Assembly (NCBI GenBank): GCA_016795035.1
Contig: JAEUIT010000040.1
Span: 1-64,000 of the forward strand
DNA from: Phycisphaerae bacterium
Lineage (GTDB): Bacteria; Planctomycetota; Phycisphaerae; Phycisphaerales; SM1A02
Direction of reading: 5' to 3'
Length of the DNA: 64,000 nucleotides
A program made the translations under genes and the position numbers. The notes beneath the pieces were generated by a model that saw only the letters and a list, made by a program, of their open reading frames with translations, was not told the DNA's origin and did not search any database. Positions 1 to 64,000 of the stretch are shown piece after piece; the stretch's first letter is position 1, and the number at the start of each line of letters is the position of its first letter.

Positions 1-267
1 TTCCTCGGCTTCGTCGCGGGCATCTCGAGCCCCGCGTGGGCGGCGGCCACGGTCACGAGCCTCCTCGGCTCCCTCCTCACGCTCCTCTGCGGCGTGCCGA
101 TCGCATCGCGATTCCTCCCCGACGGCACGATCCCGCATCTCTCCCCGCTCGGCTGGCTCGCGGCATGGCTCGGACTTTCGGCGCTCGGCGCGCTCTTCCA
201 GTGGTACATGCGGAAGAAGAAGGACGACGAGAAACGCGAGCCGCAGCGCGAGCCGAAGGCGGCGTAG
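1..267 (+). CDS. C-terminal end of a membrane protein (5' truncated by window edge)
   Basis: The frame is open from the first base of the window and ends at a TAG at 265-267, giving the last 88 residues of a protein whose start lies outside. It shows two hydrophobic stretches (about residues 14-37 and 49-68) separated by a short polar loop, then a strongly charged tail (RKKKDDEKREPQREPK) that is probably cytoplasmic. The pattern fits the end of a polytopic inner-membrane protein such as a transporter. There is no family-specific motif in the visible part, so no function is given. A repeat hairpin begins seven bases after the stop. Confidence 0.7.
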   Translation, partial: FLGFVAGISSPAWAAATVTSLLGSLLTLLCGVPIASRFLPDGTIPHLSPLGWLAAWLGLSALGALFQWYMRKKKDDEKREPQREPKAA

Positions 268-273
268 GAAGGC

Positions 274-423
274 GAGGAGTCAGGATTCGGGAGTCAGGAG
301 TCAGTGAACAGACGCCATGAACGGGCGCCGTTCACGGTGTGGTGCCACGGAATCCTCACTCCTGACTCCTGAATCCCGTTTGGGTCTCCTGCCCCCTTGA
401 TCCTTGCTCCTCTATCCCTGATC
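274..423. repeat. Intergenic hairpin of GGAGTCA-type tandem words, plus a lone AAGGATC-type arm
   Basis: The left arm (about 274-307) is built from copies of GGAGTCA and ends in GTCAGTGA; the right arm (about 353-378) is its imperfect reverse complement (TCACTCCTGACTCC). A small perfect stem, GAACGG/CCGTTC, sits in the loop near 318-332. After the right arm, 393-423 holds TTGATCCTTGCTCC-like words, which is one arm of the second (AAGGATC) class with no partner here. The element directly follows the stop of the truncated gene and precedes lysA, so it may end transcription. It belongs to the family discussed in the findings. Confidence 0.75.
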
Positions 424-437
424 CTTCCCGCCCCCTC

Positions 438-1760
438 ATGGATCACTTCGCCTACTCCACCGTCGGCGGCAACGCCGTCCTTTCGTGCGAACGACTCCCC
501 GCCGAAGAGGTCGCGCGCCTCGTCGGCACCCCCTGCTACGTCTATTCGAAGGCGACGCTCACGGAGCACTTCACGAAACTGGCCGAGGCGTTCAAGGCGC
601 TTGATCCACTCATCTGCTTCTCGATCAAGTCGTGCGGCAACCTGTCGATCTGCCGACTGCTCGGCGAGCTCGGCGCGGGCATGGACGTCGTTTCAGGCGG
701 CGAGCTCTACCGCGCGATGGCCGCGGGCGTTCCCGCGTCGCGCTGCGTGTACGCCGGCGTCGGCAAGACCGACGAGGAGATCGCGCAGGCGCTCGACGCC
801 GGGCTCTACCTCTTCAATGTCGAGAGCGAGGAGGAGTTCGAGAACATCGCCCGCATCGCGAAGGCGAAGAACGTCGTCTGCAAGACCGCGCTCCGCGTGA
901 ACCCCGACGTCGACCCGCGCACCCATCGCTACACGTCGACCGGCAAGAAGGAGACGAAGTTCGGCGTCGACATCGAGCGCGCGAAGGAGTTCTTCCGCCG
1001 CTACGGGCGCGACTCGCACTGCAAGCTCGTCGGCATCCACCTGCACATCGGCAGCCCGATCTACACGACCGACCCGTACGTCGAGAGCGTGCGCAAGGCG
1101 ACGACGCTCATGGACGAGCTCGCGGCCGAAGGCTTCACCGTGTCGACGCTCGATCTGGGCGGCGGCTTCGGCGCCGACTACGAGACCGACCAGACGCCCA
1201 CGTTGTCGACCTACGCCGACGCGATCGTGCCGCTTCTTGCGGCGCGGGTGAAGGCGGGGCTCCGCATCATTCTCGAGCCGGGGCGCACGCTCGTAGCGAA
1301 CGCAGGCGTTCTCCTCACGCGCGTCCTCTACATGAAGCGTTCGGGCGACAAGACCTTCGCGATCTGCGACGCGGGCATGAACGACCTCCTTCGCCCGAGC
1401 CACTATCACGCGTTCCACTTCATCTGGCCGGCGGAGACGCCGCTTGCCTTCCGCCCGGACCGCCGCGCGAAGGAGATGCAGGTGCCGGGGCTCATTTCGG
1501 TCGACGTCGTCGGTCCGATCTGCGAGTCGGGCGACTTCCTCGCCCTCGATCGGCCGCTTCCCCCGGTGAAGCGCGGCGACCTTCTCGCCATCTTTACGGC
1601 TGGGGCCTACGGCATGGCGATGGCCAGCCGTTACAACGCGCAGCCCCTGCCCGCAGAAGCGCTTGTCGACGGCTCGAAACTCACCGTCATCCGGGCCCGC
1701 GAGCGATATGAGGACCTCGTGGCCCACGAGCGGTCGCCGATCGCGCTGGCGACAGGCTGA
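438..1760 (+). CDS. lysA: Diaminopimelate decarboxylase
   Basis: Pyridoxal-phosphate enzyme of fold type III that decarboxylates meso-diaminopimelate to L-lysine, the last step of lysine synthesis. At 440 residues it has the usual length for LysA. The N-terminal barrel holds the PLP lysine, K64 in FSIKSCGN, and the glycine-rich phosphate loop LDLGGGFG near residue 237. The HIGS motif is near 205, and EPGRTLVANAG near 280 is the family signature. The C-terminal domain carries the active-site cysteine, C362 in CESGDFLA, followed by FTAGAYGMAMASRYN. The start is the ATG that follows the repeat region, and the protein begins with the typical short lead-in MDHFAYSTVGG. It stands alone rather than in a lysine operon. 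A closely related PLP decarboxylase acting on another diamino acid is possible but less likely. Confidence 0.95.
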   Translation: MDHFAYSTVGGNAVLSCERLPAEEVARLVGTPCYVYSKATLTEHFTKLAEAFKALDPLICFSIKSCGNLSICRLLGELGAGMDVVSGGELYRAMAAGVPASRCVYAGVGKTDEEIAQALDAGLYLFNVESEEEFENIARIAKAKNVVCKTALRVNPDVDPRTHRYTSTGKKETKFGVDIERAKEFFRRYGRDSHCKLVGIHLHIGSPIYTTDPYVESVRKATTLMDELAAEGFTVSTLDLGGGFGADYETDQTPTLSTYADAIVPLLAARVKAGLRIILEPGRTLVANAGVLLTRVLYMKRSGDKTFAICDAGMNDLLRPSHYHAFHFIWPAETPLAFRPDRRAKEMQVPGLISVDVVGPICESGDFLALDRPLPPVKRGDLLAIFTAGAYGMAMASRYNAQPLPAEALVDGSKLTVIRARERYEDLVAHERSPIALATG

Positions 1761-1948
1761 CGCGGGCGTTGCAATCGTGGCCACTGCCACTCTGGCGCTG
1801 AGAGAGTTCGGCGCTCAGACTCGGAAGTGTGTTGTTCCGTGTTCGTCGGCCGCAACGGAGAGACGGGGAATCTTCCACCGTCACGATGCGGAGCCTTGGG
1901 AGCAACCACTGAAGAGCGTTGTGCGAACTCTTAGCCGTGAGCTCTTCC

Positions 1949-2428
1949 ATGGTCCGACGAGAACTGAATGGCGTTTGGGTCACGTTGAAGGAGACGATCG
2001 CCGCATCGGCCGAAGAGGTGTTTGCGTGCTTCTCGACCTCCGAAGGACTGACGCGCTGGCTCGCCGTCGGCGCGCAGCTTGAGGCGGAACCGGGCGGCAC
2101 GATGACGCTCGCGTGGGATCGCGAATTCGGGCGCACGCTGACGGTCCGCATCCGCGAGTTCGAGCCGGCCTCCGGCACGGCGCACGGGCGCATCACCTTC
2201 GACTGGTTCCCCGATCCCTTGAGCGACGAGAGCGTGCCCGTCGAGGTCACGGTCTCGGACGACATGGCGAACGGGTCGCGCGTGATCTTGCGTCAGGGTC
2301 CATTCCGCGAGGATGCGGACTCGCTTATTGCGATGGCGGACGGCGCCGAAAGCTGGCGCTGGTACCTCTGCAATCTGCGATCGGTCCTCGAAACGAGGCA
2401 TGACATGCGGGCGGTGCGGCCCCTATAG
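1949..2428 (+). CDS. SRPBCC/AHSA1-family (START-like) domain protein
   Basis: A 159-residue soluble protein with the AHSA1 layout: an N-terminal strand VTLKETIAASAEEVFACF, then the helix SEGLTRWLA, then GxxLEAEPGGTMTLAW, strands around FDWFPD and VEVTVSD, and a long C-terminal helix containing SWRWYLCNLRSVLE. Proteins of this fold bind hydrophobic ligands or act as co-chaperones; nothing here fixes the ligand. The ATG at 1949 is preferred to the upstream TTG at 1919 because the homologous fold starts close after it, though neither has a clear Shine-Dalgarno sequence. The 188 bases before it show no other gene. Monocistronic as far as can be seen. Confidence 0.7.
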   Translation: MVRRELNGVWVTLKETIAASAEEVFACFSTSEGLTRWLAVGAQLEAEPGGTMTLAWDREFGRTLTVRIREFEPASGTAHGRITFDWFPDPLSDESVPVEVTVSDDMANGSRVILRQGPFREDADSLIAMADGAESWRWYLCNLRSVLETRHDMRAVRPL

Positions 2429-2570
2429 GGAACCCCGGCCGCTCGAGAGAATCGCGATGAAGGACATGGGATCAACAACGCGGGTACGTGAGATGGCAGC
2501 GAAGTACCCGCCGACGATCACCATTAACCGCCGCTCCTTCAACAGGGGATCCTCTATTCTTGAGGCGACA

Positions 2571-3026
2571 ATGGACGCTCCGCGCGTCCTCCCTCCATCG
2601 CTTCTCCTCGTGCATCACATGGATACTCACGGCCTTCGAAGCCCGCGCGTTCTCTTCGCCTACGCGGGCTTTCTCGTTCTCGCCGGTCTCGTCGCCTTCG
2701 CGTTCAGCGGGTTCTCCTTCGAACACGGCAAGACCGCGCTCATCGTCCCGTCGGCCTGCGCCGTTCTCATCGCCATCTGCGGTCTCATGGCGAAGGCGCT
2801 CCCGACGAATCGTCCGGTCGGCATGATCGGCATCCATCTTGGCCTCGGCCTGCCGCTCGTCTTCGCGGCGCTCATCGGCTACCGCGCGTTCGCCGCGTGG
2901 CAGAAGGTCGGCACGCCCGACGGCAAGACCTACCTCGCCGTGATCCTCTCGGTGATCGCGGTCGGCAGTCTCGTCGCGTTCGTCGCGGTCTTGCGCACGC
3001 GGCCGCCCGCGTCGGCACGCGCGTGA
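2571..3026 (+). CDS. Small four-helix membrane protein, possibly TMEM14/UPF0136-like
   Basis: 151 residues with four hydrophobic segments (about residues 25-45, 53-72, 82-101 and 116-137). Glycine-rich helices and the spacing of the first two helices around GFSFEHGKTALIVPSACAVL resemble the TMEM14 (UPF0136) fold, but the match is loose and was made by eye. The ATG at 2571 is chosen; an in-frame ATG at 2619 (MDTHGLRSPR) would give 135 residues and starts closer to the first helix, so the true start is uncertain. The gene converges on pgpA with only four bases between the two stop codons, and there is no room for a classical terminator. Confidence 0.6.
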   Translation: MDAPRVLPPSLLLVHHMDTHGLRSPRVLFAYAGFLVLAGLVAFAFSGFSFEHGKTALIVPSACAVLIAICGLMAKALPTNRPVGMIGIHLGLGLPLVFAALIGYRAFAAWQKVGTPDGKTYLAVILSVIAVGSLVAFVAVLRTRPPASARA

Positions 3027-3030
3027 CGAC

Positions 3031-3543
3031 TCACCAGATCGACGGCAGCGCGTAGCGCACGACAAGCCACGTGACGATCGCGGCGTAGACGCCGGCGACG
3101 AGGTCGTCGAGCACGATGCCGAGTCCGCCGGGGCGCGACTGGATGCCGCGCGCGGGCGGCGGCTTCACGACGTCGAAGATCCGGAAGAGGACGAAGCCCG
3201 CGAGCGCCGCGTAGAAGGCGCGCGTGGGATCGCTCGCGAGTTCGGCGCTCGTCCACGGCACGCCGAAGAGCGTGAGCGCCTGGCCCGCGACCTCATCGGC
3301 GACGACGGCGCCCGGGTCCTTCTTGCCGAAGGCCTCTTCCGCCGAATCGCCGAAGCGGAGGCACGCGACGGTGCCTGCAACGAGGAGTAAGGCGAGTGCA
3401 ACGTAGAGTTGCCACGCCTCGGCGCCGGCGTAGACGAGAAGGACGGCGATCACCGGCGGCGGCAGCGAGCCCCACGTGCCCGAGGCCGGTCGGCAGTACC
3501 CGAGTCCGCCGGCCGTGAGCGCCAGCCGTTCGAACGTCTTCAT
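3031..3543 (-). CDS. pgpA: Phosphatidylglycerophosphatase A
   Basis: Removes the phosphate from phosphatidylglycerophosphate to give phosphatidylglycerol at the inner membrane. The 170 residues carry the PgpA signatures in order: GLGYCRPASGTWGSL near the N-terminus, the acidic motif VVADEVAGQ near residue 90, FRIFDVVKPPPA near 131, and GLGIVLDDLVAG near 148. Several hydrophobic segments alternate with these motifs, as in the family. Its ATG overlaps the stop of pgsA by four bases, so the two are translationally coupled and cover consecutive steps of one pathway. Confidence 0.92.
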   Translation of the reverse strand: MKTFERLALTAGGLGYCRPASGTWGSLPPPVIAVLLVYAGAEAWQLYVALALLLVAGTVACLRFGDSAEEAFGKKDPGAVVADEVAGQALTLFGVPWTSAELASDPTRAFYAALAGFVLFRIFDVVKPPPARGIQSRPGGLGIVLDDLVAGVYAAIVTWLVVRYALPSIW

Positions 3544-4211
3544 GCGCCGTCGCCCCCCGCGGACGGATCCTTGGTGAGGAGGACACGGGCGCGGACGAGA
3601 TAGCCGACGCACGACCAGATCGTGACGACGACCGTGGCCCAAACGAGGATGTCGCGGGCGATCCTGACCCAGTGCTGTTCGAGCAGCGCCTCGTTCACGG
3701 CAACGACGAGACACGCCGGAATCGCGATGCACTGCAGCACCATCTTCAGCTTGCCCGCCCAGTCGGCGCCGAACGCGATGCCGCGGCTCTCGATCACGCC
3801 GCGGATACTCGTCACGAGGAGTTCGCGCCCCAAGATCACGACGACCATCCACGACTGGACGCCGGTCGTCATCGTGAAGCGGTCGAAGCCTTCGCTCTCC
3901 GGCACCGGCACCGCGAAGCGCGGGCTCGCGAGGAAGACGAACGCGCCCAAGACGAGCACCTTGTCGACGAAGGGATCCATGATCCGCCCGAACATGCTGA
4001 CGACCTGCCAGCGGCGGGCGAGGTAGCCGTCGAGGAAGTCGGTGGCGGCGGCGACGACGAAGAGCACCGTCGCGAGGTTGCCCCAGAGCGCGCGGTCGGC
4101 GTGCGGACCCATGCGGATCGTGAGCGACAGCGTCGTGAAGAACGCCGCGGCGATGACGAGTCGCGCGACGGTCAAAAGGTTCGGAAGGCTCCTCCGGAGC
4201 GTTGATGGCAT
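3540..4211 (-). CDS. pgsA: CDP-diacylglycerol-glycerol-3-phosphate 3-phosphatidyltransferase
   Basis: Makes phosphatidylglycerophosphate from CDP-diacylglycerol and glycerol 3-phosphate. The CDP-alcohol phosphatidyltransferase motif D(x2)DG(x2)AR(x8)G(x3)D(x3)D is complete: DFLDGYLARR, then G in FGRIMD, then DPFVDK. The 223 residues form about six hydrophobic segments, close to the usual PgsA length. It begins MPSTLRRSLPNLLTVARLV, a normal family start. It lies upstream of pgpA with an ATGA overlap and is divergent from the nuoJ operon, with about 210 bases between the two starts. Confidence 0.92.
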   Translation of the reverse strand: MPSTLRRSLPNLLTVARLVIAAAFFTTLSLTIRMGPHADRALWGNLATVLFVVAAATDFLDGYLARRWQVVSMFGRIMDPFVDKVLVLGAFVFLASPRFAVPVPESEGFDRFTMTTGVQSWMVVVILGRELLVTSIRGVIESRGIAFGADWAGKLKMVLQCIAIPACLVVAVNEALLEQHWVRIARDILVWATVVVTIWSCVGYLVRARVLLTKDPSAGGDGA

Positions 4212-4284
4212 CCGCGTCGCATCCTACCGCCGACGCGGATGCCCGCACCGCGAGTGGCGCCGCCTGTCCGGCTTCGTCGCTCGG

Positions 4285-4313
4285 TTGCGGGTCTGTCACG
4301 CTTTCCGTACATT
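4285..4313 (+). promoter_or_regulatory. Candidate sigma-70-type promoter for nuoJKLMN
   Basis: TTGCGG, 17 bases, TACATT. It lies in the gap between the divergent pgsA and nuoJ genes, about 110 bases before the nuoJ ATG. The -35 and spacer are good and the -10 keeps the first two bases and the last T. This is a by-eye prediction and has not been tested. Confidence 0.35.
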
Positions 4314-4422
4314 TCCGCCCTCTCGCGACCGTCCCTTCCGGCGTGCGCCGCAGGCCTCACGCTGCCGCGCGCTCGTTCCCCCGTTGCCGCTCTCCTGTAG
4401 CGCAACCTGCGAATCTCCGACG

Positions 4423-5481
4423 ATGCCATTCCCTTCGCTCACGCCCTACGCCCTGTACATCGCGGGGGCCATCGGCGCCATAGGGCTGTACCTTCTCATT
4501 CGACCGGGGCCGGTGAATGTCCGCCGAGCGGGCACGCTCATCGGCCTCGCAGGCGTCGGACTGCTCGTGTCCGAGGCGATCCACATCGTGGACGCGTCGG
4601 TCGGCGGTCCGGCGGGCGGCATCCCGCTGATTCCCTGCATTCTCGGCTTCATCGCCGTGGCCGGCGCCACGCGGATGGTCACGCATCCGAAGCCGGTGTT
4701 CGCGGCCCTCTACTTCATCCTCGTCGTCGTCAGTTCCGCCGGACTCTTCCTCTCGATGCAGGCGGAGTTCATGGCGTTCGCGCTGATCATCGTCTACGCC
4801 GGCGCGATCCTGATCACCTACATGTTCGTCCTGATGCTCGCCCAGCAGAGCCCCTCGGAATCGCCGGGCGACATCGAAGGTGCGACGCACTACGACCGCG
4901 TGCCCCGCGAGCCGCTCGCCGCGATCGCGGTCGGATTCCTCCTCCTCGCCACGCTCGGCACGACGATCTTCGGCTCGCGCGTCGCACCGATCGGCGACGC
5001 CGCGAATGCCGCCGTCGCCCGGGCCACGGTCGAGCGCTGGCGTGAGCTCGAGAGCCTTCCGCGCCGCCTCGACGCCGAGATCGCGCTCGTCCGTCCCGGC
5101 GCAGTCGCCGCACCCGACGAGAACGGCCGCGTGCTCGCGATCGCTCGCGACGGCTCGGCGAGCGTGCGCATCCAGTGGGACGACAACGGCACGGTGCGCA
5201 CCGACGCGATTCCGCTGCCGGCGAGCGCGGCGCCCACGAACATCCAGACCGTCGGCCTCGCGCTCGTCAAGCAATTCCCCGCGAGCCTCGAGCTCGCGAG
5301 CGTGATCCTCCTCATGGCGATGTTCGGCGCGGTCGTCCTCGCCAGGAAGCAGATCGAACTCGGCGAGGACGAGCGGCGCGAAGCCGCCGGACTCCGCCGA
5401 CTCTCGCTTGACGACGCGGAGCCGATCGGCCGCGGCGACGCCACCGCCTCGAAGGCCGCACCGGTCGGAGGTCGCTCATGA
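4423..5481 (+). CDS. nuoJ: NADH-quinone oxidoreductase subunit J, with an extra soluble insertion
   Basis: Membrane-arm subunit of complex I. The first 150 residues show NuoJ helices, including the conserved stretch EFMAFALIIVYAGAILITYMFVLML (about residues 108-132) with the pi-bulge helix. NuoJ is normally 160-200 residues, but this protein has 352. Between the fourth helix and a last helix (about residues 295-310) lies roughly 100 residues of soluble sequence with a small beta-rich segment (NGRVLAIARDGSASVRIQW), probably outside the membrane. The ATG at 4423 follows a clean divergent promoter region. It overlaps nuoK by four bases. Subunits A to I are absent from the window, so only the proton-pumping half of the enzyme is encoded here. 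Confidence 0.9.
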   Translation: MPFPSLTPYALYIAGAIGAIGLYLLIRPGPVNVRRAGTLIGLAGVGLLVSEAIHIVDASVGGPAGGIPLIPCILGFIAVAGATRMVTHPKPVFAALYFILVVVSSAGLFLSMQAEFMAFALIIVYAGAILITYMFVLMLAQQSPSESPGDIEGATHYDRVPREPLAAIAVGFLLLATLGTTIFGSRVAPIGDAANAAVARATVERWRELESLPRRLDAEIALVRPGAVAAPDENGRVLAIARDGSASVRIQWDDNGTVRTDAIPLPASAAPTNIQTVGLALVKQFPASLELASVILLMAMFGAVVLARKQIELGEDERREAAGLRRLSLDDAEPIGRGDATASKAAPVGGRS

Positions 5482-5864
5482 CGACCGTGCTCCCCTCTCT
5501 TGCGTCCGGCCTCGCATCGGTTGCGCTTGCCGCATCGGACGCGGTCGTCTCGCCGGCCGATCCGCGCCTCGTGCAGGTCGCGCTTGTCATCAGCGTGCTC
5601 CTCTTCGTCATCGGCCTCATCGGCTTCCTGACGCGCCGCAACATGATCATGATGTTCCTCTGCACGGAACTCATGCTGCAGGCGGCGTGCATCGCGTTCG
5701 TGACGTTCGGACGCATGCACATGAACGCCTCGGGGCAAGTCTTCGTGATCTTCATTCTCACGGTCGCCGCGGCGGAAGCGGCGCTCGCTCTCGGCCTTGT
5801 CGTACTCCTCTATCGCAAGCGCGAGACGCTTTCGAGCGAGGCGTGGGCCGAGTTGAAGGAGTAG
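5478..5864 (+). CDS. nuoK: NADH-quinone oxidoreductase subunit K
   Basis: Small three-helix membrane subunit of complex I. The two buried glutamates used in proton translocation are present: E64 in LCTELMLQAACIAF and E100 in VAAAEAALALG. The 128 residues exceed the usual 100 because of a 28-residue N-terminal extension (TTVLPSLASGLASVALAASD) that could be an extra helix or a signal-like segment. The ATG overlaps the nuoJ stop (ATGA), which supports this start. The C-terminus is hydrophilic. Confidence 0.93.
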   Translation: MTTVLPSLASGLASVALAASDAVVSPADPRLVQVALVISVLLFVIGLIGFLTRRNMIMMFLCTELMLQAACIAFVTFGRMHMNASGQVFVIFILTVAAAEAALALGLVVLLYRKRETLSSEAWAELKE

Positions 5865-5921
5865 CCGCTCGACGGAACCGCCGGCGCGAATGCTTCGCGC
5901 TCGGCCTGAAGGACTAGGCGC

Positions 5922-8201
5922 ATGACGCACCTCGCGACACTTTTCCCCTCACTTCCGTCCGCCCTCGCGGGCGACGGCGATGCGCACGGAACGGCGCATA
6001 GAGCCGCGGAGGGGGCAGCGGCGGCCGCCACCTGGATCGGGGGCGCGACCGCGCATCCTGAATACAGCTGGGCCGGCTGGATCCTGCTTCTGCCGCTCCT
6101 CTCGGCGGTCTTCTGCTTTCTCTGCGGCGCCTTCCGCGTCAAGAACAAGCTCCCCGCGCTCGTGACGATCGCGGCGCTCGGCAGCGCGTTCGGTCTCGTC
6201 CTCACGCTCTACCTGAAGTACGACCCGACGCACGCCAGCGGCCCGATGACGGTCCACCTCTTCGACTGGATCCGCGTCGTCTGGGGTGAGAAGCCCGGGC
6301 AATCGTTCGTCGCCGACTGGTCGCTCTACATCGACGGCCTGACGCTCTTCTGGATGCTCTTCGTCACCGGCCTCGGCACCCTCATCGCGATCTTCGCGAG
6401 CGAGTACATGGAGTCGGACGTCGGCGGCAACTACTGCCGCTTCTTCGGCGCTGTCGGCATCTTCCTCTTCGCGATGGGTTCGCTCGTCATGGGCGGCAAC
6501 CTCGCGCTTCTCTACCTCGGCTGGGAAGGCGTCGGCGTCGCGAGCTATCTCCTCATCGGCTACTACTACGGCAAGCCGACCGCGGTCGCCGCGGCGAAGA
6601 AGGCCTTCGTGATGAACCGCGTAGGCGACCTCGGTCTCCTCGTCGGCATCTACCTCACGTGGCGCCACTTCGGCTCGATCGACTACGCGACGATCTTCAA
6701 GGCTTGCAGCGAGACGATCGCCAACGGCAGCCATGGCGGCGACTGGACGAAGGGACTCATCCCCTACTTCCTGATGCTCGGCGCCTTCGGCAAGTCGGCG
6801 CAGATCCCGCTCTTCACCTGGTTGCCCGACGCGATGGAAGGCCCGACGCCGGTCTCCGCGCTCATCCACGCGGCGACCATGGTCACGGCGGGCGTCTATC
6901 TCATCGCTCGCCTGTACCCGCTCTTCCTCCTGCACCCGCACGCACTGCACACGGTCGCGTGGATCGGCGGCCTGACCGCGTTCCTCGCCGCGACGATCGG
7001 CATGATGCAGTACGACATGAAACGGGTCTTCGCGTACTCGACCGTGTCGCAGCTCGGGTACATGTTCCTCGGCCTCGGCGTCGGCACGACCTTCGGCGCC
7101 TGCTACCACGTCTTCACGCACGCCTTCTTCAAGGCGCTCCTCTTCTTGGCCTCGGGCGCCGTCATGCACGGCTTCGCGGGCCAGCTCGACATCCGCAAGA
7201 TCTCCGGCCTCCGCAACGTGCCGGGCTTCAAGATCGTCGCGTGGACGATGCTGATCGGCTGCCTCTGGCTGTCGGCGCTTCCCTTCACCGCGGCCTTCTT
7301 CTCGAAGGACACGATCCTCCTCGTCGCGATGACCGACGAGTCGCACGGCAACCGCATCCTCGCGTGGCTCGGCCTTCTCACCGCGCTCATGACCGCGTAC
7401 TACACGTTCCGCGTGTGGTTCCGCGTCTGCGGCGGCGAGACGGCGTATCAGCCGGGCGACGAGGCGCACGGCCACGACGACCACGGGCATGACGCCGACC
7501 ATGGCCACGGTCATGGCCACAGTCATGGCCATGCGGCCGACGCGCACGGCTTCCATCCGCACGCGCCGCGGTTTGCGATCAACGGCGTCCTTCTCCTCTT
7601 GGCGGTCGGCGCGATCCTCGCGGGTCTTCCCGGGCTGATCGAGTTCCTGAAGATGGGACCGAACTGGGCCGCCGAGATGATCGCCGCGAGCTCGGCGACG
7701 ATCGGCGTTCCCAATCTGACGGAGGGGCTCGCTGGCGGCCACGCCGAACACGCGCATCACGCGACCGTCCTCGGCATGGACGGCCACACCGCGATGTTCC
7801 TTCTCTCGACGGTGGCCGGATTCGGCGGTATCGCGATCGCCGCGTACTACCACCTTGTCCGGCGCCGCGCGGCGGAAACGTTGAAGCAGGCGCTCCTCGC
7901 GAACCCGCTCATCGGATGGCTCCCGCGGGCGCTCGAGAACAAGTGGTACGTCGACGAACTCTACGACGCCCTCTTCCGCTATCCGATCGTCGTCTTCGGC
8001 GGCCACGTCCTCGCGTGGATCGACCGCTACATCTTGGACGGCGGCATCATCAACGGCATCGCCCGCATCCCCGCGTGGATCGGACGACTCTTCCAACCGC
8101 TCTACAACGGTCTCCTCCAAGGCTACGCCATCACGATGGTCGGCGGCATCGGCCTGATCCTCGCATGGATCGTCTATGTCTGGATGAAGGGGGGCATCTG
8201 A
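5922..8201 (+). CDS. nuoL: NADH-quinone oxidoreductase subunit L
   Basis: Antiporter-like proton-channel subunit at the far end of the complex I membrane arm. Key residues are in place: E202 in WEGVGVASYLLIGYYYG (TM5) and K291 in FGKSAQIPLFTWLPDAMEGP (TM7), followed by SALIHAATMVTAGVYL. The 759 residues exceed the E. coli protein (613). The excess lies in a 40-residue N-terminal lead-in and in a histidine-rich loop (about residues 515-550, many HGH and DHGH units) between late helices. The C-terminal amphipathic helix region expected of NuoL is present and ends in a last helix (VGGIGLILAWIVYVW). nuoM follows after one base. Confidence 0.95.
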   Translation: MTHLATLFPSLPSALAGDGDAHGTAHRAAEGAAAAATWIGGATAHPEYSWAGWILLLPLLSAVFCFLCGAFRVKNKLPALVTIAALGSAFGLVLTLYLKYDPTHASGPMTVHLFDWIRVVWGEKPGQSFVADWSLYIDGLTLFWMLFVTGLGTLIAIFASEYMESDVGGNYCRFFGAVGIFLFAMGSLVMGGNLALLYLGWEGVGVASYLLIGYYYGKPTAVAAAKKAFVMNRVGDLGLLVGIYLTWRHFGSIDYATIFKACSETIANGSHGGDWTKGLIPYFLMLGAFGKSAQIPLFTWLPDAMEGPTPVSALIHAATMVTAGVYLIARLYPLFLLHPHALHTVAWIGGLTAFLAATIGMMQYDMKRVFAYSTVSQLGYMFLGLGVGTTFGACYHVFTHAFFKALLFLASGAVMHGFAGQLDIRKISGLRNVPGFKIVAWTMLIGCLWLSALPFTAAFFSKDTILLVAMTDESHGNRILAWLGLLTALMTAYYTFRVWFRVCGGETAYQPGDEAHGHDDHGHDADHGHGHGHSHGHAADAHGFHPHAPRFAINGVLLLLAVGAILAGLPGLIEFLKMGPNWAAEMIAASSATIGVPNLTEGLAGGHAEHAHHATVLGMDGHTAMFLLSTVAGFGGIAIAAYYHLVRRRAAETLKQALLANPLIGWLPRALENKWYVDELYDALFRYPIVVFGGHVLAWIDRYILDGGIINGIARIPAWIGRLFQPLYNGLLQGYAITMVGGIGLILAWIVYVWMKGGI

Positions 8202-8202
8202 C

Positions 8203-10026
8203 ATGACGCTCTCGGCAATGCTCCTCTGGATGCTCCTCGCGCCGCTCGTCGGCGCGGTCGCCATCGCGGTGAGCCCGCGGCACCTCGCGAAGCACATCGG
8301 CCTCGCGTCGTCGCTCGTCGTCCTCTTCCTCTCGATCGTCTTCGCGGTGCAATTCCCCGCGTGGACGACCGGCGCGTTCGTGCCCGACACGAACGTCTTC
8401 CCGGACGGCGTCGTCTCGCTCACCGGCGTGACCTTCACGCTCGGCGTCGACAGCGTCTCGCTCCTCCTCATTCTCCTGACGACCTTCCTCACGCCGCTGG
8501 CGCTCTGGGGCTCGTATACGGCGATCGAAGGGCGCGAGCGCGAGTTCTACGGCTGGTTCCTCACGCTCCTGAGCGCGATGCTCCTCGCGTTCATGGCCCG
8601 CGACGTCATCGCGTTCTACGTCGGCTACGAGTTCACCATCGTGCCGATGCTCTTCCTGATCGCGATCTTCGGCGGCGACGACCGGAAGTACGCGTCGCTC
8701 AAGTTCTTCGTCTTCACCTTCGTCGGCAGCGTGATCACGCTCGCCGCGCTCGTCTACGTCGCCAGCAAGTCCGCCGAAGCCACGAAGGTCTGGGACTTCT
8801 CCCTCTCCGCGTTGCAGGCGCACGCCAAGACGCTGAGCCCGAAGGAACAGTTCTGGGTCTTCGTCGCCCTGATGGTCGGATTTTGCGTGAAGGTGCCCTT
8901 CTTCCCGGTGCACACGTGGTTGCCGCTCGCCCACACGCAAGCGCCGACCGCGGGCTCGGTCATCCTGGCCGGCACGCTCCTCAAGCTCGGCACCTACGGC
9001 GTCTATCGCATCGCGCTGCCGATGGCACCGAACGCGGCCGTCGAGACGGTCGGCTTCCTCGCCATCCTCTGCGTCATCGCGGTCGTCGCCATCTCGCTCG
9101 TCTGCTGCGCGCAGACGGACATGAAGAAGCTCGTCGCGTACTCGTCGGTCGCGCACATGGGCGTCTGCATGCTCGGCATGCTCTCGCTCAATCCGCTCGG
9201 CATGAACGGGTCGATCCTCTACATGATCAACCACGGTCTCTCGACCGGCGCACTCTTCTTGTGCATCGGGTTCATGTACGAGCGCTACCACACGAAGGAC
9301 ATGGACCAGCTGAGTGGCCTCGCGAAGGTGATGCCGATCTGGGCGTTCTTCGTGGTCTTCTTCACGATGACCTCGGTCGGTCTTCCCGGCCTCAACGGCT
9401 TCGTGAGCGAGTTCCTCTGCCTGATGGGCGCGTTCGCGGCGACGACGCACACCGACTCCGGCTTCCCCGGGCTCCTCGGTCCGAAGTGGATGATCGTCGC
9501 GGGCGTCGGCAGCCTGATCTTCGGCGCCGTCTACATGCTCTACATGGTCGGTCGCGTCGTCTGGGGCCCGCTCAAGGCGCCCGGCCATGGCGATGACCAT
9601 GGACACGGCGCGGTCGCGGCCGTCGGCCATGCCGGCGGTCACGGCGCAGGCCAAGGCGCGGCCTCGGGCGCCGGCTCGTCGAGCACTACCGCCGCAGGCC
9701 CGAAGCACGACGACAGCGCCGCCGGCGGCCATGGCCACCGGTTGCCGACCGATCTCAGCGCCCGCGAGATCGCGATCCTCGCGCCGCTTGCCGTGATCTG
9801 CCTCGTCATCGGCATCCATCCGTATCCGCTGCTCGACGTCATCACGCCGAGCACCAAGGCGACGCTCGCGGGCTATCCCGAAGCGGTGCGCGACTTCGAC
9901 GCCACGCGCGAGTCGCGCGGCGAACTCGCGACGGCGCCGGCGTTGCCCGCCGACGCGCCGACGACCCCTGCCGCCACCGACGCGTCCACCGCGCTCGGCT
10001 CGAATCTCGGTGTGATCGCTCGCTGA
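8203..10026 (+). CDS. nuoM: NADH-quinone oxidoreductase subunit M
   Basis: Second antiporter-like proton channel of complex I. E143 in YVGYEFTIVPMLFLI and K230 in GFCVKVPFFPVHTWLP match the essential TM5 glutamate and TM7 lysine of E. coli NuoM (E144 and K234). The [15 protein letters not shown] motif follows. The 607 residues exceed the usual 500 because of a histidine/glycine-rich insertion near residues 462-510, similar in character to the one in NuoL, and an Ala/Thr-rich tail. It starts one base after the nuoL stop, so co-translation is likely. Confidence 0.95.
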   Translation: MTLSAMLLWMLLAPLVGAVAIAVSPRHLAKHIGLASSLVVLFLSIVFAVQFPAWTTGAFVPDTNVFPDGVVSLTGVTFTLGVDSVSLLLILLTTFLTPLALWGSYTAIEGREREFYGWFLTLLSAMLLAFMARDVIAFYVGYEFTIVPMLFLIAIFGGDDRKYASLKFFVFTFVGSVITLAALVYVASKSAEATKVWDFSLSALQAHAKTLSPKEQFWVFVALMVGFCVKVPFFPVHTWLPLAHTQAPTAGSVILAGTLLKLGTYGVYRIALPMAPNAAVETVGFLAILCVIAVVAISLVCCAQTDMKKLVAYSSVAHMGVCMLGMLSLNPLGMNGSILYMINHGLSTGALFLCIGFMYERYHTKDMDQLSGLAKVMPIWAFFVVFFTMTSVGLPGLNGFVSEFLCLMGAFAATTHTDSGFPGLLGPKWMIVAGVGSLIFGAVYMLYMVGRVVWGPLKAPGHGDDHGHGAVAAVGHAGGHGAGQGAASGAGSSSTTAAGPKHDDSAAGGHGHRLPTDLSAREIAILAPLAVICLVIGIHPYPLLDVITPSTKATLAGYPEAVRDFDATRESRGELATAPALPADAPTTPAATDASTALGSNLGVIAR

Positions 10027-10072
10027 GCCTAGCGCATCGCGCTCGGTCGACCTCCCCCTCTCCCCCCTCGAC

Positions 10073-11683
10073 ATGTCCGCCAAGCTCTACCTCATCATTC
10101 CCGAGATCATCCTCGTCGTCGGCGCGGTGCTGGTGACGGTGCTTGGCCTGTCGCGCGCGAAGGCGCTCCGCGACGCGGTTCCCGGCGCGACGGTCGGACT
10201 GATCATCCTCGCCTTCCTCAGCGTCTTCGCGGTCACGACCGACGAGCGGCTCGCGGCCGCCGGGCTTCTCATGCCCGGGCTCGTCGTCTACGGCAAGTCG
10301 CTGATCCTCCTCGTGAGCGCGTCGCTCGTCCTCCTCGGCGTCGGCTTGGTCGATCGCCGCCTCGAGCGCGCCATCGGCTCGGGCCAAGTCGCGTTCGATC
10401 CGATCCGCGTGCAACGCGGAGAGCACCACGCGTTCCTCCTCCTCTCGATCGCCGGCGCGTGCCTCCTCTGCAACGCCCCCGACTTCATCTGGGCGTTCCT
10501 CGCGGTCGAACTCGTCTCGCTCCCGACCTACATCGTCGTGGCGTCGAGCAAGAGCTCGCGCAAGGCGCAAGAGGCCGCGGTCAAGTACTTCTTCCTCGGC
10601 GCCCTCAGCTCGGCGGTCCTCCTCTACGGCATCGCGCTTCTCTACGGCGCGACCGGCACGGTCGAACTCGAACCGATGCGCCAAGCGCTCGCCGCGCAGG
10701 CCGCGTCGGGCGGCATCTCGACGCTTGCGATCGTCGGCGGCGTCCTCGCGATCTTGGGCCTCTGCTACAAGATCAGCGCGGTGCCCATGCACTTCTACGC
10801 GCCGGACGTCTACGAAGGCGCCGCGACGCCGGTGACCGCGTTCCTCGCGTTCATCCCGAAGGCTGCGGGCTTCCTCGCCCTCATCCTCGTCCTCGACGTC
10901 TTCGGCTGGTCGGGCCATTCGTTCACCCGCGGCGACGACCTCTACATCATCGAGCGCGGCCTCCCGCAGCCGATCACCGCGCTTCTCTGGATGATCGCCG
11001 TCCTCACGATGACGCTCGGCAACATCGGGGCGCTCCTCCAGAAGAACGTGAAGCGCATGCTCGCCTACTCGTCGGTGGCCCACTCGGGCTACATGATGAT
11101 CGGCCTGATCGCGGGCCCCGCCGGCATCGACGGCGTGAGCGGCATCAATGCGACGCTCTTCTACCTCCTCTCCTACGCGATCATGAACGTCGCGACGTTC
11201 GGCCCGCTCGCGAGCCTCGAACGCAACGGCGAGGAGATCGAGACCTTCGACGACATCGCGGGCCTCCGCCAGCGGCATCCGTGGATGGCGGCCTCGCTTG
11301 CGATCGGCGCGGGCTCCCTCATCGGACTTCCGCCGCTCCTCGGCTTCTGGGCGAAGCTCTACATCTTCATGGCCGGCCTCGAGGCGGGCCAATGGCACCT
11401 CGTCCTCGTTGCAGCCATCAATAGCGGCATCAGCGTCTGGTACTACCTGCGGCTCATCAACGATCCGCTCGTGGCGCAGCCGACGGCGCGGAGCGAAACG
11501 GTCACGAACGGCCCGTCGATCTGGCCGCGCGCGGCCGCGATCGTCACGGCGGGGCTCCTCATCGTCGCGCCACTCATGCTCGGCCGGCTCGTGAGCGCCG
11601 CGAACGGCGTGACGCGCGGCGAAGCCACGACGGCTGTGGCGGCGCCGCCCACGGAGACCGTCGTCTCGGACGCCTCGCGCTGA
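10073..11683 (+). CDS. nuoN: NADH-quinone oxidoreductase subunit N
   Basis: Third antiporter-like subunit of complex I. E146 in FLAVELVSLPTYIVVA and K233 in CYKISAVPMHFYAPDVYEG occupy the positions of the TM5 glutamate and TM7 lysine; AYSSVAHSGYMMIGL is also typical. The 536 residues are slightly longer than average because of a charged loop (DRRLERAIGSGQVAFDPIR) near 85-105. The ATG follows a 46-base gap after nuoM. It closes the nuoJKLMN operon. Confidence 0.95.
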   Translation: MSAKLYLIIPEIILVVGAVLVTVLGLSRAKALRDAVPGATVGLIILAFLSVFAVTTDERLAAAGLLMPGLVVYGKSLILLVSASLVLLGVGLVDRRLERAIGSGQVAFDPIRVQRGEHHAFLLLSIAGACLLCNAPDFIWAFLAVELVSLPTYIVVASSKSSRKAQEAAVKYFFLGALSSAVLLYGIALLYGATGTVELEPMRQALAAQAASGGISTLAIVGGVLAILGLCYKISAVPMHFYAPDVYEGAATPVTAFLAFIPKAAGFLALILVLDVFGWSGHSFTRGDDLYIIERGLPQPITALLWMIAVLTMTLGNIGALLQKNVKRMLAYSSVAHSGYMMIGLIAGPAGIDGVSGINATLFYLLSYAIMNVATFGPLASLERNGEEIETFDDIAGLRQRHPWMAASLAIGAGSLIGLPPLLGFWAKLYIFMAGLEAGQWHLVLVAAINSGISVWYYLRLINDPLVAQPTARSETVTNGPSIWPRAAAIVTAGLLIVAPLMLGRLVSAANGVTRGEATTAVAAPPTETVVSDASR

Positions 11684-11713
11684 CGGCGGCGCACGAGTCA
11701 CGGATTCGGCCGC

Positions 11714-12721
11714 GTGCACATCGACGTCCTCGATCTCGGCTACCTCGACGCTCCCGGCGCGGCGAGCGCGTTCCTCGTCGCAAGCGAGCGTGATCCCTCC
11801 GTCGTGGCGCTCGTCGAGACGGGGCCCGCCGCGTGCATCGGCACCCTCAACACGGGCCTCGAGCGAACGCTGAAGGGTCGCACGGTCGCCGCGATCCTTC
11901 TCACGCACGTCCACCTCGACCATGCCGGCGCGACGGGCCACGTCCTCTCTGGCCCCCACGTCGCGCCCCGCACGAACGCGTGGATCCATCCGCTCGGCGC
12001 GCCGCATGTCGTGGACCCGGCGAAACTCATCGCAAGCTCGCGGCGCGTGCATGGCGCGACGTTCGACCGCCACTACGGCGAGCCGCTGCCGGCGGACGCG
12101 TCGCGCGTCCACGCCGCCGACGACGGCGCGGTGTTGCAGCTCGGCCCGCTGACGGTCACCGCCTGCGCCACGCCCGGCCACGCGGCCCACCACCACGCGT
12201 GGATCTTTGACGACGGCGCCGAGACGGTCGCCTTCACCGGCGACGTGGCGGGGATGGTGCTGCCGGGTATGGGGCAAAGCGGTGCGGATCTGAGTCACGC
12301 GGCGCGCTTCATCTCGATCCCGATGCCGCCGAACCAGTTCGACGCCGCGGCTTGGCGTGCGTCGCTCGAGCGCCTCCTTCGGCTCCGACCGACGCGCGTC
12401 GCCATCACGCACGGCGGACTCGTGAGCGCGAACGCCGCCGAGTCGGAGGCGTACCTCGCCGAGGCGACCGCCCGATTCGAGGAGGAGTCGGCGTATTCGA
12501 CCGCGCTCGTCCACGACCTGCGGGACGGCCGCGTCGACGAGGCTGAGGCAATCCGCCGATACGGCGAATGGTTGGCTCGACGAGCGGGCGCGGCGGGCGT
12601 CTCCGTGCCTACCGTGGCGGCGTATCTCGGACCGCGCTTCTGCCGCATGAATGTCGACGGCGTCCGCCGCTCGATCGACACGGCCGGAGGCGGCCCGGCA
12701 CGAGGTTCGGGCCCGCGTTAG
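11714..12721 (+). CDS. MBL-fold metallo-hydrolase
   Basis: Metallo-beta-lactamase fold hydrolase of 335 residues. The metal-binding signature THVHLDHAG is at about residues 66-74; ATPGHAAHH (about 159-167) supplies the next histidine and FTGDVAG (about 181-187) the bridging aspartate. The C-terminal third (ARFEEESAYSTALVHDLRDG) is helical and is not part of the catalytic core. The substrate cannot be read from the sequence; relatives act as thioesterases, lactonases or glyoxalase-like enzymes. Translation is from a GTG 30 bases after nuoN, so it may be read from the nuo transcript without being part of complex I. Confidence 0.85.
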   Translation: MHIDVLDLGYLDAPGAASAFLVASERDPSVVALVETGPAACIGTLNTGLERTLKGRTVAAILLTHVHLDHAGATGHVLSGPHVAPRTNAWIHPLGAPHVVDPAKLIASSRRVHGATFDRHYGEPLPADASRVHAADDGAVLQLGPLTVTACATPGHAAHHHAWIFDDGAETVAFTGDVAGMVLPGMGQSGADLSHAARFISIPMPPNQFDAAAWRASLERLLRLRPTRVAITHGGLVSANAAESEAYLAEATARFEEESAYSTALVHDLRDGRVDEAEAIRRYGEWLARRAGAAGVSVPTVAAYLGPRFCRMNVDGVRRSIDTAGGGPARGSGPR

Positions 12722-12808
12722 AGGGCTCCACCCTTCCGTCTTCACCTCGGTCGCGCAACCCCTCGCAGAGTTGCTCGGAGGTTGGTACTATCTCCGCCTC
12801 TTCAAGCC

Positions 12809-12882
12809 GCGACTGTAGCTCAATTGGATAGAGCATCGGTCTACGAAACCGAAGGTTGATGGTTCGAGCCCATCCAGTCGCG
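12809..12882 (+). tRNA. tRNA-Arg (anticodon ACG)
   Basis: Complete cloverleaf of 74 bases: acceptor GCGACTG/CAGTCGC, D stem GCTC/GAGC, anticodon stem TCGGT/ACCGA with loop CTACGAA (ACG at 34-36), T stem GATGG/CCATC with loop TTCGAGC, and discriminator G. CCA is not encoded. ACG is normally edited to ICG and reads CGU/CGC/CGA. A possible -10 box TACTAT lies at 12786-12791, but no good -35 is seen at the right distance. Confidence 0.97.
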
Positions 12883-12916
12883 TTTGCCTTGGCGGATGCC
12901 CCACGCATCCAATTCG

Positions 12917-12968
12917 CGAAACCAGTTCGCGATGCCAGATCCCGAAACCAAATCCCGAAACCAATTCG
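12917..12968 (+). repeat. Four tandem copies of a 13-bp unit after tRNA-Arg
   Basis: Four head-to-tail units: CGAAACCAGTTCG, CGATGCCAGATCC, CGAAACCAAATCC and CGAAACCAATTCG. They share CGANNCCANNTC and begin 34 bases after the tRNA end. The unit does not form a long hairpin, unlike the other repeat elements in the window. No role can be read from it. Confidence 0.8.
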
Positions 12969-13064
12969 CGTTGGGTCCGAAGCACGTGCGTCGCGCATGA
13001 CTAGCCCCCCGCGCCTTCCCCGCGATGGCGCGAGGTTTCCCTGAGGTTCGAGCAGGAACGCCAC

Positions 13065-13871
13065 GTGGACCCCCGACGACCCGCGAGCTCCGGACGATCG
13101 AAACCCGCGACCTGGACGCCGTCATGGTCGCCCCGGTCCAATGCCGGTGCCGACGCGTCGCCGGCCCCCGCCGACCTCACCACGGTCGACGAGCAGGACC
13201 GTCTGCTCCTCGACCGCTATCGCTCGCTCGCGCCGAGCTACGACCAGTCGTACGGCGCCTACTCCGAAGCCACGCTCGGCCGCGCGATGCACTTCCTCGG
13301 CGCGCCGCCCCCGCAGCGCATCCTCGACCTCGCATGCGGAACCGGTCTCTTGGGCGCGCGGATTCTCGCCGCCGCCCCGCAGACGATCCTCACCGGCGTC
13401 GACGTGAGCGAAGACATGCTCGCCCGCGCGCGAGCCCGTCTCGTCGGCGCGCTCCGACCGGAGCTCGCGGGGCACGTGCGCCTTCTCGCCGGCCGCGCTG
13501 AGCGCCTTCCGCTCGCCGATCGGAGCGTCGATGCCGTCGTCATCGCGAACGCCTTTCATCTCGTGGCCGATCCCGTCGCGGCGCTCGGCGAGTGCCGCCG
13601 CGTCCTCGTGCCGCACGGCCGCCTCGTCATCGTCGACTGGTGCCGCGACTACCTCGCGATGCGCCTGCTCGCCTGGGGCATGGCGCTCACGCAGCGCCTC
13701 GCCCGGCGCATTCGCGGCCTCGAGTCGCTGACCTCGATGGTCGACAAGGCCGGGTTCCGCATCGATCGTGCCGAGCGCTTCCGCGCCCGGCCGGCGTGGG
13801 GACTCATGGCCCTCGCCGCCACGCGACTCGAGAGCGGCGAGCGTGACGCGAGCGAGGCCCCTCGCCCGTGA
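13065..13871 (+). CDS. Class I SAM-dependent methyltransferase
   Basis: A 268-residue methyltransferase of the UbiE/COQ5-like type. Motif I is ILDLACGTGLLG (about residues 86-97), followed by the acidic strand end GVDVSEDML (about 109-117), a motif IV region DAVVIANAFHLVADP and post-motif VLVPHGRLVIVDW. The C-terminal helices (MALTQRLARRIRG) may touch a lipid or quinone substrate, but this is inference. The only plausible in-frame start is the GTG at 13065, which gives about 40 unstructured residues before the fold; a shorter true protein is possible. It overlaps the next gene by four bases. Confidence 0.8.
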   Translation: MDPRRPASSGRSKPATWTPSWSPRSNAGADASPAPADLTTVDEQDRLLLDRYRSLAPSYDQSYGAYSEATLGRAMHFLGAPPPQRILDLACGTGLLGARILAAAPQTILTGVDVSEDMLARARARLVGALRPELAGHVRLLAGRAERLPLADRSVDAVVIANAFHLVADPVAALGECRRVLVPHGRLVIVDWCRDYLAMRLLAWGMALTQRLARRIRGLESLTSMVDKAGFRIDRAERFRARPAWGLMALAATRLESGERDASEAPRP

Positions 13872-14341
13872 ACGACGCTCCGACGGACACGCCGCCAGGG
13901 CCGCTTGAGACTGCGGAGATCGTCGACGACCTTCTTCCGCCCCAGGCGCACAGCCTGAGCCTCTTCAAGCGCGTGCTCTACCTCGTCATCGCCACGGTCC
14001 TGATCCTCGTCGGGATCGTCCTCTGGCTGATGCCGGTCCTGACCGGCGTGCCCTTCTGGATGGCCGGCCTCGTCTTCCTCGCCCGCACGAGCGAGCGCTG
14101 CCGCAACGCGGTGAACTGGGTCGACCGGAAGATGCCGACGCGCGTGCGCCGCGCGCTCCGCTGGGCCCGGGCGAAATTCGGCGTCGCCCAAGTGCCGCTC
14201 GAGGGGCCGCCCCTCATTCCGCCGGTCCGAACGGACGGCGAGGAGTGCGAAGCCGCTGCACGGACGACCGATGTCGGCGACACTCTGCCGCCGACTCCTT
14301 CGGCCGACACGACCGCTCCGACGACTCCGAAGACCTCATGA
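13868..14341 (+). CDS. PGPGW-type two-helix membrane protein
   Basis: A 157-residue protein with two adjacent hydrophobic helices (about residues 38-55 and 58-75) around WLMPVLTGVPFWMAGLVFLA, the layout of the putative transmembrane PGPGW family, followed by a basic segment with several arginines and a disordered Thr/Pro-rich tail. The function of the family is unknown. It begins at a GTG inside the methyltransferase stop (GTGA) and ends inside the ATG of the LOG gene (ATGA), so it is coupled on both sides. Confidence 0.7.
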   Translation: MNDAPTDTPPGPLETAEIVDDLLPPQAHSLSLFKRVLYLVIATVLILVGIVLWLMPVLTGVPFWMAGLVFLARTSERCRNAVNWVDRKMPTRVRRALRWARAKFGVAQVPLEGPPLIPPVRTDGEECEAAARTTDVGDTLPPTPSADTTAPTTPKTS

Positions 14342-15117
14342 CGAACGCCGCACCGCCGGACCACGAGCATCGCGAGGCTCCCGCCGCCGCGCGCACCTCG
14401 AAGGTGCCGGAACTCAAGTTCCTCGAAGGCCCGCAGTCGCGCTGGTTCGAGCTGATGCGGGCGATCCGCATCTTCTTCGAGCTCATTCGCGGCTTCCGCC
14501 ACCTGCACTTCGTCGGTCCGTGCGTGACCGTCTTCGGCTCCGCCCGCTTCAAGGAAGACCATCCGTGGTACGCGCTCGCGCGCACCGTCGGCTCGCAGCT
14601 GGCGTCGCACGGCTTCACGGTGATGACGGGCGGTGGCCCGGGCATCATGGAAGCCGCGAACCGCGGCGCGAAGGATGTCGGCGGGCGCTCGATCGGCTGC
14701 AACATCAAGTTGCCCATGGAGCAGCGGCCGAATCCGTATCTCGACGTCAGCCTCGACTTCCGCTACTTCTTCGTGCGGAAGGTGATGCTCGTGAAGTACT
14801 CGTACGGGTTCATCGTGATGCCGGGCGGCTTCGGCACCATGGATGAGCTCTTCGAGATGCTCACGCTCATCCAGACCGACAAGATCTTCGACTTTCCCGT
14901 CGTCCTGATGGGCCGCGACTACTGGGCGCCGATGCTCTCCTTCCTGCGCGAGCGCATGGTGACGGAGCGCACGATCGATGCGTCCGACCTCGACCGATTC
15001 ATCGTCACCGACGATCCCGCCGAGGCCGTCGAGCACGTGAAGGTGATCGCGTTGAAGCACTTCCGCTTCGGCTACACCGCGCCGGCCAAGAAACGCTGGT
15101 ACCTCTTCGAGCGATGA
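14338..15117 (+). CDS. LOG family protein (TIGR00730-type nucleotide phosphoribohydrolase)
   Basis: Rossmann-like protein of 259 residues of the Lonely Guy family, which cleaves nucleoside 5'-monophosphates to base and ribose 5-phosphate. The two diagnostic motifs are present: GGGPGIMEAANRGA (about residue 100) and PGGFGTMDELFE (about residue 160). An N-terminal helix (RWFELMRAIRIFFELIRGF) precedes the core, as in the longer bacterial members. The start overlaps the previous stop (ATGA), and the next gene starts in its own stop, giving a four-gene overlapping run from 13065 to 15887. Whether it makes free cytokinin-like bases or salvages purines cannot be decided here. Confidence 0.88.
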   Translation: MTNAAPPDHEHREAPAAARTSKVPELKFLEGPQSRWFELMRAIRIFFELIRGFRHLHFVGPCVTVFGSARFKEDHPWYALARTVGSQLASHGFTVMTGGGPGIMEAANRGAKDVGGRSIGCNIKLPMEQRPNPYLDVSLDFRYFFVRKVMLVKYSYGFIVMPGGFGTMDELFEMLTLIQTDKIFDFPVVLMGRDYWAPMLSFLRERMVTERTIDASDLDRFIVTDDPAEAVEHVKVIALKHFRFGYTAPAKKRWYLFER

Positions 15118-15887
15118 GCGGCGAGCCCATGCCCGAAGCCGAGGTCGCGCCCGAGTGGGCGCTCGACGACGAGCGCCGCCTGCGCGATCCGCGCATGGCG
15201 AAGACCGCGCTCATCGCGGGCATCGCGTCGGTGGTGCTCGCGCCGGTGGTCGTCGGCGCGCTGCCCGGCGCGATCGGCTTGCACAGCGGCCGCACGCATC
15301 TCCGCACACGGCTCGGCTCACGCGGTCTCGCGTGGACGGGCATCGTCCTCTCGGCGCTCGGCACCCTGCTCGCGGCCGCGAGCGCCGTGACGTTCGGCAT
15401 GATCCTGATGCTCGTCCTCCTCCAGCGCAGCGCGATCGAACAGGCGCGCGGCTGGGTCGGCACGCATCCCGAGCCGTGGTCGATCGTCGCGACCGACGGC
15501 ACCACGTTCTCGCCCGAGACGACGCGCGGGTCGATCGTCCTGATCGACATCTTCGCGCCGCAGGCGCCGGTCTGCCGCGAGACGTCGACGTTCTTCGCCG
15601 CGTTCGCCGCCGCGCATCCCGAACTGAAGACGTTGAGTTGGGCGCCCGAAGGCGGCGCCGAGTCGGAAGCGTTCGCTCGCGACCACGGCGCGGCGCACCC
15701 AGTCGCGATCGGCCCGCACCCCGTGGGCGACCCCTTCATCCACGTTGCAGCCAAGCCGACGCTTCTCGTGATCGACGCCGAGGGCGTGGTCCGGGCCGCG
15801 GTGCTCGGCCGCTACGACGCGGAAGGCTTGCGGAAGCTGGTGGAGGAAGCGGGGAAGGAGAGACAAGAAAATGGAAAGAGAAAATAG
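15114..15887 (+). CDS. Membrane-anchored thioredoxin-fold protein without a CxxC pair
   Basis: 257 residues. The N-terminal part has two helices (about residues 31-52 and 72-102) resembling DUF4190-type membrane segments; the rest is a TlpA/AhpC-like thioredoxin fold: VATDGTTFSPETTRGSIVLIDIFAPQAPVCRET, then a cis-proline-like AAKPTLLVIDAEG. The usual WCxxC is replaced by APQAPVC, leaving one cysteine, so dithiol oxidoreductase activity is unlikely; a binding or peroxidatic role is possible. The ATG overlaps the LOG stop. Its last residues (ERQENGKRK) are encoded by the arm of a repeat hairpin. Confidence 0.75.
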   Translation: MSGEPMPEAEVAPEWALDDERRLRDPRMAKTALIAGIASVVLAPVVVGALPGAIGLHSGRTHLRTRLGSRGLAWTGIVLSALGTLLAAASAVTFGMILMLVLLQRSAIEQARGWVGTHPEPWSIVATDGTTFSPETTRGSIVLIDIFAPQAPVCRETSTFFAAFAAAHPELKTLSWAPEGGAESEAFARDHGAAHPVAIGPHPVGDPFIHVAAKPTLLVIDAEGVVRAAVLGRYDAEGLRKLVEEAGKERQENGKRK

Positions 15888-15940
15888 AGAGGCCGCATGC
15901 TTATGCCCCTCTCCATTCTCCCTTCTCCACTTTCTTCTTC
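15851..15940. repeat. GAATGGAGA-type hairpin spanning two convergent gene ends
   Basis: Left arm 15851-15894 (GGAGAGACAAGAAAATGG and onward) and right arm 15904-15940 (CCTCTCCATTCTCCC and onward) are imperfect reverse complements with a loop of about ten bases containing GCATGC. Only 13 bases separate the stop codons of the two convergent genes, so both arms lie inside coding sequence. Read on the minus strand, the loop and right arm (GCGGCCTCTCTATTTTC) match the copy near 56474, so these are related copies. It probably acts as a two-way terminator. Confidence 0.75.
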
Positions 15941-16473
15941 AGCTCCGCCACCATCACCAGGCCGTCGCCTGCAACGTGGAGTTTCTCGCCGGTGGCGATC
16001 GCCGACATGCCCTGCGCGAGCGACCGTCCGTTCACCGTGGCGGCGCCGCGCACGACGTGCACGACGCTGACGTCGGCGGCCCCTTCGAACGTGCACGCGC
16101 CTCGATAGAGGACTAACCCGCCCTGCCACGCGTCGCGCCGCCACATGAGGTTCGCGTCGCGGCACGGTCCCCCGAGGAGGACGCCGCTCGTCTCCGCGTT
16201 GCCGCTGAAGGCGCACGCGCGGCCTTCGTGCGGGACGTCGTGCGGCACACCGTCGACGACGAGGCGCATGCCGTCGCCCTCGAGGCACGCGATCTCGCGA
16301 TCACAGCCGTCAAAGATGGAAAACGGTCCGCTCTCCGGCACGTCGGCGATCGAGACGCGCCACGTCCATGGCTGTCCAGCGCGCGCGTCGCTCGCAAGTT
16401 CGAGCGTCGATCCGCGGCCATTCTTCCACGGCATCCGGGTGGCGGCGTTGGGCGGAAGGAGCGTGAGCGGCAT
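15901..16473 (-). CDS. HutD-family cupin-like protein
   Basis: 190 residues. The N-terminus MPLTLLPPNAATRMPWKNGRGSTLELA is the HutD signature, including the MPWKNG box, followed by WRVSIADVPESGPFSIFDGCDRE and a second cupin-like half. HutD proteins are linked to histidine use in some bacteria, but no hut genes are present here, so the role is open. The C-terminal residues (KKKVEKGEWRGA) are encoded by a repeat arm. It is convergent with the thioredoxin-fold gene and lies downstream of the DUF418 gene on the same strand, separated from it by another hairpin. Confidence 0.8.
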   Translation of the reverse strand: MPLTLLPPNAATRMPWKNGRGSTLELASDARAGQPWTWRVSIADVPESGPFSIFDGCDREIACLEGDGMRLVVDGVPHDVPHEGRACAFSGNAETSGVLLGGPCRDANLMWRRDAWQGGLVLYRGACTFEGAADVSVVHVVRGAATVNGRSLAQGMSAIATGEKLHVAGDGLVMVAELKKKVEKGEWRGA

Positions 16474-16490
16474 AGGAAGAAGGGTGAGCG

Positions 16491-16580
16491 AGGGTTCAGG
16501 GGTCAGGGTTCAGGGTAAAGCAGCAACGTTTCAGAGTGCAGGGTATTCGGATTGCCCCTGAACCCCGACCCCTGAACCCT
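16491..16580. repeat. AGGGTTC-type hairpin with 25-bp arms
   Basis: Left arm 16491-16515 and right arm 16556-16580 are reverse complements with a single mismatch over 25 bases; both are made of AGGGTTCAGGGG-like words. The loop of 40 bases contains GCAGCAACGTTTC, a near match to the scattered CTGCAACG word. The element lies directly after the DUF418 stop (minus strand) and before the HutD start. The stretch from 16581 to 16620, continuing into the DUF418 C-terminus, holds further AATCCTTCATCC-like words. Confidence 0.85.
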
Positions 16581-16602
16581 CCCACCCTTCAACCTCAATC
16601 CT

Positions 16603-17976
16603 TCATCCTTCATCCTTCTCCTTGGGCCACTCCAAATAGGTTCCCGCGCGCCAGATCCACTCGAGCGGCCCCATGCGGAAGATCGAGAGCCACACGTTCG
16701 CGAGGACGACGAGCGCCATCCACGTCGCGATGGCGATGCCGAAGCGTTCCGCGCGCGAGAACCCGTCAAAGAAGCCGAAGCCCCACCAGTACATCAGCAT
16801 CGTGATCACGACGGTCTCGGAGATATAGACCGTGAGCGCCATTCGGCCAGCATTCGCGACCACGCGCAGGAGCGGCCCGAGCACGCCGCCGTGCACGATG
16901 CACGTCAGGAGGCCGACGTAGCCAATCGCAAGACCGAACGTGCCGATCTCCTGCAGGGCACCGACCGCGAACCCGACGCGCGTCGGCAACTCCCAATCGA
17001 AGACGACGAGCAACGTGGTCGCGGCCGCCGAGGCCACCGTGCCGAACGCGAGGCCGAGAACCGCCGCGTGCCGCTGCCACGCGCCGCGCTCCTTCGAGAA
17101 GAAGCGAGCCTTCGCCGCCGCCATGCCGAGGACAAAGAGCGCGAGGATGTGCGCCGAATAGAACACGAAGATGATCGGCACCATCGTGGCCCATTGCGCC
17201 AAACGCAACACGAGCGCCGCCGACCACGTCCCGCGCGCATACACCGCCGCCTCGACGGGAACGAGCCTCGGATCGACCACGTTGTAGTTCACCGCGTCCA
17301 GGTGCTCGAAGAGGGCCTCCGCCGACACCGCTCCGTCGGGCAGCGCCGCGAGCGACTCGAGCTCGCCCGGCGGCCGCATCGACTGCATCGCAGTCATCCC
17401 CGACATGCACGTCAACGAAAGTCCGGCGAGGGCAAGCGCGATGACAAGGCATCCGCGAGCGCTCAGATACCGCAGCGGAATCAGGGCGAGCCCGAACCAC
17501 GCATAGAAGAAGAGAATGTCGCCGTACCAGAGCCCGAGCCCGTGCGCGAGGCCGAAGAGCCCGAGGAGGAAGAGCCGGCGCGTGATCAGAAGCCCCGGCG
17601 TGGGCGAACGAACGCCGGCGACAAGCGACTCCGCGCGCACCCGGTCCAGGCGCGCGAGCTGCAACGCCAAGCCTACGCCGAAGAGGAAGGAGAAGACGGA
17701 GATGAACTTGCCTTGGAAGAAGGCATGTTCGATCCACCAGACCGCGCGTTCGAGGAAGGGCTGCGAGGCGACGTTCGGATCGTTGACGGCGAAGGCGAGC
17801 GGCCCGCCGTAGAACCCCATGTTGACGACGAGGATGCCGAAGAGCGCGACGCCGCGGATGACGTCGAGCGCGGCGATGCGCTCCTTGCTCGAGACGGGCG
17901 CCGCGTGCGGCGCGGCTCCACCGTCGGTCGGACTCGTCGGCATGCTGACCGGACTCGCGCCTATCGCCTCGTGCAT
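16603..17976 (-). CDS. DUF418-domain (YeiB-like) membrane protein
   Basis: 457 residues with about ten hydrophobic helices. The family hallmarks are RIAALDVIRGVALFGILVVNM near the N-terminus, WWIEHAFFQGKFISVFSFLFGVGLALQ, and the C-terminal DUF418 region with GRMALTVYISETVVITML and PLEWIWRAGTYLEWP. These proteins are predicted acyltransferase-like transporters of unknown substrate. The start chosen is MHEAIGASP at 17976; an upstream in-frame ATG at 18096 adds 40 arginine-rich residues that look untranslated and would run into the next gene. The final residues (KEKDEG) come from repeat DNA. Confidence 0.88.
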   Translation of the reverse strand: MHEAIGASPVSMPTSPTDGGAAPHAAPVSSKERIAALDVIRGVALFGILVVNMGFYGGPLAFAVNDPNVASQPFLERAVWWIEHAFFQGKFISVFSFLFGVGLALQLARLDRVRAESLVAGVRSPTPGLLITRRLFLLGLFGLAHGLGLWYGDILFFYAWFGLALIPLRYLSARGCLVIALALAGLSLTCMSGMTAMQSMRPPGELESLAALPDGAVSAEALFEHLDAVNYNVVDPRLVPVEAAVYARGTWSAALVLRLAQWATMVPIIFVFYSAHILALFVLGMAAAKARFFSKERGAWQRHAAVLGLAFGTVASAAATTLLVVFDWELPTRVGFAVGALQEIGTFGLAIGYVGLLTCIVHGGVLGPLLRVVANAGRMALTVYISETVVITMLMYWWGFGFFDGFSRAERFGIAIATWMALVVLANVWLSIFRMGPLEWIWRAGTYLEWPKEKDEG

Positions 17977-18031
17977 GCCGAAGAGAGTACTCGCGCGGTT
18001 GCCGAGGCGGATGCGCCGCGACGCGGTCGCA

Positions 18032-19465
18032 TCACTCCGCGCGCTCGCGGGGCGCGATCGGCACTCGACCCGAGCGCCACGGCTCGGCCGCGGCAAAGGC
18101 GAAGGAGTACCAGCCGTTGGCGTACCGCTCCCCGTTGTCCGGCGCGCCGAGATCCGGCTCGAACGAGAGCGTCATCGAATCAAAGGGCGGCGGCCACTCG
18201 CCGCCGCCGCTCCCGGACGGCAGGAGCCCCACATAGTCCAATCGATTCCAGTCGCCGATGAGTCGCACGGAAACGTCGCGCGCCGAGTCGCCGTCCGCAT
18301 GATGCAGCGTCGCGGTCCAGCGCCCGACCAGGACGGTGACACTCCCCGGCCCGCCGCCCGCGCGCATCGACACCTGCAGGAGGACCTGCGTGCCGACCTT
18401 CTCGAACGTGACGCCTTGCACCTCCGCGCGAATGGAACCGGTCGGCGCTTCCCCCATGCCCTCGCGAGGGGCAGCTGCAACGCCGAGTTGCGGCGCCCCC
18501 GGGGTGGCGAGGACGTCGAAGGTGGACGTCCGTTGTTCGATCGTTCGACGCTCGCCCGAGCCGCCGTTGCCGACGAGGACGACGTCCCATGTCACGACGA
18601 CGACCGCGCGGCAGACGCCAGCCGGCGCGACGAAGAGCGCGGACGGCGCGTTCTTCGACTGCTCGACGCGCCTGATCGGGCCGACGAACGTCTCCACGTT
18701 GCGAACCCGGGCAGAGACGCGGTCGCGCGACTCGGCCACGATCGGCACGACCGTCGCCGACGGCACGAGGCGCGGGATGAGGATGCGCGGCGTCGCGCCG
18801 AGCGACGCGAGGGACGCGACGACCTCGGCGTCGGTGGCGACACCCGCGCGCAGCGCGTGGTGGTAGGCCTCGACGACTTCGCTGAGCGCCGGATCCTCGC
18901 CAAGACGCTTCGCGGCGTCGGGCGAGTCGGCGATCGCGCGCCCGATGGCGTCGGCGAGGCGACGGCGTTCGTCGGCAGAGCGGCTCCCCGCCTGCTCGAA
19001 TCCCAGCCTGAGCGCGATGTCCGAGGAGCTGCCGTGACGGAGGAGTTCGTCGAGCGGCTCGTTCTTGGCGCGCGTCCACGGATCGACGGCGTGGGACCAC
19101 GTCGTGAGCACCGCGAACGCGACGCCGCCGGCCGCGAGCCCGAGCGCGACGATCCCCGCGCCGAGCGCCACGCCGCGGACGGCGTCGCGCCATCTCAGCT
19201 TTCGACGAGTCCACGCGGTCCCGTCCGAAAGTCCGTGGCCGCACTCGGTGCACCGCTCCGATGCGCCTGCAACGTTGAGATGCTTGCACTTCAGGCAACG
19301 CGGAGCGGTCAGCGCTCGGCCGCCGAATCCGTGGACGACCGCGAGCGTCGCCCACGCGGCGAGCGGCGCGACGAGGGCGACCCCGATGAGCCACGGCCAG
19401 AAGCGCGTCGCAAGTTCGGCGTGCGCGCACCAGTCGTCGAGCATCTTCAGGGGTGCGTCGAGCAT
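18032..19465 (-). CDS. Zinc-ribbon membrane protein (paralogue family), 477 residues
   Basis: Begins MLDAPLKMLDDWCAHAE, one helix (about residues 22-42), then a zinc ribbon of two CxxC pairs (CLKCKHLN and CTECGHGL, about residues 54-77), then a second helix (about 96-120) and a large presumably extracytoplasmic region of about 350 residues with beta-rich segments. No catalytic motif was recognised. It resembles the genes at 19467-20588 and 51097-55812 in order of parts, and follows its neighbour with one base between stop and start, so the two form a pair. The ATG at 19465 is preferred over a 52-residue longer arginine-rich extension. Confidence 0.65.
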   Translation of the reverse strand: MLDAPLKMLDDWCAHAELATRFWPWLIGVALVAPLAAWATLAVVHGFGGRALTAPRCLKCKHLNVAGASERCTECGHGLSDGTAWTRRKLRWRDAVRGVALGAGIVALGLAAGGVAFAVLTTWSHAVDPWTRAKNEPLDELLRHGSSSDIALRLGFEQAGSRSADERRRLADAIGRAIADSPDAAKRLGEDPALSEVVEAYHHALRAGVATDAEVVASLASLGATPRILIPRLVPSATVVPIVAESRDRVSARVRNVETFVGPIRRVEQSKNAPSALFVAPAGVCRAVVVVTWDVVLVGNGGSGERRTIEQRTSTFDVLATPGAPQLGVAAAPREGMGEAPTGSIRAEVQGVTFEKVGTQVLLQVSMRAGGGPGSVTVLVGRWTATLHHADGDSARDVSVRLIGDWNRLDYVGLLPSGSGGGEWPPPFDSMTLSFEPDLGAPDNGERYANGWYSFAFAAAEPWRSGRVPIAPRERAE

Positions 19466-19466
19466 C

Positions 19467-20588
19467 TCACCCCCCTGCCTTTCCGTCTTCGCCGTGTGGT
19501 GCCTCGTTCGAGAGCGGCACGATCTCGCCCGGAGACTCTGGCCGAACCTCGAAACGGAGTCGCGTCTCGACCGGCACGACGCGCACGGGAATCCCGAAGC
19601 GGTCGCTGAGATCGCGCTCACTCTCGACGCCCTCCGCCTCGAGTTCGCGGAGCGCGTCGCCGAAGAGCGCCTCGGCCTCGTGTTGCGTGCGGACTGGCGC
19701 GAGGATCAGCCACGCGCGCACGACGTACGCATGCGGGGCCGGTGTGGGCGTGTGCGGCACGGAGACGCGCGCCAGGAGGCCTGGATTCGTGCGAGCCCAT
19801 GGCGTGCCGCCTTCAGACGCCACGAGTGAGGTCGGAAGTCGTGCGCCGTCGAGCGAGAGGTCGCGCGGGATGATCCACGCGGGCACCACCGGCGGGGGCG
19901 TGATCGAGACGCTCGCGGTCAGGATCGCGTGCGGTCCCGTATGCGTCGGCCGTCCGGCCCAGCTTCCGATGAGAAGGGGCGGCCCGGACGAGATGAGCGA
20001 AGGCCACGACGAACGGAGATCGGCGCTGCGAGCGAGTTCAAAGAGGGCGCCCTGCGTCGCCCCGCCAGCTCCAGTGTTCCCGCCGAAGGGCGGAGGCGCG
20101 CCGCCGCTCGAGGCCGCGGCGTTCGTGTTCGGCCCGAGGAGGTGCGCGAGCCAGGCCTCTTGATGGGCGGGCGAGAGCCATCCCGCCCGCAGCCGACGCT
20201 CGAGCGAGCGCGTGGCTGCCCACGACTCGCCGCCAGGGTTCAGGGACCGTGCCGACTCGAGGTCGAACCGTGCCGGCCAAAGCTCACGCCACGTGACGCG
20301 TTGGGCCAGGAGCCATTGATCCAAGCCCGCCACGCCGAGCGCGAGGGCGCCGCACACGACCGCCGCGACGAGATCCCGCCGCCGCTGCCGCCCTCCTTCA
20401 AGCCGAACGCTCCCGCCGCGCGAAAGGTCCGCGTTGCAGCCCGGGCACCGAGGCGTCGCGTCCCACGCCACAGCCCGCACGTCCGCGTTGCAGCCGCGGC
20501 ACCGGGGAATGCCTTTGGCCCGCCGCCCGACGATCCCGACCGCGAGAAACACGAGTCCCGCGAACGTCGCGAACAACACGAACGCCAT
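19467..20588 (-). CDS. Zinc-ribbon membrane protein (paralogue family), 373 residues
   Basis: Starts MAFVLFATFAGLVFLAVGIVG (first helix), then a zinc ribbon CRGCNADV...CPGCNADL (about residues 29-54), a second helix (about 73-90) and a long extracytoplasmic region ending in a charged tail. Both CxxCN motifs are written with the word CTGCAACGCGGAC that recurs through the window. The start at 20588 is favoured because the helix begins at once; the longer reading from 20675 adds sequence with no support. It is upstream of the similar gene at 18032-19465. Function unknown. Confidence 0.65.
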   Translation of the reverse strand: MAFVLFATFAGLVFLAVGIVGRRAKGIPRCRGCNADVRAVAWDATPRCPGCNADLSRGGSVRLEGGRQRRRDLVAAVVCGALALGVAGLDQWLLAQRVTWRELWPARFDLESARSLNPGGESWAATRSLERRLRAGWLSPAHQEAWLAHLLGPNTNAAASSGGAPPPFGGNTGAGGATQGALFELARSADLRSSWPSLISSGPPLLIGSWAGRPTHTGPHAILTASVSITPPPVVPAWIIPRDLSLDGARLPTSLVASEGGTPWARTNPGLLARVSVPHTPTPAPHAYVVRAWLILAPVRTQHEAEALFGDALRELEAEGVESERDLSDRFGIPVRVVPVETRLRFEVRPESPGEIVPLSNEAPHGEDGKAGG

Positions 20589-20775
20589 GGCCCGTTCGGA
20601 CTGCACGCAAAGAGCATCGCCGATGCAACGGGGAAAGGGAAGGGAGAAGGAGGCTGGCCGCCCAACGGCTCTCACGGGCGCCGCAACGCACCAGGCTCCG
20701 CGTTGCCGATTCCGAACCCGGTGCGTTCGGGACGGAAGTTCTCACGTAGAGCGCTCATCGCCTTCAACAGTCTCG

Positions 20776-22230
20776 CTACTCCGGACAGGGTCCCCACGCG
20801 CCGAGGAGGAGCGCGAGGTCTACGCCATCAACAAGACCGCTACGGTCGATGTCGGCTGCCGGAACTAAAGCTCCCGCTGTACCCCAGGTTGCAAGAATGA
20901 ACGCAAGGTCAGCCCCCGTGACGACGCCTGAGCCGTCGACGTCTGCAAGGCACTGGCATCGATCAATGGTGCCGTCGTTATCGAAGTCGGTCTCTGATGC
21001 CGCTGCTAGCTCGCATTGGTCCAGAACCCCGTCACGATCACAGTCGGGATCTCCAGCGCTGATCTGACAGCTGTCAGGCGCGCCGTCGTGGTCACAATCG
21101 GCCACACTGCCTTTCGCGATGGCTTCAAGATCCGTCGTTCCATCTTGGTCACAGTCGGACTCGACCCTGTAGATCCGAACGATGCCGCCTCCGCCTGAGT
21201 ATGGTGTGACCACTGCGAGTCGATCACCATCAAGGGCAAGATGGGCACCGAAGTTTTGCTCTGGTACGGTCACCTGAAAGAGCGGTACGGCCAGATCGCC
21301 GAGCAATTGATACATGAACACGCTCTGCAATCCCGGCGCGCCGACAGCGAGGTACGAGCCCGAGAGCCCCACAGCAAATCCAAATTGCCCTTGCCCGACA
21401 ATGGTCTCTGCCAATTTCCAATCTGCGACGCCACGGCGAAAAATGTGAACGTCTGAGAGCCCTGCCACGACGAACCGATCGTTCCACATCGCCACTGGCC
21501 TGTTTGGCCCGCCGCCGAACGAAGGCATGCCTAAATTCGTGTTCAGTTCCCAAATTCCATTCTCGAATGTCCCCAGACCAGCGTTTTGTCCATTCCCAGA
21601 CGCGGAGAGGAACGTAAACACAACATTGTCGTTGTCGGTGTCTAGCACATATGGGCCACCAAACTGAGGCCCGTCTTGAGGAGGAAAGTAGACGGACTCG
21701 GGCTCGAGTCCACCAGCTGCACCTATCTGATAGGACCAGTGAACGCCAGTTTGAGCGCGAACGATCGCCCGAACTGACGACAATGCTACGGAACGACCTA
21801 TCGCTGTGTACGGGGTCTCTGGAGAGTAGATGTCGCCAGTCCACTCCCAGCCGTCTCCGATACGCGAGAACAGAAAGGCGCGACCAACAAAGAACCCGAA
21901 GGGATTCTGTGGTCCAAACTCTGGTGCCCCGACCAACAAGCGATCGCCGTTGATGTCGGCACCGAGACCAAAACTCACATTCGTCTCGCCACCCGGTGGC
22001 GTAACGGTTGACTCGTGAATCCACTCTCCATCTGGGGTCTCGGCGAAAACGAAGACCTTGTTCGCGAGATGAGCGCCGACGATAAGTCGCTTGTTGCTCA
22101 TCGCGACAGCCCACTCACCGAACTGATCGGCGAGCCCTGCGGGGGGCTGAACGAGAACCGCGATAGGACGGGGCTCTCCCTGGAGACACGTCGTGAGGAA
22201 CACGCCGAGGAACGCCGGAACAAACATCAT
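20776..22230 (-). CDS. Secreted beta-propeller-like protein with calcium-loop repeats and GC-type dockerin
   Basis: 484 residues. A signal peptide (MMFVPAFLGVFLTTCLQG) is followed by FG-GAP-like propeller blades (GLGADINGDRLLVGAPEFG, LDGDRLAVVTPYSGGGG), then thrombospondin type-3-like acidic loops (DCDQDGTTD, DCDHDGAPDSCQ, DCDRDGVLDQCE, DFDNDGTIDRCQC), and finally two dockerin-like EF-hand loops (DVDGSGVVTGADLAFILATWG and DIDRSGLVDGVDLALLLGAWG). It is likely exported and held at the surface or in the envelope. The ATG at 22230 has a strong GAGGGGAGG just upstream. The gene is clearly poorer in G+C than its neighbours and uses more mixed third positions, which suggests transfer or a different selection regime. 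Confidence 0.85.
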   Translation of the reverse strand: MMFVPAFLGVFLTTCLQGEPRPIAVLVQPPAGLADQFGEWAVAMSNKRLIVGAHLANKVFVFAETPDGEWIHESTVTPPGGETNVSFGLGADINGDRLLVGAPEFGPQNPFGFFVGRAFLFSRIGDGWEWTGDIYSPETPYTAIGRSVALSSVRAIVRAQTGVHWSYQIGAAGGLEPESVYFPPQDGPQFGGPYVLDTDNDNVVFTFLSASGNGQNAGLGTFENGIWELNTNLGMPSFGGGPNRPVAMWNDRFVVAGLSDVHIFRRGVADWKLAETIVGQGQFGFAVGLSGSYLAVGAPGLQSVFMYQLLGDLAVPLFQVTVPEQNFGAHLALDGDRLAVVTPYSGGGGIVRIYRVESDCDQDGTTDLEAIAKGSVADCDHDGAPDSCQISAGDPDCDRDGVLDQCELAAASETDFDNDGTIDRCQCLADVDGSGVVTGADLAFILATWGTAGALVPAADIDRSGLVDGVDLALLLGAWGPCPE

Positions 22231-22631
22231 GCCTCCCCTCGCCAAGTGAAGTAAGCAGCAGCGACGGTCGCACGGCCGCGTCTCAGACGGTACTGAAGAG
22301 GCACGTGGCTCCGCAAGGTGGAAGCTGCAACGTTGACATCAACGTCGTTCAGCAGACCCCGCCGCCTCCCATGCCTACTGAGGTCGATCACGGCTGCACC
22401 GCCGCATTGTTCGGAGCGAAGCAGTCATCTCGGAGACAACCGCAGCGAGTTCAAGGACGCGCAAGGGGTCGGTGCTCAAGGTCGCAGACAGTGGCTTGAA
22501 GGCAGAAGAAACGGCCGACGTAGCGGCCGTCATGGGCCATTTTTCGGAGCTGTCGCAAGATCCACAGACCCCGAGCGTCCCTTCTCAGCTCCTCCCCCTT
22601 CTCCACTCTCTTCTTTCCATTCTCTCTTCAG
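22231..22631. other. 401-base intergenic region, no gene seen
   Basis: Lies between the start of the secreted dockerin protein and the 3' end of tRNA-Val. It contains one copy of the scattered word (GCTGCAACGTTGAC, 22325-22338), a small perfect stem ACGGCCG/CGGCCGT (22511-22530) followed by a T run at about 22540, and a lone GAATGGAGA-type arm at about 22596-22628 (CCCTTCTCCACTCTC-like). Short open frames here have no family features. The promoter of the minus-strand gene must lie in it, but no convincing box was found. Confidence 0.6.
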
Positions 22632-22705
22632 TGGGCCATACAGGACTTGAACCTGTGACCTCATGCGTGTCATGCATGCGCGCTAGCCAGCTGCGCCAAT
22701 GGCCC
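22632..22705 (-). tRNA. tRNA-Val (anticodon GAC)
   Basis: Reading the minus strand: acceptor GGGCCAT/ATGGCCC, D stem GCGC/GCGC, anticodon stem CATGC/GCATG with loop ATGACAC (GAC at 34-36), T stem ACAGG/CCTGT with loop TTCAAGT, discriminator A, 74 bases, CCA not encoded. It reads GUC and GUU valine codons. It lies between gltX and the dockerin protein gene, all on the minus strand, and has its own candidate promoter. Confidence 0.97.
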
Positions 22706-22761
22706 GTCGGCTGAAACGCAAAGGGTGGCGGGTGCCAGACCTCGGCGACTCAGGGACGGAG

Positions 22762-22790
22762 AGAATACTCGCTTGGCCTGCGGGCGGCAA
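22762..22790 (-). promoter_or_regulatory. Candidate promoter for tRNA-Val
   Basis: On the minus strand TTGCCG (22785-22790), 17 bases, TATTCT (22762-22767). It begins about 57 bases before the mature tRNA 5' end. The arrangement resembles the TTGAC/TACTCT boxes in front of tRNA-His and tRNA-Phe, which strengthens the call. Confidence 0.45.
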
Positions 22791-22885
22791 GCGTCTTGGC
22801 GGTACGCGATTCGACGTGGGCGGCCGAGAAGTGGTGCCGCCCTGCCCTCCCGCGTCGTCGACCGATCGGCGGCAGCGCCGCCACG

Positions 22886-24622
22886 CTAGCGGGCAAAGTG
22901 CTCGAGGCAGCGGTCGAGGCGTCGGAGCGTGCTTGCCTTCCCCAGGATCGCGAGGGTGTCGAAGATCGGCGGACTCACCGTGCCGCCGGTCACGCCGACG
23001 CGGAGGGGCTGCGCGACCTTGCCGAGATTCCCTTCACAGTGCGCGTCGGCGTAGGTCTTGACCGCGGCCTCGATCGACGACGCGGTCCAGTCCGTGACGC
23101 CCTCAAGAAGCGGCCGCACCGCGCGCAGACGCTCGAGCCCGCTCGGCGAGCCGTCGGCGGACTTGTCGACGACCGCCTTCTTCACGTTCTTCGAGTCTTC
23201 CCAGACTAACGCCTCGTCGGTCACGACCACCCAGCGGTTCGAGCGGTAAAGGTCGTCGAGCGTCTTCGATCGCTCGTGGCTTGCGTCGGCGAGCATCCGG
23301 AATTGGTCGGGGGTGAGCTTCGTGAGGAACTCGGGGTAGTAGCGCTCGCCGTGCGCTCGCACAAGGCGCACGTAGTCCTCGCGCGGCAACGCGGTGATCG
23401 CGTCGCAGTTGAAGGCGAGAAGCTTCACGCGATCGAACTTCGCCGGCGTCTTCTGCACCCGGTCGAGATTGAAGTGCTCGCGGATGAACGCGAGATCGAA
23501 CTTCTCGCGGTTTTCGCCAGGCGACCAGCCGTTGAGCGCGAGGAAGTTCGAGAGGACGCCCGGCAGGTAGCCCGATCGCTTGAAGTCGTCGACGTTGATC
23601 TCGGGCAACGCCACGTCGAGCGCGGCGGCGAGCGCGTTCGCGACCTCGATGTCGAGCTGCACGTTCTTGTCGCCGAGCCACTTCGTCCAGGCGGCAACGT
23701 CGAGATTCGCGATGCCCGCGGGCGGCGCGGTCAGGCCCTTCGCCTGCACCGCGGCGCGGAGCGTCTTGTCCTTGTCGCGCTTACTCATCTTGCTGCCATC
23801 GGGATTCGTGATGATCGGCAGATGGCCGTAGGTCGGCCGGCGATAGCCAAGGTGATCCTGGAGCACCATGTGCTTCGCGGTGTTCGTGAAGTGCTCCTGC
23901 GCGCGGAGGACGTGCGTGACCTGCATGAACTCGTCGTCGACGACGACCGCGAAGTGGTACGTCGGGAAGCCGTCGACCTTCCGGATGACGAAGTCGTCGA
24001 CTTCGCCGTCGGGGAGCGTCACGGTGCCCAAGATCTCGTCCTGAATGGTGATCGGCCCGGCCGGCACCTTGCAGCGGACGACCGCGGGCACGCCCGCCTT
24101 GCGCTTCGCCTCGACCTCGTCCTTCGAGAGCGCGAGCGCCGCGCGGTCGTAGCGATACGGCTGCTTCGCGGCCTGTGCGGCCTTTCGCTTGGCGTCGAGC
24201 TCCTCGGCGGTGTCGAAGGCGTAATAGGCCTTCCCTGCGGCGATCAGGCGCTCGATCTCACGGTTGTAGAGGTCGAGCCGCTCCGACTGGAAGTACGGGC
24301 CGTGCGGGCCTCCGCCGACGGTCGAGCCGTCCGGGGCCTTGTACTCGGGGCCTTCGTCCCAGCGGATGCCGAGCCACTCGAGGTCCTTGAGGAAGCCCAC
24401 GCTGGCCGCGTCGCTCGAGCGCTTCTGGTCGGTGTCCTCGATGCGGAGGAGGAACTTCCCGCCGCGACCTTTCGCGAACGCCCAGCAGAAAAGCGCGGTA
24501 CGAGCACCGCCCACGTGGAGATGCCCGGACGGGCTCGGCGCGAATCGGGTGACCACCGTCGCCTTCGCGTGGCCGGAACCCTCGGAACCCGCCGAAACTG
24601 ACGCATTTGCCGTTTGAGTCAT
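22886..24622 (-). CDS. gltX: Glutamate-tRNA ligase
   Basis: Class I aminoacyl-tRNA synthetase that charges tRNA-Glu. The HIGH box is FAPSPSGHLHVGGARTALF (residues 27-45) and the KMSKS box is GSKMSKRDKDKT (about residue 283). Between them are the catalytic-domain motifs DTDQKRSSD and DFVIRKVDGFPTYHFAVVVDD. The C-terminal half is the helical anticodon-binding region. At 578 residues it is longer than E. coli GltX (471), with added segments around residues 300-335. The first 20 residues are a polar extension (TQTANASVSAGSEGSGHAK) not needed by the fold. Divergent from the phosphoesterase gene. Confidence 0.95.
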   Translation of the reverse strand: MTQTANASVSAGSEGSGHAKATVVTRFAPSPSGHLHVGGARTALFCWAFAKGRGGKFLLRIEDTDQKRSSDAASVGFLKDLEWLGIRWDEGPEYKAPDGSTVGGGPHGPYFQSERLDLYNREIERLIAAGKAYYAFDTAEELDAKRKAAQAAKQPYRYDRAALALSKDEVEAKRKAGVPAVVRCKVPAGPITIQDEILGTVTLPDGEVDDFVIRKVDGFPTYHFAVVVDDEFMQVTHVLRAQEHFTNTAKHMVLQDHLGYRRPTYGHLPIITNPDGSKMSKRDKDKTLRAAVQAKGLTAPPAGIANLDVAAWTKWLGDKNVQLDIEVANALAAALDVALPEINVDDFKRSGYLPGVLSNFLALNGWSPGENREKFDLAFIREHFNLDRVQKTPAKFDRVKLLAFNCDAITALPREDYVRLVRAHGERYYPEFLTKLTPDQFRMLADASHERSKTLDDLYRSNRWVVVTDEALVWEDSKNVKKAVVDKSADGSPSGLERLRAVRPLLEGVTDWTASSIEAAVKTYADAHCEGNLGKVAQPLRVGVTGGTVSPPIFDTLAILGKASTLRRLDRCLEHFAR

Positions 24623-24769
24623 GAGTCGTGCAAGGTATCGTCGTCAGCGTTCCGAGGGGAGACGGTTCGTCGGACTCCGAGGCTCCTTTGCGGGCTTCGC
24701 GCGAGTCCGGCGCGTGGGCGGGCGACGAGAGCGATGTGGCATCGATCGCTCGAGCGGGAGGCGTCTCAC

Positions 24770-25318
24770 ATGACGAAATCCAATGAATCGGCCGGTGGAC
24801 ACGACCGCAGCCCGGAGTCCGCGTTCGGCAAGACGGCGGCGACCATCGTCGGAATCCTCTCCGACAGCCACGGCCAGCGCGAATGGGTGCGGCGCGGACT
24901 TCGCATCCTCCATGAGCGCGGCGCGACGGTGTTCGTCCACCTCGGCGACCTCGGCGACGGCGTGATCGACGACCTCGCGGGGTTGCCGGTGCGGATCGTC
25001 TTCGGCAACTGCGACGACCCGACCGGGCTCGTCGAGTACGCGCGTTCGCTCGACATCGAAGTCCTGCATCCGGCCGGCTGCTTCGACATCGACGGCAAGA
25101 AGATCGGCATCACGCACGGCCATCTCGTCGACGAGCTGCATCGCCTCTTCGAGGCGAAGATCGACTACCTCCTGCACGGCCACACCCACGAGCGTTCCGA
25201 CACGACGCTCGACGGCGTGCGCATGATCAATCCCGGCGCGCTCCATCGCGCCCGACCCCGCACCGTCGCGACGTTAGTCCCGGCGACCGGCGCGGTGGAG
25301 TGGCTGGAAGTAGCGTGA
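24770..25318 (+). CDS. YfcE/MJ0936-type metallophosphoesterase
   Basis: 182 residues of the calcineurin-like phosphoesterase fold in its short YfcE form. Metal ligands appear in order: GILSDSHGQ (about residues 28-36), VHLGDLGDG, VFGNCDDP, ITHGHLVDE and LLHGHTHERSD, ending in MINPGAL. Such enzymes are two-metal phosphodiesterases of uncertain natural substrate. The ATG at 24770 has GGGAGG about ten bases upstream; an ATG at 24734 is possible but less well placed. It converges on the Old Yellow Enzyme gene across a hairpin element. Confidence 0.85.
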   Translation: MTKSNESAGGHDRSPESAFGKTAATIVGILSDSHGQREWVRRGLRILHERGATVFVHLGDLGDGVIDDLAGLPVRIVFGNCDDPTGLVEYARSLDIEVLHPAGCFDIDGKKIGITHGHLVDELHRLFEAKIDYLLHGHTHERSDTTLDGVRMINPGALHRARPRTVATLVPATGAVEWLEVA

Positions 25319-25416
25319 AGAAGGATCAAGGATCAAGGATCAAGGATGAAGGGCGAAAACCAACGGCTTCAATCCGCCACCCTTTCTCCTTGATCCTTTA
25401 TCCTTTTGATCCTTCT
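25319..25416. repeat. AAGGATC-type hairpin between convergent genes
   Basis: Left arm 25319-25352 consists of repeated AAGGATC words; right arm 25386-25416 is its imperfect reverse complement (CCTTGATCCTTTATCC). The loop ends in AATCCGCCACCCTT, and the same TCCGCCACCCTT occurs at the matching place of the copy at 36271-36368, so the two elements are related beyond their arms. It fills the gap between the stops at 25318 and 25422 and is well placed as a two-way terminator. Confidence 0.85.
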
Positions 25417-25421
25417 CTTCT

Positions 25422-26513
25422 TCACACCGCCCATCCGTACTCGGTCGCGATCGGCGACTTCGTGTCGCTCTTCAACTCCGACCACGCGCGGTAGGCCCAG
25501 TGGGGATTGCGCAGCATCTCGCGGCCGAGGAAGACGAGATCGCACGAGCCGTCGGCGATGTAGCCGTTCGCCTGCGCGGGCTCGCTGATCGCGCCGACGG
25601 CGCCGGTCGCGATGTCGGCGTCCTTACGGATGCGCGCCGCGAACGGCACTTGGTAGCCGGGTCCCGTGGCGATCTTCGCGGTGCGGCTCGCGCCGCCGGA
25701 CGAGCAGTCGATGAGGTCGACGCCGAGGCGCTTCACGAGCTTCGCCGCCTCGACTGAATCGTCGATCGTCCAGCCGTCGTCGACCCAATCGCTGCACGAC
25801 ATGCGCACGAAGAGCGGCATCGACTCGGGGATCGCCTCGCGCACGGCCTTCACGGTCTCGAGGAGGAACGACACGCGGTGGTCGAACGGGCCGCCGTAGG
25901 CGTCGGTGCGCTTGTTCATCAGGGGCGACAGGAAGCTGTGCCCGAGGTATCCGTGCGCGAAGTGGAGTTCGACGAGGTCGAAGCCCGCGGCGACGCAGCG
26001 CGTGGCTGCGGCCGCGAACACTTGCGGCATCGCGCGGACGGCTGCAACGCTGAGTTCCTCGGGCACCGGGCCGTCCTGGCCGAAGCGGATCGCGCTCGGG
26101 CCGACCGGCATCCAGCCGCCGTCGTCCGGCGGCACGTAGCCGTTTGAGGTCGGGTGACGGCCCTTCACGGGATCCCACGGCCGATGCCGCGACGCCTTCA
26201 CGCCGGCGTGCGCGAGCTGCATGCCGATCTTCGCGCCGCGCGCCTTCACGAACTCGGTGACGCGCCGCAGCCCCTCGATGTGCTCGTCCTTCCAGATGCC
26301 GAGGCAGTTCGGCGTGATGCGGCCGCGCGCCTCGACACCGGTCGCTTCCGTGAGAATCAGCCCGCAGCCGCCGGCCGCACGGGCGCCGAGATGCGCGAGA
26401 TGCCAGTCGTTCGCGAAGCCGTCTTCGCTCGCGTACTGGCACATCGGCGAGAGGGCGATGCGGTTGCGAAAGGTCACGCCGCGAAGGGTGAACGGATCGA
26501 ACAAGGTGGCCAT
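25422..26513 (-). CDS. NADH:flavin oxidoreductase, Old Yellow Enzyme family (YqjM-like)
   Basis: FMN-dependent ene-reductase of 363 residues with a TIM barrel. The YqjM subgroup signs are visible: LFDPFTLRGVTFRNRIALSPMCQYAS (residues 4-29), GLILTEATGVEARGRI, QLAHAGVKAS, the catalytic pair in ELHFAHGYLGHSFLSPLMN, and RTDAYGG. The late phosphate-binding strands are present as FLGREMLRNPHW. It reduces activated carbon-carbon double bonds with NAD(P)H; the natural substrate is unknown. The start is the ATG at 26513; a longer reading to 26699 overlaps the divergent CotH gene and is rejected. Confidence 0.92.
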   Translation of the reverse strand: MATLFDPFTLRGVTFRNRIALSPMCQYASEDGFANDWHLAHLGARAAGGCGLILTEATGVEARGRITPNCLGIWKDEHIEGLRRVTEFVKARGAKIGMQLAHAGVKASRHRPWDPVKGRHPTSNGYVPPDDGGWMPVGPSAIRFGQDGPVPEELSVAAVRAMPQVFAAAATRCVAAGFDLVELHFAHGYLGHSFLSPLMNKRTDAYGGPFDHRVSFLLETVKAVREAIPESMPLFVRMSCSDWVDDGWTIDDSVEAAKLVKRLGVDLIDCSSGGASRTAKIATGPGYQVPFAARIRKDADIATGAVGAISEPAQANGYIADGSCDLVFLGREMLRNPHWAYRAWSELKSDTKSPIATEYGWAV

Positions 26514-26589
26514 GCGGTAGTCATAGCAGGTTCGCGGGGACCGGTGCGCGCACGCGGCGCTCGCGTCGCGCATCTGCTTCAATGTCGCC

Positions 26590-28209
26590 GTGCTCCGTGT
26601 CGTCGTTTCCATCCTTCTCACGACGGCGTTCTTCGCGCGCGGGGCCTTCGCCGACGACCTCTTCGAGGGCGCGATCCCCACGCTTCGGATCGTCCTCACC
26701 GAGGCCGCGTCGCAGTCCCTGCGGGAAGACGCGCGGCGCTACGTCGGCGCCACGCTGACCGACGGCGAGACCGCGTACGCCGACGTCGCCGTTCGGCTGA
26801 AGGGCTCCGCGGGGAGCTTTCGCGACCTCGACGATCGTCCGGCGTTCACCGTGCACATGCGGCGATTCGCCGGGCGCGAGGCCCGCGACCGCGACTGGCG
26901 CGGGCTCATCAAATTCCACCTCAACAACTCCGTGCAGGACGAATCCCTGCTCCACGAGGCGATCGCGTACGACGTCTTCCGCGTTGCAGGCATCGCGGCG
27001 CCGCGCGTGGGCCACGCGCGGGTCTTCCTCGACGGCCGCGACCTCGGGCTCTATGTCGTGAAGGAAGGCGCGGACAAGCGCTTCCTCCGGCGCGCCTTCG
27101 CCGACGAGGGCGCGACGCTCTACGACGGCGGTTTCCTCACCGACATCGACGGCGAACTCGAGCGCGACGAGGGCTCAGGGCCCGACGACCGCGCGGCGCT
27201 CACGGCGATCGTCGAGGCCGCGCGCGATCCCGATCGCGCCCGCGGCCGCGAGCGGCTCGAGGCGCTCGTCGATCTCGAGTCGTTCTTTCGCTTCGTCGCG
27301 CTCGAGCGGATGCTCGGCCATTGGGACGGGTACGCGAACGGGACGAACAATTACCGCATCGTGATTCGCACGTCGGACGGCAAGGCGGTCTTCGTGCCGC
27401 ACGGCCTTGACCAGTTGCTCATGGACGACCTCGGTCTCTATGACGACGCCGCGTCGCTCCTCGCCGACCGAGTGCTCTCGGATGACGTTTTGCGGTCCCG
27501 GTACCGCGCGGCCGTGCGCTCCGCGTTGCCGCTCGTGGCCGATCCGCGCGGCATGCTCGCGACGGTCGATCGGAGTACGCCAAGGCTCGACGCGGCCTTC
27601 GTGGCGATCGGCCCGGAGGCGGCCGAGGCGCAGCGCGAGCGCGTCGCGGATCTGCGCCGACGGATCGAAGAGCGCGCCGCACGATTGCGCGAGCGCGCCG
27701 ACGAGCCCGATCCCCCGCTCCTCGCCTTCGACCGAGGCCGCGCCGACCTCGGTCGCTCGAGCGACGGCTGGTACGAGGTGCGCGAGTTCGGCGACGCGGT
27801 CTTCGCCGCGTTCGCGTTGCGCGAGCCGGAAGGCGAGCCCCTGCAGGTCCTCGCGATCACGAGCGGCCCGAGCCACGGCACGCGGGCGTGGTGGCGCCGC
27901 GCGGTCGTCTTGCCTGCGGGGCGCTATCGCTTCGTGGCCCGGGTGCGCGCGAGCGACCTCGGCCCCGGCGATCCCGGCGCGGTCGGTGACGCCCTGCCCG
28001 AGATCGGCGTGCGGCTTCGGGCGCTCGGCCGCGAGTGCGACGCCGCGAGCGCGTGGGTCGATGCGGCGAACGACGGTTGGTCGACGCTCTCGGTGCCGTT
28101 TGAGATCGCCGCCGATCGGCGCTCCGTGGAGCTCGGCGTGGAGTTCGCGTCGGGCGCGGGGCACGCGTACGTGGACCGGGCGTCGGTGCGCGTGGAGCGG
28201 GAGGAGTAG
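26590..28209 (+). CDS. CotH-like protein with signal peptide
   Basis: 539 residues beginning with a signal peptide (MLRVVVSILLTTAFFARGAFA) and therefore exported. The CotH kinase-like fold runs over about residues 30-330: VAVRLKGSAGSFRDL, WRGLIKFHLNNSVQDESLLHEAIAYDVFR, GLYVVKEGADKRFLRR, and the signature HWDGYANGTNNYRI followed by VPHGLDQLL. CotH proteins are atypical protein kinases in spore coats, but in planctomycetes they are common secreted proteins of unknown target. The last 170 residues form a beta-rich domain, probably a carbohydrate- or protein-binding module. The start is a GTG. It converges on the large synthetase gene. Confidence 0.85.
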   Translation: MLRVVVSILLTTAFFARGAFADDLFEGAIPTLRIVLTEAASQSLREDARRYVGATLTDGETAYADVAVRLKGSAGSFRDLDDRPAFTVHMRRFAGREARDRDWRGLIKFHLNNSVQDESLLHEAIAYDVFRVAGIAAPRVGHARVFLDGRDLGLYVVKEGADKRFLRRAFADEGATLYDGGFLTDIDGELERDEGSGPDDRAALTAIVEAARDPDRARGRERLEALVDLESFFRFVALERMLGHWDGYANGTNNYRIVIRTSDGKAVFVPHGLDQLLMDDLGLYDDAASLLADRVLSDDVLRSRYRAAVRSALPLVADPRGMLATVDRSTPRLDAAFVAIGPEAAEAQRERVADLRRRIEERAARLRERADEPDPPLLAFDRGRADLGRSSDGWYEVREFGDAVFAAFALREPEGEPLQVLAITSGPSHGTRAWWRRAVVLPAGRYRFVARVRASDLGPGDPGAVGDALPEIGVRLRALGRECDAASAWVDAANDGWSTLSVPFEIAADRRSVELGVEFASGAGHAYVDRASVRVEREE

Positions 28210-28216
28210 GCGATCT

Positions 28217-28393
28217 ACATCTGTCTCCGTTTCTGTCTCGGCTTTCTTCTTGAATCTGCTTTCGAGTCTCGTCTCGGACTCTGCTCACTCACCTCTCTTC
28301 TCGTCCGGAAGACGAAGCAAGAGATCGGTGAACAGAGACCGAGACGAGAAGAGTGAACAGAGTCAAGAAGAGAGCCGAGACAGAGACAGATGG
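28217..28393. repeat. Long GAGACAGA-type hairpin between convergent genes
   Basis: Left arm about 28217-28292 (CATCTGTCTCCGTTTCTG and onward) and right arm about 28325-28392 (ending in GAGACAGAGACAGATG) pair as imperfect reverse complements over some 65 bases, with the turn near 28293-28324. The words differ from those of the other classes. It fills the space between the CotH stop and the synthetase stop. It is the longest hairpin in the window and a likely two-way terminator. Confidence 0.85.
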
Positions 28394-28409
28394 GCCGCCC
28401 TCGGTGGGG

Positions 28410-31400
28410 TTAGCCGATGCGCGCCGCCGGAGCCCCCTCGTACGTCTCGCCCGCCGCCAGCTGGTCGTTCTTCATCACCACGCTGTGCGGCGCGACGTGC
28501 GCCCCGTCGCCGATCTCGACGCCGTAGAAGACCACCGCGTTATGTCCGATTGTCGCGCCCGCGCCGATCGCCACGTGGTCGATCTTCAGGACGCGATCCT
28601 CGAACGTGTGCGCCTGGAAGTGGCACACCACCGTCGCGTCGTCGCCGATCGAGAGCATGTCGGGGTCGACGACCTGCGCGAAGCCCGTACCCAACACCAC
28701 GTTGCGGCCGACCTTCACGCCGACCGAGCGGAGGAACCACGCGAGGAAGACCGTGCCCTCGAGCTGCAGCAACGTGGAGCGCGCCCACATCGTCCAGGCG
28801 ACGTAGAGGAAGTCCCACCGGCTGCACCAGCACGACCAGAGCGGATGCCGCCCCGGCTTCACGCGGCCTAACAGCAGCCACTTCAGCGCGATGATCGCGC
28901 CGACCGTGACCGCGATCGCGGCGAGCGTCGCGAGCGGCACGACAACTAGAAGGAGCCCCGCGCGCGACCAACGTTCCGCCGCATGGCCGATCGTCTCGAT
29001 CCACCACCAGCCGACCGCGAGCGGCAGGAGCGGGATCGCGAAGCGGAGCGACTCCCAGAAGACGCGCGACACGACGCGGACGAGCGGCGGGTCGAACGTG
29101 ACGCGCCGATCCGCCTCGACGACGTCGCGCGACGGCAGCTCCATCGGCGGATGCCCGAACCAACCGGTGTTCGGCGCGGCGAGCGCGCGGTCGGCGACGG
29201 TCGAGACGCCGACGAAGAGCCCGTCGGGCCACGCGTGGCCGGCGGGGACGACGCAGTGATTCCCGAGAAAGGTGCCGGCGCCGAGCGACGTATCGGCGAT
29301 CGTGACCGTTCCGCGCCGCACCACCGGCGACGCGAAGTAGACGCCGTCCGCGAAGAAGCTCTCGCGGCCGATCGAGACCGACTCGGGGACGACGTCGATG
29401 ATCGTCGAGACTTCGCAGGTGCGGCCGATGCGCATGCCCGCAAGCCGCAGCCACCACGGCCAGAAGAGCGTGCCGGAGAGCCAGCGGCCCGCGGCGTCGA
29501 CCGCGGCGGTCTTCGCCCAGACGCCGGCGTACTCGACGCTGTAGCGGCTGATGACGCCGGGCGCGATGCGACCGAGGAAGCGAAGCGAGAGCGCGTGGGC
29601 CACGAGCGCGATCGGCACGAGCACGACGGTCGCGAGCGCGATCCAGCCGAAGCGGGTCGCGTCGAGGATGTCAGTCAGCGTTGCAGCCGCCCGCCCATCC
29701 CGGCGCATGACCTCGACCGCCACGAGCAGCACCGCGACCCACAGCGTGGACGACGCCACGTGCTGCACGAGCCGCGCGAGGAGCATCGCCACGCCGTGCA
29801 TCCAGGGCGACAGCGCGGCGCCGCGGGTGCAACGCGGAGTCGCCTCCGCCGCACCGGTCGCGCGGGCGGGCACGCCGTCGTAGCGCCGATCGGGCTCGGT
29901 CGCCGTCCCCTCCTTCAGCCAGCTCAACGGCGCGAGGTCGACGCCCGGGGCGACGCGCACGCCCCCGTCGACCGTCGCGCGGACGCCGATCGTCGCGCCG
30001 GCGCCGATCGAGATGGGGCGGATCGCGAGGTGTCCGTCGTCGAACTCGACGAGCTGCAACGACGAGTCCTGTGCGAGCGTCACGTCGTCGCCAAGCTCGA
30101 GGAGGTCCCAGCCGCCGCGCCGGAGATCGACGCCGCGATGGATGTGGACGCGCTCGCCGATCGTCGCGCCGAGCGCCCGGAGCGCCGAGGCGTGAAACGT
30201 GGTGCCTTCGAGGGTGCGCCACGGGATCAGCCGCGCGGCGCGCTCCACGATCCAGTGGCGGAGATACTGGCGGCTTCCGATCGCGATGCGACCGGGCTCG
30301 TAGCGGCCGACGAGCGCCGCCTTGAGGATCGCGGTCACGAGCACCGCGAGCGGCGCCCACGCGAGCGTCGCCGCGAACGTCAGGAAGGGCGCGAGGAGGA
30401 CGGCGACGGTCGGACCGAAGGTCGCCAGGAGGGCCGGTGCCACGGCGAACGCGACGGCGTAGGACCCGAGGCCGACGACCGAAGCGCCGACGACGAGGCA
30501 GCCCGCCTGCAACGCGGTGTTGACGACGCTCGCCCGTGCGGCGCCGCGCGGGGCGCGCCGTTCCTGGGTCGTGGCCGCCCCCACTCCCGCCGCCATTCCC
30601 GACGCGGCGATCCGGGCCGCGAGGCGCTCCGCCGTGCGAAGCTCATACAGGTGCCGCACCGCGATCGCCGCGCCGCGCGGATCGCGACGGAGGTCGCAGA
30701 GGACGGCGACCGCGCCGAGCGAGTCGCCGCCGAGGTCGAGAAAGAAGTCGTCGGTGGGCTTCGCGGCCGGAGCCTTCGCGGCGCGGCGAAAGGCCGCGAG
30801 GACGAGCGCGAGCGCGTCGCCGTCGGGCGCGCTCGTCGTTGCAGCCGCGTCGCCGAGGGCGGCCGGCGCGGGCGCGAGACGCGGCAGGCGCTTGCGGTCG
30901 ATCTTCCCGCCGACCGTGCGCGGGAGCGCGTCAAGGAATCCGATCCGGCTCGGCACCATGTACGACGGGAGGCGCGCGAGAAGCGCCGTACGGAGCGCGT
31001 CGGGCTCGGGGGGCGCGGCGCGGTCCTTCGGAACGACGTGCGCGACGATCGCGTCGTCGACGACCGCAGTCGCCGCCTCGCGCACGCCGTCGAGCGTCGC
31101 CAGGTGCGCGTCGATCGCCGGAAGCTCGACGCGATAGCCGCGCACCTTCACCTGACCGTCCAGTCGGCCGAGATACTCGAGGTCCCCGTTCGGGCGCCGC
31201 CGCGCGAGGTCGCCGGTGCGATAGAGGCGGCCGTAGGGCTCGACGAACGGAAACTTCGCCTGGGTGAGGTCGGGCCGATTGCGGTAGCCGCGGGCGAGGC
31301 CGACACCGGCGATGCAGAGTTCGCCCTCGTCGCCGTCCGGCACCTCGGCGAGGGACTCGTCCATGATGAACGCGCGATGGCCGTCGACGGGCTGGCCGAT

Positions 31401-32459
31401 CGACACCGGCTGGCCGGGCCGCATGCGGCCGCGCACGACCGTCACCGTGCATTCGGTCGGGCCGTAGCCATTCTCGAGCCAGCGGCCGTCGCCCCAAAGG
31501 TCGGAGAGGTCCTGCGGCAGTGCCTCGCCGCCGACATACAGGAGCTTGAGATGCGGCAGCTCGCGCTTCGGGTCGGCGCAGCCGGTCGTGCGCAGCAAGG
31601 TGGGCGGCGGACAGAGGACGCTGATCCGCTCGCGGGCGAGCCACGGCACGAGATCGGGGCCGAGGCGCACCGTCTCGTCGTCGAGGGGGACGAGCGTCGC
31701 GCCGACGGCGAACGCGAGCCACGACTCCTCGAGCGACGAGTCGTACGCGGGCGAGCTGCACTGCGCCACGCGATCGGCGCGGGAGAGGCGGAAGCGCGCG
31801 ACGTCCGAGCGGACGAGGTTCGCGATGCTCCCGTGCTCGATCATCACCCCCTTCGGTTCGCCGGTCGTGCCCGAGGTGTAGATCACGTAGGCGAGCGCGT
31901 GCGGCGAGATGGCGCGGCGGTCGCGGGTGTCGTCGGTGCGCCCGCAGCTCGCCTGCTGCACGTCGAAGCGCGGACGATCGCCGATCGCGGCGCCGAAGCG
32001 CTCGAGCGTGGTGGCGTCGCCGAGGACCGCGCAGGCGTCGGCGTCGGCGAGGATCGAGCGCACGTGCTCGAGCGGAAAGGAGGGATCGACGCAGGTGAAT
32101 GCGGCGCCCGCATGCCACGCGGCCAACTGCGCCGCGTAGAGGAGCGGCGAGTCGCGCCCGATCGCGATCGCGACGATCGGCTCGTCGCGCCGGGCGACCG
32201 CCGCCGCGAGTTCGCTCGCGATCGCGCGGGCCGCGCGGTCAAGGCCCGCGTACGTGACGTGCATCCGCGCCTGCCGCGACGACGACGGCGGCAGCTCGAT
32301 CGCGACGCGATTCCCGTGCGCGGCGACGACGCGATCCAACACGTCGAGAAGGTGCTCGTCCGCCCCGGCCCTGGCCTCGTTGGCGCGGTGCGGCCCGTCG
32401 GGGCTCGCGGACGCCGCGGAGACGTGGGAGGCACGGGTGGCGTCCGAGACGTCCGTCAT
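28410..32459 (-). CDS. Pls/PosA-type nonribosomal peptide synthetase (adenylation, carrier, membrane LbH domains)
   Basis: 1,349 residues. The N-terminal adenylation domain (about 1-530) has YTSGTTGEPKG, YGPTE and the C-terminal lysine in TVGGKIDRKRLP. The carrier domain carries its pantetheine serine, S580, in FLDLGGDSLGA. The rest is membrane-embedded, with paired helices alternating with three left-handed beta-helix (hexapeptide) segments, the layout of epsilon-poly-lysine synthetase (Pls) and its relatives, which polymerise a basic amino acid without a condensation domain. By eye the specificity residues read D-S-E-C-Y-G-G-V-T-K; the glutamate in third place is typical of pockets for lysine or ornithine. 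The ATG overlaps the stop of the SET gene. The product is unknown. Confidence 0.85.
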   Translation of the reverse strand: MTDVSDATRASHVSAASASPDGPHRANEARAGADEHLLDVLDRVVAAHGNRVAIELPPSSSRQARMHVTYAGLDRAARAIASELAAAVARRDEPIVAIAIGRDSPLLYAAQLAAWHAGAAFTCVDPSFPLEHVRSILADADACAVLGDATTLERFGAAIGDRPRFDVQQASCGRTDDTRDRRAISPHALAYVIYTSGTTGEPKGVMIEHGSIANLVRSDVARFRLSRADRVAQCSSPAYDSSLEESWLAFAVGATLVPLDDETVRLGPDLVPWLARERISVLCPPPTLLRTTGCADPKRELPHLKLLYVGGEALPQDLSDLWGDGRWLENGYGPTECTVTVVRGRMRPGQPVSIGQPVDGHRAFIMDESLAEVPDGDEGELCIAGVGLARGYRNRPDLTQAKFPFVEPYGRLYRTGDLARRRPNGDLEYLGRLDGQVKVRGYRVELPAIDAHLATLDGVREAATAVVDDAIVAHVVPKDRAAPPEPDALRTALLARLPSYMVPSRIGFLDALPRTVGGKIDRKRLPRLAPAPAALGDAAATTSAPDGDALALVLAAFRRAAKAPAAKPTDDFFLDLGGDSLGAVAVLCDLRRDPRGAAIAVRHLYELRTAERLAARIAASGMAAGVGAATTQERRAPRGAARASVVNTALQAGCLVVGASVVGLGSYAVAFAVAPALLATFGPTVAVLLAPFLTFAATLAWAPLAVLVTAILKAALVGRYEPGRIAIGSRQYLRHWIVERAARLIPWRTLEGTTFHASALRALGATIGERVHIHRGVDLRRGGWDLLELGDDVTLAQDSSLQLVEFDDGHLAIRPISIGAGATIGVRATVDGGVRVAPGVDLAPLSWLKEGTATEPDRRYDGVPARATGAAEATPRCTRGAALSPWMHGVAMLLARLVQHVASSTLWVAVLLVAVEVMRRDGRAAATLTDILDATRFGWIALATVVLVPIALVAHALSLRFLGRIAPGVISRYSVEYAGVWAKTAAVDAAGRWLSGTLFWPWWLRLAGMRIGRTCEVSTIIDVVPESVSIGRESFFADGVYFASPVVRRGTVTIADTSLGAGTFLGNHCVVPAGHAWPDGLFVGVSTVADRALAAPNTGWFGHPPMELPSRDVVEADRRVTFDPPLVRVVSRVFWESLRFAIPLLPLAVGWWWIETIGHAAERWSRAGLLLVVVPLATLAAIAVTVGAIIALKWLLLGRVKPGRHPLWSCWCSRWDFLYVAWTMWARSTLLQLEGTVFLAWFLRSVGVKVGRNVVLGTGFAQVVDPDMLSIGDDATVVCHFQAHTFEDRVLKIDHVAIGAGATIGHNAVVFYGVEIGDGAHVAPHSVVMKNDQLAAGETYEGAPAARIG

Positions 32460-33103
32460 GGCGCGGCGCGCTGCGCCTCGCGCGATCGCTCGCGGGCTAG
32501 TTGTCGCAGGTGCGGCGCGACGTGCGCCGAGATGCGGCGTCGCTCGGTTTCGGTGAGGTGCTTGTAGCCCCGCACCACGCGCGCCTTCGCCGGCTGCGCG
32601 AGGCATCGGGCGCAGCCGCACGGGAACGGGACCGACATGTCCCACTCGGTCGTCGTGTAGTCGAAGGTGATCTCGCCGCCGCGGCGGATCGGTCGGATCG
32701 CGACGAGCCGCACCGGCGCGGTGTCGTCGCCGTCGTCGTCCGAGGCGCCGAACGAGAACGCGGCGTTCGGCTCGCACGCGTGGTTCAGGTAGCGCCAGAA
32801 GTAGGCGTCGTCGTCGTCGCCGGCATCGGCCGGCGGCGCGAGGTGCTGATCGCGCCCGATCTGCACCGAGTAGCGGTCGGGCGTCGCGGCCACGACGCCA
32901 TCAAGTTCGAGAATCGTCGCGCCCACGTCGATCGCATGAGCTGCAACGAGGTGACGCGCGCCCGAGATGCGGGCAACAAGAACGGTCGCGGGCGCCGGCG
33001 CTCGCAGGGCGAGACGACGCGCGACGGACGGACGAGACATTCCGAGGACTCCGCGCACCGACCCGCTCGTCAACCATGACGCGGCGCGTCGGAGCAATTC
33101 CAT
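32456..33103 (-). CDS. SET-domain protein (putative lysine methyltransferase)
   Basis: 215 residues. The SET core is recognisable: the substrate/cofactor loop YFWRYLNHACEPNA, then GGEITFDYTTTEWDM, then a post-SET-like cysteine cluster PFPCGCARC that could bind zinc. SET enzymes methylate lysine amino groups. The C-terminus is helical and basic. It lies upstream of the synthetase with a four-base ATGA overlap, so the two are made together; this points to a shared substrate (see findings). The start could also be the internal ATG at 33040, which removes 21 residues. Confidence 0.82.
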   Translation of the reverse strand: MELLRRAASWLTSGSVRGVLGMSRPSVARRLALRAPAPATVLVARISGARHLVAAHAIDVGATILELDGVVAATPDRYSVQIGRDQHLAPPADAGDDDDAYFWRYLNHACEPNAAFSFGASDDDGDDTAPVRLVAIRPIRRGGEITFDYTTTEWDMSVPFPCGCARCLAQPAKARVVRGYKHLTETERRRISAHVAPHLRQLARERSREAQRAAP

Positions 33104-33213
33104 GTTCGGCCTTCGCCGTGGCGACCGCCATTCACGCGGCGCACCGTCGGAGGGACGTGAACGCGAACACTACTCGGAAGTGCGCTCGTTCGAAAGGGAC
33201 GCCGCGCGGCGCG

Positions 33214-33990
33214 TCAGTAATGGAGATCCTTCACGCGACCGGCGCTCATGCGATCGACCGGCATGAGGTAGAGCGCGATGCTCTCGGCGATCCGTTGACC
33301 GATCCGCATCGAGGTCTGACCGTACTCGCGCCAGCCGTTCCGAAGCGAATCGGCGCCGCCCGGCACGCGACCGAGGAGGTCGCCTTGCGAGGCGAGGAGG
33401 TGATCGAACGTCTCGTCGGTCAAGCCGAAGAGGTGTTCGACGCCGAAGGCGAAGACGCCCGCGGCGAACGCGCGGACGTTCGGCTTCGTGCCCGGCTGGC
33501 CGGCGTGGGCGAAGGGGGTCGCTCCTTCAGGGAGCTTCGTGATCGCTTCGGCCTGGCAGAAACACGCCGTCGACGTCCACGGCACGCCCTTATAGAGCGG
33601 GTCTTCGCGGCCGGGGAACGTCAGCTTGAGCTCGAGCCATCCTGCGTCCGGCTGCGCCGCGACCTCGCCCCCAAGCGCGGTCGCGAGGAGCCGCGCGCCG
33701 AAGCCGAGCCCGAGGATCGGCATCTGCCGCGCATGCGCCGCCTTGATGAGCGCCGACTCCGCGGCCACGAAGGCCGGCGGGTTCGACGCGAGCGTCTGCG
33801 GACCGTCCGAAAGGACGATCGCGTCGACGTCATCGAGGTCGCTCGGAAGCGCGTCCGCCCCACTTCCGGCCGCATTTCCGGCGGGCGCGACGCGCACGAC
33901 GTTGATGCGATGCCCGTACTCGCGCAGCGTCTGGCCGAGAAGACCCGTCGAGCCAACGCGCGGACTGTGATCGATGAGGAGGGTGGGCAT
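33214..33990 (-). CDS. Class I glutamine-amidotransferase-like protein lacking catalytic residues
   Basis: 258 residues with the flavodoxin-like fold of the GuaA/CobQ amidotransferase domain: TLLIDHSPRVGSTGLLGQTLREYG, VDAIVLSDGPQTL, and the nucleophile-elbow region PILGLGFGARLLATALGG. The canonical elbow is GxCxGxQ with an active cysteine; here residues 94-100 read GLGFGAR, so the cysteine is missing. The partner His-Glu pair near the end is also not in its usual HPE form (EHLFG). It is probably not a glutaminase and may be a binding or regulatory protein. The ATG at 33990 is used; the TTG at 34005 is less likely. Confidence 0.75.
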   Translation of the reverse strand: MPTLLIDHSPRVGSTGLLGQTLREYGHRINVVRVAPAGNAAGSGADALPSDLDDVDAIVLSDGPQTLASNPPAFVAAESALIKAAHARQMPILGLGFGARLLATALGGEVAAQPDAGWLELKLTFPGREDPLYKGVPWTSTACFCQAEAITKLPEGATPFAHAGQPGTKPNVRAFAAGVFAFGVEHLFGLTDETFDHLLASQGDLLGRVPGGADSLRNGWREYGQTSMRIGQRIAESIALYLMPVDRMSAGRVKDLHY

Positions 33991-33992
33991 GG

Positions 33993-34171
33993 GGGGCGCG
34001 GCCAAGGGCCGCGAGGAGTCAGGATTGAGGAGTCAGGAGTCAGTGACAGCGACACGTCGAACGACGAGGGACCGAGGAGCAGGAATCACCTAGAGATCGA
34101 AGGAGTAGCCGCCGAAGCGATGCGCCGAGGCCGAGCCCCCTGACTCCTGAATCCTGACTCCTGACTCCCGT
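33993..34171. repeat. GGAGTCA-type hairpin after pckA
   Basis: Left arm about 34013-34045 and right arm about 34141-34169 are imperfect reverse complements made of GGAGTCA words. The left flank CGCGGCCAAGGGCCGCG plus the left arm is nearly the same as 35857-35911, so about 50 bp are present as a direct duplicate on both sides of pckA. The long loop (about 34046-34140) has no clear structure. The element lies directly downstream of the pckA stop on the minus strand. Confidence 0.8.
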
Positions 34172-34177
34172 CTTCTC

Positions 34178-35800
34178 TCAGGCCTTCGGACCCGCCGCGC
34201 GGACTTCCGGCGTCACGTCGAACTTGGCGTCGTTGTCGCGGAACTTCTTCGCCAACTCCTTCGCCTTCGCGTCGTAGGCGGCGCCGTCCTTCCAGGTCTT
34301 GCGCGGGTCGAGCACTTCGGCGGGCACGCCCGGGACGCTCGTCGGCATGTGGAGGCCGAAGATCGGATGCGTGACGTACTGCGCGTTCCGGAGCGATCCG
34401 TTCAGGATGCTCGTGACGAAGGCGCGGGTGTACGAGAGCTTGAAGCGGCTGCCGATGCCGTACGGGCCGCCGGTCCAGCCGGTGTTGAGGAGCCACACGT
34501 CGGTGCCGTGGGTGCGGATCTTCTCGGCAAGCTGCCTCGCGTAGACCATCGGAGGCCGCGGCAGGAAGACGCCGCCGAAACACGCGGAGAAGTTCGGCTG
34601 CGGCTCGGTGACGCCGGCTTCGGTGCCGGCGAGCTTCGAGGTGTAGCCGTTGATGAAGTAGTACATCGCCTGTTCCGGCGTCAGCTTCGACACCGGCGGC
34701 AGGACGCCATAGGCATCGGCCGAAAGGAAGACGACGTTCTTCGGATGGCCGCCGACCGACGGAATCACGGCGTCGGGGACGTACGACACGGGGTACGTGA
34801 CGCGGGTGTTTTCCGTCTTCGCGGCGCTGTCGTAGTCGGGCTCGCGGGTGGTGTCGTCGATGATGACGTTCTCAAGCACGCTACCGAATCGAATGGCGTT
34901 CCAGATCTGCGGCTCGCCTTCCTTCGAGAGCTTGATGCACTTCGCGTAGCAGCCGCCTTCGATGTTGAAGACGCCGGAGTTGCTCCAGCCATGTTCGTCG
35001 TCGCCGATCAGGCGGCGGTTCGGATCGGCGGAGAGCGTCGTCTTGCCGGTGCCCGAGAGACCGAAGAAGAGCGCGACGTTCGTCGGATCCTGCTTGTCGA
35101 CGTTCGCCGAGCAGTGCATCGGGAAGACGCCCGCACCGGCGCGTCCAGTTCCTCCGTCCATGTCGGGGAGGTCGTAGTTCATCGCGTAGAAGATCGACTT
35201 CTTCATCTCGCCCGCGTATCGCGTGCCGAAGATGAGCACCATGCGTCGCTCGAGGGACTGCACGATGCCGATGCCCGTCTTGAGGCCGTATTCCGCAGGG
35301 TTCTCGACGCGCATCGCGCCGCAGTTGACGACGACCCAATCCGGCTCGAAGCCTTTGAGTTCGTTGCCCACGGCGTTGATGAAGAGGGTCTTCGCGAAGA
35401 GCGAGTGCCACGCTTCTTCCGTGATGACCGAGACTTTCAGGCGGTACTTGGGATCGGCGCCGGCGTAGCCGTCAAACCGGTAGAGCTCTTTGCGCGACGC
35501 GAGGTATTTCTTCGCGAGGGCTTCGAGTTTGTCGAAGTTCGCCGGCGTGATCGGCTGGTTGACTTTGCCCCAGTCGATGTTGCCGTGGATGCCGGGCGTG
35601 TCCTCGAGGAACTTGTCGTTCGGGCTGCGGCCGGTGCGATCGCCGGTGTCGCAGTTGAGCGCACCATTCGCCGCGAGGCGACCCTCGCCGCGTCGAAGCG
35701 CGTGCTCGACCAAGATCGACGGCGCGAGATTGGCGTGGACGGTGCCGCCAGTGACGGAGGCGAGGAATTCGGCGGCGCGAGAACGGACGGCAGTGGCCAT
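34178..35800 (-). CDS. pckA: Phosphoenolpyruvate carboxykinase (ATP)
   Basis: ATP-dependent decarboxylation of oxaloacetate to phosphoenolpyruvate, the entry step of gluconeogenesis. The 540 residues match the family length. Visible motifs are RTGRSPNDKF (substrate binding), YAGEMKKSIFYAMNY, MHCSANV, the P-loop GLSGTGKTTLSAD and the metal-binding IGDDEHGWSN, followed by GGCYAKCI and the late NTGWTGGPYGIG. The ATG at 35800 is used; the 45-residue upstream extension is read from repeat DNA and is not credible. No partner gene is nearby. A repeat element stands on each side. Confidence 0.96.
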   Translation of the reverse strand: MATAVRSRAAEFLASVTGGTVHANLAPSILVEHALRRGEGRLAANGALNCDTGDRTGRSPNDKFLEDTPGIHGNIDWGKVNQPITPANFDKLEALAKKYLASRKELYRFDGYAGADPKYRLKVSVITEEAWHSLFAKTLFINAVGNELKGFEPDWVVVNCGAMRVENPAEYGLKTGIGIVQSLERRMVLIFGTRYAGEMKKSIFYAMNYDLPDMDGGTGRAGAGVFPMHCSANVDKQDPTNVALFFGLSGTGKTTLSADPNRRLIGDDEHGWSNSGVFNIEGGCYAKCIKLSKEGEPQIWNAIRFGSVLENVIIDDTTREPDYDSAAKTENTRVTYPVSYVPDAVIPSVGGHPKNVVFLSADAYGVLPPVSKLTPEQAMYYFINGYTSKLAGTEAGVTEPQPNFSACFGGVFLPRPPMVYARQLAEKIRTHGTDVWLLNTGWTGGPYGIGSRFKLSYTRAFVTSILNGSLRNAQYVTHPIFGLHMPTSVPGVPAEVLDPRKTWKDGAAYDAKAKELAKKFRDNDAKFDVTPEVRAAGPKA

Positions 35801-35856
35801 GGAAGGTGAGCTCAGGGACTGAGGGGGGAAGGAAAGCGGCGAGTGTACTTGAGAGG

Positions 35857-35995
35857 GGGACGCGGCCACAGGCCGCGAGGAGTCAGGATGGAGGAGTGAG
35901 GAGTCAGTGAGCGACGACACAGGATCAAGGAGCAAGGGTTCGGACGCGCGAGCCGGCCGGCGGCTGCGTCACTGACTCCCGACTCCTGACTCCTT
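35857..35995. repeat. GGAGTCA-type hairpin upstream of pckA, with AAGGATC words in the loop
   Basis: Left arm about 35877-35910 and right arm about 35970-35995 pair imperfectly. The segment 35857-35911 repeats the sequence at 33993-34046 (CGCGGCCACAGGCCGCG plus GGAGTCA words). The loop includes AGGATCAAGGAGCAAGG (35921-35937), a piece of the other class, also seen at 36277-36293. This is the one element that lies between divergent units (pckA and tRNA-His) rather than behind a stop codon. The whole gap 35801-36107 has no gene; the rest of it holds the tRNA promoter and the leader. Confidence 0.8.
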
Positions 35996-35999
35996 CTCA

Positions 36000-36028
36000 T
36001 TGACCACCGCACCGCCTCGCGGTACTCT
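36000..36028 (+). promoter_or_regulatory. Candidate promoter for tRNA-His
   Basis: TTGACC (36000-36005), 17 bases, TACTCT (36023-36028). It begins directly after the repeat element and about 80 bases before the tRNA, so the transcript would have a long 5' leader to be trimmed by RNase P. The same TTGAC/TACTCT pair occurs before tRNA-Phe. Confidence 0.45.
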
Positions 36029-36107
36029 TTCCCCCGCTGCGCAGGCGTCTCGTGAGACGGTCGGTTCTTCGACCGCCCCGCTCCCGACACTCCCCGCGCA
36101 GGGAGAT

Positions 36108-36181
36108 GGCGACCGTAGCTCAGTTGGCAGAGCACCGGGTTGTGGTCCCGGGTGTCGCGGGTTCAAGCCCCGTCGGTCGCC
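36108..36181 (+). tRNA. tRNA-His (anticodon GTG)
   Basis: Acceptor GCGACCG/CGGTCGC with the extra 5' G(-1) at 36108 opposite discriminator C at 36181, as expected for histidine. D stem GCTC/GAGC, anticodon stem CCGGG/CCCGG with loop TTGTGGT (GTG), T stem GCGGG/CCCGT with loop TTCAAGC. CCA is not encoded. The last 20 bases and their flank are repeated downstream (36239-36262). Confidence 0.97.
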
Positions 36182-36205
36182 CTTTGGAGTGAGCGCACAA
36201 AACGA

Positions 36206-36262
36206 GATCGACGGGGCTTGAACCCATGAGGGCCAATCTTCAAGCCCCGTCGGTCGCCCTTT
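36206..36262 (+). repeat. Duplicated tRNA-His 3' end arranged as a 17-bp hairpin
   Basis: 36239-36262 is an exact 24-base copy of 36162-36185 (TTCAAGCCCCGTCGGTC and onward), the T loop to acceptor end of tRNA-His and its flank. Between the two, 36206-36222 is an inverted copy that pairs with 36239-36255 over 17 positions with one G-U pair, loop 16 bases, followed by CCCTTTT. It therefore looks like a terminator built from tRNA sequence. The inverted copy could equally pair with the tRNA itself. A remnant attachment site is an alternative reading. Confidence 0.85.
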
Positions 36263-36270
36263 TGGGAGAG

Positions 36271-36368
36271 GAGCAAGGATCAAGGAGCAAGGATCAAGGG
36301 TTTCGGAACGGAGAAGAGTCTTCTATCCGCCACCCTTGATCCTTGATCCTTGCTCCTTGATCCTTCTC
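36271..36368. repeat. AAGGATC-type hairpin after tRNA-His and the convergent membrane gene
   Basis: Left arm 36271-36300 and right arm 36333-36368 are reverse complements over about 25 bases, with one extra seven-base word in the right arm. The loop holds ATCCGCCACCCTT, shared with the element at 25319. The right arm encodes the last residues of the minus-strand gene ending at 36323. Confidence 0.85.
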
Positions 36369-38041
36369 TGCCTTCTCTTCGTCCACGGACGCCCGCACTC
36401 CGGACAGGCGTCCCCTGCCGGCACGTGCCGCGGGTAGCCGCAGTGGACGCAGAGACGTCGATGCCAGCCGGTGAGCGGACCGGCCATCCACGAGTGCGAC
36501 CAAGTTGTGAGCGCAAGCGCGGCGAGGAAGCCGGGCACGACAACGCACATCACGCCGCGCAGTTCGCGGTTCGTCCAAAGCCCGTCGTCGCGACTGAAGA
36601 GCGGCACGGCCACGACCACGACGACGTTCGCGAGGAGCCCGATCGCGAGGAAGCGCGTCAAGCGGCGCGGATCGTGCGGCGCGACCGCGCGGCGCAGGGC
36701 GATCGTGTACGCGAGGATGGACGGAAGGATGACGAGCGACACGAGCGCCCACCACACGGGCCGGTGCCACTCGACCGGCATCGACGAGCGGTAGTCGTCG
36801 CTCATGCGCGAGCAGAGCATCACGGCGGCCGGAGTCACCGCGAGGATGGCGAGCGTCGCGATCGTGCGCCACGAGACCGTTTTCCCGCGTCCGAGGAGGC
36901 GCCGCATCGTCGGCGAGAGGACGACGCCGACGCACGACCACGCGCACACCAGGAGCGCCCCGAGGAGGAGGAACGGCGTGAGCGAGGGCGGCACCAGACT
37001 CGGGAGGTAGGCGTTGAGCGTGCGGACGATGAGGAGCGTCTGCGGCGGTACCGCCCAATCGGAACCGTTCCAGATCGCGGCGCCGCCGACGAAGGCGCCT
37101 GCAACGACGAGCGCGATCGACGCGTGGAGTTGGAACGCGTCGAACCGCGACCAGTGCGCGACGAAGCGCGACGGCGGCGCGGACCTAGAGCGCACGACGA
37201 CCCGCGCCCCGGCCCGGGTGCGCGCCGCGAGGAACGCCACAAGAAGGAGGAGGTAGATCGAGACGGCGAGCGCGCCGCGAAGCGCATACGCGACCACCGT
37301 CCACTCGTCGGCGAGCAGCGCCCGCGCCGGCACCCAGCCCAAGCTGCTGTACTGGCCGACGACGAGCCGTAGCGCGCCCAGCCCGCACACGACACCGAGG
37401 ATCGTCGCGCAGGCGATCGCGAGGCGACGGACCGTCCACCAGCTGCCCCGCCAGCGGGCGTTGCACCCGTGCGTGAGGGCGACGACACAACCCGCCGTGA
37501 CGAAGCCGGCTGCAACGCCGATCGGGATATGGTTCGGCGACCTCGCTGGCCACCAGCGCCAGAGATCGCCCGGCATCGAGAGGCCGAGGTACGCGACCAC
37601 CGATCCGGCGACCGCCGTTCCGGCGAGGGCTCCGAGCGCGGCCCCCGCCACGGCGTCCTGCCCCGGCGACGTCGCCTCGACGTCGATCGCGCGAAGGACG
37701 CGGCCGAGTCCGGCGCCGAGAGCAAGCGCGGCGAACGACACGGCGCCGAGGAAGACGGTCACGTCGAAATGGAGCGACGGCGCGTGGCTTCGCCAGACGA
37801 GACCGCGCGTCTCGGAGAGCCCGAGCGGCGGCAACACCGGATCGATCGCCGCCATGGCAGCCACGGTGAACGCCCATGCGAGCAATAACGCCGGGACGAG
37901 CGGCAACGCGAGGATGCGGCGGACGTCCGTCGCGGTCGGAAGGACCGCCGTCTCCGCCGCGCTCGTCGTTGCGATCGTTCCGACGGCTTCCGAGAAACTC
38001 CCCGTTGCCGATGCCGTCGCAGACGGCGTTCGAGGCTTCAT
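36323..38041 (-). CDS. Polytopic membrane protein with C-terminal zinc ribbon, 572 residues
   Basis: About eleven or twelve hydrophobic helices followed by a zinc ribbon, LCVHCGYPRHVPAGDACPECGRPW (about residues 530-553), which reads like the rubredoxin-type ribbons of planctomycete membrane proteins. No catalytic motif was recognised. The final residues (RRIKEQGSRIKGGG) are translated from a repeat arm, so the native end may have been shifted by the repeat. Its ATG overlaps the stop of the upstream gene at 38038 (ATGA), and both genes share the C-terminal ribbon, so they may act together. Function unknown. Confidence 0.65.
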   Translation of the reverse strand: MKPRTPSATASATGSFSEAVGTIATTSAAETAVLPTATDVRRILALPLVPALLLAWAFTVAAMAAIDPVLPPLGLSETRGLVWRSHAPSLHFDVTVFLGAVSFAALALGAGLGRVLRAIDVEATSPGQDAVAGAALGALAGTAVAGSVVAYLGLSMPGDLWRWWPARSPNHIPIGVAAGFVTAGCVVALTHGCNARWRGSWWTVRRLAIACATILGVVCGLGALRLVVGQYSSLGWVPARALLADEWTVVAYALRGALAVSIYLLLLVAFLAARTRAGARVVVRSRSAPPSRFVAHWSRFDAFQLHASIALVVAGAFVGGAAIWNGSDWAVPPQTLLIVRTLNAYLPSLVPPSLTPFLLLGALLVCAWSCVGVVLSPTMRRLLGRGKTVSWRTIATLAILAVTPAAVMLCSRMSDDYRSSMPVEWHRPVWWALVSLVILPSILAYTIALRRAVAPHDPRRLTRFLAIGLLANVVVVVAVPLFSRDDGLWTNRELRGVMCVVVPGFLAALALTTWSHSWMAGPLTGWHRRLCVHCGYPRHVPAGDACPECGRPWTKRRQRRIKEQGSRIKGGG

Positions 38042-38943
38042 GCGGCCACCCTCCGCGATCGTCGCCTCGAGGTCCACGTCGCCCCGCACTCGGGGCACGC
38101 CGGACCGCTCCCGGGCACGCGACGGTAGCCACATACGCGACAGGCGCGGGTGCGGATCCAACGACGATTCGATCGCGTCGCCAAGAGAAGAATCGTCGGT
38201 CCGACGAGGAAGACCACCCCGCAGACCGAGAGGCAGAGCCCGAAGAAGCCGCCGGTCGCGCAGTAGCAGTCCTTCTTGTTTCGCGTCATCGCGTCGATCG
38301 GGAGCATGACCGCGATCGAGGCGGCGCTGCCGATCCAGAGGGGCGCGAGCATGAAGTCGAGGGCGTACGCGGCCCGGCGCTGGCTTCGCCGGAAGAGAAA
38401 CGACGACCAGAGGATCCACGAGGGAACGAGGGCGACGAAGGGCGTGAGCCAGAAGAAGACCGGCGAGACGACGTCCGCGGCGTCCTTCGGCCCGGTGAGC
38501 GCTTCGAGGATCGTCCACGCCACGCCGCCGAGAAGCGCCGAGACCACGAAGGCTCCGGCGATGGCGCTCAGGACGATCGAGCGCGAGCGATCGCCCACGA
38601 GCGGCGGCCGAAAGAGCGGAAGGAGAAAGACGACTTGGATCCCGGTGACGACGAACGACGCGAGCCCCGCCATCAGCGCCATGTCCACGTTGTTGCCGCT
38701 GCCCACGCCGAACGGCGCGACGACCGCTTCGAGGATCTCGGTCGCGAGTGCAAGCCATTCGTCCAGGCTCGGCCACTCCGTCGCCACGACAAGGATCGGC
38801 GTCAAGGCGAGGATCGCGACGTACCCGACGATCACGTTGACGAGCGCGTAGACGCCGAGCCGCCACCACCACCCGTCGCGGCGCACGCCGAGCCCGAGTC
38901 GCGCGGGCGCTTCGTCGTTGTCGCTCGCACGCATCTCACCCAT
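38038..38943 (-). CDS. Polytopic membrane protein with C-terminal zinc ribbon, 301 residues
   Basis: About six hydrophobic helices, then a ribbon CRVCGYRRVPGSGPACPECGATW (about residues 271-293) and a basic tail. The ribbon closely resembles that of the overlapping downstream gene. The start is taken as MGEMRASDNDEAP at 38943; the reading from 38997 would overlap the divergent amidase start. No function is known. It is divergent from the nitrilase-family gene, with about 50 bases between the starts. Confidence 0.65.
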   Translation of the reverse strand: MGEMRASDNDEAPARLGLGVRRDGWWWRLGVYALVNVIVGYVAILALTPILVVATEWPSLDEWLALATEILEAVVAPFGVGSGNNVDMALMAGLASFVVTGIQVVFLLPLFRPPLVGDRSRSIVLSAIAGAFVVSALLGGVAWTILEALTGPKDAADVVSPVFFWLTPFVALVPSWILWSSFLFRRSQRRAAYALDFMLAPLWIGSAASIAVMLPIDAMTRNKKDCYCATGGFFGLCLSVCGVVFLVGPTILLLATRSNRRWIRTRACRVCGYRRVPGSGPACPECGATWTSRRRSRRVAA

Positions 38944-38995
38944 CGGTCCTCTCCGCCCGAGGCCGGGCCGACGCCCGCTGGATACGCTGTCGCGC

Positions 38996-39784
38996 ATGCG
39001 ACTCGCTGCGCTTCAGTATGACATCGCGTGGGAGAACCCGACCGAAAGCCGGCGCCGGATGGCGGCGCTGCTCGACCGCGCTGCCCTGCCCGCAGGCTCG
39101 GCCGTCGTCCTTCCGGAGCTCGGCGACGTCGGCTTCACGCTGAACGTGGCGGGCATCACCCCCTCGACGTTGCCGGCGTGGGCCGCCGCCGAGGCCAAGG
39201 CCCGCGGGCTCTATGTCGCCGCCGGCTACCCCGCCCGCGACAGCGACGGCATGGGTCGCAACGAATGCGTGGTCGCCCGCCCCGACGGCTCGCTCGCGAC
39301 CCCCTACGCGAAGGTGCATCCCTTCGGCGTCGGACGCGAGACCGAGGCGTATCGCGGCGGCTCGCGGCTTTCGCTCGTCCGGGTCGGCGACTTCACCGCG
39401 TGCCCGCTCATCTGCTACGACCTTCGCTTCCCCGAACTCTGGCGACTCGCGGTGCAGGCCGGGGCGAACCTCTTCCTGATCGGCGCCTCGTGGCCGGCGG
39501 CGCGGCAGCATCACTGGCGGAGCCTTCTCATCGCCCGCGCGATCGAGAATCAGGCGTACGTCGTCGCGTCAAACCGCACCGGCAACGATCCGTCGCTCGC
39601 CTATGCCGGCGGTTCGATGATCATCGCCCCCACCGGCGACATCCTTGCCGAAGGCGACGCCTCCGACGCCGTGATCACCGCCGAGGCCGACCGCGCGACG
39701 CTCGACGCCTGGCGCCAGAAGTTCCCGGCCCTCGCCGACTGCCGCGCGGCGCACCTCGGCGCGATCGAGGTTGTCCGCAGCTGA
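38996..39784 (+). CDS. Carbon-nitrogen hydrolase (nitrilase superfamily; omega-amidase-like)
   Basis: 262 residues with the Glu-Lys-Cys triad of the superfamily: the glutamate in VLPELGDVGF (about residue 41), the lysine in TPYAKVHPFGVG (about 106) and the cysteine in CPLICYDLRFPELWR (about 141). The tryptophan-rich GASWPAARQHHWRSLLIARAIENQAYVVASNRTG follows. The closest types are YafV/Nit2 omega-amidases, which hydrolyse alpha-ketoglutaramate and related amides; this is by resemblance only. The protein starts MRLAALQYDIAW, a normal family start at the ATG 38996. Confidence 0.9.
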   Translation: MRLAALQYDIAWENPTESRRRMAALLDRAALPAGSAVVLPELGDVGFTLNVAGITPSTLPAWAAAEAKARGLYVAAGYPARDSDGMGRNECVVARPDGSLATPYAKVHPFGVGRETEAYRGGSRLSLVRVGDFTACPLICYDLRFPELWRLAVQAGANLFLIGASWPAARQHHWRSLLIARAIENQAYVVASNRTGNDPSLAYAGGSMIIAPTGDILAEGDASDAVITAEADRATLDAWRQKFPALADCRAAHLGAIEVVRS

Positions 39785-39957
39785 CCCGAGCTCCTCGCCG
39801 TCTCGGAAAGACGGACGTGGACAACTCCGCGCTGCGTTGACCGCCTGCGACGCACCCGTACACTCCGCCCCCATCACGAGCACGGACGCTCCAAGCGAGT
39901 GGCGCGCGGCACGCGCGTTCGCGGTGGAGATGCACGCGACGTTCGCAGGAGGCGGAC

Positions 39958-40827
39958 ATGAGCGCGACGACGGACACGGCCGACGACGGCACCACCACAA
40001 CCAACGAGCGCGTCGCCCCGCCCACCGACGCGCATCGGTCATCGGTCGGCCGCCCGTCGAAACTTCAGAAGTCGTCGCCCGCGACTCCGGCGGCGCCGCG
40101 CGACCCCTGGGACGCGCTCGTCTCGCGCATGCGCCGCGAGTTCTTCGCGCGGGGCCGCGACAGCGCGGCCCGCTACGGCGTCATGTTCGACGACGTGCTC
40201 GCGCATGCGACGCGCGCCGACCTTGCTCGAACCCCGGGTCCAGGCCGGGTTTTGTCGTATGTCGACGATCTCGTCGTTGCAGCCGCCTGCGCGGCGGCGC
40301 ACCCCCGCGCCTGGCACGACGCGTGGACCAAGTACGAGGCGACCCTGATCCGGGCGGCCCGCACGCGCCTCCGCGATGCGGACGCGGTCATCTTCGCGCG
40401 ACGGTATTGGCGCGAGCTGCACGCCTCGACGTGCGGCGGCGCGACCTCATGTCCGTCGCTCGCGCGCTTCAGCGGCGTGCGTCCGCTGCGCGTCTGGCTC
40501 ACCGACAACCTGCTCGCGGCGCTCGAGGACGCGGTGCGCGAGTCGCTCGCGGCACGCGCGCGGCGATCGCCGAAGGAATCGGCGCGGCCGGCCATCGGCA
40601 TCGACGTCGTCGCGCTACGCCGCGAGGCCGAGCCGTCGCGCCTCTCGAGTCTGAGAACCCACTGCTCGACGCGCTGGCACATCGCGTCGGCGCGGGCGCA
40701 CCTCGAGGCCGAGCGACGCGCGCTCGCCGCCCACTACGAGTCCCGCTCCGGGGCCGACTCCGACGCCTTCGCGTTCGACCCCTGGGGTCACGGTCCGGTA
40801 GAGCCGCGGCTTCGCTTGGTCGATTGA
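39958..40827 (+). CDS. Unrecognised protein with a faint sigma-70 region 2-like segment
   Basis: 289 residues. The first 50 are Thr/Pro/Ala-rich and probably disordered. The middle (about 105-190) reads WHDAWTKYEATLIRAARTRLRDADAVIFARRYWRELH...FSGVRPLRVWLTDNLLAALEDAV, which has the spacing of the region 2 helices of ECF-type sigma factors (acidic D-A-D-A, then a basic L-R-x-W-L helix). A clear region 4 helix-turn-helix is not seen. It may be a divergent sigma-like or regulatory protein, or something else; the resemblance is weak. It stands between the amidase and tRNA-Phe, with 173 bases of unassigned sequence before it. Confidence 0.5.
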   Translation: MSATTDTADDGTTTTNERVAPPTDAHRSSVGRPSKLQKSSPATPAAPRDPWDALVSRMRREFFARGRDSAARYGVMFDDVLAHATRADLARTPGPGRVLSYVDDLVVAAACAAAHPRAWHDAWTKYEATLIRAARTRLRDADAVIFARRYWRELHASTCGGATSCPSLARFSGVRPLRVWLTDNLLAALEDAVRESLAARARRSPKESARPAIGIDVVALRREAEPSRLSSLRTHCSTRWHIASARAHLEAERRALAAHYESRSGADSDAFAFDPWGHGPVEPRLRLVD

Positions 40828-40877
40828 TCGGCGGCGAGCGCTTCGCGTCGATCATGCCCGTGCTCGCATGGGCGAAC

Positions 40878-40905
40878 TTGACAGGCGCTCGCGAGTCCGT
40901 ACTCT
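40878..40905 (+). promoter_or_regulatory. Candidate promoter for tRNA-Phe
   Basis: TTGACA (consensus -35), 16 bases, TACTCT (40900-40905). It begins 35 bases before the mature 5' end of tRNA-Phe and shares its -10 with the tRNA-His promoter. This is the best promoter match in the window. Confidence 0.55.
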
Positions 40906-40939
40906 TCCGCCAGTCGATTCGGGTTCCCGATCGACGCCT

Positions 40940-41012
40940 GGCAACTTAGCTCAGTTGGTAGAGCACCGCATTGAAAATGCGGGTGTCCGCGGTTCAAGTC
41001 CGCGAGTTGCCA
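40940..41012 (+). tRNA. tRNA-Phe (anticodon GAA)
   Basis: Complete 73-base cloverleaf: acceptor GGCAACT/AGTTGCC, D stem GCTC/GAGC, anticodon stem CCGCA/TGCGG with loop TTGAAAA (GAA), T stem CCGCG/CGCGA-type pairing around TTCAAGT, discriminator A. CCA is not encoded. It converges on the kinase gene. Confidence 0.97.
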
Positions 41013-41034
41013 TTGTTCGACGTCACCACCGCGT

Positions 41035-44000
41035 TTAGCGCCCCGCGTCCATGATGCGGATCGAGCCGTCGCCCGATCCGACGGCGACGCGCGATCCATC
41101 CGCGCTGACATCGAGGCCGCGCAGCACGTCGGCGGTCGCGCGGAAGGTCAGGATGCGTTCGCCCGTCGTCGGATCGAGCACCGCGAGGCCGCCGAACCAC
41201 GTCCCCGCGAGGAGCCGCGGGCCGTCCGAGACGAAGGCGAGCGTCGTGACGAATTGTCCCACGCTGTCGAAGGTCGCGAGTGCGGCGCCGGTCGCGACGT
41301 CCCACACCCGCACCGTCTGGTCGCGCGAGCCGGTGTAGAGGCGGCGGTCGTCGGGGCTGAACGCCACGCCGAAGACGTCCTCGCCGTGGCCGGTGAGCAC
41401 GTGCGCGAGCGACACCGTGCCGTCGGCATCGAGGCGATAGAGCCGCGCGGTGCCGTCGCGCGAGACCGTGGCGACGCGCTTGCCGTCGCCGCTGAAGGCG
41501 ACGTTCGTGACCCGCGCGGTGTGGCCTTCGAGCGTCGCGAGCCGCGTCTTCGTGCGGGCGTCCCACAGGATCGCCGTGCGGTCGTCGCCGCCTGAAACGA
41601 CGAGCGTGCCGTCCGGCGAGAAGGCGACGGCCCACACGCCCGCGGTGTGGCCGCGGAGCTCCGTGAAGGGCGCGTCGGCGCGGGCGCCGTCACGGAGATC
41701 CCAGAGCCGCACCGTGCCGTCGAGCGACGCCGACGCGAGCGTGCGCCCGTCGGGCGCGTAGTCGACGTCGAACACGTCGTTGCCGTGCCCCGCGAGGACG
41801 GTCGACTCGTCGTTCGACGGCCGGGCGAGATCCCACACGCGCACGAGATGGTCGCCGCCGCCCGAAGCGAGCATGCGTCCGGACGGATCGAACGACACCG
41901 ACAGCACGCGGCCCTCGTGGCCGTCGAGCGTGCGGATGAGCGATCGCGAGCGATTCGAGAGGTCCCACGCGCGGATCGTGCCGTCCCAGGCGGACGAGTG
42001 CAGCACGTTGCCGTCCGCGGAGAAGGCGAGGCCGGAGATCGCGTCGCGATGGCCGAGGCCGAGCGCGACCATGCCGGTCGTCATCGTGTCGAGCACCGTG
42101 ATGACCGACGTCCCCTGCCCGAACGCGGCGAGCCGGCCGTCGCCGCTCACGGCCACCGCGCGCACGATGCTCACGGCGTCGCGCAGCGTTCCGTCGTAGC
42201 GGGTGTCGTTGTTCGAGATGGCCGCGATGCGCACGCGCCCGGCGCGGCCGCCGAGCGCCATGACGTCCGCGGCCGCGTTCAGGGCGATCGCGCCGAAGTC
42301 GCCTGCAACGGTGAAACGGCGGCGCTCCTCGAGCGAGGAGGCGTCGCGGAGCGAGATCCACGTCTCCTTCGCGTCGTCGGCCGACTCGCCGACGCGACCG
42401 ATCACGCCCACCACCGCGCCGTCGTCCGACACGCCGATGCCGGTCGCGCCCGCCATGTCGACGAAGGTCCGCGTTGCAGCCCAGGCGCCGTCCGGGGTCG
42501 CGCGCGACGCGACCGACACGGCGCCCGCGCGGGACACGAGGAGGAGCGTGGACTCGTCGACGAACGCCACACGCGAGAACGGGCCGAGATCGTCGATCGG
42601 GATCGGGATCGCGCTCGACGACGATCCGTCGCGCTCGAGGACGACGACGTCGCCGTGCGCCCGCACGATCGCCGCGCGGGCGCCCGACGGCGTGACGGTC
42701 ACGGCGACCGGCGCCGACGACCCGCTCGGCACGGCGGCCACGCAGCGCGCAGACTCCGCGTTGCCGCCGCCCGTCCACCAGCGCACCTCGCCGTCCTTGC
42801 CTGCGGTCACGAGCGTCGAGCGGTCGCGATCCGCGGCCATCGCCTCGATCCAGCCCCGATGCGCCCTCGTCATCGAGATCGCCTGATCGAGGTACGAGTT
42901 CATCCAGCGCCACTCCCATCCGCGATGGCGCTCGGGCGCCTCGTCGAGGTAGCGGCGCGCCTGGGCGAAGTCGGCGGACTGATAGGCGGAGATCGCGGCG
43001 GACATCTGCGCCGCGTACGTCGCGCGCATCGCCGCGTCGCGCTCGACGCGCGCGATCGTTTCGGCGATCGTGCGCTGCTCGAGCTCCGAGCGGGCGCGGA
43101 GCGCCGACCACGTGCTGATCGCGGTCGCCGCGATCAGGGTGCCGACGACCGTGCAGGCTGCAACGACGACCGGTCGGTTCCGTCGCGCGAAGAGGCGGAT
43201 TTGCCGCAACATCGTCGGGGGCCGCGCCTCGATCGGTTCGTTCGCGAGATAGCGGCGCAGGTCCTCGCCGAGGGCGGCGACGGTGCGGTAGCGTCGGGCG
43301 GGCTCCTTCTCGATCGCCGTCAGGATGATCGCGTCGAGGTCGGTCGAGACCGACGGATCGATCGCGCTCGGGCGCGGCGGCGTCACGTCGTGGATGCGGC
43401 GCATCGCCTCGGGAAACGGCACCCCCGCGAAGTCGAACGGCGGGCGGCCGACGACGAGTTCGTACGCGAGGACGCCGAGCGAGTAGACGTCGGTGCGTGC
43501 GTCGACGACCGCGTGCGGCGTGCACTGCTCGGGACTCATCGCGTCGAGCGTGCCGATGATCTGCCCTGCGGTCGTCTGGTGCGGCACGAGCACGTCGGTG
43601 TCGAGCGAGCGGGCGATGCCGAAGTCGATGACGCGCGGCGCGCCTTTCGCGTCGACGAGCACGTTCCCCGCCTTCACGTCGCGATGGATGACGCCGAGGT
43701 CGTGGCCGTGCTGCACCGCGTCGCAGACGACGCGCAGGAGTTCCAGCCGCTCGCGGACCGACAGCCCGCGCTCGCGGCAATGGGTCGTGATCGGCGCGGC
43801 GCCCTCCACGAACTCCATCGCGAAATACGGCACCGCGCCCACGCCGTCGTCGAACGTGCCGGCGCCGTACATCGTGGCGATGGCGGGATGCTTGAGCTTC
43901 GCGAGCACCTCGGTCTCGAACTCGAAGCGTCGGGTCGCACCCGCGCCGACCATGCTGCGGCGCAGCACCTTGAGCGCGACGCGGCGACGCGTGCGCTCCT

Positions 44001-44355
44001 CGATCGCCTCGTACACCGCGGCCATTCCGCCCACGCCCACCAGGCGCTCGATGCGGAACCCGGGGATCTTCGGCAAGGGCGGCGGCTTCGACTCGTCGTT
44101 GCCGGACGCGATCGCGCGGAACGTGCGGCCGATCGCGGGGTCGAACGACGCGCTCGGCGTCGCGAGCGCCGCGTACAGCCGGCGGACGGCGCGGCGGAGC
44201 GCCTCGTCCCCGTTGCAGGCGGCGTCGATCCGGGCGTCGCGCGCGGGGTCGTCGGGCTCGACGCCCGTCTCGAGCAACTCCTTGAAGATCGCGTGCGCGC
44301 GCTTGAGCGAGTCGGGCCCGCCGCCGCCGATCTTGTGCCGGTCCGTGTCAGGCAT
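41035..44355 (-). CDS. Membrane serine/threonine protein kinase with WD40 propeller
   Basis: 1,106 residues. An N-terminal helical region (1-90) precedes a complete Hanks-type kinase domain: glycine loop VGVGGMAAVYEA (106-117), K129 in VALKVL, catalytic HRDVKAGNVL (224-233) and DFG (244-246), with SPEQ in place of APE. A helix at about 394-416 crosses the membrane. The outer part holds two sets of WD40 repeats ending in GH-WD-like units (DGTIRAWDLS, DHLVRVWDL, DGTVRLWDL, DQTVRVWDV). It is a sensor-type kinase with an extracytoplasmic propeller. The ATG at 44355 overlaps the sigma factor stop by eight bases (44361 is also possible), so the two form a regulatory pair common in planctomycetes. 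Confidence 0.93.
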   Translation of the reverse strand: MPDTDRHKIGGGGPDSLKRAHAIFKELLETGVEPDDPARDARIDAACNGDEALRRAVRRLYAALATPSASFDPAIGRTFRAIASGNDESKPPPLPKIPGFRIERLVGVGGMAAVYEAIEERTRRRVALKVLRRSMVGAGATRRFEFETEVLAKLKHPAIATMYGAGTFDDGVGAVPYFAMEFVEGAAPITTHCRERGLSVRERLELLRVVCDAVQHGHDLGVIHRDVKAGNVLVDAKGAPRVIDFGIARSLDTDVLVPHQTTAGQIIGTLDAMSPEQCTPHAVVDARTDVYSLGVLAYELVVGRPPFDFAGVPFPEAMRRIHDVTPPRPSAIDPSVSTDLDAIILTAIEKEPARRYRTVAALGEDLRRYLANEPIEARPPTMLRQIRLFARRNRPVVVAACTVVGTLIAATAISTWSALRARSELEQRTIAETIARVERDAAMRATYAAQMSAAISAYQSADFAQARRYLDEAPERHRGWEWRWMNSYLDQAISMTRAHRGWIEAMAADRDRSTLVTAGKDGEVRWWTGGGNAESARCVAAVPSGSSAPVAVTVTPSGARAAIVRAHGDVVVLERDGSSSSAIPIPIDDLGPFSRVAFVDESTLLLVSRAGAVSVASRATPDGAWAATRTFVDMAGATGIGVSDDGAVVGVIGRVGESADDAKETWISLRDASSLEERRRFTVAGDFGAIALNAAADVMALGGRAGRVRIAAISNNDTRYDGTLRDAVSIVRAVAVSGDGRLAAFGQGTSVITVLDTMTTGMVALGLGHRDAISGLAFSADGNVLHSSAWDGTIRAWDLSNRSRSLIRTLDGHEGRVLSVSFDPSGRMLASGGGDHLVRVWDLARPSNDESTVLAGHGNDVFDVDYAPDGRTLASASLDGTVRLWDLRDGARADAPFTELRGHTAGVWAVAFSPDGTLVVSGGDDRTAILWDARTKTRLATLEGHTARVTNVAFSGDGKRVATVSRDGTARLYRLDADGTVSLAHVLTGHGEDVFGVAFSPDDRRLYTGSRDQTVRVWDVATGAALATFDSVGQFVTTLAFVSDGPRLLAGTWFGGLAVLDPTTGERILTFRATADVLRGLDVSADGSRVAVGSGDGSIRIMDAGR

Positions 44356-44935
44356 CGGCATCGGCCTCGGCATCCGGCTCGAGCCGCACGTGCAGCCATG
44401 CCCGCGCGCACGCCCACTCGCGGTCGACGCTGCGCGGCGAGATCTCGAGATGCTCCGCGATTTCGTCGACCGAGAGACCGCCGAAGAACCGCAGCTCGAC
44501 GATCGTCGCCTGGCGGGCGTCGATCGCCGCGAGCTCCTCGAGCGCCTCCTCGAGCGCAAGCATGTCGACCGGCGGCTCGTCGGCTGCAACGTCGATCTGG
44601 TCGATCGACTCGCGCTGGGCGGCGCCGCCGCGCTTGAGCGCATGCTTCGCGCGGGCCTGGTCGACGAGCACGCGGCGGATCACCCGCGCCGCGACCGCGA
44701 AGAAGTGCAGCCGGTCCTTCCAGTCGGTCGAGCGCTGGTCGATGAGCCGGAAGTACGCCTCGTGCACGAGCGCGGTCGGGTTGAGCGTGCGCCGGTCGGC
44801 GCCCGCGCCGAGCTGGCTCGCGGCGAGGCGCTTCAGGTCGTCGTAGATCGCCGCGAGGAGCGCGTCGACATCGCGCCGGTCGCCGCTGGCGGCCGCGCGG
44901 AGTAGCACCGTCACGTTCGGCGGACGGTCGGTCAT
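44348..44935 (-). CDS. ECF-subfamily RNA polymerase sigma factor (kinase-associated type)
   Basis: 195 residues. Region 2 spans DVDALLAAIYDDLKRLAASQL through TALVHEAYFRLIDQ and FFAVAARVIRRVLVDQARAK; region 4 is ARQATIVELRFFGGLSVDEIAEHLEISPRSVDREWACARAWLHVRL with a clear helix-turn-helix. This is the ECF type that sits beside serine/threonine kinase genes in planctomycetes (the TIGR02999 type). It probably directs transcription of genes controlled by the kinase. Translation overlaps the downstream kinase. Confidence 0.93.
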   Translation of the reverse strand: MTDRPPNVTVLLRAAASGDRRDVDALLAAIYDDLKRLAASQLGAGADRRTLNPTALVHEAYFRLIDQRSTDWKDRLHFFAVAARVIRRVLVDQARAKHALKRGGAAQRESIDQIDVAADEPPVDMLALEEALEELAAIDARQATIVELRFFGGLSVDEIAEHLEISPRSVDREWACARAWLHVRLEPDAEADADA

Positions 44936-44969
44936 CGCTCGAAGCGTACCGGGCGACGCGGACCGGCCG

Positions 44970-45437
44970 CTACGCCGCGAAGCCGCGACGCAGAAGTTCC
45001 TCGTCCATCCCGAGCATCGGGAAGCGCTCGGTGAGATGGCGGGCCAGATCGCGCGGCGGAACTAACACAAAGAAGACCTCGGCCGCGAGATGCGTGAGCG
45101 CGAACCGGAGGGCGCGGGGCAGGAATTCGACGCTCGTCGCGACGATGAGTTGTCCCTCGTCGTAGCGCAGGGGCGCCACCTTGAATTGCCACGCCTGCCG
45201 CCGGGTCACCGTCGCCTCGGCGGCGGGATCGGTGGCGTCGAGCTTCGGCTCGATGTTGGCGACGATCTGGGCGTACTGCGTCGCCCAGGCGCCTTCGATC
45301 ACCTTGGGAGCGACGCCAAAGAGGCGTTCGCACACGACGCCAAAAGGCTCACCCGTGTGCCGCTGTTCGGCGAGCGCACGGTCCACTTGGCCTTGGGTCA
45401 GCATCCCTTGGCGAACGAGCAGTTCTCCGATCCTCAT
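44970..45437 (-). CDS. Stand-alone GspE N-terminal (MshEN-like) domain protein
   Basis: 155 residues beginning MRIGELLVRQGMLTQGQVDRALAEQRHTGEPFGVVCERLFGV, the helical opening of the type II secretion ATPase GspE/PilB N-domain, a module that in some proteins binds cyclic di-GMP. There is no ATPase domain after it. The rest (QFKVAPLRYDEGQLIVATSVEFLP) resembles the second half of the domain. The ATG has GGGAG about nine bases upstream. It may regulate or compete with a secretion ATPase encoded elsewhere. Divergent from the next gene across 219 bases with nothing obvious in them. Confidence 0.75.
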   Translation of the reverse strand: MRIGELLVRQGMLTQGQVDRALAEQRHTGEPFGVVCERLFGVAPKVIEGAWATQYAQIVANIEPKLDATDPAAEATVTRRQAWQFKVAPLRYDEGQLIVATSVEFLPRALRFALTHLAAEVFFVLVPPRDLARHLTERFPMLGMDEELLRRGFAA

Positions 45438-45656
45438 TGGCGATACTCCCTGCCCCCCACGATCGACAGGTCTCTCGCCTCGCCTCAGCCAAAGTTGGAA
45501 GGTCGCGTCATTTTGCATCGGTGTGTTCCTCGGGCTTTCCTTCTCCCTCTGACTCCGTCTCGGCGCGCTCCCGTGACCGGGTTTCTCGCCCGAAAGCCGT
45601 AGGCCCGCGCAAAACCGCACGCCATAATCCCCCTGTTGCCTCACGCCCCCACCGAC

Positions 45657-46619
45657 ATGGACTCGCGCCGCGCCCGGCTCCGCGGCGCCCTCTTCGACGA
45701 ACTCGCGCGACCCGCGCCGCGCGCCCCGGCGAAACACCTCAAGCGGCTGGTCGACGCCCTCGAGCGGCCCTCGAGCGCCGAACTCGACCGCGCGGTCTAC
45801 TCCGAAGCCGCCATCGCCGTGCGGCTTCTCGCGAACGAGGCGCGCTTCGACCTCGAGGTGCCGACCGCGGGCGGCCACACCGCCGACATCCGGCTCGACC
45901 TCGACGGGCGACCGGCGCATCTCCACGTCAAGCGCTGGTCGCCCGACGACACCGACCGCGGCGGCGCGACGCTCGTCGTGTCGAAGGCGGTGCGACGGCT
46001 CGAGCGCGTGGCACGGCCGTTCCTCGTCGGCGTGCGCTGGCCGTCGTCGCCGCGCACGCTCAAGGCGTTCCTGCATGACGCCACGCGCTTCCTCGAGCAG
46101 GCGAGCGTGGGCGACGAGTTCGTCTACCGCACCGCCCCCGACGCGGCGCCGGTCGGCGGCGTGCGGGTGTTAGCCCCCTGGCCCGGCTCGCGCGTCGTCC
46201 TCACGGTCGGCATCGACGCCGCATTCGCCGACGAGGCGCGGCGCCTGCAACGCCTCTTCCGCAAGGCGTGCGGACAGTTCATGCCGGGCACGCCCAACGT
46301 GATCGTCCTCTGCGGCGGGCGCGACGACGACACCGGCGAGGACGTCCGCACCGTCGACCAGGCGCTTCTCGGTACGCATGTCGAGCGCTGGGACCTCTTC
46401 CCCCCGCGCGGGCACCGCGTCGCGCACGGTCGCGCCGACGACGGCTTCTGGTCGCGCGGCCGCTACAACCAGTCGCGCCTGCTCGTCTGGCTGCCCGAGG
46501 TCGACGCCACCGGCGAACCCTTCGGCGCGCCGAAGGTCTGGTGCCGCGAGGATCGGGCCGACGACCTGGCCCGCGCGGCCGCGCTGCGCGCGCTCCTCGC
46601 TCCGCCTGCAACGTCGTGA
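45657..46619 (+). CDS. Hypothetical protein, 320 residues
   Basis: A soluble, arginine-rich protein with no signal or membrane segment. It shows an N-terminal helical part (residues 1-50), then alternating strands and helices such as ADIRLDLDGRPAHLHVKRW, RPFLVGVRWPSS and GTPNVIVLCGG, suggesting an alpha/beta fold; the DxRLD...HVKRW pattern faintly recalls a nuclease-like core, but no complete motif can be claimed. The ATG at 45657 is preferred over a TTG at 45636. It converges on hflX with 15 bases between the stops. Function unknown. Confidence 0.6.
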   Translation: MDSRRARLRGALFDELARPAPRAPAKHLKRLVDALERPSSAELDRAVYSEAAIAVRLLANEARFDLEVPTAGGHTADIRLDLDGRPAHLHVKRWSPDDTDRGGATLVVSKAVRRLERVARPFLVGVRWPSSPRTLKAFLHDATRFLEQASVGDEFVYRTAPDAAPVGGVRVLAPWPGSRVVLTVGIDAAFADEARRLQRLFRKACGQFMPGTPNVIVLCGGRDDDTGEDVRTVDQALLGTHVERWDLFPPRGHRVAHGRADDGFWSRGRYNQSRLLVWLPEVDATGEPFGAPKVWCREDRADDLARAAALRALLAPPATS

Positions 46620-46634
46620 TCGCGCCGCGGGCGC

Positions 46635-48119
46635 TCAGGGGGCGTCGCCGACGAAGCGCTCGTGCGGCGGGACGCGCCGCTCCGGGCGCGAGGCCTCGAC
46701 CTTGAAGAGCGCCGCGATCGCGGCGCCGGGGTTGCCGCCGTCGATGAGAAGGCCCGGAGCCCCCGCGAGCGCTTCGGCCTGGCGGCGGCCGATGCGCACG
46801 CGATACGTCGCGCGGTCGCCGTCCCAGCCGCGGTCGAGGATCACGAGCTTCCGCTCGATGATGTCGATCGCTCGCCCCTGCGCGACCGGCACGCTCAGCG
46901 TGCATTCGCGCAGCTCGCCGATCATGAGGCCGAGCACGCGCTGGCGGAGCGTGTCGAGGCCTTCGCCGGTGAGCGCGCTCACGGCGATCGCGTCGGGCTC
47001 GTCGCGGAGCCACTCCTCGGGGCTGCGCCGACCTTCCTGCTCGTCGCGCGACATCTCGCGGAAGCGGTCGAGCTTGTTGAGGAGAAGGATCCGCGGCTGC
47101 GTGTTCGCGCCGATCTCGTCGAGCACGGTGCGCACGGTCGCGAGCTGCTGCGGCGCCTGGCGATCGGCGACGTCGAGGACGATGAGAAGGACGTGCGCGT
47201 GGATCGCGTCCTCGAGCGTCGAGCGGAAGCTCGCGACGAGGTGGTGCGGGAGATCGCGGATGAAGCCGACGGTGTCGGAGAGCATCGCGGTGTTGCCGCC
47301 GCCCGCGCTCGACTGCGCGCCGTCGTCGCCCGCGAGTCGGCCCAGGTCCCACGCCTCGACGCGCGTGAGGAGCGTCGCGAAGAGCTGGTCGTTCGCGAAG
47401 GCGCCGCCGGCCGTGAGCGTGTTGAAGAGCGAGCTCTTGCCCGCGTTCGTGTAGCCGACGAGCCCCGCGGTGAAGTGCCGCTCGCGGCGCTCCTCGACCT
47501 CGCGCGACTTCCGCGCCTGCACGTCGGCGAGATCGCGCTCGAGCTGCAGCAGTCGCTTTTGCACGAGCCGTCGGTCGGTCTCGAGCTGCTGTTCGCCGGG
47601 GCCGCGCGTGCCGACGCCGACCGGCGCGCCGCCCGTGACTTGGCCAAGGTGCGACCACATGGCGCGCAGGCGCGGCGCGGTGTACTCGAGCTGCGCGATC
47701 TCGACCTGGAGCTGCGCCTGCTTCGTCGTCGCGCGGTGCGCGAAGATGTCGAGGATGAGCTCGCTGCGGTCGATGATCTTCGTCTGCGCGTCCTTGCCGC
47801 CGGCCTCGCCGAGCTCCTTCTCGAGCTCCTGGATCTGATTCGGCGCGAGCTCGTTGTCGAAGATGACGAGCGACGCCCGCATCTCCTTCACCATCGACGC
47901 GAGCTCCTCGACCTTGCCCTTGCCGAGGTACGTCTTGCCGCGCGGCGTGTCGCGGTTCTGGATGAGTTCGCCGATGACGCGCACCCCCGCCGACTCCGCG
48001 AGCGCACGGAGTTCTGCCAGCGGGTCTTCGTGGTCGGCGAGGCTGCCGGGCAGACGGACCTGCACCAGGATCGCCTGGTCGGACTTGAGGTCCATCTTCT
48101 CGCGGGGATTGATGTTCAT
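46635..48119 (-). CDS. hflX: GTPase HflX
   Basis: 494 residues. The N-terminal HflX domain includes ELRALAESAGVRVIGE, GKTYLGKGKVEEL and VIFDNELAPNQIQELE, followed by the coiled linker GTRGPGEQQLETDRRLV and then the GTPase domain: G1 GYTNAGKSS (222-230), G3 DTVGFIRDLP, G4 NKLD, and SALTGEG for G5. HflX binds the 50S subunit and splits stalled ribosomes under stress. The start is MNINPREKMDLKSDQ at 48119; the longer frame to 48359 overlaps the divergent protease gene. A short C-terminal domain follows the GTPase core. Confidence 0.95.
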   Translation of the reverse strand: MNINPREKMDLKSDQAILVQVRLPGSLADHEDPLAELRALAESAGVRVIGELIQNRDTPRGKTYLGKGKVEELASMVKEMRASLVIFDNELAPNQIQELEKELGEAGGKDAQTKIIDRSELILDIFAHRATTKQAQLQVEIAQLEYTAPRLRAMWSHLGQVTGGAPVGVGTRGPGEQQLETDRRLVQKRLLQLERDLADVQARKSREVEERRERHFTAGLVGYTNAGKSSLFNTLTAGGAFANDQLFATLLTRVEAWDLGRLAGDDGAQSSAGGGNTAMLSDTVGFIRDLPHHLVASFRSTLEDAIHAHVLLIVLDVADRQAPQQLATVRTVLDEIGANTQPRILLLNKLDRFREMSRDEQEGRRSPEEWLRDEPDAIAVSALTGEGLDTLRQRVLGLMIGELRECTLSVPVAQGRAIDIIERKLVILDRGWDGDRATYRVRIGRRQAEALAGAPGLLIDGGNPGAAIAALFKVEASRPERRVPPHERFVGDAP

Positions 48120-48303
48120 CGGTGAGGCGCGGACTGGCGGAACGGGATTCGGGGGGATGCGAAGGCGGCGATGATAGGTGAAGCGGCGCGCCGCCTTCCG
48201 AATTGGCGACGGTGGCCATCGACGCGGGTCATGCACGGGGCGCGACGACCCGCCGCGAGTTCGGTCACAATGGCCGCGTTCGCCGCCCACGAGGTCTGTT
48301 CCC

Positions 48304-49911
48304 ATGCCGATGGCCGCCCTGAGTCTTGTCGTGTCCTTGCTGCTCGCCCCGACGCCCACGCCGCAGGACGCGCCCGCATCGGCGCCGCGCGAGATGAAGG
48401 CGAGCGAGCGCGACTATCGCTGGTTCGATCCGATCATCGACCTTCGGCAGATGATCGACGCGATGTACGTCGATCAGGCCGACGCGAGCGAGATGCAGCA
48501 GGCCGCCCTCGCCGCCATGCTCGAATCGCTCGGCGACCCGTACTCGATCTACGTGCCGCCGTCGGCGGAGCGCAGCTTCGACAAGTCGCTCCGCGGCCAC
48601 TACGTCGGCATCGGCGCCGAAGTCGACATGCCCGACGACCGGCTCCGCATCGTGAGCCCGCTCGAGGACTCGCCGGCGCTCGAGGCGGGAATCATGCCCG
48701 GCGACGTCGTCCTCGAGATCGACGGCACGAGCACCGAGTCGAAGTCGGTCGACGAGTGCATCAGCCTCCTGATGGGCGAACCCGGAAGCGTCGCGAAGAT
48801 CCGCGTCCGCCACGCCGACGGCCGCGAGGAGGAACTGGCGGTCGAGCGCCGGGCGATCTCGGCGAAGACCGTGAAGGGCTTCCGCCGCGTCACGACGCCG
48901 AGCGGCCCGAAGTGGATGCACATGCTCGATCCGTCGAACGGCATCGCGTACGTGCAGGTCACGCAGTTCACCGACACGACCGCGGCCGACCTTCGCCACG
49001 TCCTCGACGCGGCGATCGCCGACGGCGCGAAGGCCTTCATCATCGACCTTCGCTTCAACGGCGGCGGTTCGCTCGGCTCGGCCATCGAGATCGCCGACTT
49101 CTTCCTCGCCGACGGCCGCATCGTCGAGGTGCGCGGCCGCGGCGAGCAGCAACGCGGAGGCGGCGCCTCGCGCACGTGGGAGGCCCGCGACCAGCCCAAC
49201 GACCTCGAGATCCCCATCGTCGTCCTCGTCAACGAGTCGAGCGCCTCGGCGAGCGAAGTGCTCGCCGGCGCGATCGCCGAGCGTCTTGGCGGCATGCCCG
49301 GCGCCGCGAACACCGCGCGGGTGTTAGGCACGCGCACGTTCGGCAAGGGCTCGGTGCAGGAGGTCGTGACGCTGCCCGACGGCCGCGGCACCGTGAAGCT
49401 GACGACCGCCCGCTACTACCTTCCGAGCGGCCGGAACCTCACCCGCTCGCGGCAGGCCGAATCGATCGACACTCCCTGGGGGGTCGATCCCGACCTCGGC
49501 TACTACGTGTCGATGGACGACATGGACAATCGCGAGATGTTCCTCGCGCGGCGACGCTGGGAGATGCCCGACGGCGCGCCGACCGATCCCGCGAAGTGGT
49601 CCGACCTCGCGTGGCTCGCGGCCGCGCCGGGCACGGACGGCGTCACCGGTCTCGGCGATCGCCAGCTCGCCGCCGCGGTGACGGCGCTCCGCGACCGCGT
49701 CTCCGGGCGACCGTGGCCTCGGGTCGGCGCCGATCCGAGCGCCGAGATGACGACGACCGAGACGCTGCACCGGGCCCAGTCCTATCGCGAGAGGCTCGCC
49801 CGCGAGCTCGAGGCGACCGACAAGCGCATCAAGGAACTCGAAGAGAGCCTCGCGAAGCCGGCTGCAACGCCGAGCCACTCCGCGAGCGACGCGGGCGCCG
49901 ACGGCAAGTAG
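48304..49911 (+). CDS. S41-family C-terminal processing protease (PDZ domain)
   Basis: 535 residues with an N-terminal signal (MPMAALSLVVSLLLAPTP), then a helical region, a PDZ domain (IVSPLEDSPALEAGIMPGDVVLEIDG) and the S41 catalytic core. The Ser-Lys dyad is S315 in SSASASEV and K348 in TFGKGSVQ, with the oxyanion strand IIDLRFNGGGSL before it. The C-terminal region ends in a coiled coil (YRERLARELEATDKRIKELEESL). It is exported and probably trims envelope proteins. The start ATG 48304 gives the signal peptide directly. tsaD follows after 12 bases. Confidence 0.92.
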   Translation: MPMAALSLVVSLLLAPTPTPQDAPASAPREMKASERDYRWFDPIIDLRQMIDAMYVDQADASEMQQAALAAMLESLGDPYSIYVPPSAERSFDKSLRGHYVGIGAEVDMPDDRLRIVSPLEDSPALEAGIMPGDVVLEIDGTSTESKSVDECISLLMGEPGSVAKIRVRHADGREEELAVERRAISAKTVKGFRRVTTPSGPKWMHMLDPSNGIAYVQVTQFTDTTAADLRHVLDAAIADGAKAFIIDLRFNGGGSLGSAIEIADFFLADGRIVEVRGRGEQQRGGGASRTWEARDQPNDLEIPIVVLVNESSASASEVLAGAIAERLGGMPGAANTARVLGTRTFGKGSVQEVVTLPDGRGTVKLTTARYYLPSGRNLTRSRQAESIDTPWGVDPDLGYYVSMDDMDNREMFLARRRWEMPDGAPTDPAKWSDLAWLAAAPGTDGVTGLGDRQLAAAVTALRDRVSGRPWPRVGADPSAEMTTTETLHRAQSYRERLARELEATDKRIKELEESLAKPAATPSHSASDAGADGK

Positions 49912-49923
49912 GCGCCGCTTCCG

Positions 49924-51015
49924 ATGACCGCGACCCGACCGCTCATCCTCGCGATCGAATCGAGCTGCGACGAGACCGCGGCGGCGGTCGTGCGCGACGG
50001 ACGCGAGGTCCTCGCGGACATCGTCGCGACCCAGCACGACCTGCACGAGCGCTACAAGGGCGTGGTGCCGGAGATCGCGAGCCGGGCGCACGTCGAGCGG
50101 ATCGTGCCGGTCGTGCGCGAGGCGCTCGCGACCGCGGGGGTCGACGCCGCCGAGCTCGACGCCGTCGCCGTCGGCCACCGGCCGGGGCTCATCGGCTCGC
50201 TCCTCGTCGGCGTCTCCGCCGCAAAGGCGATCGCGTGGAGCCTCGGCGTGCCCTTCCTCGGCGTCGACCACGTGGCGGCGCACCTCTTCGCCGGGCTCCT
50301 CGAGCGCGAGCCCTGCGCCTATCCGGCGTTAGGCCTCGTCGTTTCAGGCGGTCATACGAGCCTCTACCTCGTGCGCGATCCGCTCACGCTCGTCCGCCTC
50401 GGCGCGACGATCGACGACGCGATCGGCGAGGCGTTCGACAAGGCCGCCACGATCCTCGGCCTCGGCTACCCGGGCGGCCCGAAGGTCGACGCGCTCGCCC
50501 GCCGCGGCAACGACCGGGCCCACGACCTTCCGCTCATCCGCCTCCGCCGCGACGAGTCGGGCGAGCGCCGCCTCGACTTCTCGTTCAGCGGCCTGAAGAC
50601 CGCCCTTCTCTACGCGACGCGGGGCGTCCCCGAGCGCCGGCCGGCTGGCGCGCCGCGGGGCGAGCCGCCGCGATTTCCCCGTAGCGCCGACCTTCTCGAC
50701 GACCGCGCGAAGGCCGACCTCGCCGCGAGTTTCGAGCGGGTGGCGGTCGAACACGTCCTCCACAACGTGCGCGAGGCGTGCCGACGGCATCGGGTCGCGA
50801 CACTGTTAGTCGGCGGCGGCGCGAGCGCGAACACGAGACTTCGCGCGGAACTCGCGGACCTCGCGGCGGAAGAACGGCTCGACCTCCGCATCCCGCCGTT
50901 TCGCTGGTGTCTCGACAACGCCGCGATGATCGGAGGCTACGCGGCGTATCGTCTCGCGCAGGGCGAGTCCGATCGCCTCGACCTTCCGCCGGAGCCGCTC
51001 TCCGCGTTGCGGTAG
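49924..51015 (+). CDS. tsaD: tRNA N6-adenosine threonylcarbamoyltransferase
   Basis: Transfers threonylcarbamoyl to A37 of ANN-reading tRNAs. ASKHA fold with the Kae1/TsaD motifs: ILAIESSCDETAAAVV (residues 8-23), HRPGLIGSLLVG, the metal-binding HVAAHL (H-x3-H), SGGHTSLYLV, GEAFDKAATILGLGYPGGP, and GGGASANTRLR near the end. The length of 363 residues includes a short insertion (residues 235-250, GVPERRPAGAPRGEPPR) in the region before the second domain. Probably co-transcribed with the protease. Confidence 0.96.
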   Translation: MTATRPLILAIESSCDETAAAVVRDGREVLADIVATQHDLHERYKGVVPEIASRAHVERIVPVVREALATAGVDAAELDAVAVGHRPGLIGSLLVGVSAAKAIAWSLGVPFLGVDHVAAHLFAGLLEREPCAYPALGLVVSGGHTSLYLVRDPLTLVRLGATIDDAIGEAFDKAATILGLGYPGGPKVDALARRGNDRAHDLPLIRLRRDESGERRLDFSFSGLKTALLYATRGVPERRPAGAPRGEPPRFPRSADLLDDRAKADLAASFERVAVEHVLHNVREACRRHRVATLLVGGGASANTRLRAELADLAAEERLDLRIPPFRWCLDNAAMIGGYAAYRLAQGESDRLDLPPEPLSALR

Positions 51016-51096
51016 CGCCAGTACGCTCCGCTTCGTTCTCGGCTCGTCCTTCGTCCCGTCCTTGGTCTGGGCCATCCGTCGCACCCGTGGGTTGTC

Positions 51097-52488
51097 ATGA
51101 CGATCACCGCCCTCCTTGCGCTCGTTTTCTTCATCGGACTCCTCGTGGCAGGGCTGATCACGCTCACGATCGCCGCACACGGGCGATGGCTCGTCGACGT
51201 GGCGCGCTGCGCCGCCTGCGGCCAGCGCGTCGGCCAAGGCGAGTACGAGCGGAGCGGCCGCTGCCCGGAGTGCGGTTTCGACATCGCGGCGCCGCGCGGG
51301 ATCGTCTACTTCCGGCGCCGCATGCGCTACGGCCTCGCGTCCGTCGGCGCGGGTGTCGGCCTTCTCGCCTTCGTGGCGCCCCTCACCTTGGCTGCAACGC
51401 GGAGTTCCCGCTTCACTCTCGGCCCCGCCTCGCCCACGCCGCAGCTGATCGCGACCCTGCGCGACGACTCCGACGGGGCGGGATTCGTCGCGCTCATGGA
51501 GGCGGAGCGCCGCGCCCGCGCCGGCGAGCTCTCCGCCGCGGAATTGAAGGACCTCGCTGACGCCACGATCGACTGGCTCGAGAGCACCGACTCGACGTAT
51601 CTCGATTCGAACGCGGAGACGGTCCTCACGGCGGCGAAGGCGAAGGGCGTCGACATCGACAAGCGCCTCGTCGCGCTCGCCGACGTCCTCCTCGAGCCGC
51701 CGCTCGCCGATTGGCCGGAAACGGTCCGCGCGGGCGCGTCGCCGGGGCTCGCGCTCCGCCTGCCGATCTCGGAGTCGGCGGGTTCGCTCGGCCGCACGCT
51801 CACGGCTGCAACGTTGACGGTCGACGGCGCGCCCGCCGATCCGACGTCCCAGGATCTCGACCTCCCGCCCGGCGACCACGTGATCGACGTGCGCCTGACC
51901 GGCTCGGTCACGCTCGCGAACTCGACGCCGGGCGCGCCGGCCGTGTCGGTGCCGATCGACCTTTCGGTCCGTCGCAGCGTGCGCGTCGTTCCCGCCGACG
52001 CGCCGCCGATCCTGCCCCTCTTCGACGATCCGGCCTTCGAACCCACGGTGCGCACGCTCATCGACGTGCGCGCGGTCGCGATCGACTTCGACTCCTCGAG
52101 CGGCACGTGCGTGGTGCGGGTCGATCTCGCGGGGGACCGAAACGGGGACGCCCTTCACGCCCCCGGCGCGCCGCGCGAAGGCTCGTTCGCGCTCGCGTAC
52201 GCCCTCGTCCTCGAGATCGAGTCGGGCGGCGAGCGCCAGGAATACCCGCTCGGCCGGCAGACGATGGCCGTCGAAGAGAACCAAAGCTCGAGTTCGGGCA
52301 GCGGCGGACGCATGTCCATTCCGTGTCCGCCCGCCGACGCGCGGATCCGCGTCCTCCTTCGACCGACGCCGCAGGACGCCGAGACGACGTCCGCGCTCCA
52401 GGCGAAGTCGCCGGTGTACGTCCGGCCGATCACCGTCGAGCCGCGCATCCTCCGCAACGGGCCGGCACGGCCGGAAGGAGCGCGATGA
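51097..52488 (+). CDS. Zinc-ribbon membrane protein, first of a four-gene tandem family (463 residues)
   Basis: Starts with a helix (ITALLALVFFIGLLVAGLITLTI), then a two-CxxC zinc ribbon (C38, C41 and CPEC near 57-60), then YFRRRMRYGLASVGAGVGLLAFVAPL as a second helix, then about 350 extracytoplasmic residues: a helical stretch (ELSAAELKDLADATIDWLES) and beta-rich segments with repeated VDGAP and LPPGDHVIDV patterns. No enzymatic motif was seen. It has the same layout as the next three genes. It ends in a start/stop overlap with the second gene (ATGATGA). Confidence 0.7.
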   Translation: MTITALLALVFFIGLLVAGLITLTIAAHGRWLVDVARCAACGQRVGQGEYERSGRCPECGFDIAAPRGIVYFRRRMRYGLASVGAGVGLLAFVAPLTLAATRSSRFTLGPASPTPQLIATLRDDSDGAGFVALMEAERRARAGELSAAELKDLADATIDWLESTDSTYLDSNAETVLTAAKAKGVDIDKRLVALADVLLEPPLADWPETVRAGASPGLALRLPISESAGSLGRTLTAATLTVDGAPADPTSQDLDLPPGDHVIDVRLTGSVTLANSTPGAPAVSVPIDLSVRRSVRVVPADAPPILPLFDDPAFEPTVRTLIDVRAVAIDFDSSSGTCVVRVDLAGDRNGDALHAPGAPREGSFALAYALVLEIESGGERQEYPLGRQTMAVEENQSSSSGSGGRMSIPCPPADARIRVLLRPTPQDAETTSALQAKSPVYVRPITVEPRILRNGPARPEGAR

Positions 52489-53450
52489 TGCTGCCGTCGA
52501 TGCTGCAGATCCTCGGCTTCGCCGTCCTCCCCGCGATTGCGGTCATCTGGTTCGCGACGGCCGTGATCGGCACCGCCGACCCCCGTGCTCCACGTTGCGG
52601 CTCGTGTCGCGAGCCGCTCGGGTTCCCCGAGATGGCGCTGCACCGCCCGTGCCGCGCGTGCGGCACGCTCGTCGAAGACCGAGCGCCGACGCCCGCGCGG
52701 CGGCGTCCTGCGTGGCGCGCCGCGGCCCTCGGCGTCCTCTTCCTGATCCTCGCCGGATCGGCGGCATGGCTCGGCACCGCGCTCCAATTCCGGGCTGCCG
52801 TCTTCACGCCGAGCCTCGCGCTCGTGCCCACGGTCATGACCGCGACGTCGCCGGGCGCGGGCGCCGTCGCCCAGACCGTCGCGGCGGTGCGCGACGGCCG
52901 CATCGCGCACGCGGACCTTCGCGCGGTGCTCGCGTCGGCGCTCGCGAAGCCCACCCCCGCGATCCAGACCTCCGCGACGCTACGGCTCGCGGCGCTCGCG
53001 CTCGAAGACAAGGACGCGACGCCGGAAGAGCTCGCGGCACACTGGTCGCTGGTCCTCTCGGCCGCCTTTCCCCCGGCGAGCGCGGCGCCCGCGTTTCTTG
53101 CGACGACGAACCCGACGCTCATGCTCGACCCGACCCGCGAGCCTCCGTCGTACGAGCCCATCGGCCGCGTCGTCGTCGTCCGTCAGGCCTGGGTCGATGA
53201 CGTCGAAGTGCCGCTCGAGCGTTTCGTCACTGGAGCGTCCACCGGCGAACCGCCGCTCTTTCCCCTCGCGATCCAGTCGTTCGCGCGAGGACCGCACACG
53301 CTCCGCGTTGCCGTCGACGCGTACCTCTTTCCGAGCTTCGACCTCGACCGGATCGGCGCTCGGGAGTCCAATCGCCTCCGCGAAGCCGACTGGCCGACGC
53401 CGCTCGCGACGGAGCGCTCGGAGTTCACCATCACGTTCACCGCACCATGA
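52485..53450 (+). CDS. Zinc-ribbon membrane protein, second of the tandem family (321 residues)
   Basis: First helix ILGFAVLPAIAVIWFATAVIG, zinc ribbon CGSCREPL...CRACGTLV (about residues 38-60), second helix (WRAAALGVLFLILAGSAAWLG), then an extracytoplasmic region with SWVDDVEVPLERFV- and RGPHTLRVAVDAYLF-type strands. GGAAGGAG lies just before the ATG, which also overlaps the previous stop. The ordering and spacing match its neighbours, with lower sequence identity than the plan would suggest. Function unknown. Confidence 0.68.
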   Translation: MMLPSMLQILGFAVLPAIAVIWFATAVIGTADPRAPRCGSCREPLGFPEMALHRPCRACGTLVEDRAPTPARRRPAWRAAALGVLFLILAGSAAWLGTALQFRAAVFTPSLALVPTVMTATSPGAGAVAQTVAAVRDGRIAHADLRAVLASALAKPTPAIQTSATLRLAALALEDKDATPEELAAHWSLVLSAAFPPASAAPAFLATTNPTLMLDPTREPPSYEPIGRVVVVRQAWVDDVEVPLERFVTGASTGEPPLFPLAIQSFARGPHTLRVAVDAYLFPSFDLDRIGARESNRLREADWPTPLATERSEFTITFTAP

Positions 53451-54844
53451 TGCCGCCCGTTCTCAACCTCGTCGCGATCGTCTCGTTCTTCGCCTGCGTC
53501 GTCGCGGCGTGCGTGATGCTCGCGATCGCGATCCGCGGACGTGCGGTGGCATGCCCGCCGTGCTGCGCCGGATGCAGCCACGCCGTCGGCGATCTCGTCG
53601 TTGCAGCCGGAAGCCGCTGCCCGGAGTGCGGCCGCGCGCTCGACGGCGTGGACGACATTCGCTATTTCCGCCGCGCGTTGCGGGCCCGCCCCTTCGTCTA
53701 CGCGGGGCTCTTGCTCGGATTAGGCTTCGGCGTGGCGTTCGGCGTCGCGTTCCTGCGAAGTCGGTTCTCGTCGCCGGGCCAGATCGCCAGCCAATCGCCC
53801 GAGGAACTGATGGCGTCGGTAGGACAGAACGGCGACGACGCCTGGCTCGAGATCAACGCGCTCGCGGGGCTCGCGCCGACGATGAGCGACGCCGACCTGA
53901 CGGCGACGGTGAAGGCGCTCCACGCCGCCAAGAACGCCGGCCGTCTCCGGTACCTCTCGGGCGAGGCCGCCAACATTCTCGTCGAGGCGCAGCGACGAAC
54001 GCTTGTCGACAACGAGACGCTGATCGAGCTCGCCGGCACCGGCCTCTCCATCGACCTTCGTCTTGACGTCCCGGACGACGTCCGCGCCGGGGAGAAGTAC
54101 CAGGTGCAGGTGGCGGCGCAGAACGTCGGCATCGGCTCGGGCCTGACGACAGCCCTCACGGCGGTCACCGTCGACGGAGCGCCGCTCGCACTCACGCCCG
54201 TCCACACGAACTTCGCGACGGTGCAGTTCGATCTCGCCCCCGGCGACCACAGGATCGAGACCACGTTCAACGCGAGCGCGTCGTTGCGCGGAACGTTCGC
54301 CACTCCGATGGTGTCGGGCACGCTCACGAGATCGCAGCCGGTTCGCGTGCACGCCGCGGACGCGCCGACCTGGATCACGTCCGTCGTCGACGACTCTCTC
54401 GCCGACGAGGTCCGCGAGGCGATTCGCGCGTCGGTCGTCACGCTCGACCGACAGTCCGACGGGCGCACCGCGATTCGCGTCGATCTCGCGATCCGTCCGG
54501 CGCCGAGCATCCCGCTCTCCTTCGTCTGCAAGGTCGAGATCGCGGGCGTGCCCTACTGGCTCGGAACGCGGTGGGCGATGATGACCGGCACTGGGAGCTC
54601 GTACACCTCCGGCACGCTCATGGCGACGGAACAGGTGCCGGACAGCGACGCGACGACCGCGACCCTGATCCTCACGCCGTCCCCGGAAGCCATCGAGCAG
54701 CAACGCGGAGTGGAGCGGATTTGGGGCCGGGAGATCCGGATACCTCTGCGGGTGATCCGCGAAGGCGAACCGACGCCGCCCGCGCCGCCGCCTCCGCCGC
54801 TTCCGGAAACGACCGACGCGGGCACGGGCGGAGGCAACCGATGA
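53447..54844 (+). CDS. Zinc-ribbon membrane protein, third of the tandem family (465 residues)
   Basis: First helix (LVAIVSFFACVVAACVMLAIAI), cysteine ribbon CPPCCAGCSHAV...CPECGRAL (about residues 33-64) with an extra cysteine pair, YFRRALRARPFVYAGLLLGLGFGVAF as second helix, and an outer region that contains the helical stretch MSDADLTATVKALHAA and beta segments including AVTVDGAPLALTPV and LAPGDHRIETTF, parallel to VDGAP and LPPGDHVIDV in the first gene. A proline-rich tail ends the protein. Coupled to both neighbours by ATGA overlaps. Confidence 0.7.
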   Translation: MMPPVLNLVAIVSFFACVVAACVMLAIAIRGRAVACPPCCAGCSHAVGDLVVAAGSRCPECGRALDGVDDIRYFRRALRARPFVYAGLLLGLGFGVAFGVAFLRSRFSSPGQIASQSPEELMASVGQNGDDAWLEINALAGLAPTMSDADLTATVKALHAAKNAGRLRYLSGEAANILVEAQRRTLVDNETLIELAGTGLSIDLRLDVPDDVRAGEKYQVQVAAQNVGIGSGLTTALTAVTVDGAPLALTPVHTNFATVQFDLAPGDHRIETTFNASASLRGTFATPMVSGTLTRSQPVRVHAADAPTWITSVVDDSLADEVREAIRASVVTLDRQSDGRTAIRVDLAIRPAPSIPLSFVCKVEIAGVPYWLGTRWAMMTGTGSSYTSGTLMATEQVPDSDATTATLILTPSPEAIEQQRGVERIWGREIRIPLRVIREGEPTPPAPPPPPLPETTDAGTGGGNR

Positions 54845-55812
54845 ACGCCGCGTTGATCAGCTCTGCGCTTCTCCAAGGCTTCGGGTTCCTGTTCGCCGGA
54901 CCGGTCGGCGTCGTCATACTCACGCTCGGCCTGCTCGGCCGCCGCCGTCTCACGCGCGGTCGCTGCGCCGCATGCCGCGCCGACCTGTCGCGCGAGCGGC
55001 TCCTCGCCCGCGACCGCTGCCCCGGCTGCAACGCGGAGTTGGCGGAGCCTTCCGCGATCGTCGCCGTGCGCACCGGCGCCGGATGGAAGCGGATCGCAGG
55101 CGGAGCGGCGCTTCTCGTCGTTGCCGTCGCGTCGGTCCTCGGCGGCAACCAACTCCGCATGCGGGGAATGGTGACGGCGTTCGGGAGCATGAGCACGATG
55201 GCTCCGCTTCCGGCCTTGGTCCATGCGGCATACACGAGCGGCTCGCCGTTCACCTTCCAGGGCGACGAGGTCGCACGGCGCATGGGGCAAGGCCGCGTGA
55301 CGGCGGCCGAGCTTCGCGCGGAGCTCTTGACGTTGCTCGCATCGAAGCTCCCGCCGACCGTCGGCGCGGATCGCCTCTTCGCGCTGTCGATGGCCGACGG
55401 CGTCGTCGACCCCGCCATCGCGAACGCGTTCGCGGCGTCGACGGCGCTTACGCCGACGCTCGACCTGAGTTCGCTCTCGGAACAGCCGCCGAAGGTATCG
55501 ATCCGGAAGCCCTCGCGGCAACGACTTCCAGACGACCCGGTCGACGTCGTCCACCTCGTCCGCGAGGTGCGCGCCGACGGCGTGCCGCTCGCGGGCTTCG
55601 TTCCGTTCGGGATGCCGGACTGGCAAGACAATCCGATCGTGCTGCCCGAGGGCACCACGCGCGTCGAGGTCGACATCGACGTCGTCTTCATGAGCTCGTT
55701 CGACGCGCAACGCGTGCGGGATAGCTCGGGCCTGATGCGGCCGCCGAGCTCGTGGCCGAAGCCGCTCGCGACGTCGCGCATCACGTTGCCGACGACGGCG
55801 ACCCCGCCCTGA
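54841..55812 (+). CDS. Zinc-ribbon membrane protein, fourth of the tandem family (323 residues)
   Basis: First helix (ALLQGFGFLFAGPVGVVILTLGLLG), ribbon CAACRADL...CPGCNAELA (about residues 42-66), second helix (RIAGGAALLVVAVASVLGG), then an outer region with helical TAAELRAELLTLLA and beta segments ending in LPEGTTRVEVDIDVVFM. The CNAE part of the ribbon is written GCTGCAACGCGGAG, one of the best copies of the window's recurrent word. Start overlaps the previous stop. The four proteins may form one complex, but that is inference. Confidence 0.68.
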   Translation: MNAALISSALLQGFGFLFAGPVGVVILTLGLLGRRRLTRGRCAACRADLSRERLLARDRCPGCNAELAEPSAIVAVRTGAGWKRIAGGAALLVVAVASVLGGNQLRMRGMVTAFGSMSTMAPLPALVHAAYTSGSPFTFQGDEVARRMGQGRVTAAELRAELLTLLASKLPPTVGADRLFALSMADGVVDPAIANAFAASTALTPTLDLSSLSEQPPKVSIRKPSRQRLPDDPVDVVHLVREVRADGVPLAGFVPFGMPDWQDNPIVLPEGTTRVEVDIDVVFMSSFDAQRVRDSSGLMRPPSSWPKPLATSRITLPTTATPP

Positions 55813-55871
55813 CCGCGCGCGGAGCGAGCCGGGATCGCGCACGACGCGCTGCTACCATCGCCGCCCCTCGC

Positions 55872-56429
55872 ATGGCTTACCGCCCGCCGTTTGTCGACAC
55901 CTCGTATCAGCGCGTTCCCGCGCCGCACCCTGCCACGCTCGGAGAGGACGAACTCCTCTCCCTCTGCGAGATCGACACCGGCCGCGTTTCCGGTCCGGGT
56001 GGCCAACATCGCAATCGCGTCGACACCGCGGTCTTCATCACGCACAAGGCGACCGGCATCGAAGGCCACGCGACCGAGCGGCGGAGCCAGATCCAGAATC
56101 GCTCGAAGGCGCTCTTTCGCCTGCGCATCAAGCTCGCGATCAAGTGCCGCACGGTGACGAGTCGCGACCGCCACGAGCAAAGTGAACTCTGGAAGCGGCG
56201 CCGCCAAGGCGAGAAGCTTCCGGTCAATCCCGAGCACGAGGACTACCCGGCGCTCCTCGCCGAGGCGCTCGACGTCGTGATCGCGCGGCGTTACGACGTT
56301 GCAGGCGCGGCGGGCGTCCTCGGGATCACGATGAGCCAACTCACGCGCCTGATCCGGCACGAGCGCCACGCGTTCGCGCTCGTGAACGAAGGCAGGGAGA
56401 AGGTCGGGCTGGGGAAGCTGCGGAGCTGA
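55872..56429 (+). CDS. Peptide chain release factor-like protein (RF-1 domain, ribosome rescue type)
   Basis: 185 residues with the catalytic GGQ loop at residues 43-45 in SGPGGQHRNRVDTAV, followed by THKATGIEGHATERRSQIQNR as in class I release factors and ArfB-like proteins. There is no codon-recognition domain. The C-terminal half (PALLAEALDVVIARRYDVAGAAGVLGITMSQLTRLI) looks like a small helix-turn-helix, an arrangement seen in some bacterial RF-1-domain proteins. It probably frees stalled ribosomes. The ATG at 55872 is preferred over a 40-residue longer reading without motifs. A hairpin repeat follows directly. Confidence 0.82.
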   Translation: MAYRPPFVDTSYQRVPAPHPATLGEDELLSLCEIDTGRVSGPGGQHRNRVDTAVFITHKATGIEGHATERRSQIQNRSKALFRLRIKLAIKCRTVTSRDRHEQSELWKRRRQGEKLPVNPEHEDYPALLAEALDVVIARRYDVAGAAGVLGITMSQLTRLIRHERHAFALVNEGREKVGLGKLRS

Positions 56430-56518
56430 GAAGAAGAGAATGGAGAGAGGAGAATGGAGAGCGAGCGCGCTGCGGCCTCTCTATTTTCCCCACTCCATTT
56501 TCCCCGGCTTTCTTCCCC
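56430..56518. repeat. GAATGGAGA-type hairpin
   Basis: Left arm 56430-56462 (AGAGAATGGAGAGAGGAG) and right arm about 56474-56518 (CCTCTCTATTTTCCCC and onward) pair imperfectly around a loop GAGCGCGCTGCGG. Arms and loop are close to those of the element at 57729, and its right half matches the reverse of the element at 15851. It follows the release-factor-like gene stop at once and precedes the M20 gene. Confidence 0.85.
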
Positions 56519-56531
56519 TATCCTCCGCTCC

Positions 56532-57725
56532 ATGCTCCCCCCAACCCTTCGATCGATCATCGCCGAGGAAGTGCCCGGCGCGATTGCGTTCCGCCGCGAT
56601 CTCCACATGCATCCTGAGATCGGCTACGAGGAGAAGCGCACGGCCGATCGCATCCGCGGCGCGCTCGACGAGGCGGGCGTCGCGCATCGCGGCGGACTCG
56701 CCGGCGGCACGGGCACGCTTGCGTCGCTGCCGGGCGACGCTACGCACGCCGTCGCCCTTCGCGCCGACATCGACGCGCTCCCGATCACCGAAGCGGGCTG
56801 CCCCGCGTGGAAGTCGACGATCCCCGGTCGCATGCACGCGTGCGGCCACGACGGCCACACCGCGATCCTGGTCGCGACCGCGCGTTCGTTAGCTCGCTAC
56901 GCGCGTCACTCCACGTTGCCGCGCCCGGTCACCTTCGTGTTTCAGCCGGCGGAAGAGGGCGGCGCGGGCGGCCGACGCATGTGCGAGGACGGCTGCCTCG
57001 ACGGCACCGTGATCGGCCCGCGCGTCGAGCGCATCTACGGACTGCACGGCTGGACCACGTTGCCGCTCGGCACCGTCGCGACGAAGCCCGGGCCCCTCTT
57101 CGCGTGCAGCGACCGCTTCGAGATCGTGATCCACGGCGAAGGCTCGCACGCCGCGTTCCCGCAACGCTCGCGCGACCCGGTGCTCGCCGCGGCGCAGGTG
57201 ATCCTCGCGCTCCAGTCGATCGTCTCCCGCAACGTCGACCCGCTCGATTCGGCGGTCGTCTCGGCGACGGTCGTCCGCGCGGGCGACGTGATGAACGTGA
57301 TTCCGCCGACGGCGACGATCCAAGGCACGGCACGGGCGCTCCTGCCCGACGTGCGCGATCTCGTCGAGAAGCGCTTCGGCGACGTGACCCGCGCCGCGGC
57401 GGCCGTCCACGGCTGCACCGCCGACGCCCAGTACATCCGCGGCTATCCCGTCACCTCGAACGATCCCAACGAAGCCGCGCGATTCGATCGCCTCGCGAAG
57501 GAGACGCTGGGCGAGGAGCGCGTTCGCACCATGGATCGCCCGGTCATGGGCGGCGAGGACTTCAGCTACTACGCCGAGCGCGTGCCCGCCTGCTTCTTCG
57601 CGCTCGGGCTGATTCCCCACGGCGCGACCTCGATGCCGTCCCTGCATCACCCGGCGTTCGATTTCAACGATGACGCGATCGTGACGGGCGTGGAGATGAT
57701 GTGCGCGCTCGCGCTGTCGGCGTGA
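56532..57725 (+). CDS. M20-family amidohydrolase (peptidase M20D)
   Basis: 397 residues. Opens FRRDLHMHPEIGYEEKRTADRI, the M20D start, with zinc ligands in HACGHDGHTA (about residue 101) and FQPAEEGGAGG (about 141), and dimerisation domain SHAAFPQRSRDPVLAAAQVILALQSIVSRNVDPLDSAV. The last ligand region is GGEDFSYYAERVPACFFALG. This type removes acyl groups from N-acyl amino acids, peptides or hippurate-like compounds; the substrate is not given by the sequence. The ATG 56532 is preferred over 56454, whose extra 26 residues would be read from repeat DNA. It follows a repeat hairpin and is itself followed by another. Confidence 0.9.
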   Translation: MLPPTLRSIIAEEVPGAIAFRRDLHMHPEIGYEEKRTADRIRGALDEAGVAHRGGLAGGTGTLASLPGDATHAVALRADIDALPITEAGCPAWKSTIPGRMHACGHDGHTAILVATARSLARYARHSTLPRPVTFVFQPAEEGGAGGRRMCEDGCLDGTVIGPRVERIYGLHGWTTLPLGTVATKPGPLFACSDRFEIVIHGEGSHAAFPQRSRDPVLAAAQVILALQSIVSRNVDPLDSAVVSATVVRAGDVMNVIPPTATIQGTARALLPDVRDLVEKRFGDVTRAAAAVHGCTADAQYIRGYPVTSNDPNEAARFDRLAKETLGEERVRTMDRPVMGGEDFSYYAERVPACFFALGLIPHGATSMPSLHHPAFDFNDDAIVTGVEMMCALALSA

Positions 57726-57728
57726 ACG

Positions 57729-57826
57729 AGGGGGAGAGACGAGAAGAGAATGGAGAGAGGAAAATGGAGAGCGCGCACGCTGCGGCCTCTCCATTCTCCT
57801 CTCTCCATTTTCTCTGTCTCCCCCCA
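57729..57826. repeat. GAATGGAGA-type hairpin, second copy in tandem region
   Basis: Left arm about 57729-57771 and right arm about 57784-57826 are imperfect reverse complements; the loop is GCGCGCACGCTGCGG. The arms hold the same words as the element at 56430 and the loops share GCTGCGGCCTCTC. So both hairpins flank the M20 gene in the same orientation. Confidence 0.85.
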
Positions 57827-57862
57827 TCTTGCTTCTTTCGCGATTCGCGACACACTGCCTCC

Positions 57863-60079
57863 ATGCTCAGTGCCATGGCCGCGGCGCTTCTGTTCGCCGC
57901 CCCCTCGTCGCTTGTCCCCGCCCAGCACACCCCGAACGCTCCGGCGCGGTCGCGCGTCGCGCTTGCACCCGCCGTCGAAACCGGCGCACGTCCGCTGAAC
58001 GCGACGTCGCTTGAGGCCGTTCGCACCTCCGACCGTCCGACGATCGAAGTCCCGCTCGTCGGCGGCGACGTCCTGCGCGTGGCGCTCGAGCGCCTCGAAG
58101 GCGCGACGGACGGGGCGACGTTCGTCGTCGCGTCGCGCACGGCGCATGGCGTGATCGAGGCGCCGATCGCGGCGTCCGCGACGAACGGACTTCGCCTCTT
58201 CACGGGCCGCGTCGAAGGCCGCGACGACGCGCTCGTCGTCGTCGCGAGCGGAACCGCGAACGGCCAGGACTTCCTCGGCGGCTTCGTGCGCCTCACGGAC
58301 GGCGGCACGCAGCGCACGATCTGGCTGTCGAATGGACCCTTCGGCCGCGGCCTCGCGCCCGTCGCCTTCGACCCCTCGCGCGCCGACGTCTCCACGTTGC
58401 CGAAGCTGGGCGACTTCTGCGACAGCGACCTGCTCGCTCAGCCCGAGGTGCCTCCGTCGAGTCCGAACGACGGCGGCGTCGCCGGCGACACGCCCTGCCG
58501 CGAAGTGCTGATCGCGATCGACACCGACGTCGAGTTCACCGCGAACCTCTTCGGCGGCAATCAGTCGGCCGCGCTCGCGTACGCGATCGCGCTCACGGCG
58601 GCGACGAGCGAGATCTACACCGCCGACCTCAACGTGCGCTTGCGCGTGAAGTACGTGCGCCTCTGGACCGGCGACGACCCTTGGACGCAGACCTCGACGG
58701 TGAACCAGCTCTTTGAATACCGCGACTACTGGGTCGCGAACGAAGGCGCGGTCGAGCGCGACCTCGGTCACTTCCTCTCGGGCCGCGGCCTTGGCGGCGG
58801 CGTCGCGTGGTTGCCCGGCCTTTGCGGCGACATGTACGCATTCGGCCTGAGCGCCAACCTCGGCGGCTCGTTCCCCTATCCGCTGCAAGGAAATAACGGC
58901 GCGAACTGGGACCTCATGGTCTTCGCGCACGAGCTCGGCCACAACTTCGGCGCGCCCCACACGCACAACTACGACCCGCCGCTCGACGGCTGCGGCAACG
59001 GCGACTGCTCGCAGGCGGCCGAAGGCACGATCATGAGCTATTGCCACACCTGCCCGGGTGGCCTCACGAACATCGCGCTGTCGTTCCACCCGCAGAACGT
59101 CGTGACGATGCTCGACTTCCTCGCGGGCTCGTGTGCCAGCACCGGCGAAGCGGGCGGCGCATTCGCGGCCGACGACTTCGTCACCGCGCTTGCGGGCTCG
59201 GCGACGACGATCGACCCGCTCTTCAACGACGAGCGCATGAACTGCGAATCGCTCACGCTGTCGTCGGTGCCTGCAACGACGAGTGGCGGCGCGGCGATCA
59301 CGCAGCTTCCGGCGGGGCCCGGCGAGCGCCCGAAGCTCTCGGTGGCCTACGCCGGCACCGCGAGCGCCGACGACTCCTTCGTCTACGAAGTGACCGATTC
59401 GCTCGGCGCGACCGCGACGGCGACCGTGGCGATCGACGTCCTTCCGCTCACGCCCGCGACGAACGTCATCAACACCGAGACCGGCGCGAGCGCCTCGTAC
59501 TACGAGATTCCCGAGTCGAGCCTCCTGCCCGACTTCGCGACCCTCACCCCCTACCTCGTCACCTCGGTGCCGAACGTGAACTTCCCGTCGACCGGCGGCA
59601 ACTTCGCGACGAGCGGCCGGGCCGATCTCGTCGCGGCCGCGTTCGAAGGCTGGGTCGAGGTTCCGGCCCCGGGCCTCTGGACCTTCTACACCGACTCGGA
59701 CGACGGCTCGAAGCTCTACGTGAACGGCGCCCTCCTCGTGAATAACGACGGGCTCCACGGGATGGTCGAGAAGTCGGGATCGGTCGGCCTGGCCGCGGGC
59801 AAGCACCGGGTCCGGGTCGAGTTCTTCGAGAATTTCGGCGGGGCCGGCGAGATCGTCCGTTGGAACGGGCCGGGCACGCCGAAGGCGGTGATCCCGGCGT
59901 CGAACTGGTCGCGGAATGGGACGATCGTCCTTGCCGCCGACCTGAACGGCGACGGCTCGGTCGACGGCGCGGACCTCGGCATCCTTCTCGGAGCATGGGG
60001 CACGGCGACGGCCGACCTCACGGGCGACGGAGTCGTCGACGGCGCCGACCTCGGCGTCCTTCTCGGCGCGTGGGGCTAA
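57863..60079 (+). CDS. Secreted zinc metalloprotease (M12B-like) with PA14 and GC-type dockerin
   Basis: 738 residues. The N-terminus is signal-like (MLSAMAAALLFAAPSSLVPA). The protease domain carries the zinc motif HELGHNFGAPH (356-366) and a Met-turn-like IMSYCHTC, as in reprolysins (M12B). After a bacterial Ig-like segment (DDSFVYEVTDSLGATATATVAIDVL), a PA14-like domain (WTFYTDSDDGSKLYVNGALLVNNDG...RVRVEFFENFGGAGEIVRW) leads to the C-terminal dockerin pair: DLNGDGSVDGADLGILLGAWG and DLTGDGVVDGADLGVLLGAWG. The pro-region is about 150 residues long. The start 57863 follows the repeat; the longer reading from 57701 would be through repeat DNA. Its targets are unknown; attachment of the dockerin is presumed. 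Confidence 0.88.
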   Translation: MLSAMAAALLFAAPSSLVPAQHTPNAPARSRVALAPAVETGARPLNATSLEAVRTSDRPTIEVPLVGGDVLRVALERLEGATDGATFVVASRTAHGVIEAPIAASATNGLRLFTGRVEGRDDALVVVASGTANGQDFLGGFVRLTDGGTQRTIWLSNGPFGRGLAPVAFDPSRADVSTLPKLGDFCDSDLLAQPEVPPSSPNDGGVAGDTPCREVLIAIDTDVEFTANLFGGNQSAALAYAIALTAATSEIYTADLNVRLRVKYVRLWTGDDPWTQTSTVNQLFEYRDYWVANEGAVERDLGHFLSGRGLGGGVAWLPGLCGDMYAFGLSANLGGSFPYPLQGNNGANWDLMVFAHELGHNFGAPHTHNYDPPLDGCGNGDCSQAAEGTIMSYCHTCPGGLTNIALSFHPQNVVTMLDFLAGSCASTGEAGGAFAADDFVTALAGSATTIDPLFNDERMNCESLTLSSVPATTSGGAAITQLPAGPGERPKLSVAYAGTASADDSFVYEVTDSLGATATATVAIDVLPLTPATNVINTETGASASYYEIPESSLLPDFATLTPYLVTSVPNVNFPSTGGNFATSGRADLVAAAFEGWVEVPAPGLWTFYTDSDDGSKLYVNGALLVNNDGLHGMVEKSGSVGLAAGKHRVRVEFFENFGGAGEIVRWNGPGTPKAVIPASNWSRNGTIVLAADLNGDGSVDGADLGILLGAWGTATADLTGDGVVDGADLGVLLGAWG

Positions 60080-60123
60080 GCTACCCGTTCTCGACACCCG
60101 TCCGCGACGAGTCGATGGTCCCC

Positions 60124-60152
60124 TTGCGTCTGGCAAGGGTCCTCGGTACCGT
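60124..60152 (+). promoter_or_regulatory. Candidate promoter for rplKAJL
   Basis: TTGCGT, 17 bases, TACCGT, about 207 bases before rplK. The 5' leader from 60153 to 60358 would be long, as is common for ribosomal protein operons. The match is only fair. The whole gap 60080-60358 has no gene. Confidence 0.3.
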
Positions 60153-60358
60153 ACGCGGCTCGCTTTCGGCGGCTGACGGCGATCGCATCGCTTGAGTCCG
60201 CCGGAATCGGATCGTCATCTCAGACCGCACGCACTACTGCGTCGCCTGCTGCCGGTAGCCCCGGACAGGCTCACTCGACTCGCGGAATGGCACTCGCCCC
60301 GTTACTGGGATACCGAGAAGCGCCTCGCGACAGAGGACGTGGTGGGAGGTAGGAACCA

Positions 60359-60787
60359 ATGGCTGCGAAGAAAGTCACCAAGCAATTCAAGATCATGGCC
60401 CCCGGCGGCAAGGCGACGCCGGCCCCGCCCATCGGTCCCGCGCTCGGCGCCAACGGCGTCAACCCGGGTCAATTCATCACGCAGTTCAACGAGCGCACCA
60501 AGGAGTTCCAAGGTCGCGTCGTCGGCTGCCTGATCACCGTCTACTCGGATCGTTCGTTCGAATTCGAGATCAAGACGTCGCCTGCGTCCGTCCTCATCAC
60601 GAGCGCGCTCAAGCTTGAGAAGGGTTCCGGCAAGCCGAACACCGAGAAGGTCGGCAAGCTCACCCAAGCGCAACTCCGCAAGATCGCGGAGGAGAAGATG
60701 AAGGATCTCAACACTACGAGCGTCGAATCCGCCATGCGGACGATCGCCGGCACTGCCCGTTCGATGGGCGTTACGGTGGAGGCCTAA
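60359..60787 (+). CDS. rplK: Large subunit ribosomal protein L11 (uL11)
   Basis: 142 residues, the normal length. The N-domain begins [29 protein letters not shown] with the proline-rich loop, and the C-domain carries [27 protein letters not shown] and [18 protein letters not shown]. It binds 23S rRNA at the GTPase-associated centre. GGGAGG lies about ten bases before the ATG. rplA follows after 3 bases. Notably nusG and secE do not precede it. Confidence 0.98.
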
Positions 60788-60790
60788 TCC

Positions 60791-61495
60791 ATGCCAGCAC
60801 TCACCGCTGCAGACCGCAAGCTTTCGCTCTCGAAGCGAAACCGCGCGAACAAGAAGGGCCTTCCGCAAGGCGCTCAGTCGATCGAGAACGCCGTCAAGGC
60901 CGTCAAGCAATTCAAGAAGGTGAAGTTCGACGAGACCATCAACGTCGTCGTCAACCTCGGTATCGATCCGAAGCAAGCGGACCAGATCGTCCGCGGCTCC
61001 GTGTCGCTTCCGCACGGCACGGGCAAGAGCGCCCGCGTCATCGCCTTCTGCCAGTCGGACAAGATCGCGGGCGCGAAGGCTGCCGGCGCGATCGAAGCCG
61101 GCGGCGAAGACCTCGTGGCGAAGATCGAAGGCGGCTGGATGGACTTCGACGTGGCCGTCGCAAGCCCGGACATGATGCGCGTCGTATCGAAGCTCGGTAA
61201 GGTCCTCGGTCCGAAGGGCCTCATGCCCTCGCCGAAGGCCGGCACCGTGACGCCGAACATCAACGAGGCCGTCAAGGAATACTCCGCCGGTAAGCAGGAG
61301 TACCGCAACGACGACGGCGGCAACGTGCATGCGGTCATCGGCAAGATGAGCTTCGCCGAGAAGGCGCTCGCCGAGAACCTCACCGCGTTCCTCGAGACCA
61401 TCAACAAGGTGAAGCCTGCGTCGAGCAAGGGCACCTACATCAAGAAGTGCGTCATCGCGGGCTGCATGAGCCCGGGCGTTCAGGTCGCCGTCTAA
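60791..61495 (+). CDS. rplA: Large subunit ribosomal protein L1 (uL1)
   Basis: 234 residues with typical L1 parts: FDETINVVVNLGIDPKQADQIVRGSVSLPHGTGK, the second domain with VVSKLGKVLGPKGLMPSPKAGTVTPNI, and the return strand GTYIKKCVIAGCMSPGV. L1 forms the L1 stalk and in many bacteria represses its own operon by binding mRNA; no obvious L1-like site was seen, but the long leader could hold one. Separated from rplK by 3 bases. Confidence 0.98.
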   Translation: MPALTAADRKLSLSKRNRANKKGLPQGAQSIENAVKAVKQFKKVKFDETINVVVNLGIDPKQADQIVRGSVSLPHGTGKSARVIAFCQSDKIAGAKAAGAIEAGGEDLVAKIEGGWMDFDVAVASPDMMRVVSKLGKVLGPKGLMPSPKAGTVTPNINEAVKEYSAGKQEYRNDDGGNVHAVIGKMSFAEKALAENLTAFLETINKVKPASSKGTYIKKCVIAGCMSPGVQVAV

Positions 61496-61526
61496 CCGAC
61501 GCGACACGCCACCCGCGTAGCGATCC

Positions 61527-61557
61527 TGAACCCCGAACTCTCACCCTGAACCTGAAG
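61527..61557 (+). repeat. Lone AGGGTTC-type arm between rplA and rplJ
   Basis: CCTGAACCCCGAACTCTC-like words (61527-61557) correspond to one arm of the hairpin class at 16491 and 62116, but no partner is close. It sits in the 70-base gap before rplJ, where a ribosomal protein leader is often found. It could pair with arm sequence at 62117-62150, giving a structure around rplJ, but that is speculative. Confidence 0.5.
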
Positions 61558-61565
61558 GCTTCACT

Positions 61566-62108
61566 ATGAGCAAGCCAGTCAAGAATCTCATCATCGGCGA
61601 GTACAAGAAGCGCTTTGGCGATGTCCAAGGCGGTGTGGTCGTCGAGATCCGCGGCATGGAAGCGACCGCGAACAACAAGCTCCGCAACGACCTGCGCGCC
61701 AAGGGCGTGCGCGTCACCGTCATCCGCAACTCGCTGGCCCGCCGCGCCTTCGCGGGCGGTCCGCTCGAAGCGCTTGAGAAGGTGCTGAAGGGCCCGAACG
61801 CGTTTGTGTATGGCGACCGTAGCGTCGTCGATGTCGCTCGCGACATCGTCGAGCTCGCGACCGCATCGAAGGAACTTGAACTCAAGGGCGCCATCCTCGA
61901 TGGCGAACTCTTCGAGGGCCGTGCTGGCGTCGAGCGCCTCAGCAAGATGCCGACCCGCGCCGAAGCGCAGGCTCGCATCATCACGATCGCGCTCTCGCCG
62001 GCGAAGAAGGTCCTCGGCTGCGTCGTCAGCCCGGGCTCCAAGATCCTCGGCATCGTCAAGGAAATCGAATCGCGCCTCGAAAAGGGCGAGACGATCGCTG
62101 CTCGCTAA
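61566..62108 (+). CDS. rplJ: Large subunit ribosomal protein L10 (uL10)
   Basis: 180 residues. Starts MSKPVKNLIIGEYKKRFGDVQGGVVVEIRGM and contains NNKLRNDLRAKGVRVTVIRNSLARRAF, the L10 RNA-binding domain, with C-terminal helices for L7/L12 dimers (RLEKGETIAAR). It forms the base of the L7/L12 stalk. It is preceded by a lone repeat arm and followed by a full repeat hairpin before rplL, which is unusual since rplJ and rplL are usually closely coupled. Confidence 0.96.
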   Translation: MSKPVKNLIIGEYKKRFGDVQGGVVVEIRGMEATANNKLRNDLRAKGVRVTVIRNSLARRAFAGGPLEALEKVLKGPNAFVYGDRSVVDVARDIVELATASKELELKGAILDGELFEGRAGVERLSKMPTRAEAQARIITIALSPAKKVLGCVVSPGSKILGIVKEIESRLEKGETIAAR

Positions 62109-62115
62109 ACAAGAG

Positions 62116-62236
62116 AAGGGTCCAGGGTTCAGGGGCCAGGGTTCAGGGGCAATCAACGCCCCCACAGGCTCGACGCTTGAATCCACGTCTCTCGTACCCT
62201 GAACCCCGAACCCTCAATACCCCGAACCCTCTTTTA
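62116..62236. repeat. AGGGTTC-type hairpin between rplJ and rplL
   Basis: Left arm about 62117-62150 (AGGGTTCAGGGGCCAGGG words) and right arm about 62197-62232 (CCCTGAACCCCGAACCC words) are imperfect reverse complements, with a loop of about 46 bases that includes GAATCCACGTC. The element ends in a CTTTT run. A smaller stem CGCTGG/CCAGCG lies at 62264-62280, 31 bases before the rplL start. It may act as an attenuator between the two genes; this is inference. Confidence 0.75.
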
Positions 62237-62310
62237 CTCTCCCACTGGCTCACACGAGTTAAACGCTGGGCGTTCCAGCGCCTCTGGGTGCAAGAAAGGT
62301 GATACCCCCA

Positions 62311-62718
62311 ATGAGTGACACGAAGACTTTTGACGCCAAGATCACCAAGATCGGTGACGAGATCGCCTCCCTCACCCTCAAGGAAGCGGTCGACCTGGCG
62401 GATTACATGAAGGAAAAGTACGGCATTGAGCCGGCTGCTGGCGGCGCGGTCATGATGGCTGCGGCTGGCGGCGGTGGCGGCGGCGGCGCTCCGGCTGCTG
62501 CGGCCCAGACCGAGTTCGACGTCATCCTCAAGGATGCCGGCGGCAACAAGATCCAGGTCATCAAGGTCGTCCGCGAAGCGACCGGCCTCGGTCTCAAGGA
62601 AGCCAAGGACCTCGTCGATGCCGGCAACAAGGCCGTCAAGGAAAAGGTCTCGAAGGAAGACGCCGAGAAGCTCAAGGGCCTCCTCGAAGGCGCCGGCGCG
62701 AAGGTCGAAATCAAGTAA
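62311..62718 (+). CDS. rplL: Large subunit ribosomal protein L7/L12 (bL12)
   Basis: 135 residues. N-terminal dimer helices ([21 protein letters not shown]), the Ala/Gly hinge ([14 protein letters not shown]) and the C-terminal domain with [67 protein letters not shown]. Binds elongation factors on the stalk. The ATG at 62311 follows AAAGGTG at suitable spacing. A good terminator follows, so it ends the operon; rpoB does not follow. Confidence 0.98.
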
Positions 62719-62753
62719 CTCGATTTCGGTCTCAGCAGTTCATCTGCATGCTT

Positions 62754-62785
62754 CAAGGGCCATCCGCAAGGGTGGCCCTTGTTCG
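62754..62785 (+). terminator. Intrinsic terminator after rplL
   Basis: Stem CAAGGGCCATCC/GGGTGGCCCTTG (62754-62765 and 62770-62781) with one G-U pair and a GCAA tetraloop, followed by TTCGTT. It lies 36 bases after the rplL stop. Confidence 0.85.
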
Positions 62786-62802
62786 TTGGCAGGGAAGAGA
62801 AA

Positions 62803-62909
62803 AGAAGGAGTCAGGAGCCAGGAGTCAGGAGTCAGTGAGGAATCCACGTCGGGGTTGGGTCGCGCCTTCTTCCCCACTGACTCCTGACTCCTCAATCCTG
62901 ACTCCTTCC
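62803..62909. repeat. GGAGTCA-type hairpin after the rplL terminator
   Basis: Left arm about 62805-62840 and right arm about 62872-62907 pair over 33 of about 36 positions by eye and are built of GGAGTCA words ending in GTCAGTG. The loop contains GAATCCACGTC, as in the element between rplJ and rplL. This is one of the best-paired copies. Confidence 0.85.
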
Positions 62910-62910
62910 C

Positions 62911-63238
62911 GTCTTCCCCTACTTCTCGGCCCTCGCGATACCACTCCGACCTTCATCACGATCGAACGGAAGGCGAGCGCGTGTTTCGCCGCTTCGGGCT
63001 TCCGTCCTTTCGAGACCGGTTGGTACTCTGCAAAGTCCACTCGCGGCCTTTCGGTCGTGAGCGGGCCCGGTGCCATCCCGGCGTCGGGAAACGACCTGTG
63101 ACGGTGTGAGCTAGGAGATCGAGACGTCGGCGCGATCGCTGCGCTCGCGACGCGATCTCTCGTCTCACGCCGTCCCCTGAGCGTGTTCCATAGTGGCCAA
63201 CGGACCTTCACTGGAGATTTGCATTGACTCGCGCACAC
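62911..63238. other. Intergenic region before the last gene; no gene seen
   Basis: About 330 bases between the hairpin and the start of the secreted protein. It contains the upstream region of that gene; the short reading frames on both strands carry no family motif and change frame with the repeat sequence. No promoter box could be assigned with confidence. Confidence 0.55.
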
Positions 63239-64000
63239 ATGAACGGACGACTCGCGGCGATCTGTCTCACGACAGGTCTGATCGCGACCGGTGCGTCAGC
63301 GGACGGCGTCTATCAGACGCTTCCGTTTACGCAGAACTGGACGAACACCGGATTGATCACGGCCAACGACAACTGGTCGGGGGTGCCGGGGATCATCGGA
63401 TTCCTCGGGCAGGACATCACGACGACGACCGGAATCAATCCGCAGACGTTGTTGACCGTTTCGACCGTCGCGAATGACGTGGACGTCATCGCGAATCAGA
63501 CCAACACCACAATCAGCAACGGCGGTGTTGCCGAGTTTGAGATCACAGACCCGGCCGTCGCGTTGCAGGGATCGGGCACGGCCGACGCTCCGTACATCCA
63601 GCTGCATCTTGATACCTCTGGCCAGTCGAACATCACGCTGGCCTACAACGTGCGCGATCTTGACGGCTCCGCCGACAACGCCATTCAGCAGTTGGCGCTG
63701 CAGTACCGCATCGGCGATACCGGCTCCTTTACCGACATCCCTGCCGGTTACATCGCCGACGCGACGACCGGGCCCAGCCTCGCGACGTTGGTCACGAACA
63801 TCAGCCTCACGCTTCCCGCGGCGTGCGAGAACCAGCCGAACCTCCAGGTTCGCATCATCACGACGAACGCCGTCGGAAGTGACGAATGGGTCGGCATCGA
63901 CGACATCTCCGTCACTGCTGGCGGCGGCGTGTCGTATTCGTGCGCGATCGACGGCCCGGACGCGCCGGCCGAGACGAGCACCATCGCGACCTTTGACTAC
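63239..64000 (+). CDS. N-terminal part of a secreted multidomain protein (truncated by window edge)
   Basis: The frame is open to the last base (254 residues visible). It begins MNGRLAAICLTTGLIATGASA, a signal peptide, then a beta-rich region containing NDNWSGVPGIIGFLGQDI, GGVAEFEITDPAVALQGSGT and SDEWVGIDDISVT. This opening resembles that of large bacterial secreted proteins, some with ExeM/NucH-like nuclease or Ig-like domains further on; the identity depends on the missing part. It starts in a region after the rpl operon with its own upstream sequence. Confidence 0.7.
   Translation, partial: MNGRLAAICLTTGLIATGASADGVYQTLPFTQNWTNTGLITANDNWSGVPGIIGFLGQDITTTTGINPQTLLTVSTVANDVDVIANQTNTTISNGGVAEFEITDPAVALQGSGTADAPYIQLHLDTSGQSNITLAYNVRDLDGSADNAIQQLALQYRIGDTGSFTDIPAGYIADATTGPSLATLVTNISLTLPAACENQPNLQVRIITTNAVGSDEWVGIDDISVTAGGGVSYSCAIDGPDAPAETSTIATFDY

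Follow-up and report, generated by a model that had tools for sequence, protein, structure and literature searches.

A SET-domain methyltransferase and a Pls-like synthetase form a conserved bacterial gene pair that may polymerise a methylated cationic amino acid

In the window, by which we mean the whole stretch of 64,000 nucleotides analysed here, a gene for a SET-domain methyltransferase lies directly upstream of a gene for a large synthetase that resembles the poly-lysine and poly-ornithine synthetases Pls and PosA. SET and synthetase are a conserved pair in several bacterial phyla. Judged from sequence, the pair probably polymerises a methylated cationic amino acid that would be new to polymers of this kind, with both substrates and product being predicted. 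The source is a Planctomycetota assembly of 4.86 Mb, which holds one phosphopantetheinyl transferase-family gene. The pair consists of the following features:

28410..32459, minus strand: Pls-like synthetase gene, 1,349 aa, ATG at 32459 (domain and motif matches)
28413..30542, minus strand: C-terminal membrane region, putatively for condensation, with three repeats that each combine long helices and a left-handed beta-helix (TIGR02353, hydrophobic segments, AlphaFold2)
30609..30803, minus strand: carrier (PP-binding) domain with the GGDSL phosphopantetheine site (PF00550, 1.5e-7)
30870..32336, minus strand: adenylation domain, residues about 42-530 (PF00501, AMP-binding, 6.8e-63; TIGR01733)
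30903-30905, minus strand: codon of the pocket residue K519
31440..31742, minus strand: pocket stretch from D240 to T340 of the code DSECYGGVTK (alignment with homologues)
32456..32459, minus strand: ATGA overlap of 4 bp between SET stop and synthetase start (sequence)
32456..33103, minus strand: SET-domain methyltransferase gene, 215 aa, the upstream partner (PF00856, 2e-9)
32570..32983, minus strand: SET domain and C-terminal zinc cysteines, residues about 41-178 (motifs)

A CotH-kinase-type gene (26590-28209, plus strand) converges on the synthetase gene and shows no sign of belonging to the pair.

Domains and family of the synthetase

The first-pass annotation of this DNA had described a 1,349-residue synthetase with adenylation, carrier and membrane beta-helix parts, overlapping the SET gene by four bases, and both descriptions hold: the parts are matched in Pfam and NCBIfam, and the overlap is the ATGA at 32456-32459. 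Pfam matches comprise AMP-binding, AMP-binding_C, PP-binding and C-terminal hexapeptide repeats, and the motifs of a working enzyme are all there (YTSGTTG..KG, NGYGPTE, YRTGD, K519 and the GGDSL carrier site). The protein has the architecture of Pls and PosA, in which an adenylation and a carrier domain precede a C-terminal region that combines membrane helices with three beta-helix parts in tandem. The C-terminal region was modelled with high confidence (AlphaFold2, pLDDT 93.9, pTM 0.94) as three repeats, each made of long helices and then a left-handed beta-helix, which agrees with the threefold domain modelled for PosA (PMC10522769). The nearest solved folds are mostly hexapeptide-repeat acyltransferases, with TM <0.2 of the query, and no solved Pls C-terminal domain was among the fold-search matches listed for this region.

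The NCBIfam model for the terminal domain of the “Pls/PosA NRPS” family (TIGR02353) is matched over its full length (4-695 of 695), but the scores of 348.1 and 350.7 bits fall below the curated cut-off of 423.1, whereas the canonical Streptomyces proteins listed reach 665-889 bits. Identity to these canonical proteins is about 38% in the adenylation domain and 29% in the C-terminal region, while homologues from several phyla are 39-56% identical and form, with the window synthetase, a clade apart from the canonical proteins (support 100). The synthetase would work like the Pls/PosA kind, yet is not filed as a member of the family, because its score lies under the curated cut-off and its pocket matches none of the known substrate codes. 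Seven relatives (L094, L126, L060, L125, L086, L084 and L093) carry a fused C-terminal membrane acyltransferase of about 350 aa (HGSNAT_cat, DUF418 or Acyl_transf_3), which suggests acylation of the product at the far side of the membrane.

Linkage of the two genes across genomes

Among 80 homologous loci fetched in a scan of named genomes, with patterns biased to close relatives and including the glycine of the pocket code (G331), 44 carry SET upstream in the same orientation. These paired loci belong to Planctomycetota, Actinomycetota, Acidobacteriota, Verrucomicrobiota, an Armatimonadota MAG and others; the Actinomycetota include Lentzea, Kutzneria, Amycolatopsis, Streptomyces nanshensis and others, and Lentzea terrae, Kutzneria viridogrisea and Amycolatopsis vastitatis are cultured carriers. 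The separation is mostly -50 to +60 bp, and the exact 4 bp overlap recurs in seven other loci. Of the 60 genomes nearest to the source, six hold a full-length synthetase homologue, with SET upstream in five of the six (one cut by a contig end); the sixth, G026, has a synthetase homologue without an adjoining SET gene.

Co-occurrence was assessed by genome searches, whose first-look filter scores few candidates per genome, so that some homologues may be missed. In Pseudonocardiaceae the same 15 of 249 genomes carry SET and synthetase, adjacent in 15/15 (p 2e-24); SET and the C-terminal domain are 1.9-2.0 kb apart, which corresponds to the length of the adenylation and carrier domains. In Planctomycetota (343 genomes), all nine genomes with a strong SET match (E <1e-50, to a profile, A3, built from synthetase-linked SETs and hence leaning to linked ones) hold the synthetase (Fisher p 3e-14); here the scores drop from 8e-53 to 2e-27 with nothing between. 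Six of these nine pairs are adjacent, two are adjacent but cut by a contig end (G260 and G284), and in G145 the genes lie on different contigs. By contrast, canonical Pls exceeds the cut-off in 109 of 199 Streptomyces genomes and none of the 109 has a strong SET match; the synthetase of the sole Streptomyces genome with a strong SET belongs to the window-type clade. Chance neighbourhood is ruled out by these tests, and the functional pairing proposed in the first-pass annotation, which had named adjacency in related loci as the check, is borne out.

Clustering of all neighbour genes around the homologous loci revealed no other neighbour conserved across phyla. An exporter, a hydrolase and a decarboxylase were considered as further conserved partners and rejected, since the other common neighbours are confined to close relatives or belong to large common families. 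The congener G001 keeps the pair (54% and 41% identical to the window genes, compared with 87% for a nearby PEP carboxykinase) with different immediate neighbours, and the glutamine amidotransferase adjoining the window SET gene is not kept there. At one locus (L103) two tandem SET genes (5657-6250 and 6281-6961) precede a single synthetase.

The SET protein

The SET protein (AlphaFold2 model, pLDDT 86) contains the motifs YSVQ, W103-RYLNH-C110-PN, F147-D-Y149..T152-E153 and P159-F160-C162-x-C164..C167. H108, C110, F147, Y149, E153, P159, F160, C162, C164 and C167 are identical in 44/44 linked SETs, and W103 in 43/44. We take F147 to occupy the Phe/Tyr switch position, where DIM-5 and G9a carry Phe. 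Enzymes with Phe here typically di- or trimethylate an amine, and the invariant Phe of the linked SETs would allow such multiple methylation.

In a profile search against solved structures the best match is BurB (71 bits, 8e-19), with SET2 and MLL1 next (57 bits), while the structural ranking does not separate BurB from the histone SETs (Z 12.7 vs 12.8). In the tree, all synthetase-linked SETs fall into one clade (support 99/95), which includes six copies that do not adjoin the synthetase, in genomes that have one. A larger branch (support 96/90) unites the linked SETs with BurB and a few bacterial Y..TE SETs, with MLL1 and SET2 outside; BurB is a long branch and its placement inside this group is unsure. 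BurB and the related MSMT enzymes are SET-type methionine S-methyltransferases of DMSP synthesis, and BurB methylates free methionine (PMC12542666; PMC7496086). Besides being the closest solved relative by profile, BurB shares with the window SET the Y..TE stretch (Y124..T127-E128 in BurB) beside the substrate-binding loop, and is likewise a small single-domain SET enzyme whose biosynthetic pathway involves an adenylation domain. The two differ at W103 (S88 in BurB) and F147 (M122 in BurB) and are separated by a deep branch, and no S-methylmethionine decarboxylase or DMSP gene was found conserved beside the pair when the neighbours at homologous loci were clustered. Since BurB holds methionine by main-chain atoms only, methionine and lysine cannot be told apart as substrates by sequence. 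The histone-type SETs (MLL1, SET2 and SETD8) have the SET fold (Z 12-13), NHxCxPN, the catalytic Tyr, the zinc cysteines and the Phe/Tyr switch position in common with the window SET, but lie on another branch, do not have the T-E after the catalytic Tyr, and have a small residue in place of the Trp before the NH motif. The initial assignment of the SET protein to enzymes that methylate lysine amino groups is thus too narrow, as by profile score its nearest solved relative is BurB, which acts on free methionine, and the histone enzymes MLL1 and SET2 fall outside its branch. Another Y..TE-type SET gene, in Streptomyces G452 (contig 19, L182), lies beside an AMP ligase, a ketosynthase and a thiamine-diphosphate enzyme, and may also serve the biosynthesis of a small molecule.

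The substrate pocket

Alignment places D240, S241, E244, C283, Y308, G310, G331, V339, T340 and K519 in the pocket, so that all ten residues of the code read by eye in the first pass, DSECYGGVTK, are right, and the glutamate taken to fit a basic substrate (E244) is supported as well. The code is identical in 74/85 scorable homologues. Comparison with the characterised pockets had been suggested, and neither the Lys code of Pls nor the Orn code of PosA is matched: canonical Streptomyces codes are DAESIGTVVK (Lys, Pls) and DFECLSVVTK, and that of PosA is DMEHNGTVSK (PMC10522769). The codes for Lys, Orn, Dap and beta-Lys, taken from our own alignment and from PMC10522769, are all unlike that of the window synthetase. 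Relative to the Lys pocket, a Tyr (I to Y) and, at the distal site, a Gly (T to G) are gained.

The same ten residues occur in the Bdellovibrionales CHPA homologue OFZ39577.1 (Bdello_A), whose isolated adenylation domain did not prefer the diamino acids tested and modestly activated Arg; its authors took the Arg activity as a hint of a larger analogue as substrate (PMC10522769). We found neither methylated lysines nor S-methylmethionine among the substrates named there. A fetched Bdellovibrio locus (L115) has the same pocket and lies inside the synthetase clade, but, unlike the window genome, the fetched Bdellovibrio genome has no SET match. Arg and the methyl-lysines are of similar length. 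Poly-lysine is an unlikely product, because this identical pocket showed no preference for diamino acids in the assay as reported there (PMC10522769).

Relatives without a SET gene

Homologues without a strong SET gene include Novosphingobium, Sphingomonas and a Bdellovibrio/Myxococcota group. In raw counts the pocket appears to be held more tightly where SET is present, being intact in 52/53 SET-bearing and in 18 of the 28 informative SET-less genomes (p 6e-5, uncorrected for kinship). Drift is correspondingly commoner without SET (10/28 vs 1/53), but the difference is not significant when kinship is counted, and a pocket change tied to SET loss was set aside as an explanation, since its significance was gone after pairing by kinship. 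One SET-less clade, mostly Gemmataceae (L061, L082, L083, L100, L102 and L106), has drifted to DS(E/A/S)xHGDVVK and probably uses another substrate. In the synthetase tree SET-bearing members stand on both sides of the midpoint root and about 13 changes are needed, which fits an old pairing with repeated loss. The SET-less relatives that keep the pocket are the chief objection to a SET enzyme that makes the monomer: they would either obtain the monomer from another source or indicate that SET acts after activation. Replacement of SET by another methyltransferase was rejected, as the SET-less loci offer one upstream class-I methyltransferase (L062) and no pattern; other upstream genes at these loci encode a PucR regulator, a Fic protein and an AMP ligase. 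At two related loci with no SET gene adjoining, an ABC exporter-type gene lies 55 bp downstream of the synthetase (L098:6588-8381 and L131:8607-10403).

Proposed pathway and alternatives

We propose that SET methylates a free amino acid and that the synthetase activates and condenses the charged monomer, the two genes forming a minimal biosynthetic unit; we give this reading a probability of about 0.45. In the first step SET would use SAM to turn the free amino acid into a permanently or more strongly charged monomer, for which N-epsilon-methylated lysine, up to trimethyl-lysine, is the most likely candidate and S-methylmethionine the second. In the second step the adenylation domain would bind this monomer by D240 (alpha-amine), E244 (cation) and the aromatic Y308, activate it with ATP and load it onto the carrier. 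Finally, by analogy to Pls and PosA, the three membrane-anchored beta-helix repeats seen in the model would pass the aminoacyl group to the amine of the chain under construction. The product would be a cationic oligomer or polymer of methylated residues, made at the membrane and probably exported across it. Because complete methylation of the side-chain amine prevents the usual isopeptide linkage, a chain of trimethyl-lysine or S-methylmethionine would have to grow through the alpha-amine; with mono-methylated lysine, linkage by the side chain is still conceivable. We prefer methyl-lysine to S-methylmethionine because the pocket takes Arg better than shorter diamino acids (PMC10522769), because loss of the distal polar Thr of the Lys code and gain of an aromatic residue suit a long methylated ammonium, and because F147 of SET is the Phe found in amine di- and trimethylases, whereas S-methylmethionine is a candidate through the relation to BurB alone.

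The best-surviving alternative, which we consider unlikely, is that an unmethylated basic amino acid (Arg or a longer diamino acid) is polymerised and that methylation by SET follows, on the carrier or on the completed polymer. SET would then be an optional decoration, lost without a change of the pocket, and indeed SET-less homologues keep the pocket. We know of no polyarginine from such enzymes. Modest Arg activation by the identical pocket of Bdello_A is consistent with tailoring (PMC10522769), and the fused acyltransferases of the seven relatives suggest that products are modified in other lineages. Against it stand the closest solved relative of SET by profile, BurB, which acts on a free amino acid, and the larger drift of the pocket in SET-less lineages in the raw counts. 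The first-pass annotation had proposed an operon that makes a basic homopolymer and methylates it or its carrier-bound monomer; of this the pairing stands, poly-lysine is opposed by the pocket and the Bdello_A assay, and methylation of the chain or the carrier-bound residue is less favoured.

Less probable still is a SET enzyme that methylates a protein lysine, in the synthetase or a partner, and so switches or protects a pathway with an unmethylated polymer. Most SET enzymes are protein lysine methyltransferases, and the window SET has their catalytic and zinc residues along with the Phe switch, but the histone-type SETs lie outside the branch of the window SET. A lysine of the synthetase as target was rejected: in the alignment the seven conserved lysines are equally kept in SET-bearing and SET-less relatives, and no column separates the two. 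An ordinary poly-lysine or poly-ornithine synthetase beside an unrelated neighbour is very improbable, for, although the domain order and the D and E of the code are common to both, the pocket is unlike the Lys, Orn, Dap and beta-Lys codes, the clade is separate, the score is below the cut-off, and preservation of the pair across phyla contradicts an unrelated neighbour. A poly-lysine synthetase combined with a histone-type methylase is not the best reading.

Significance

Cationic poly(amino acids) serve as food preservatives and antimicrobials. To our knowledge, all natural ones are built from unmethylated diamino acids. Our literature search found no paper describing the SET-synthetase pair, and the earlier remark that no N-methylated poly-lysine pathway of this make-up has been described holds within the literature searched. 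We tentatively suggest, at somewhat short of even odds, a widespread and undescribed pathway in which methyl-lysine or S-methylmethionine made by SET is polymerised by a dedicated Pls-like clade into a quaternary-ammonium, N-methylated or sulfonium poly(amino acid). A dedicated methyltransferase would, if this is true, lead to a new class of polymer, whose charge in the fully methylated case would be independent of pH. The pair also suggests what kind of substrate the orphan pocket DSECYGGVTK may take, a question left open in PMC10522769. As the pair occurs in cultured actinobacteria, both enzymes are directly testable now, and if the reading is true it would extend SET enzymes beyond the marking of proteins to the making of building blocks for natural products, for which BurB sets a precedent.
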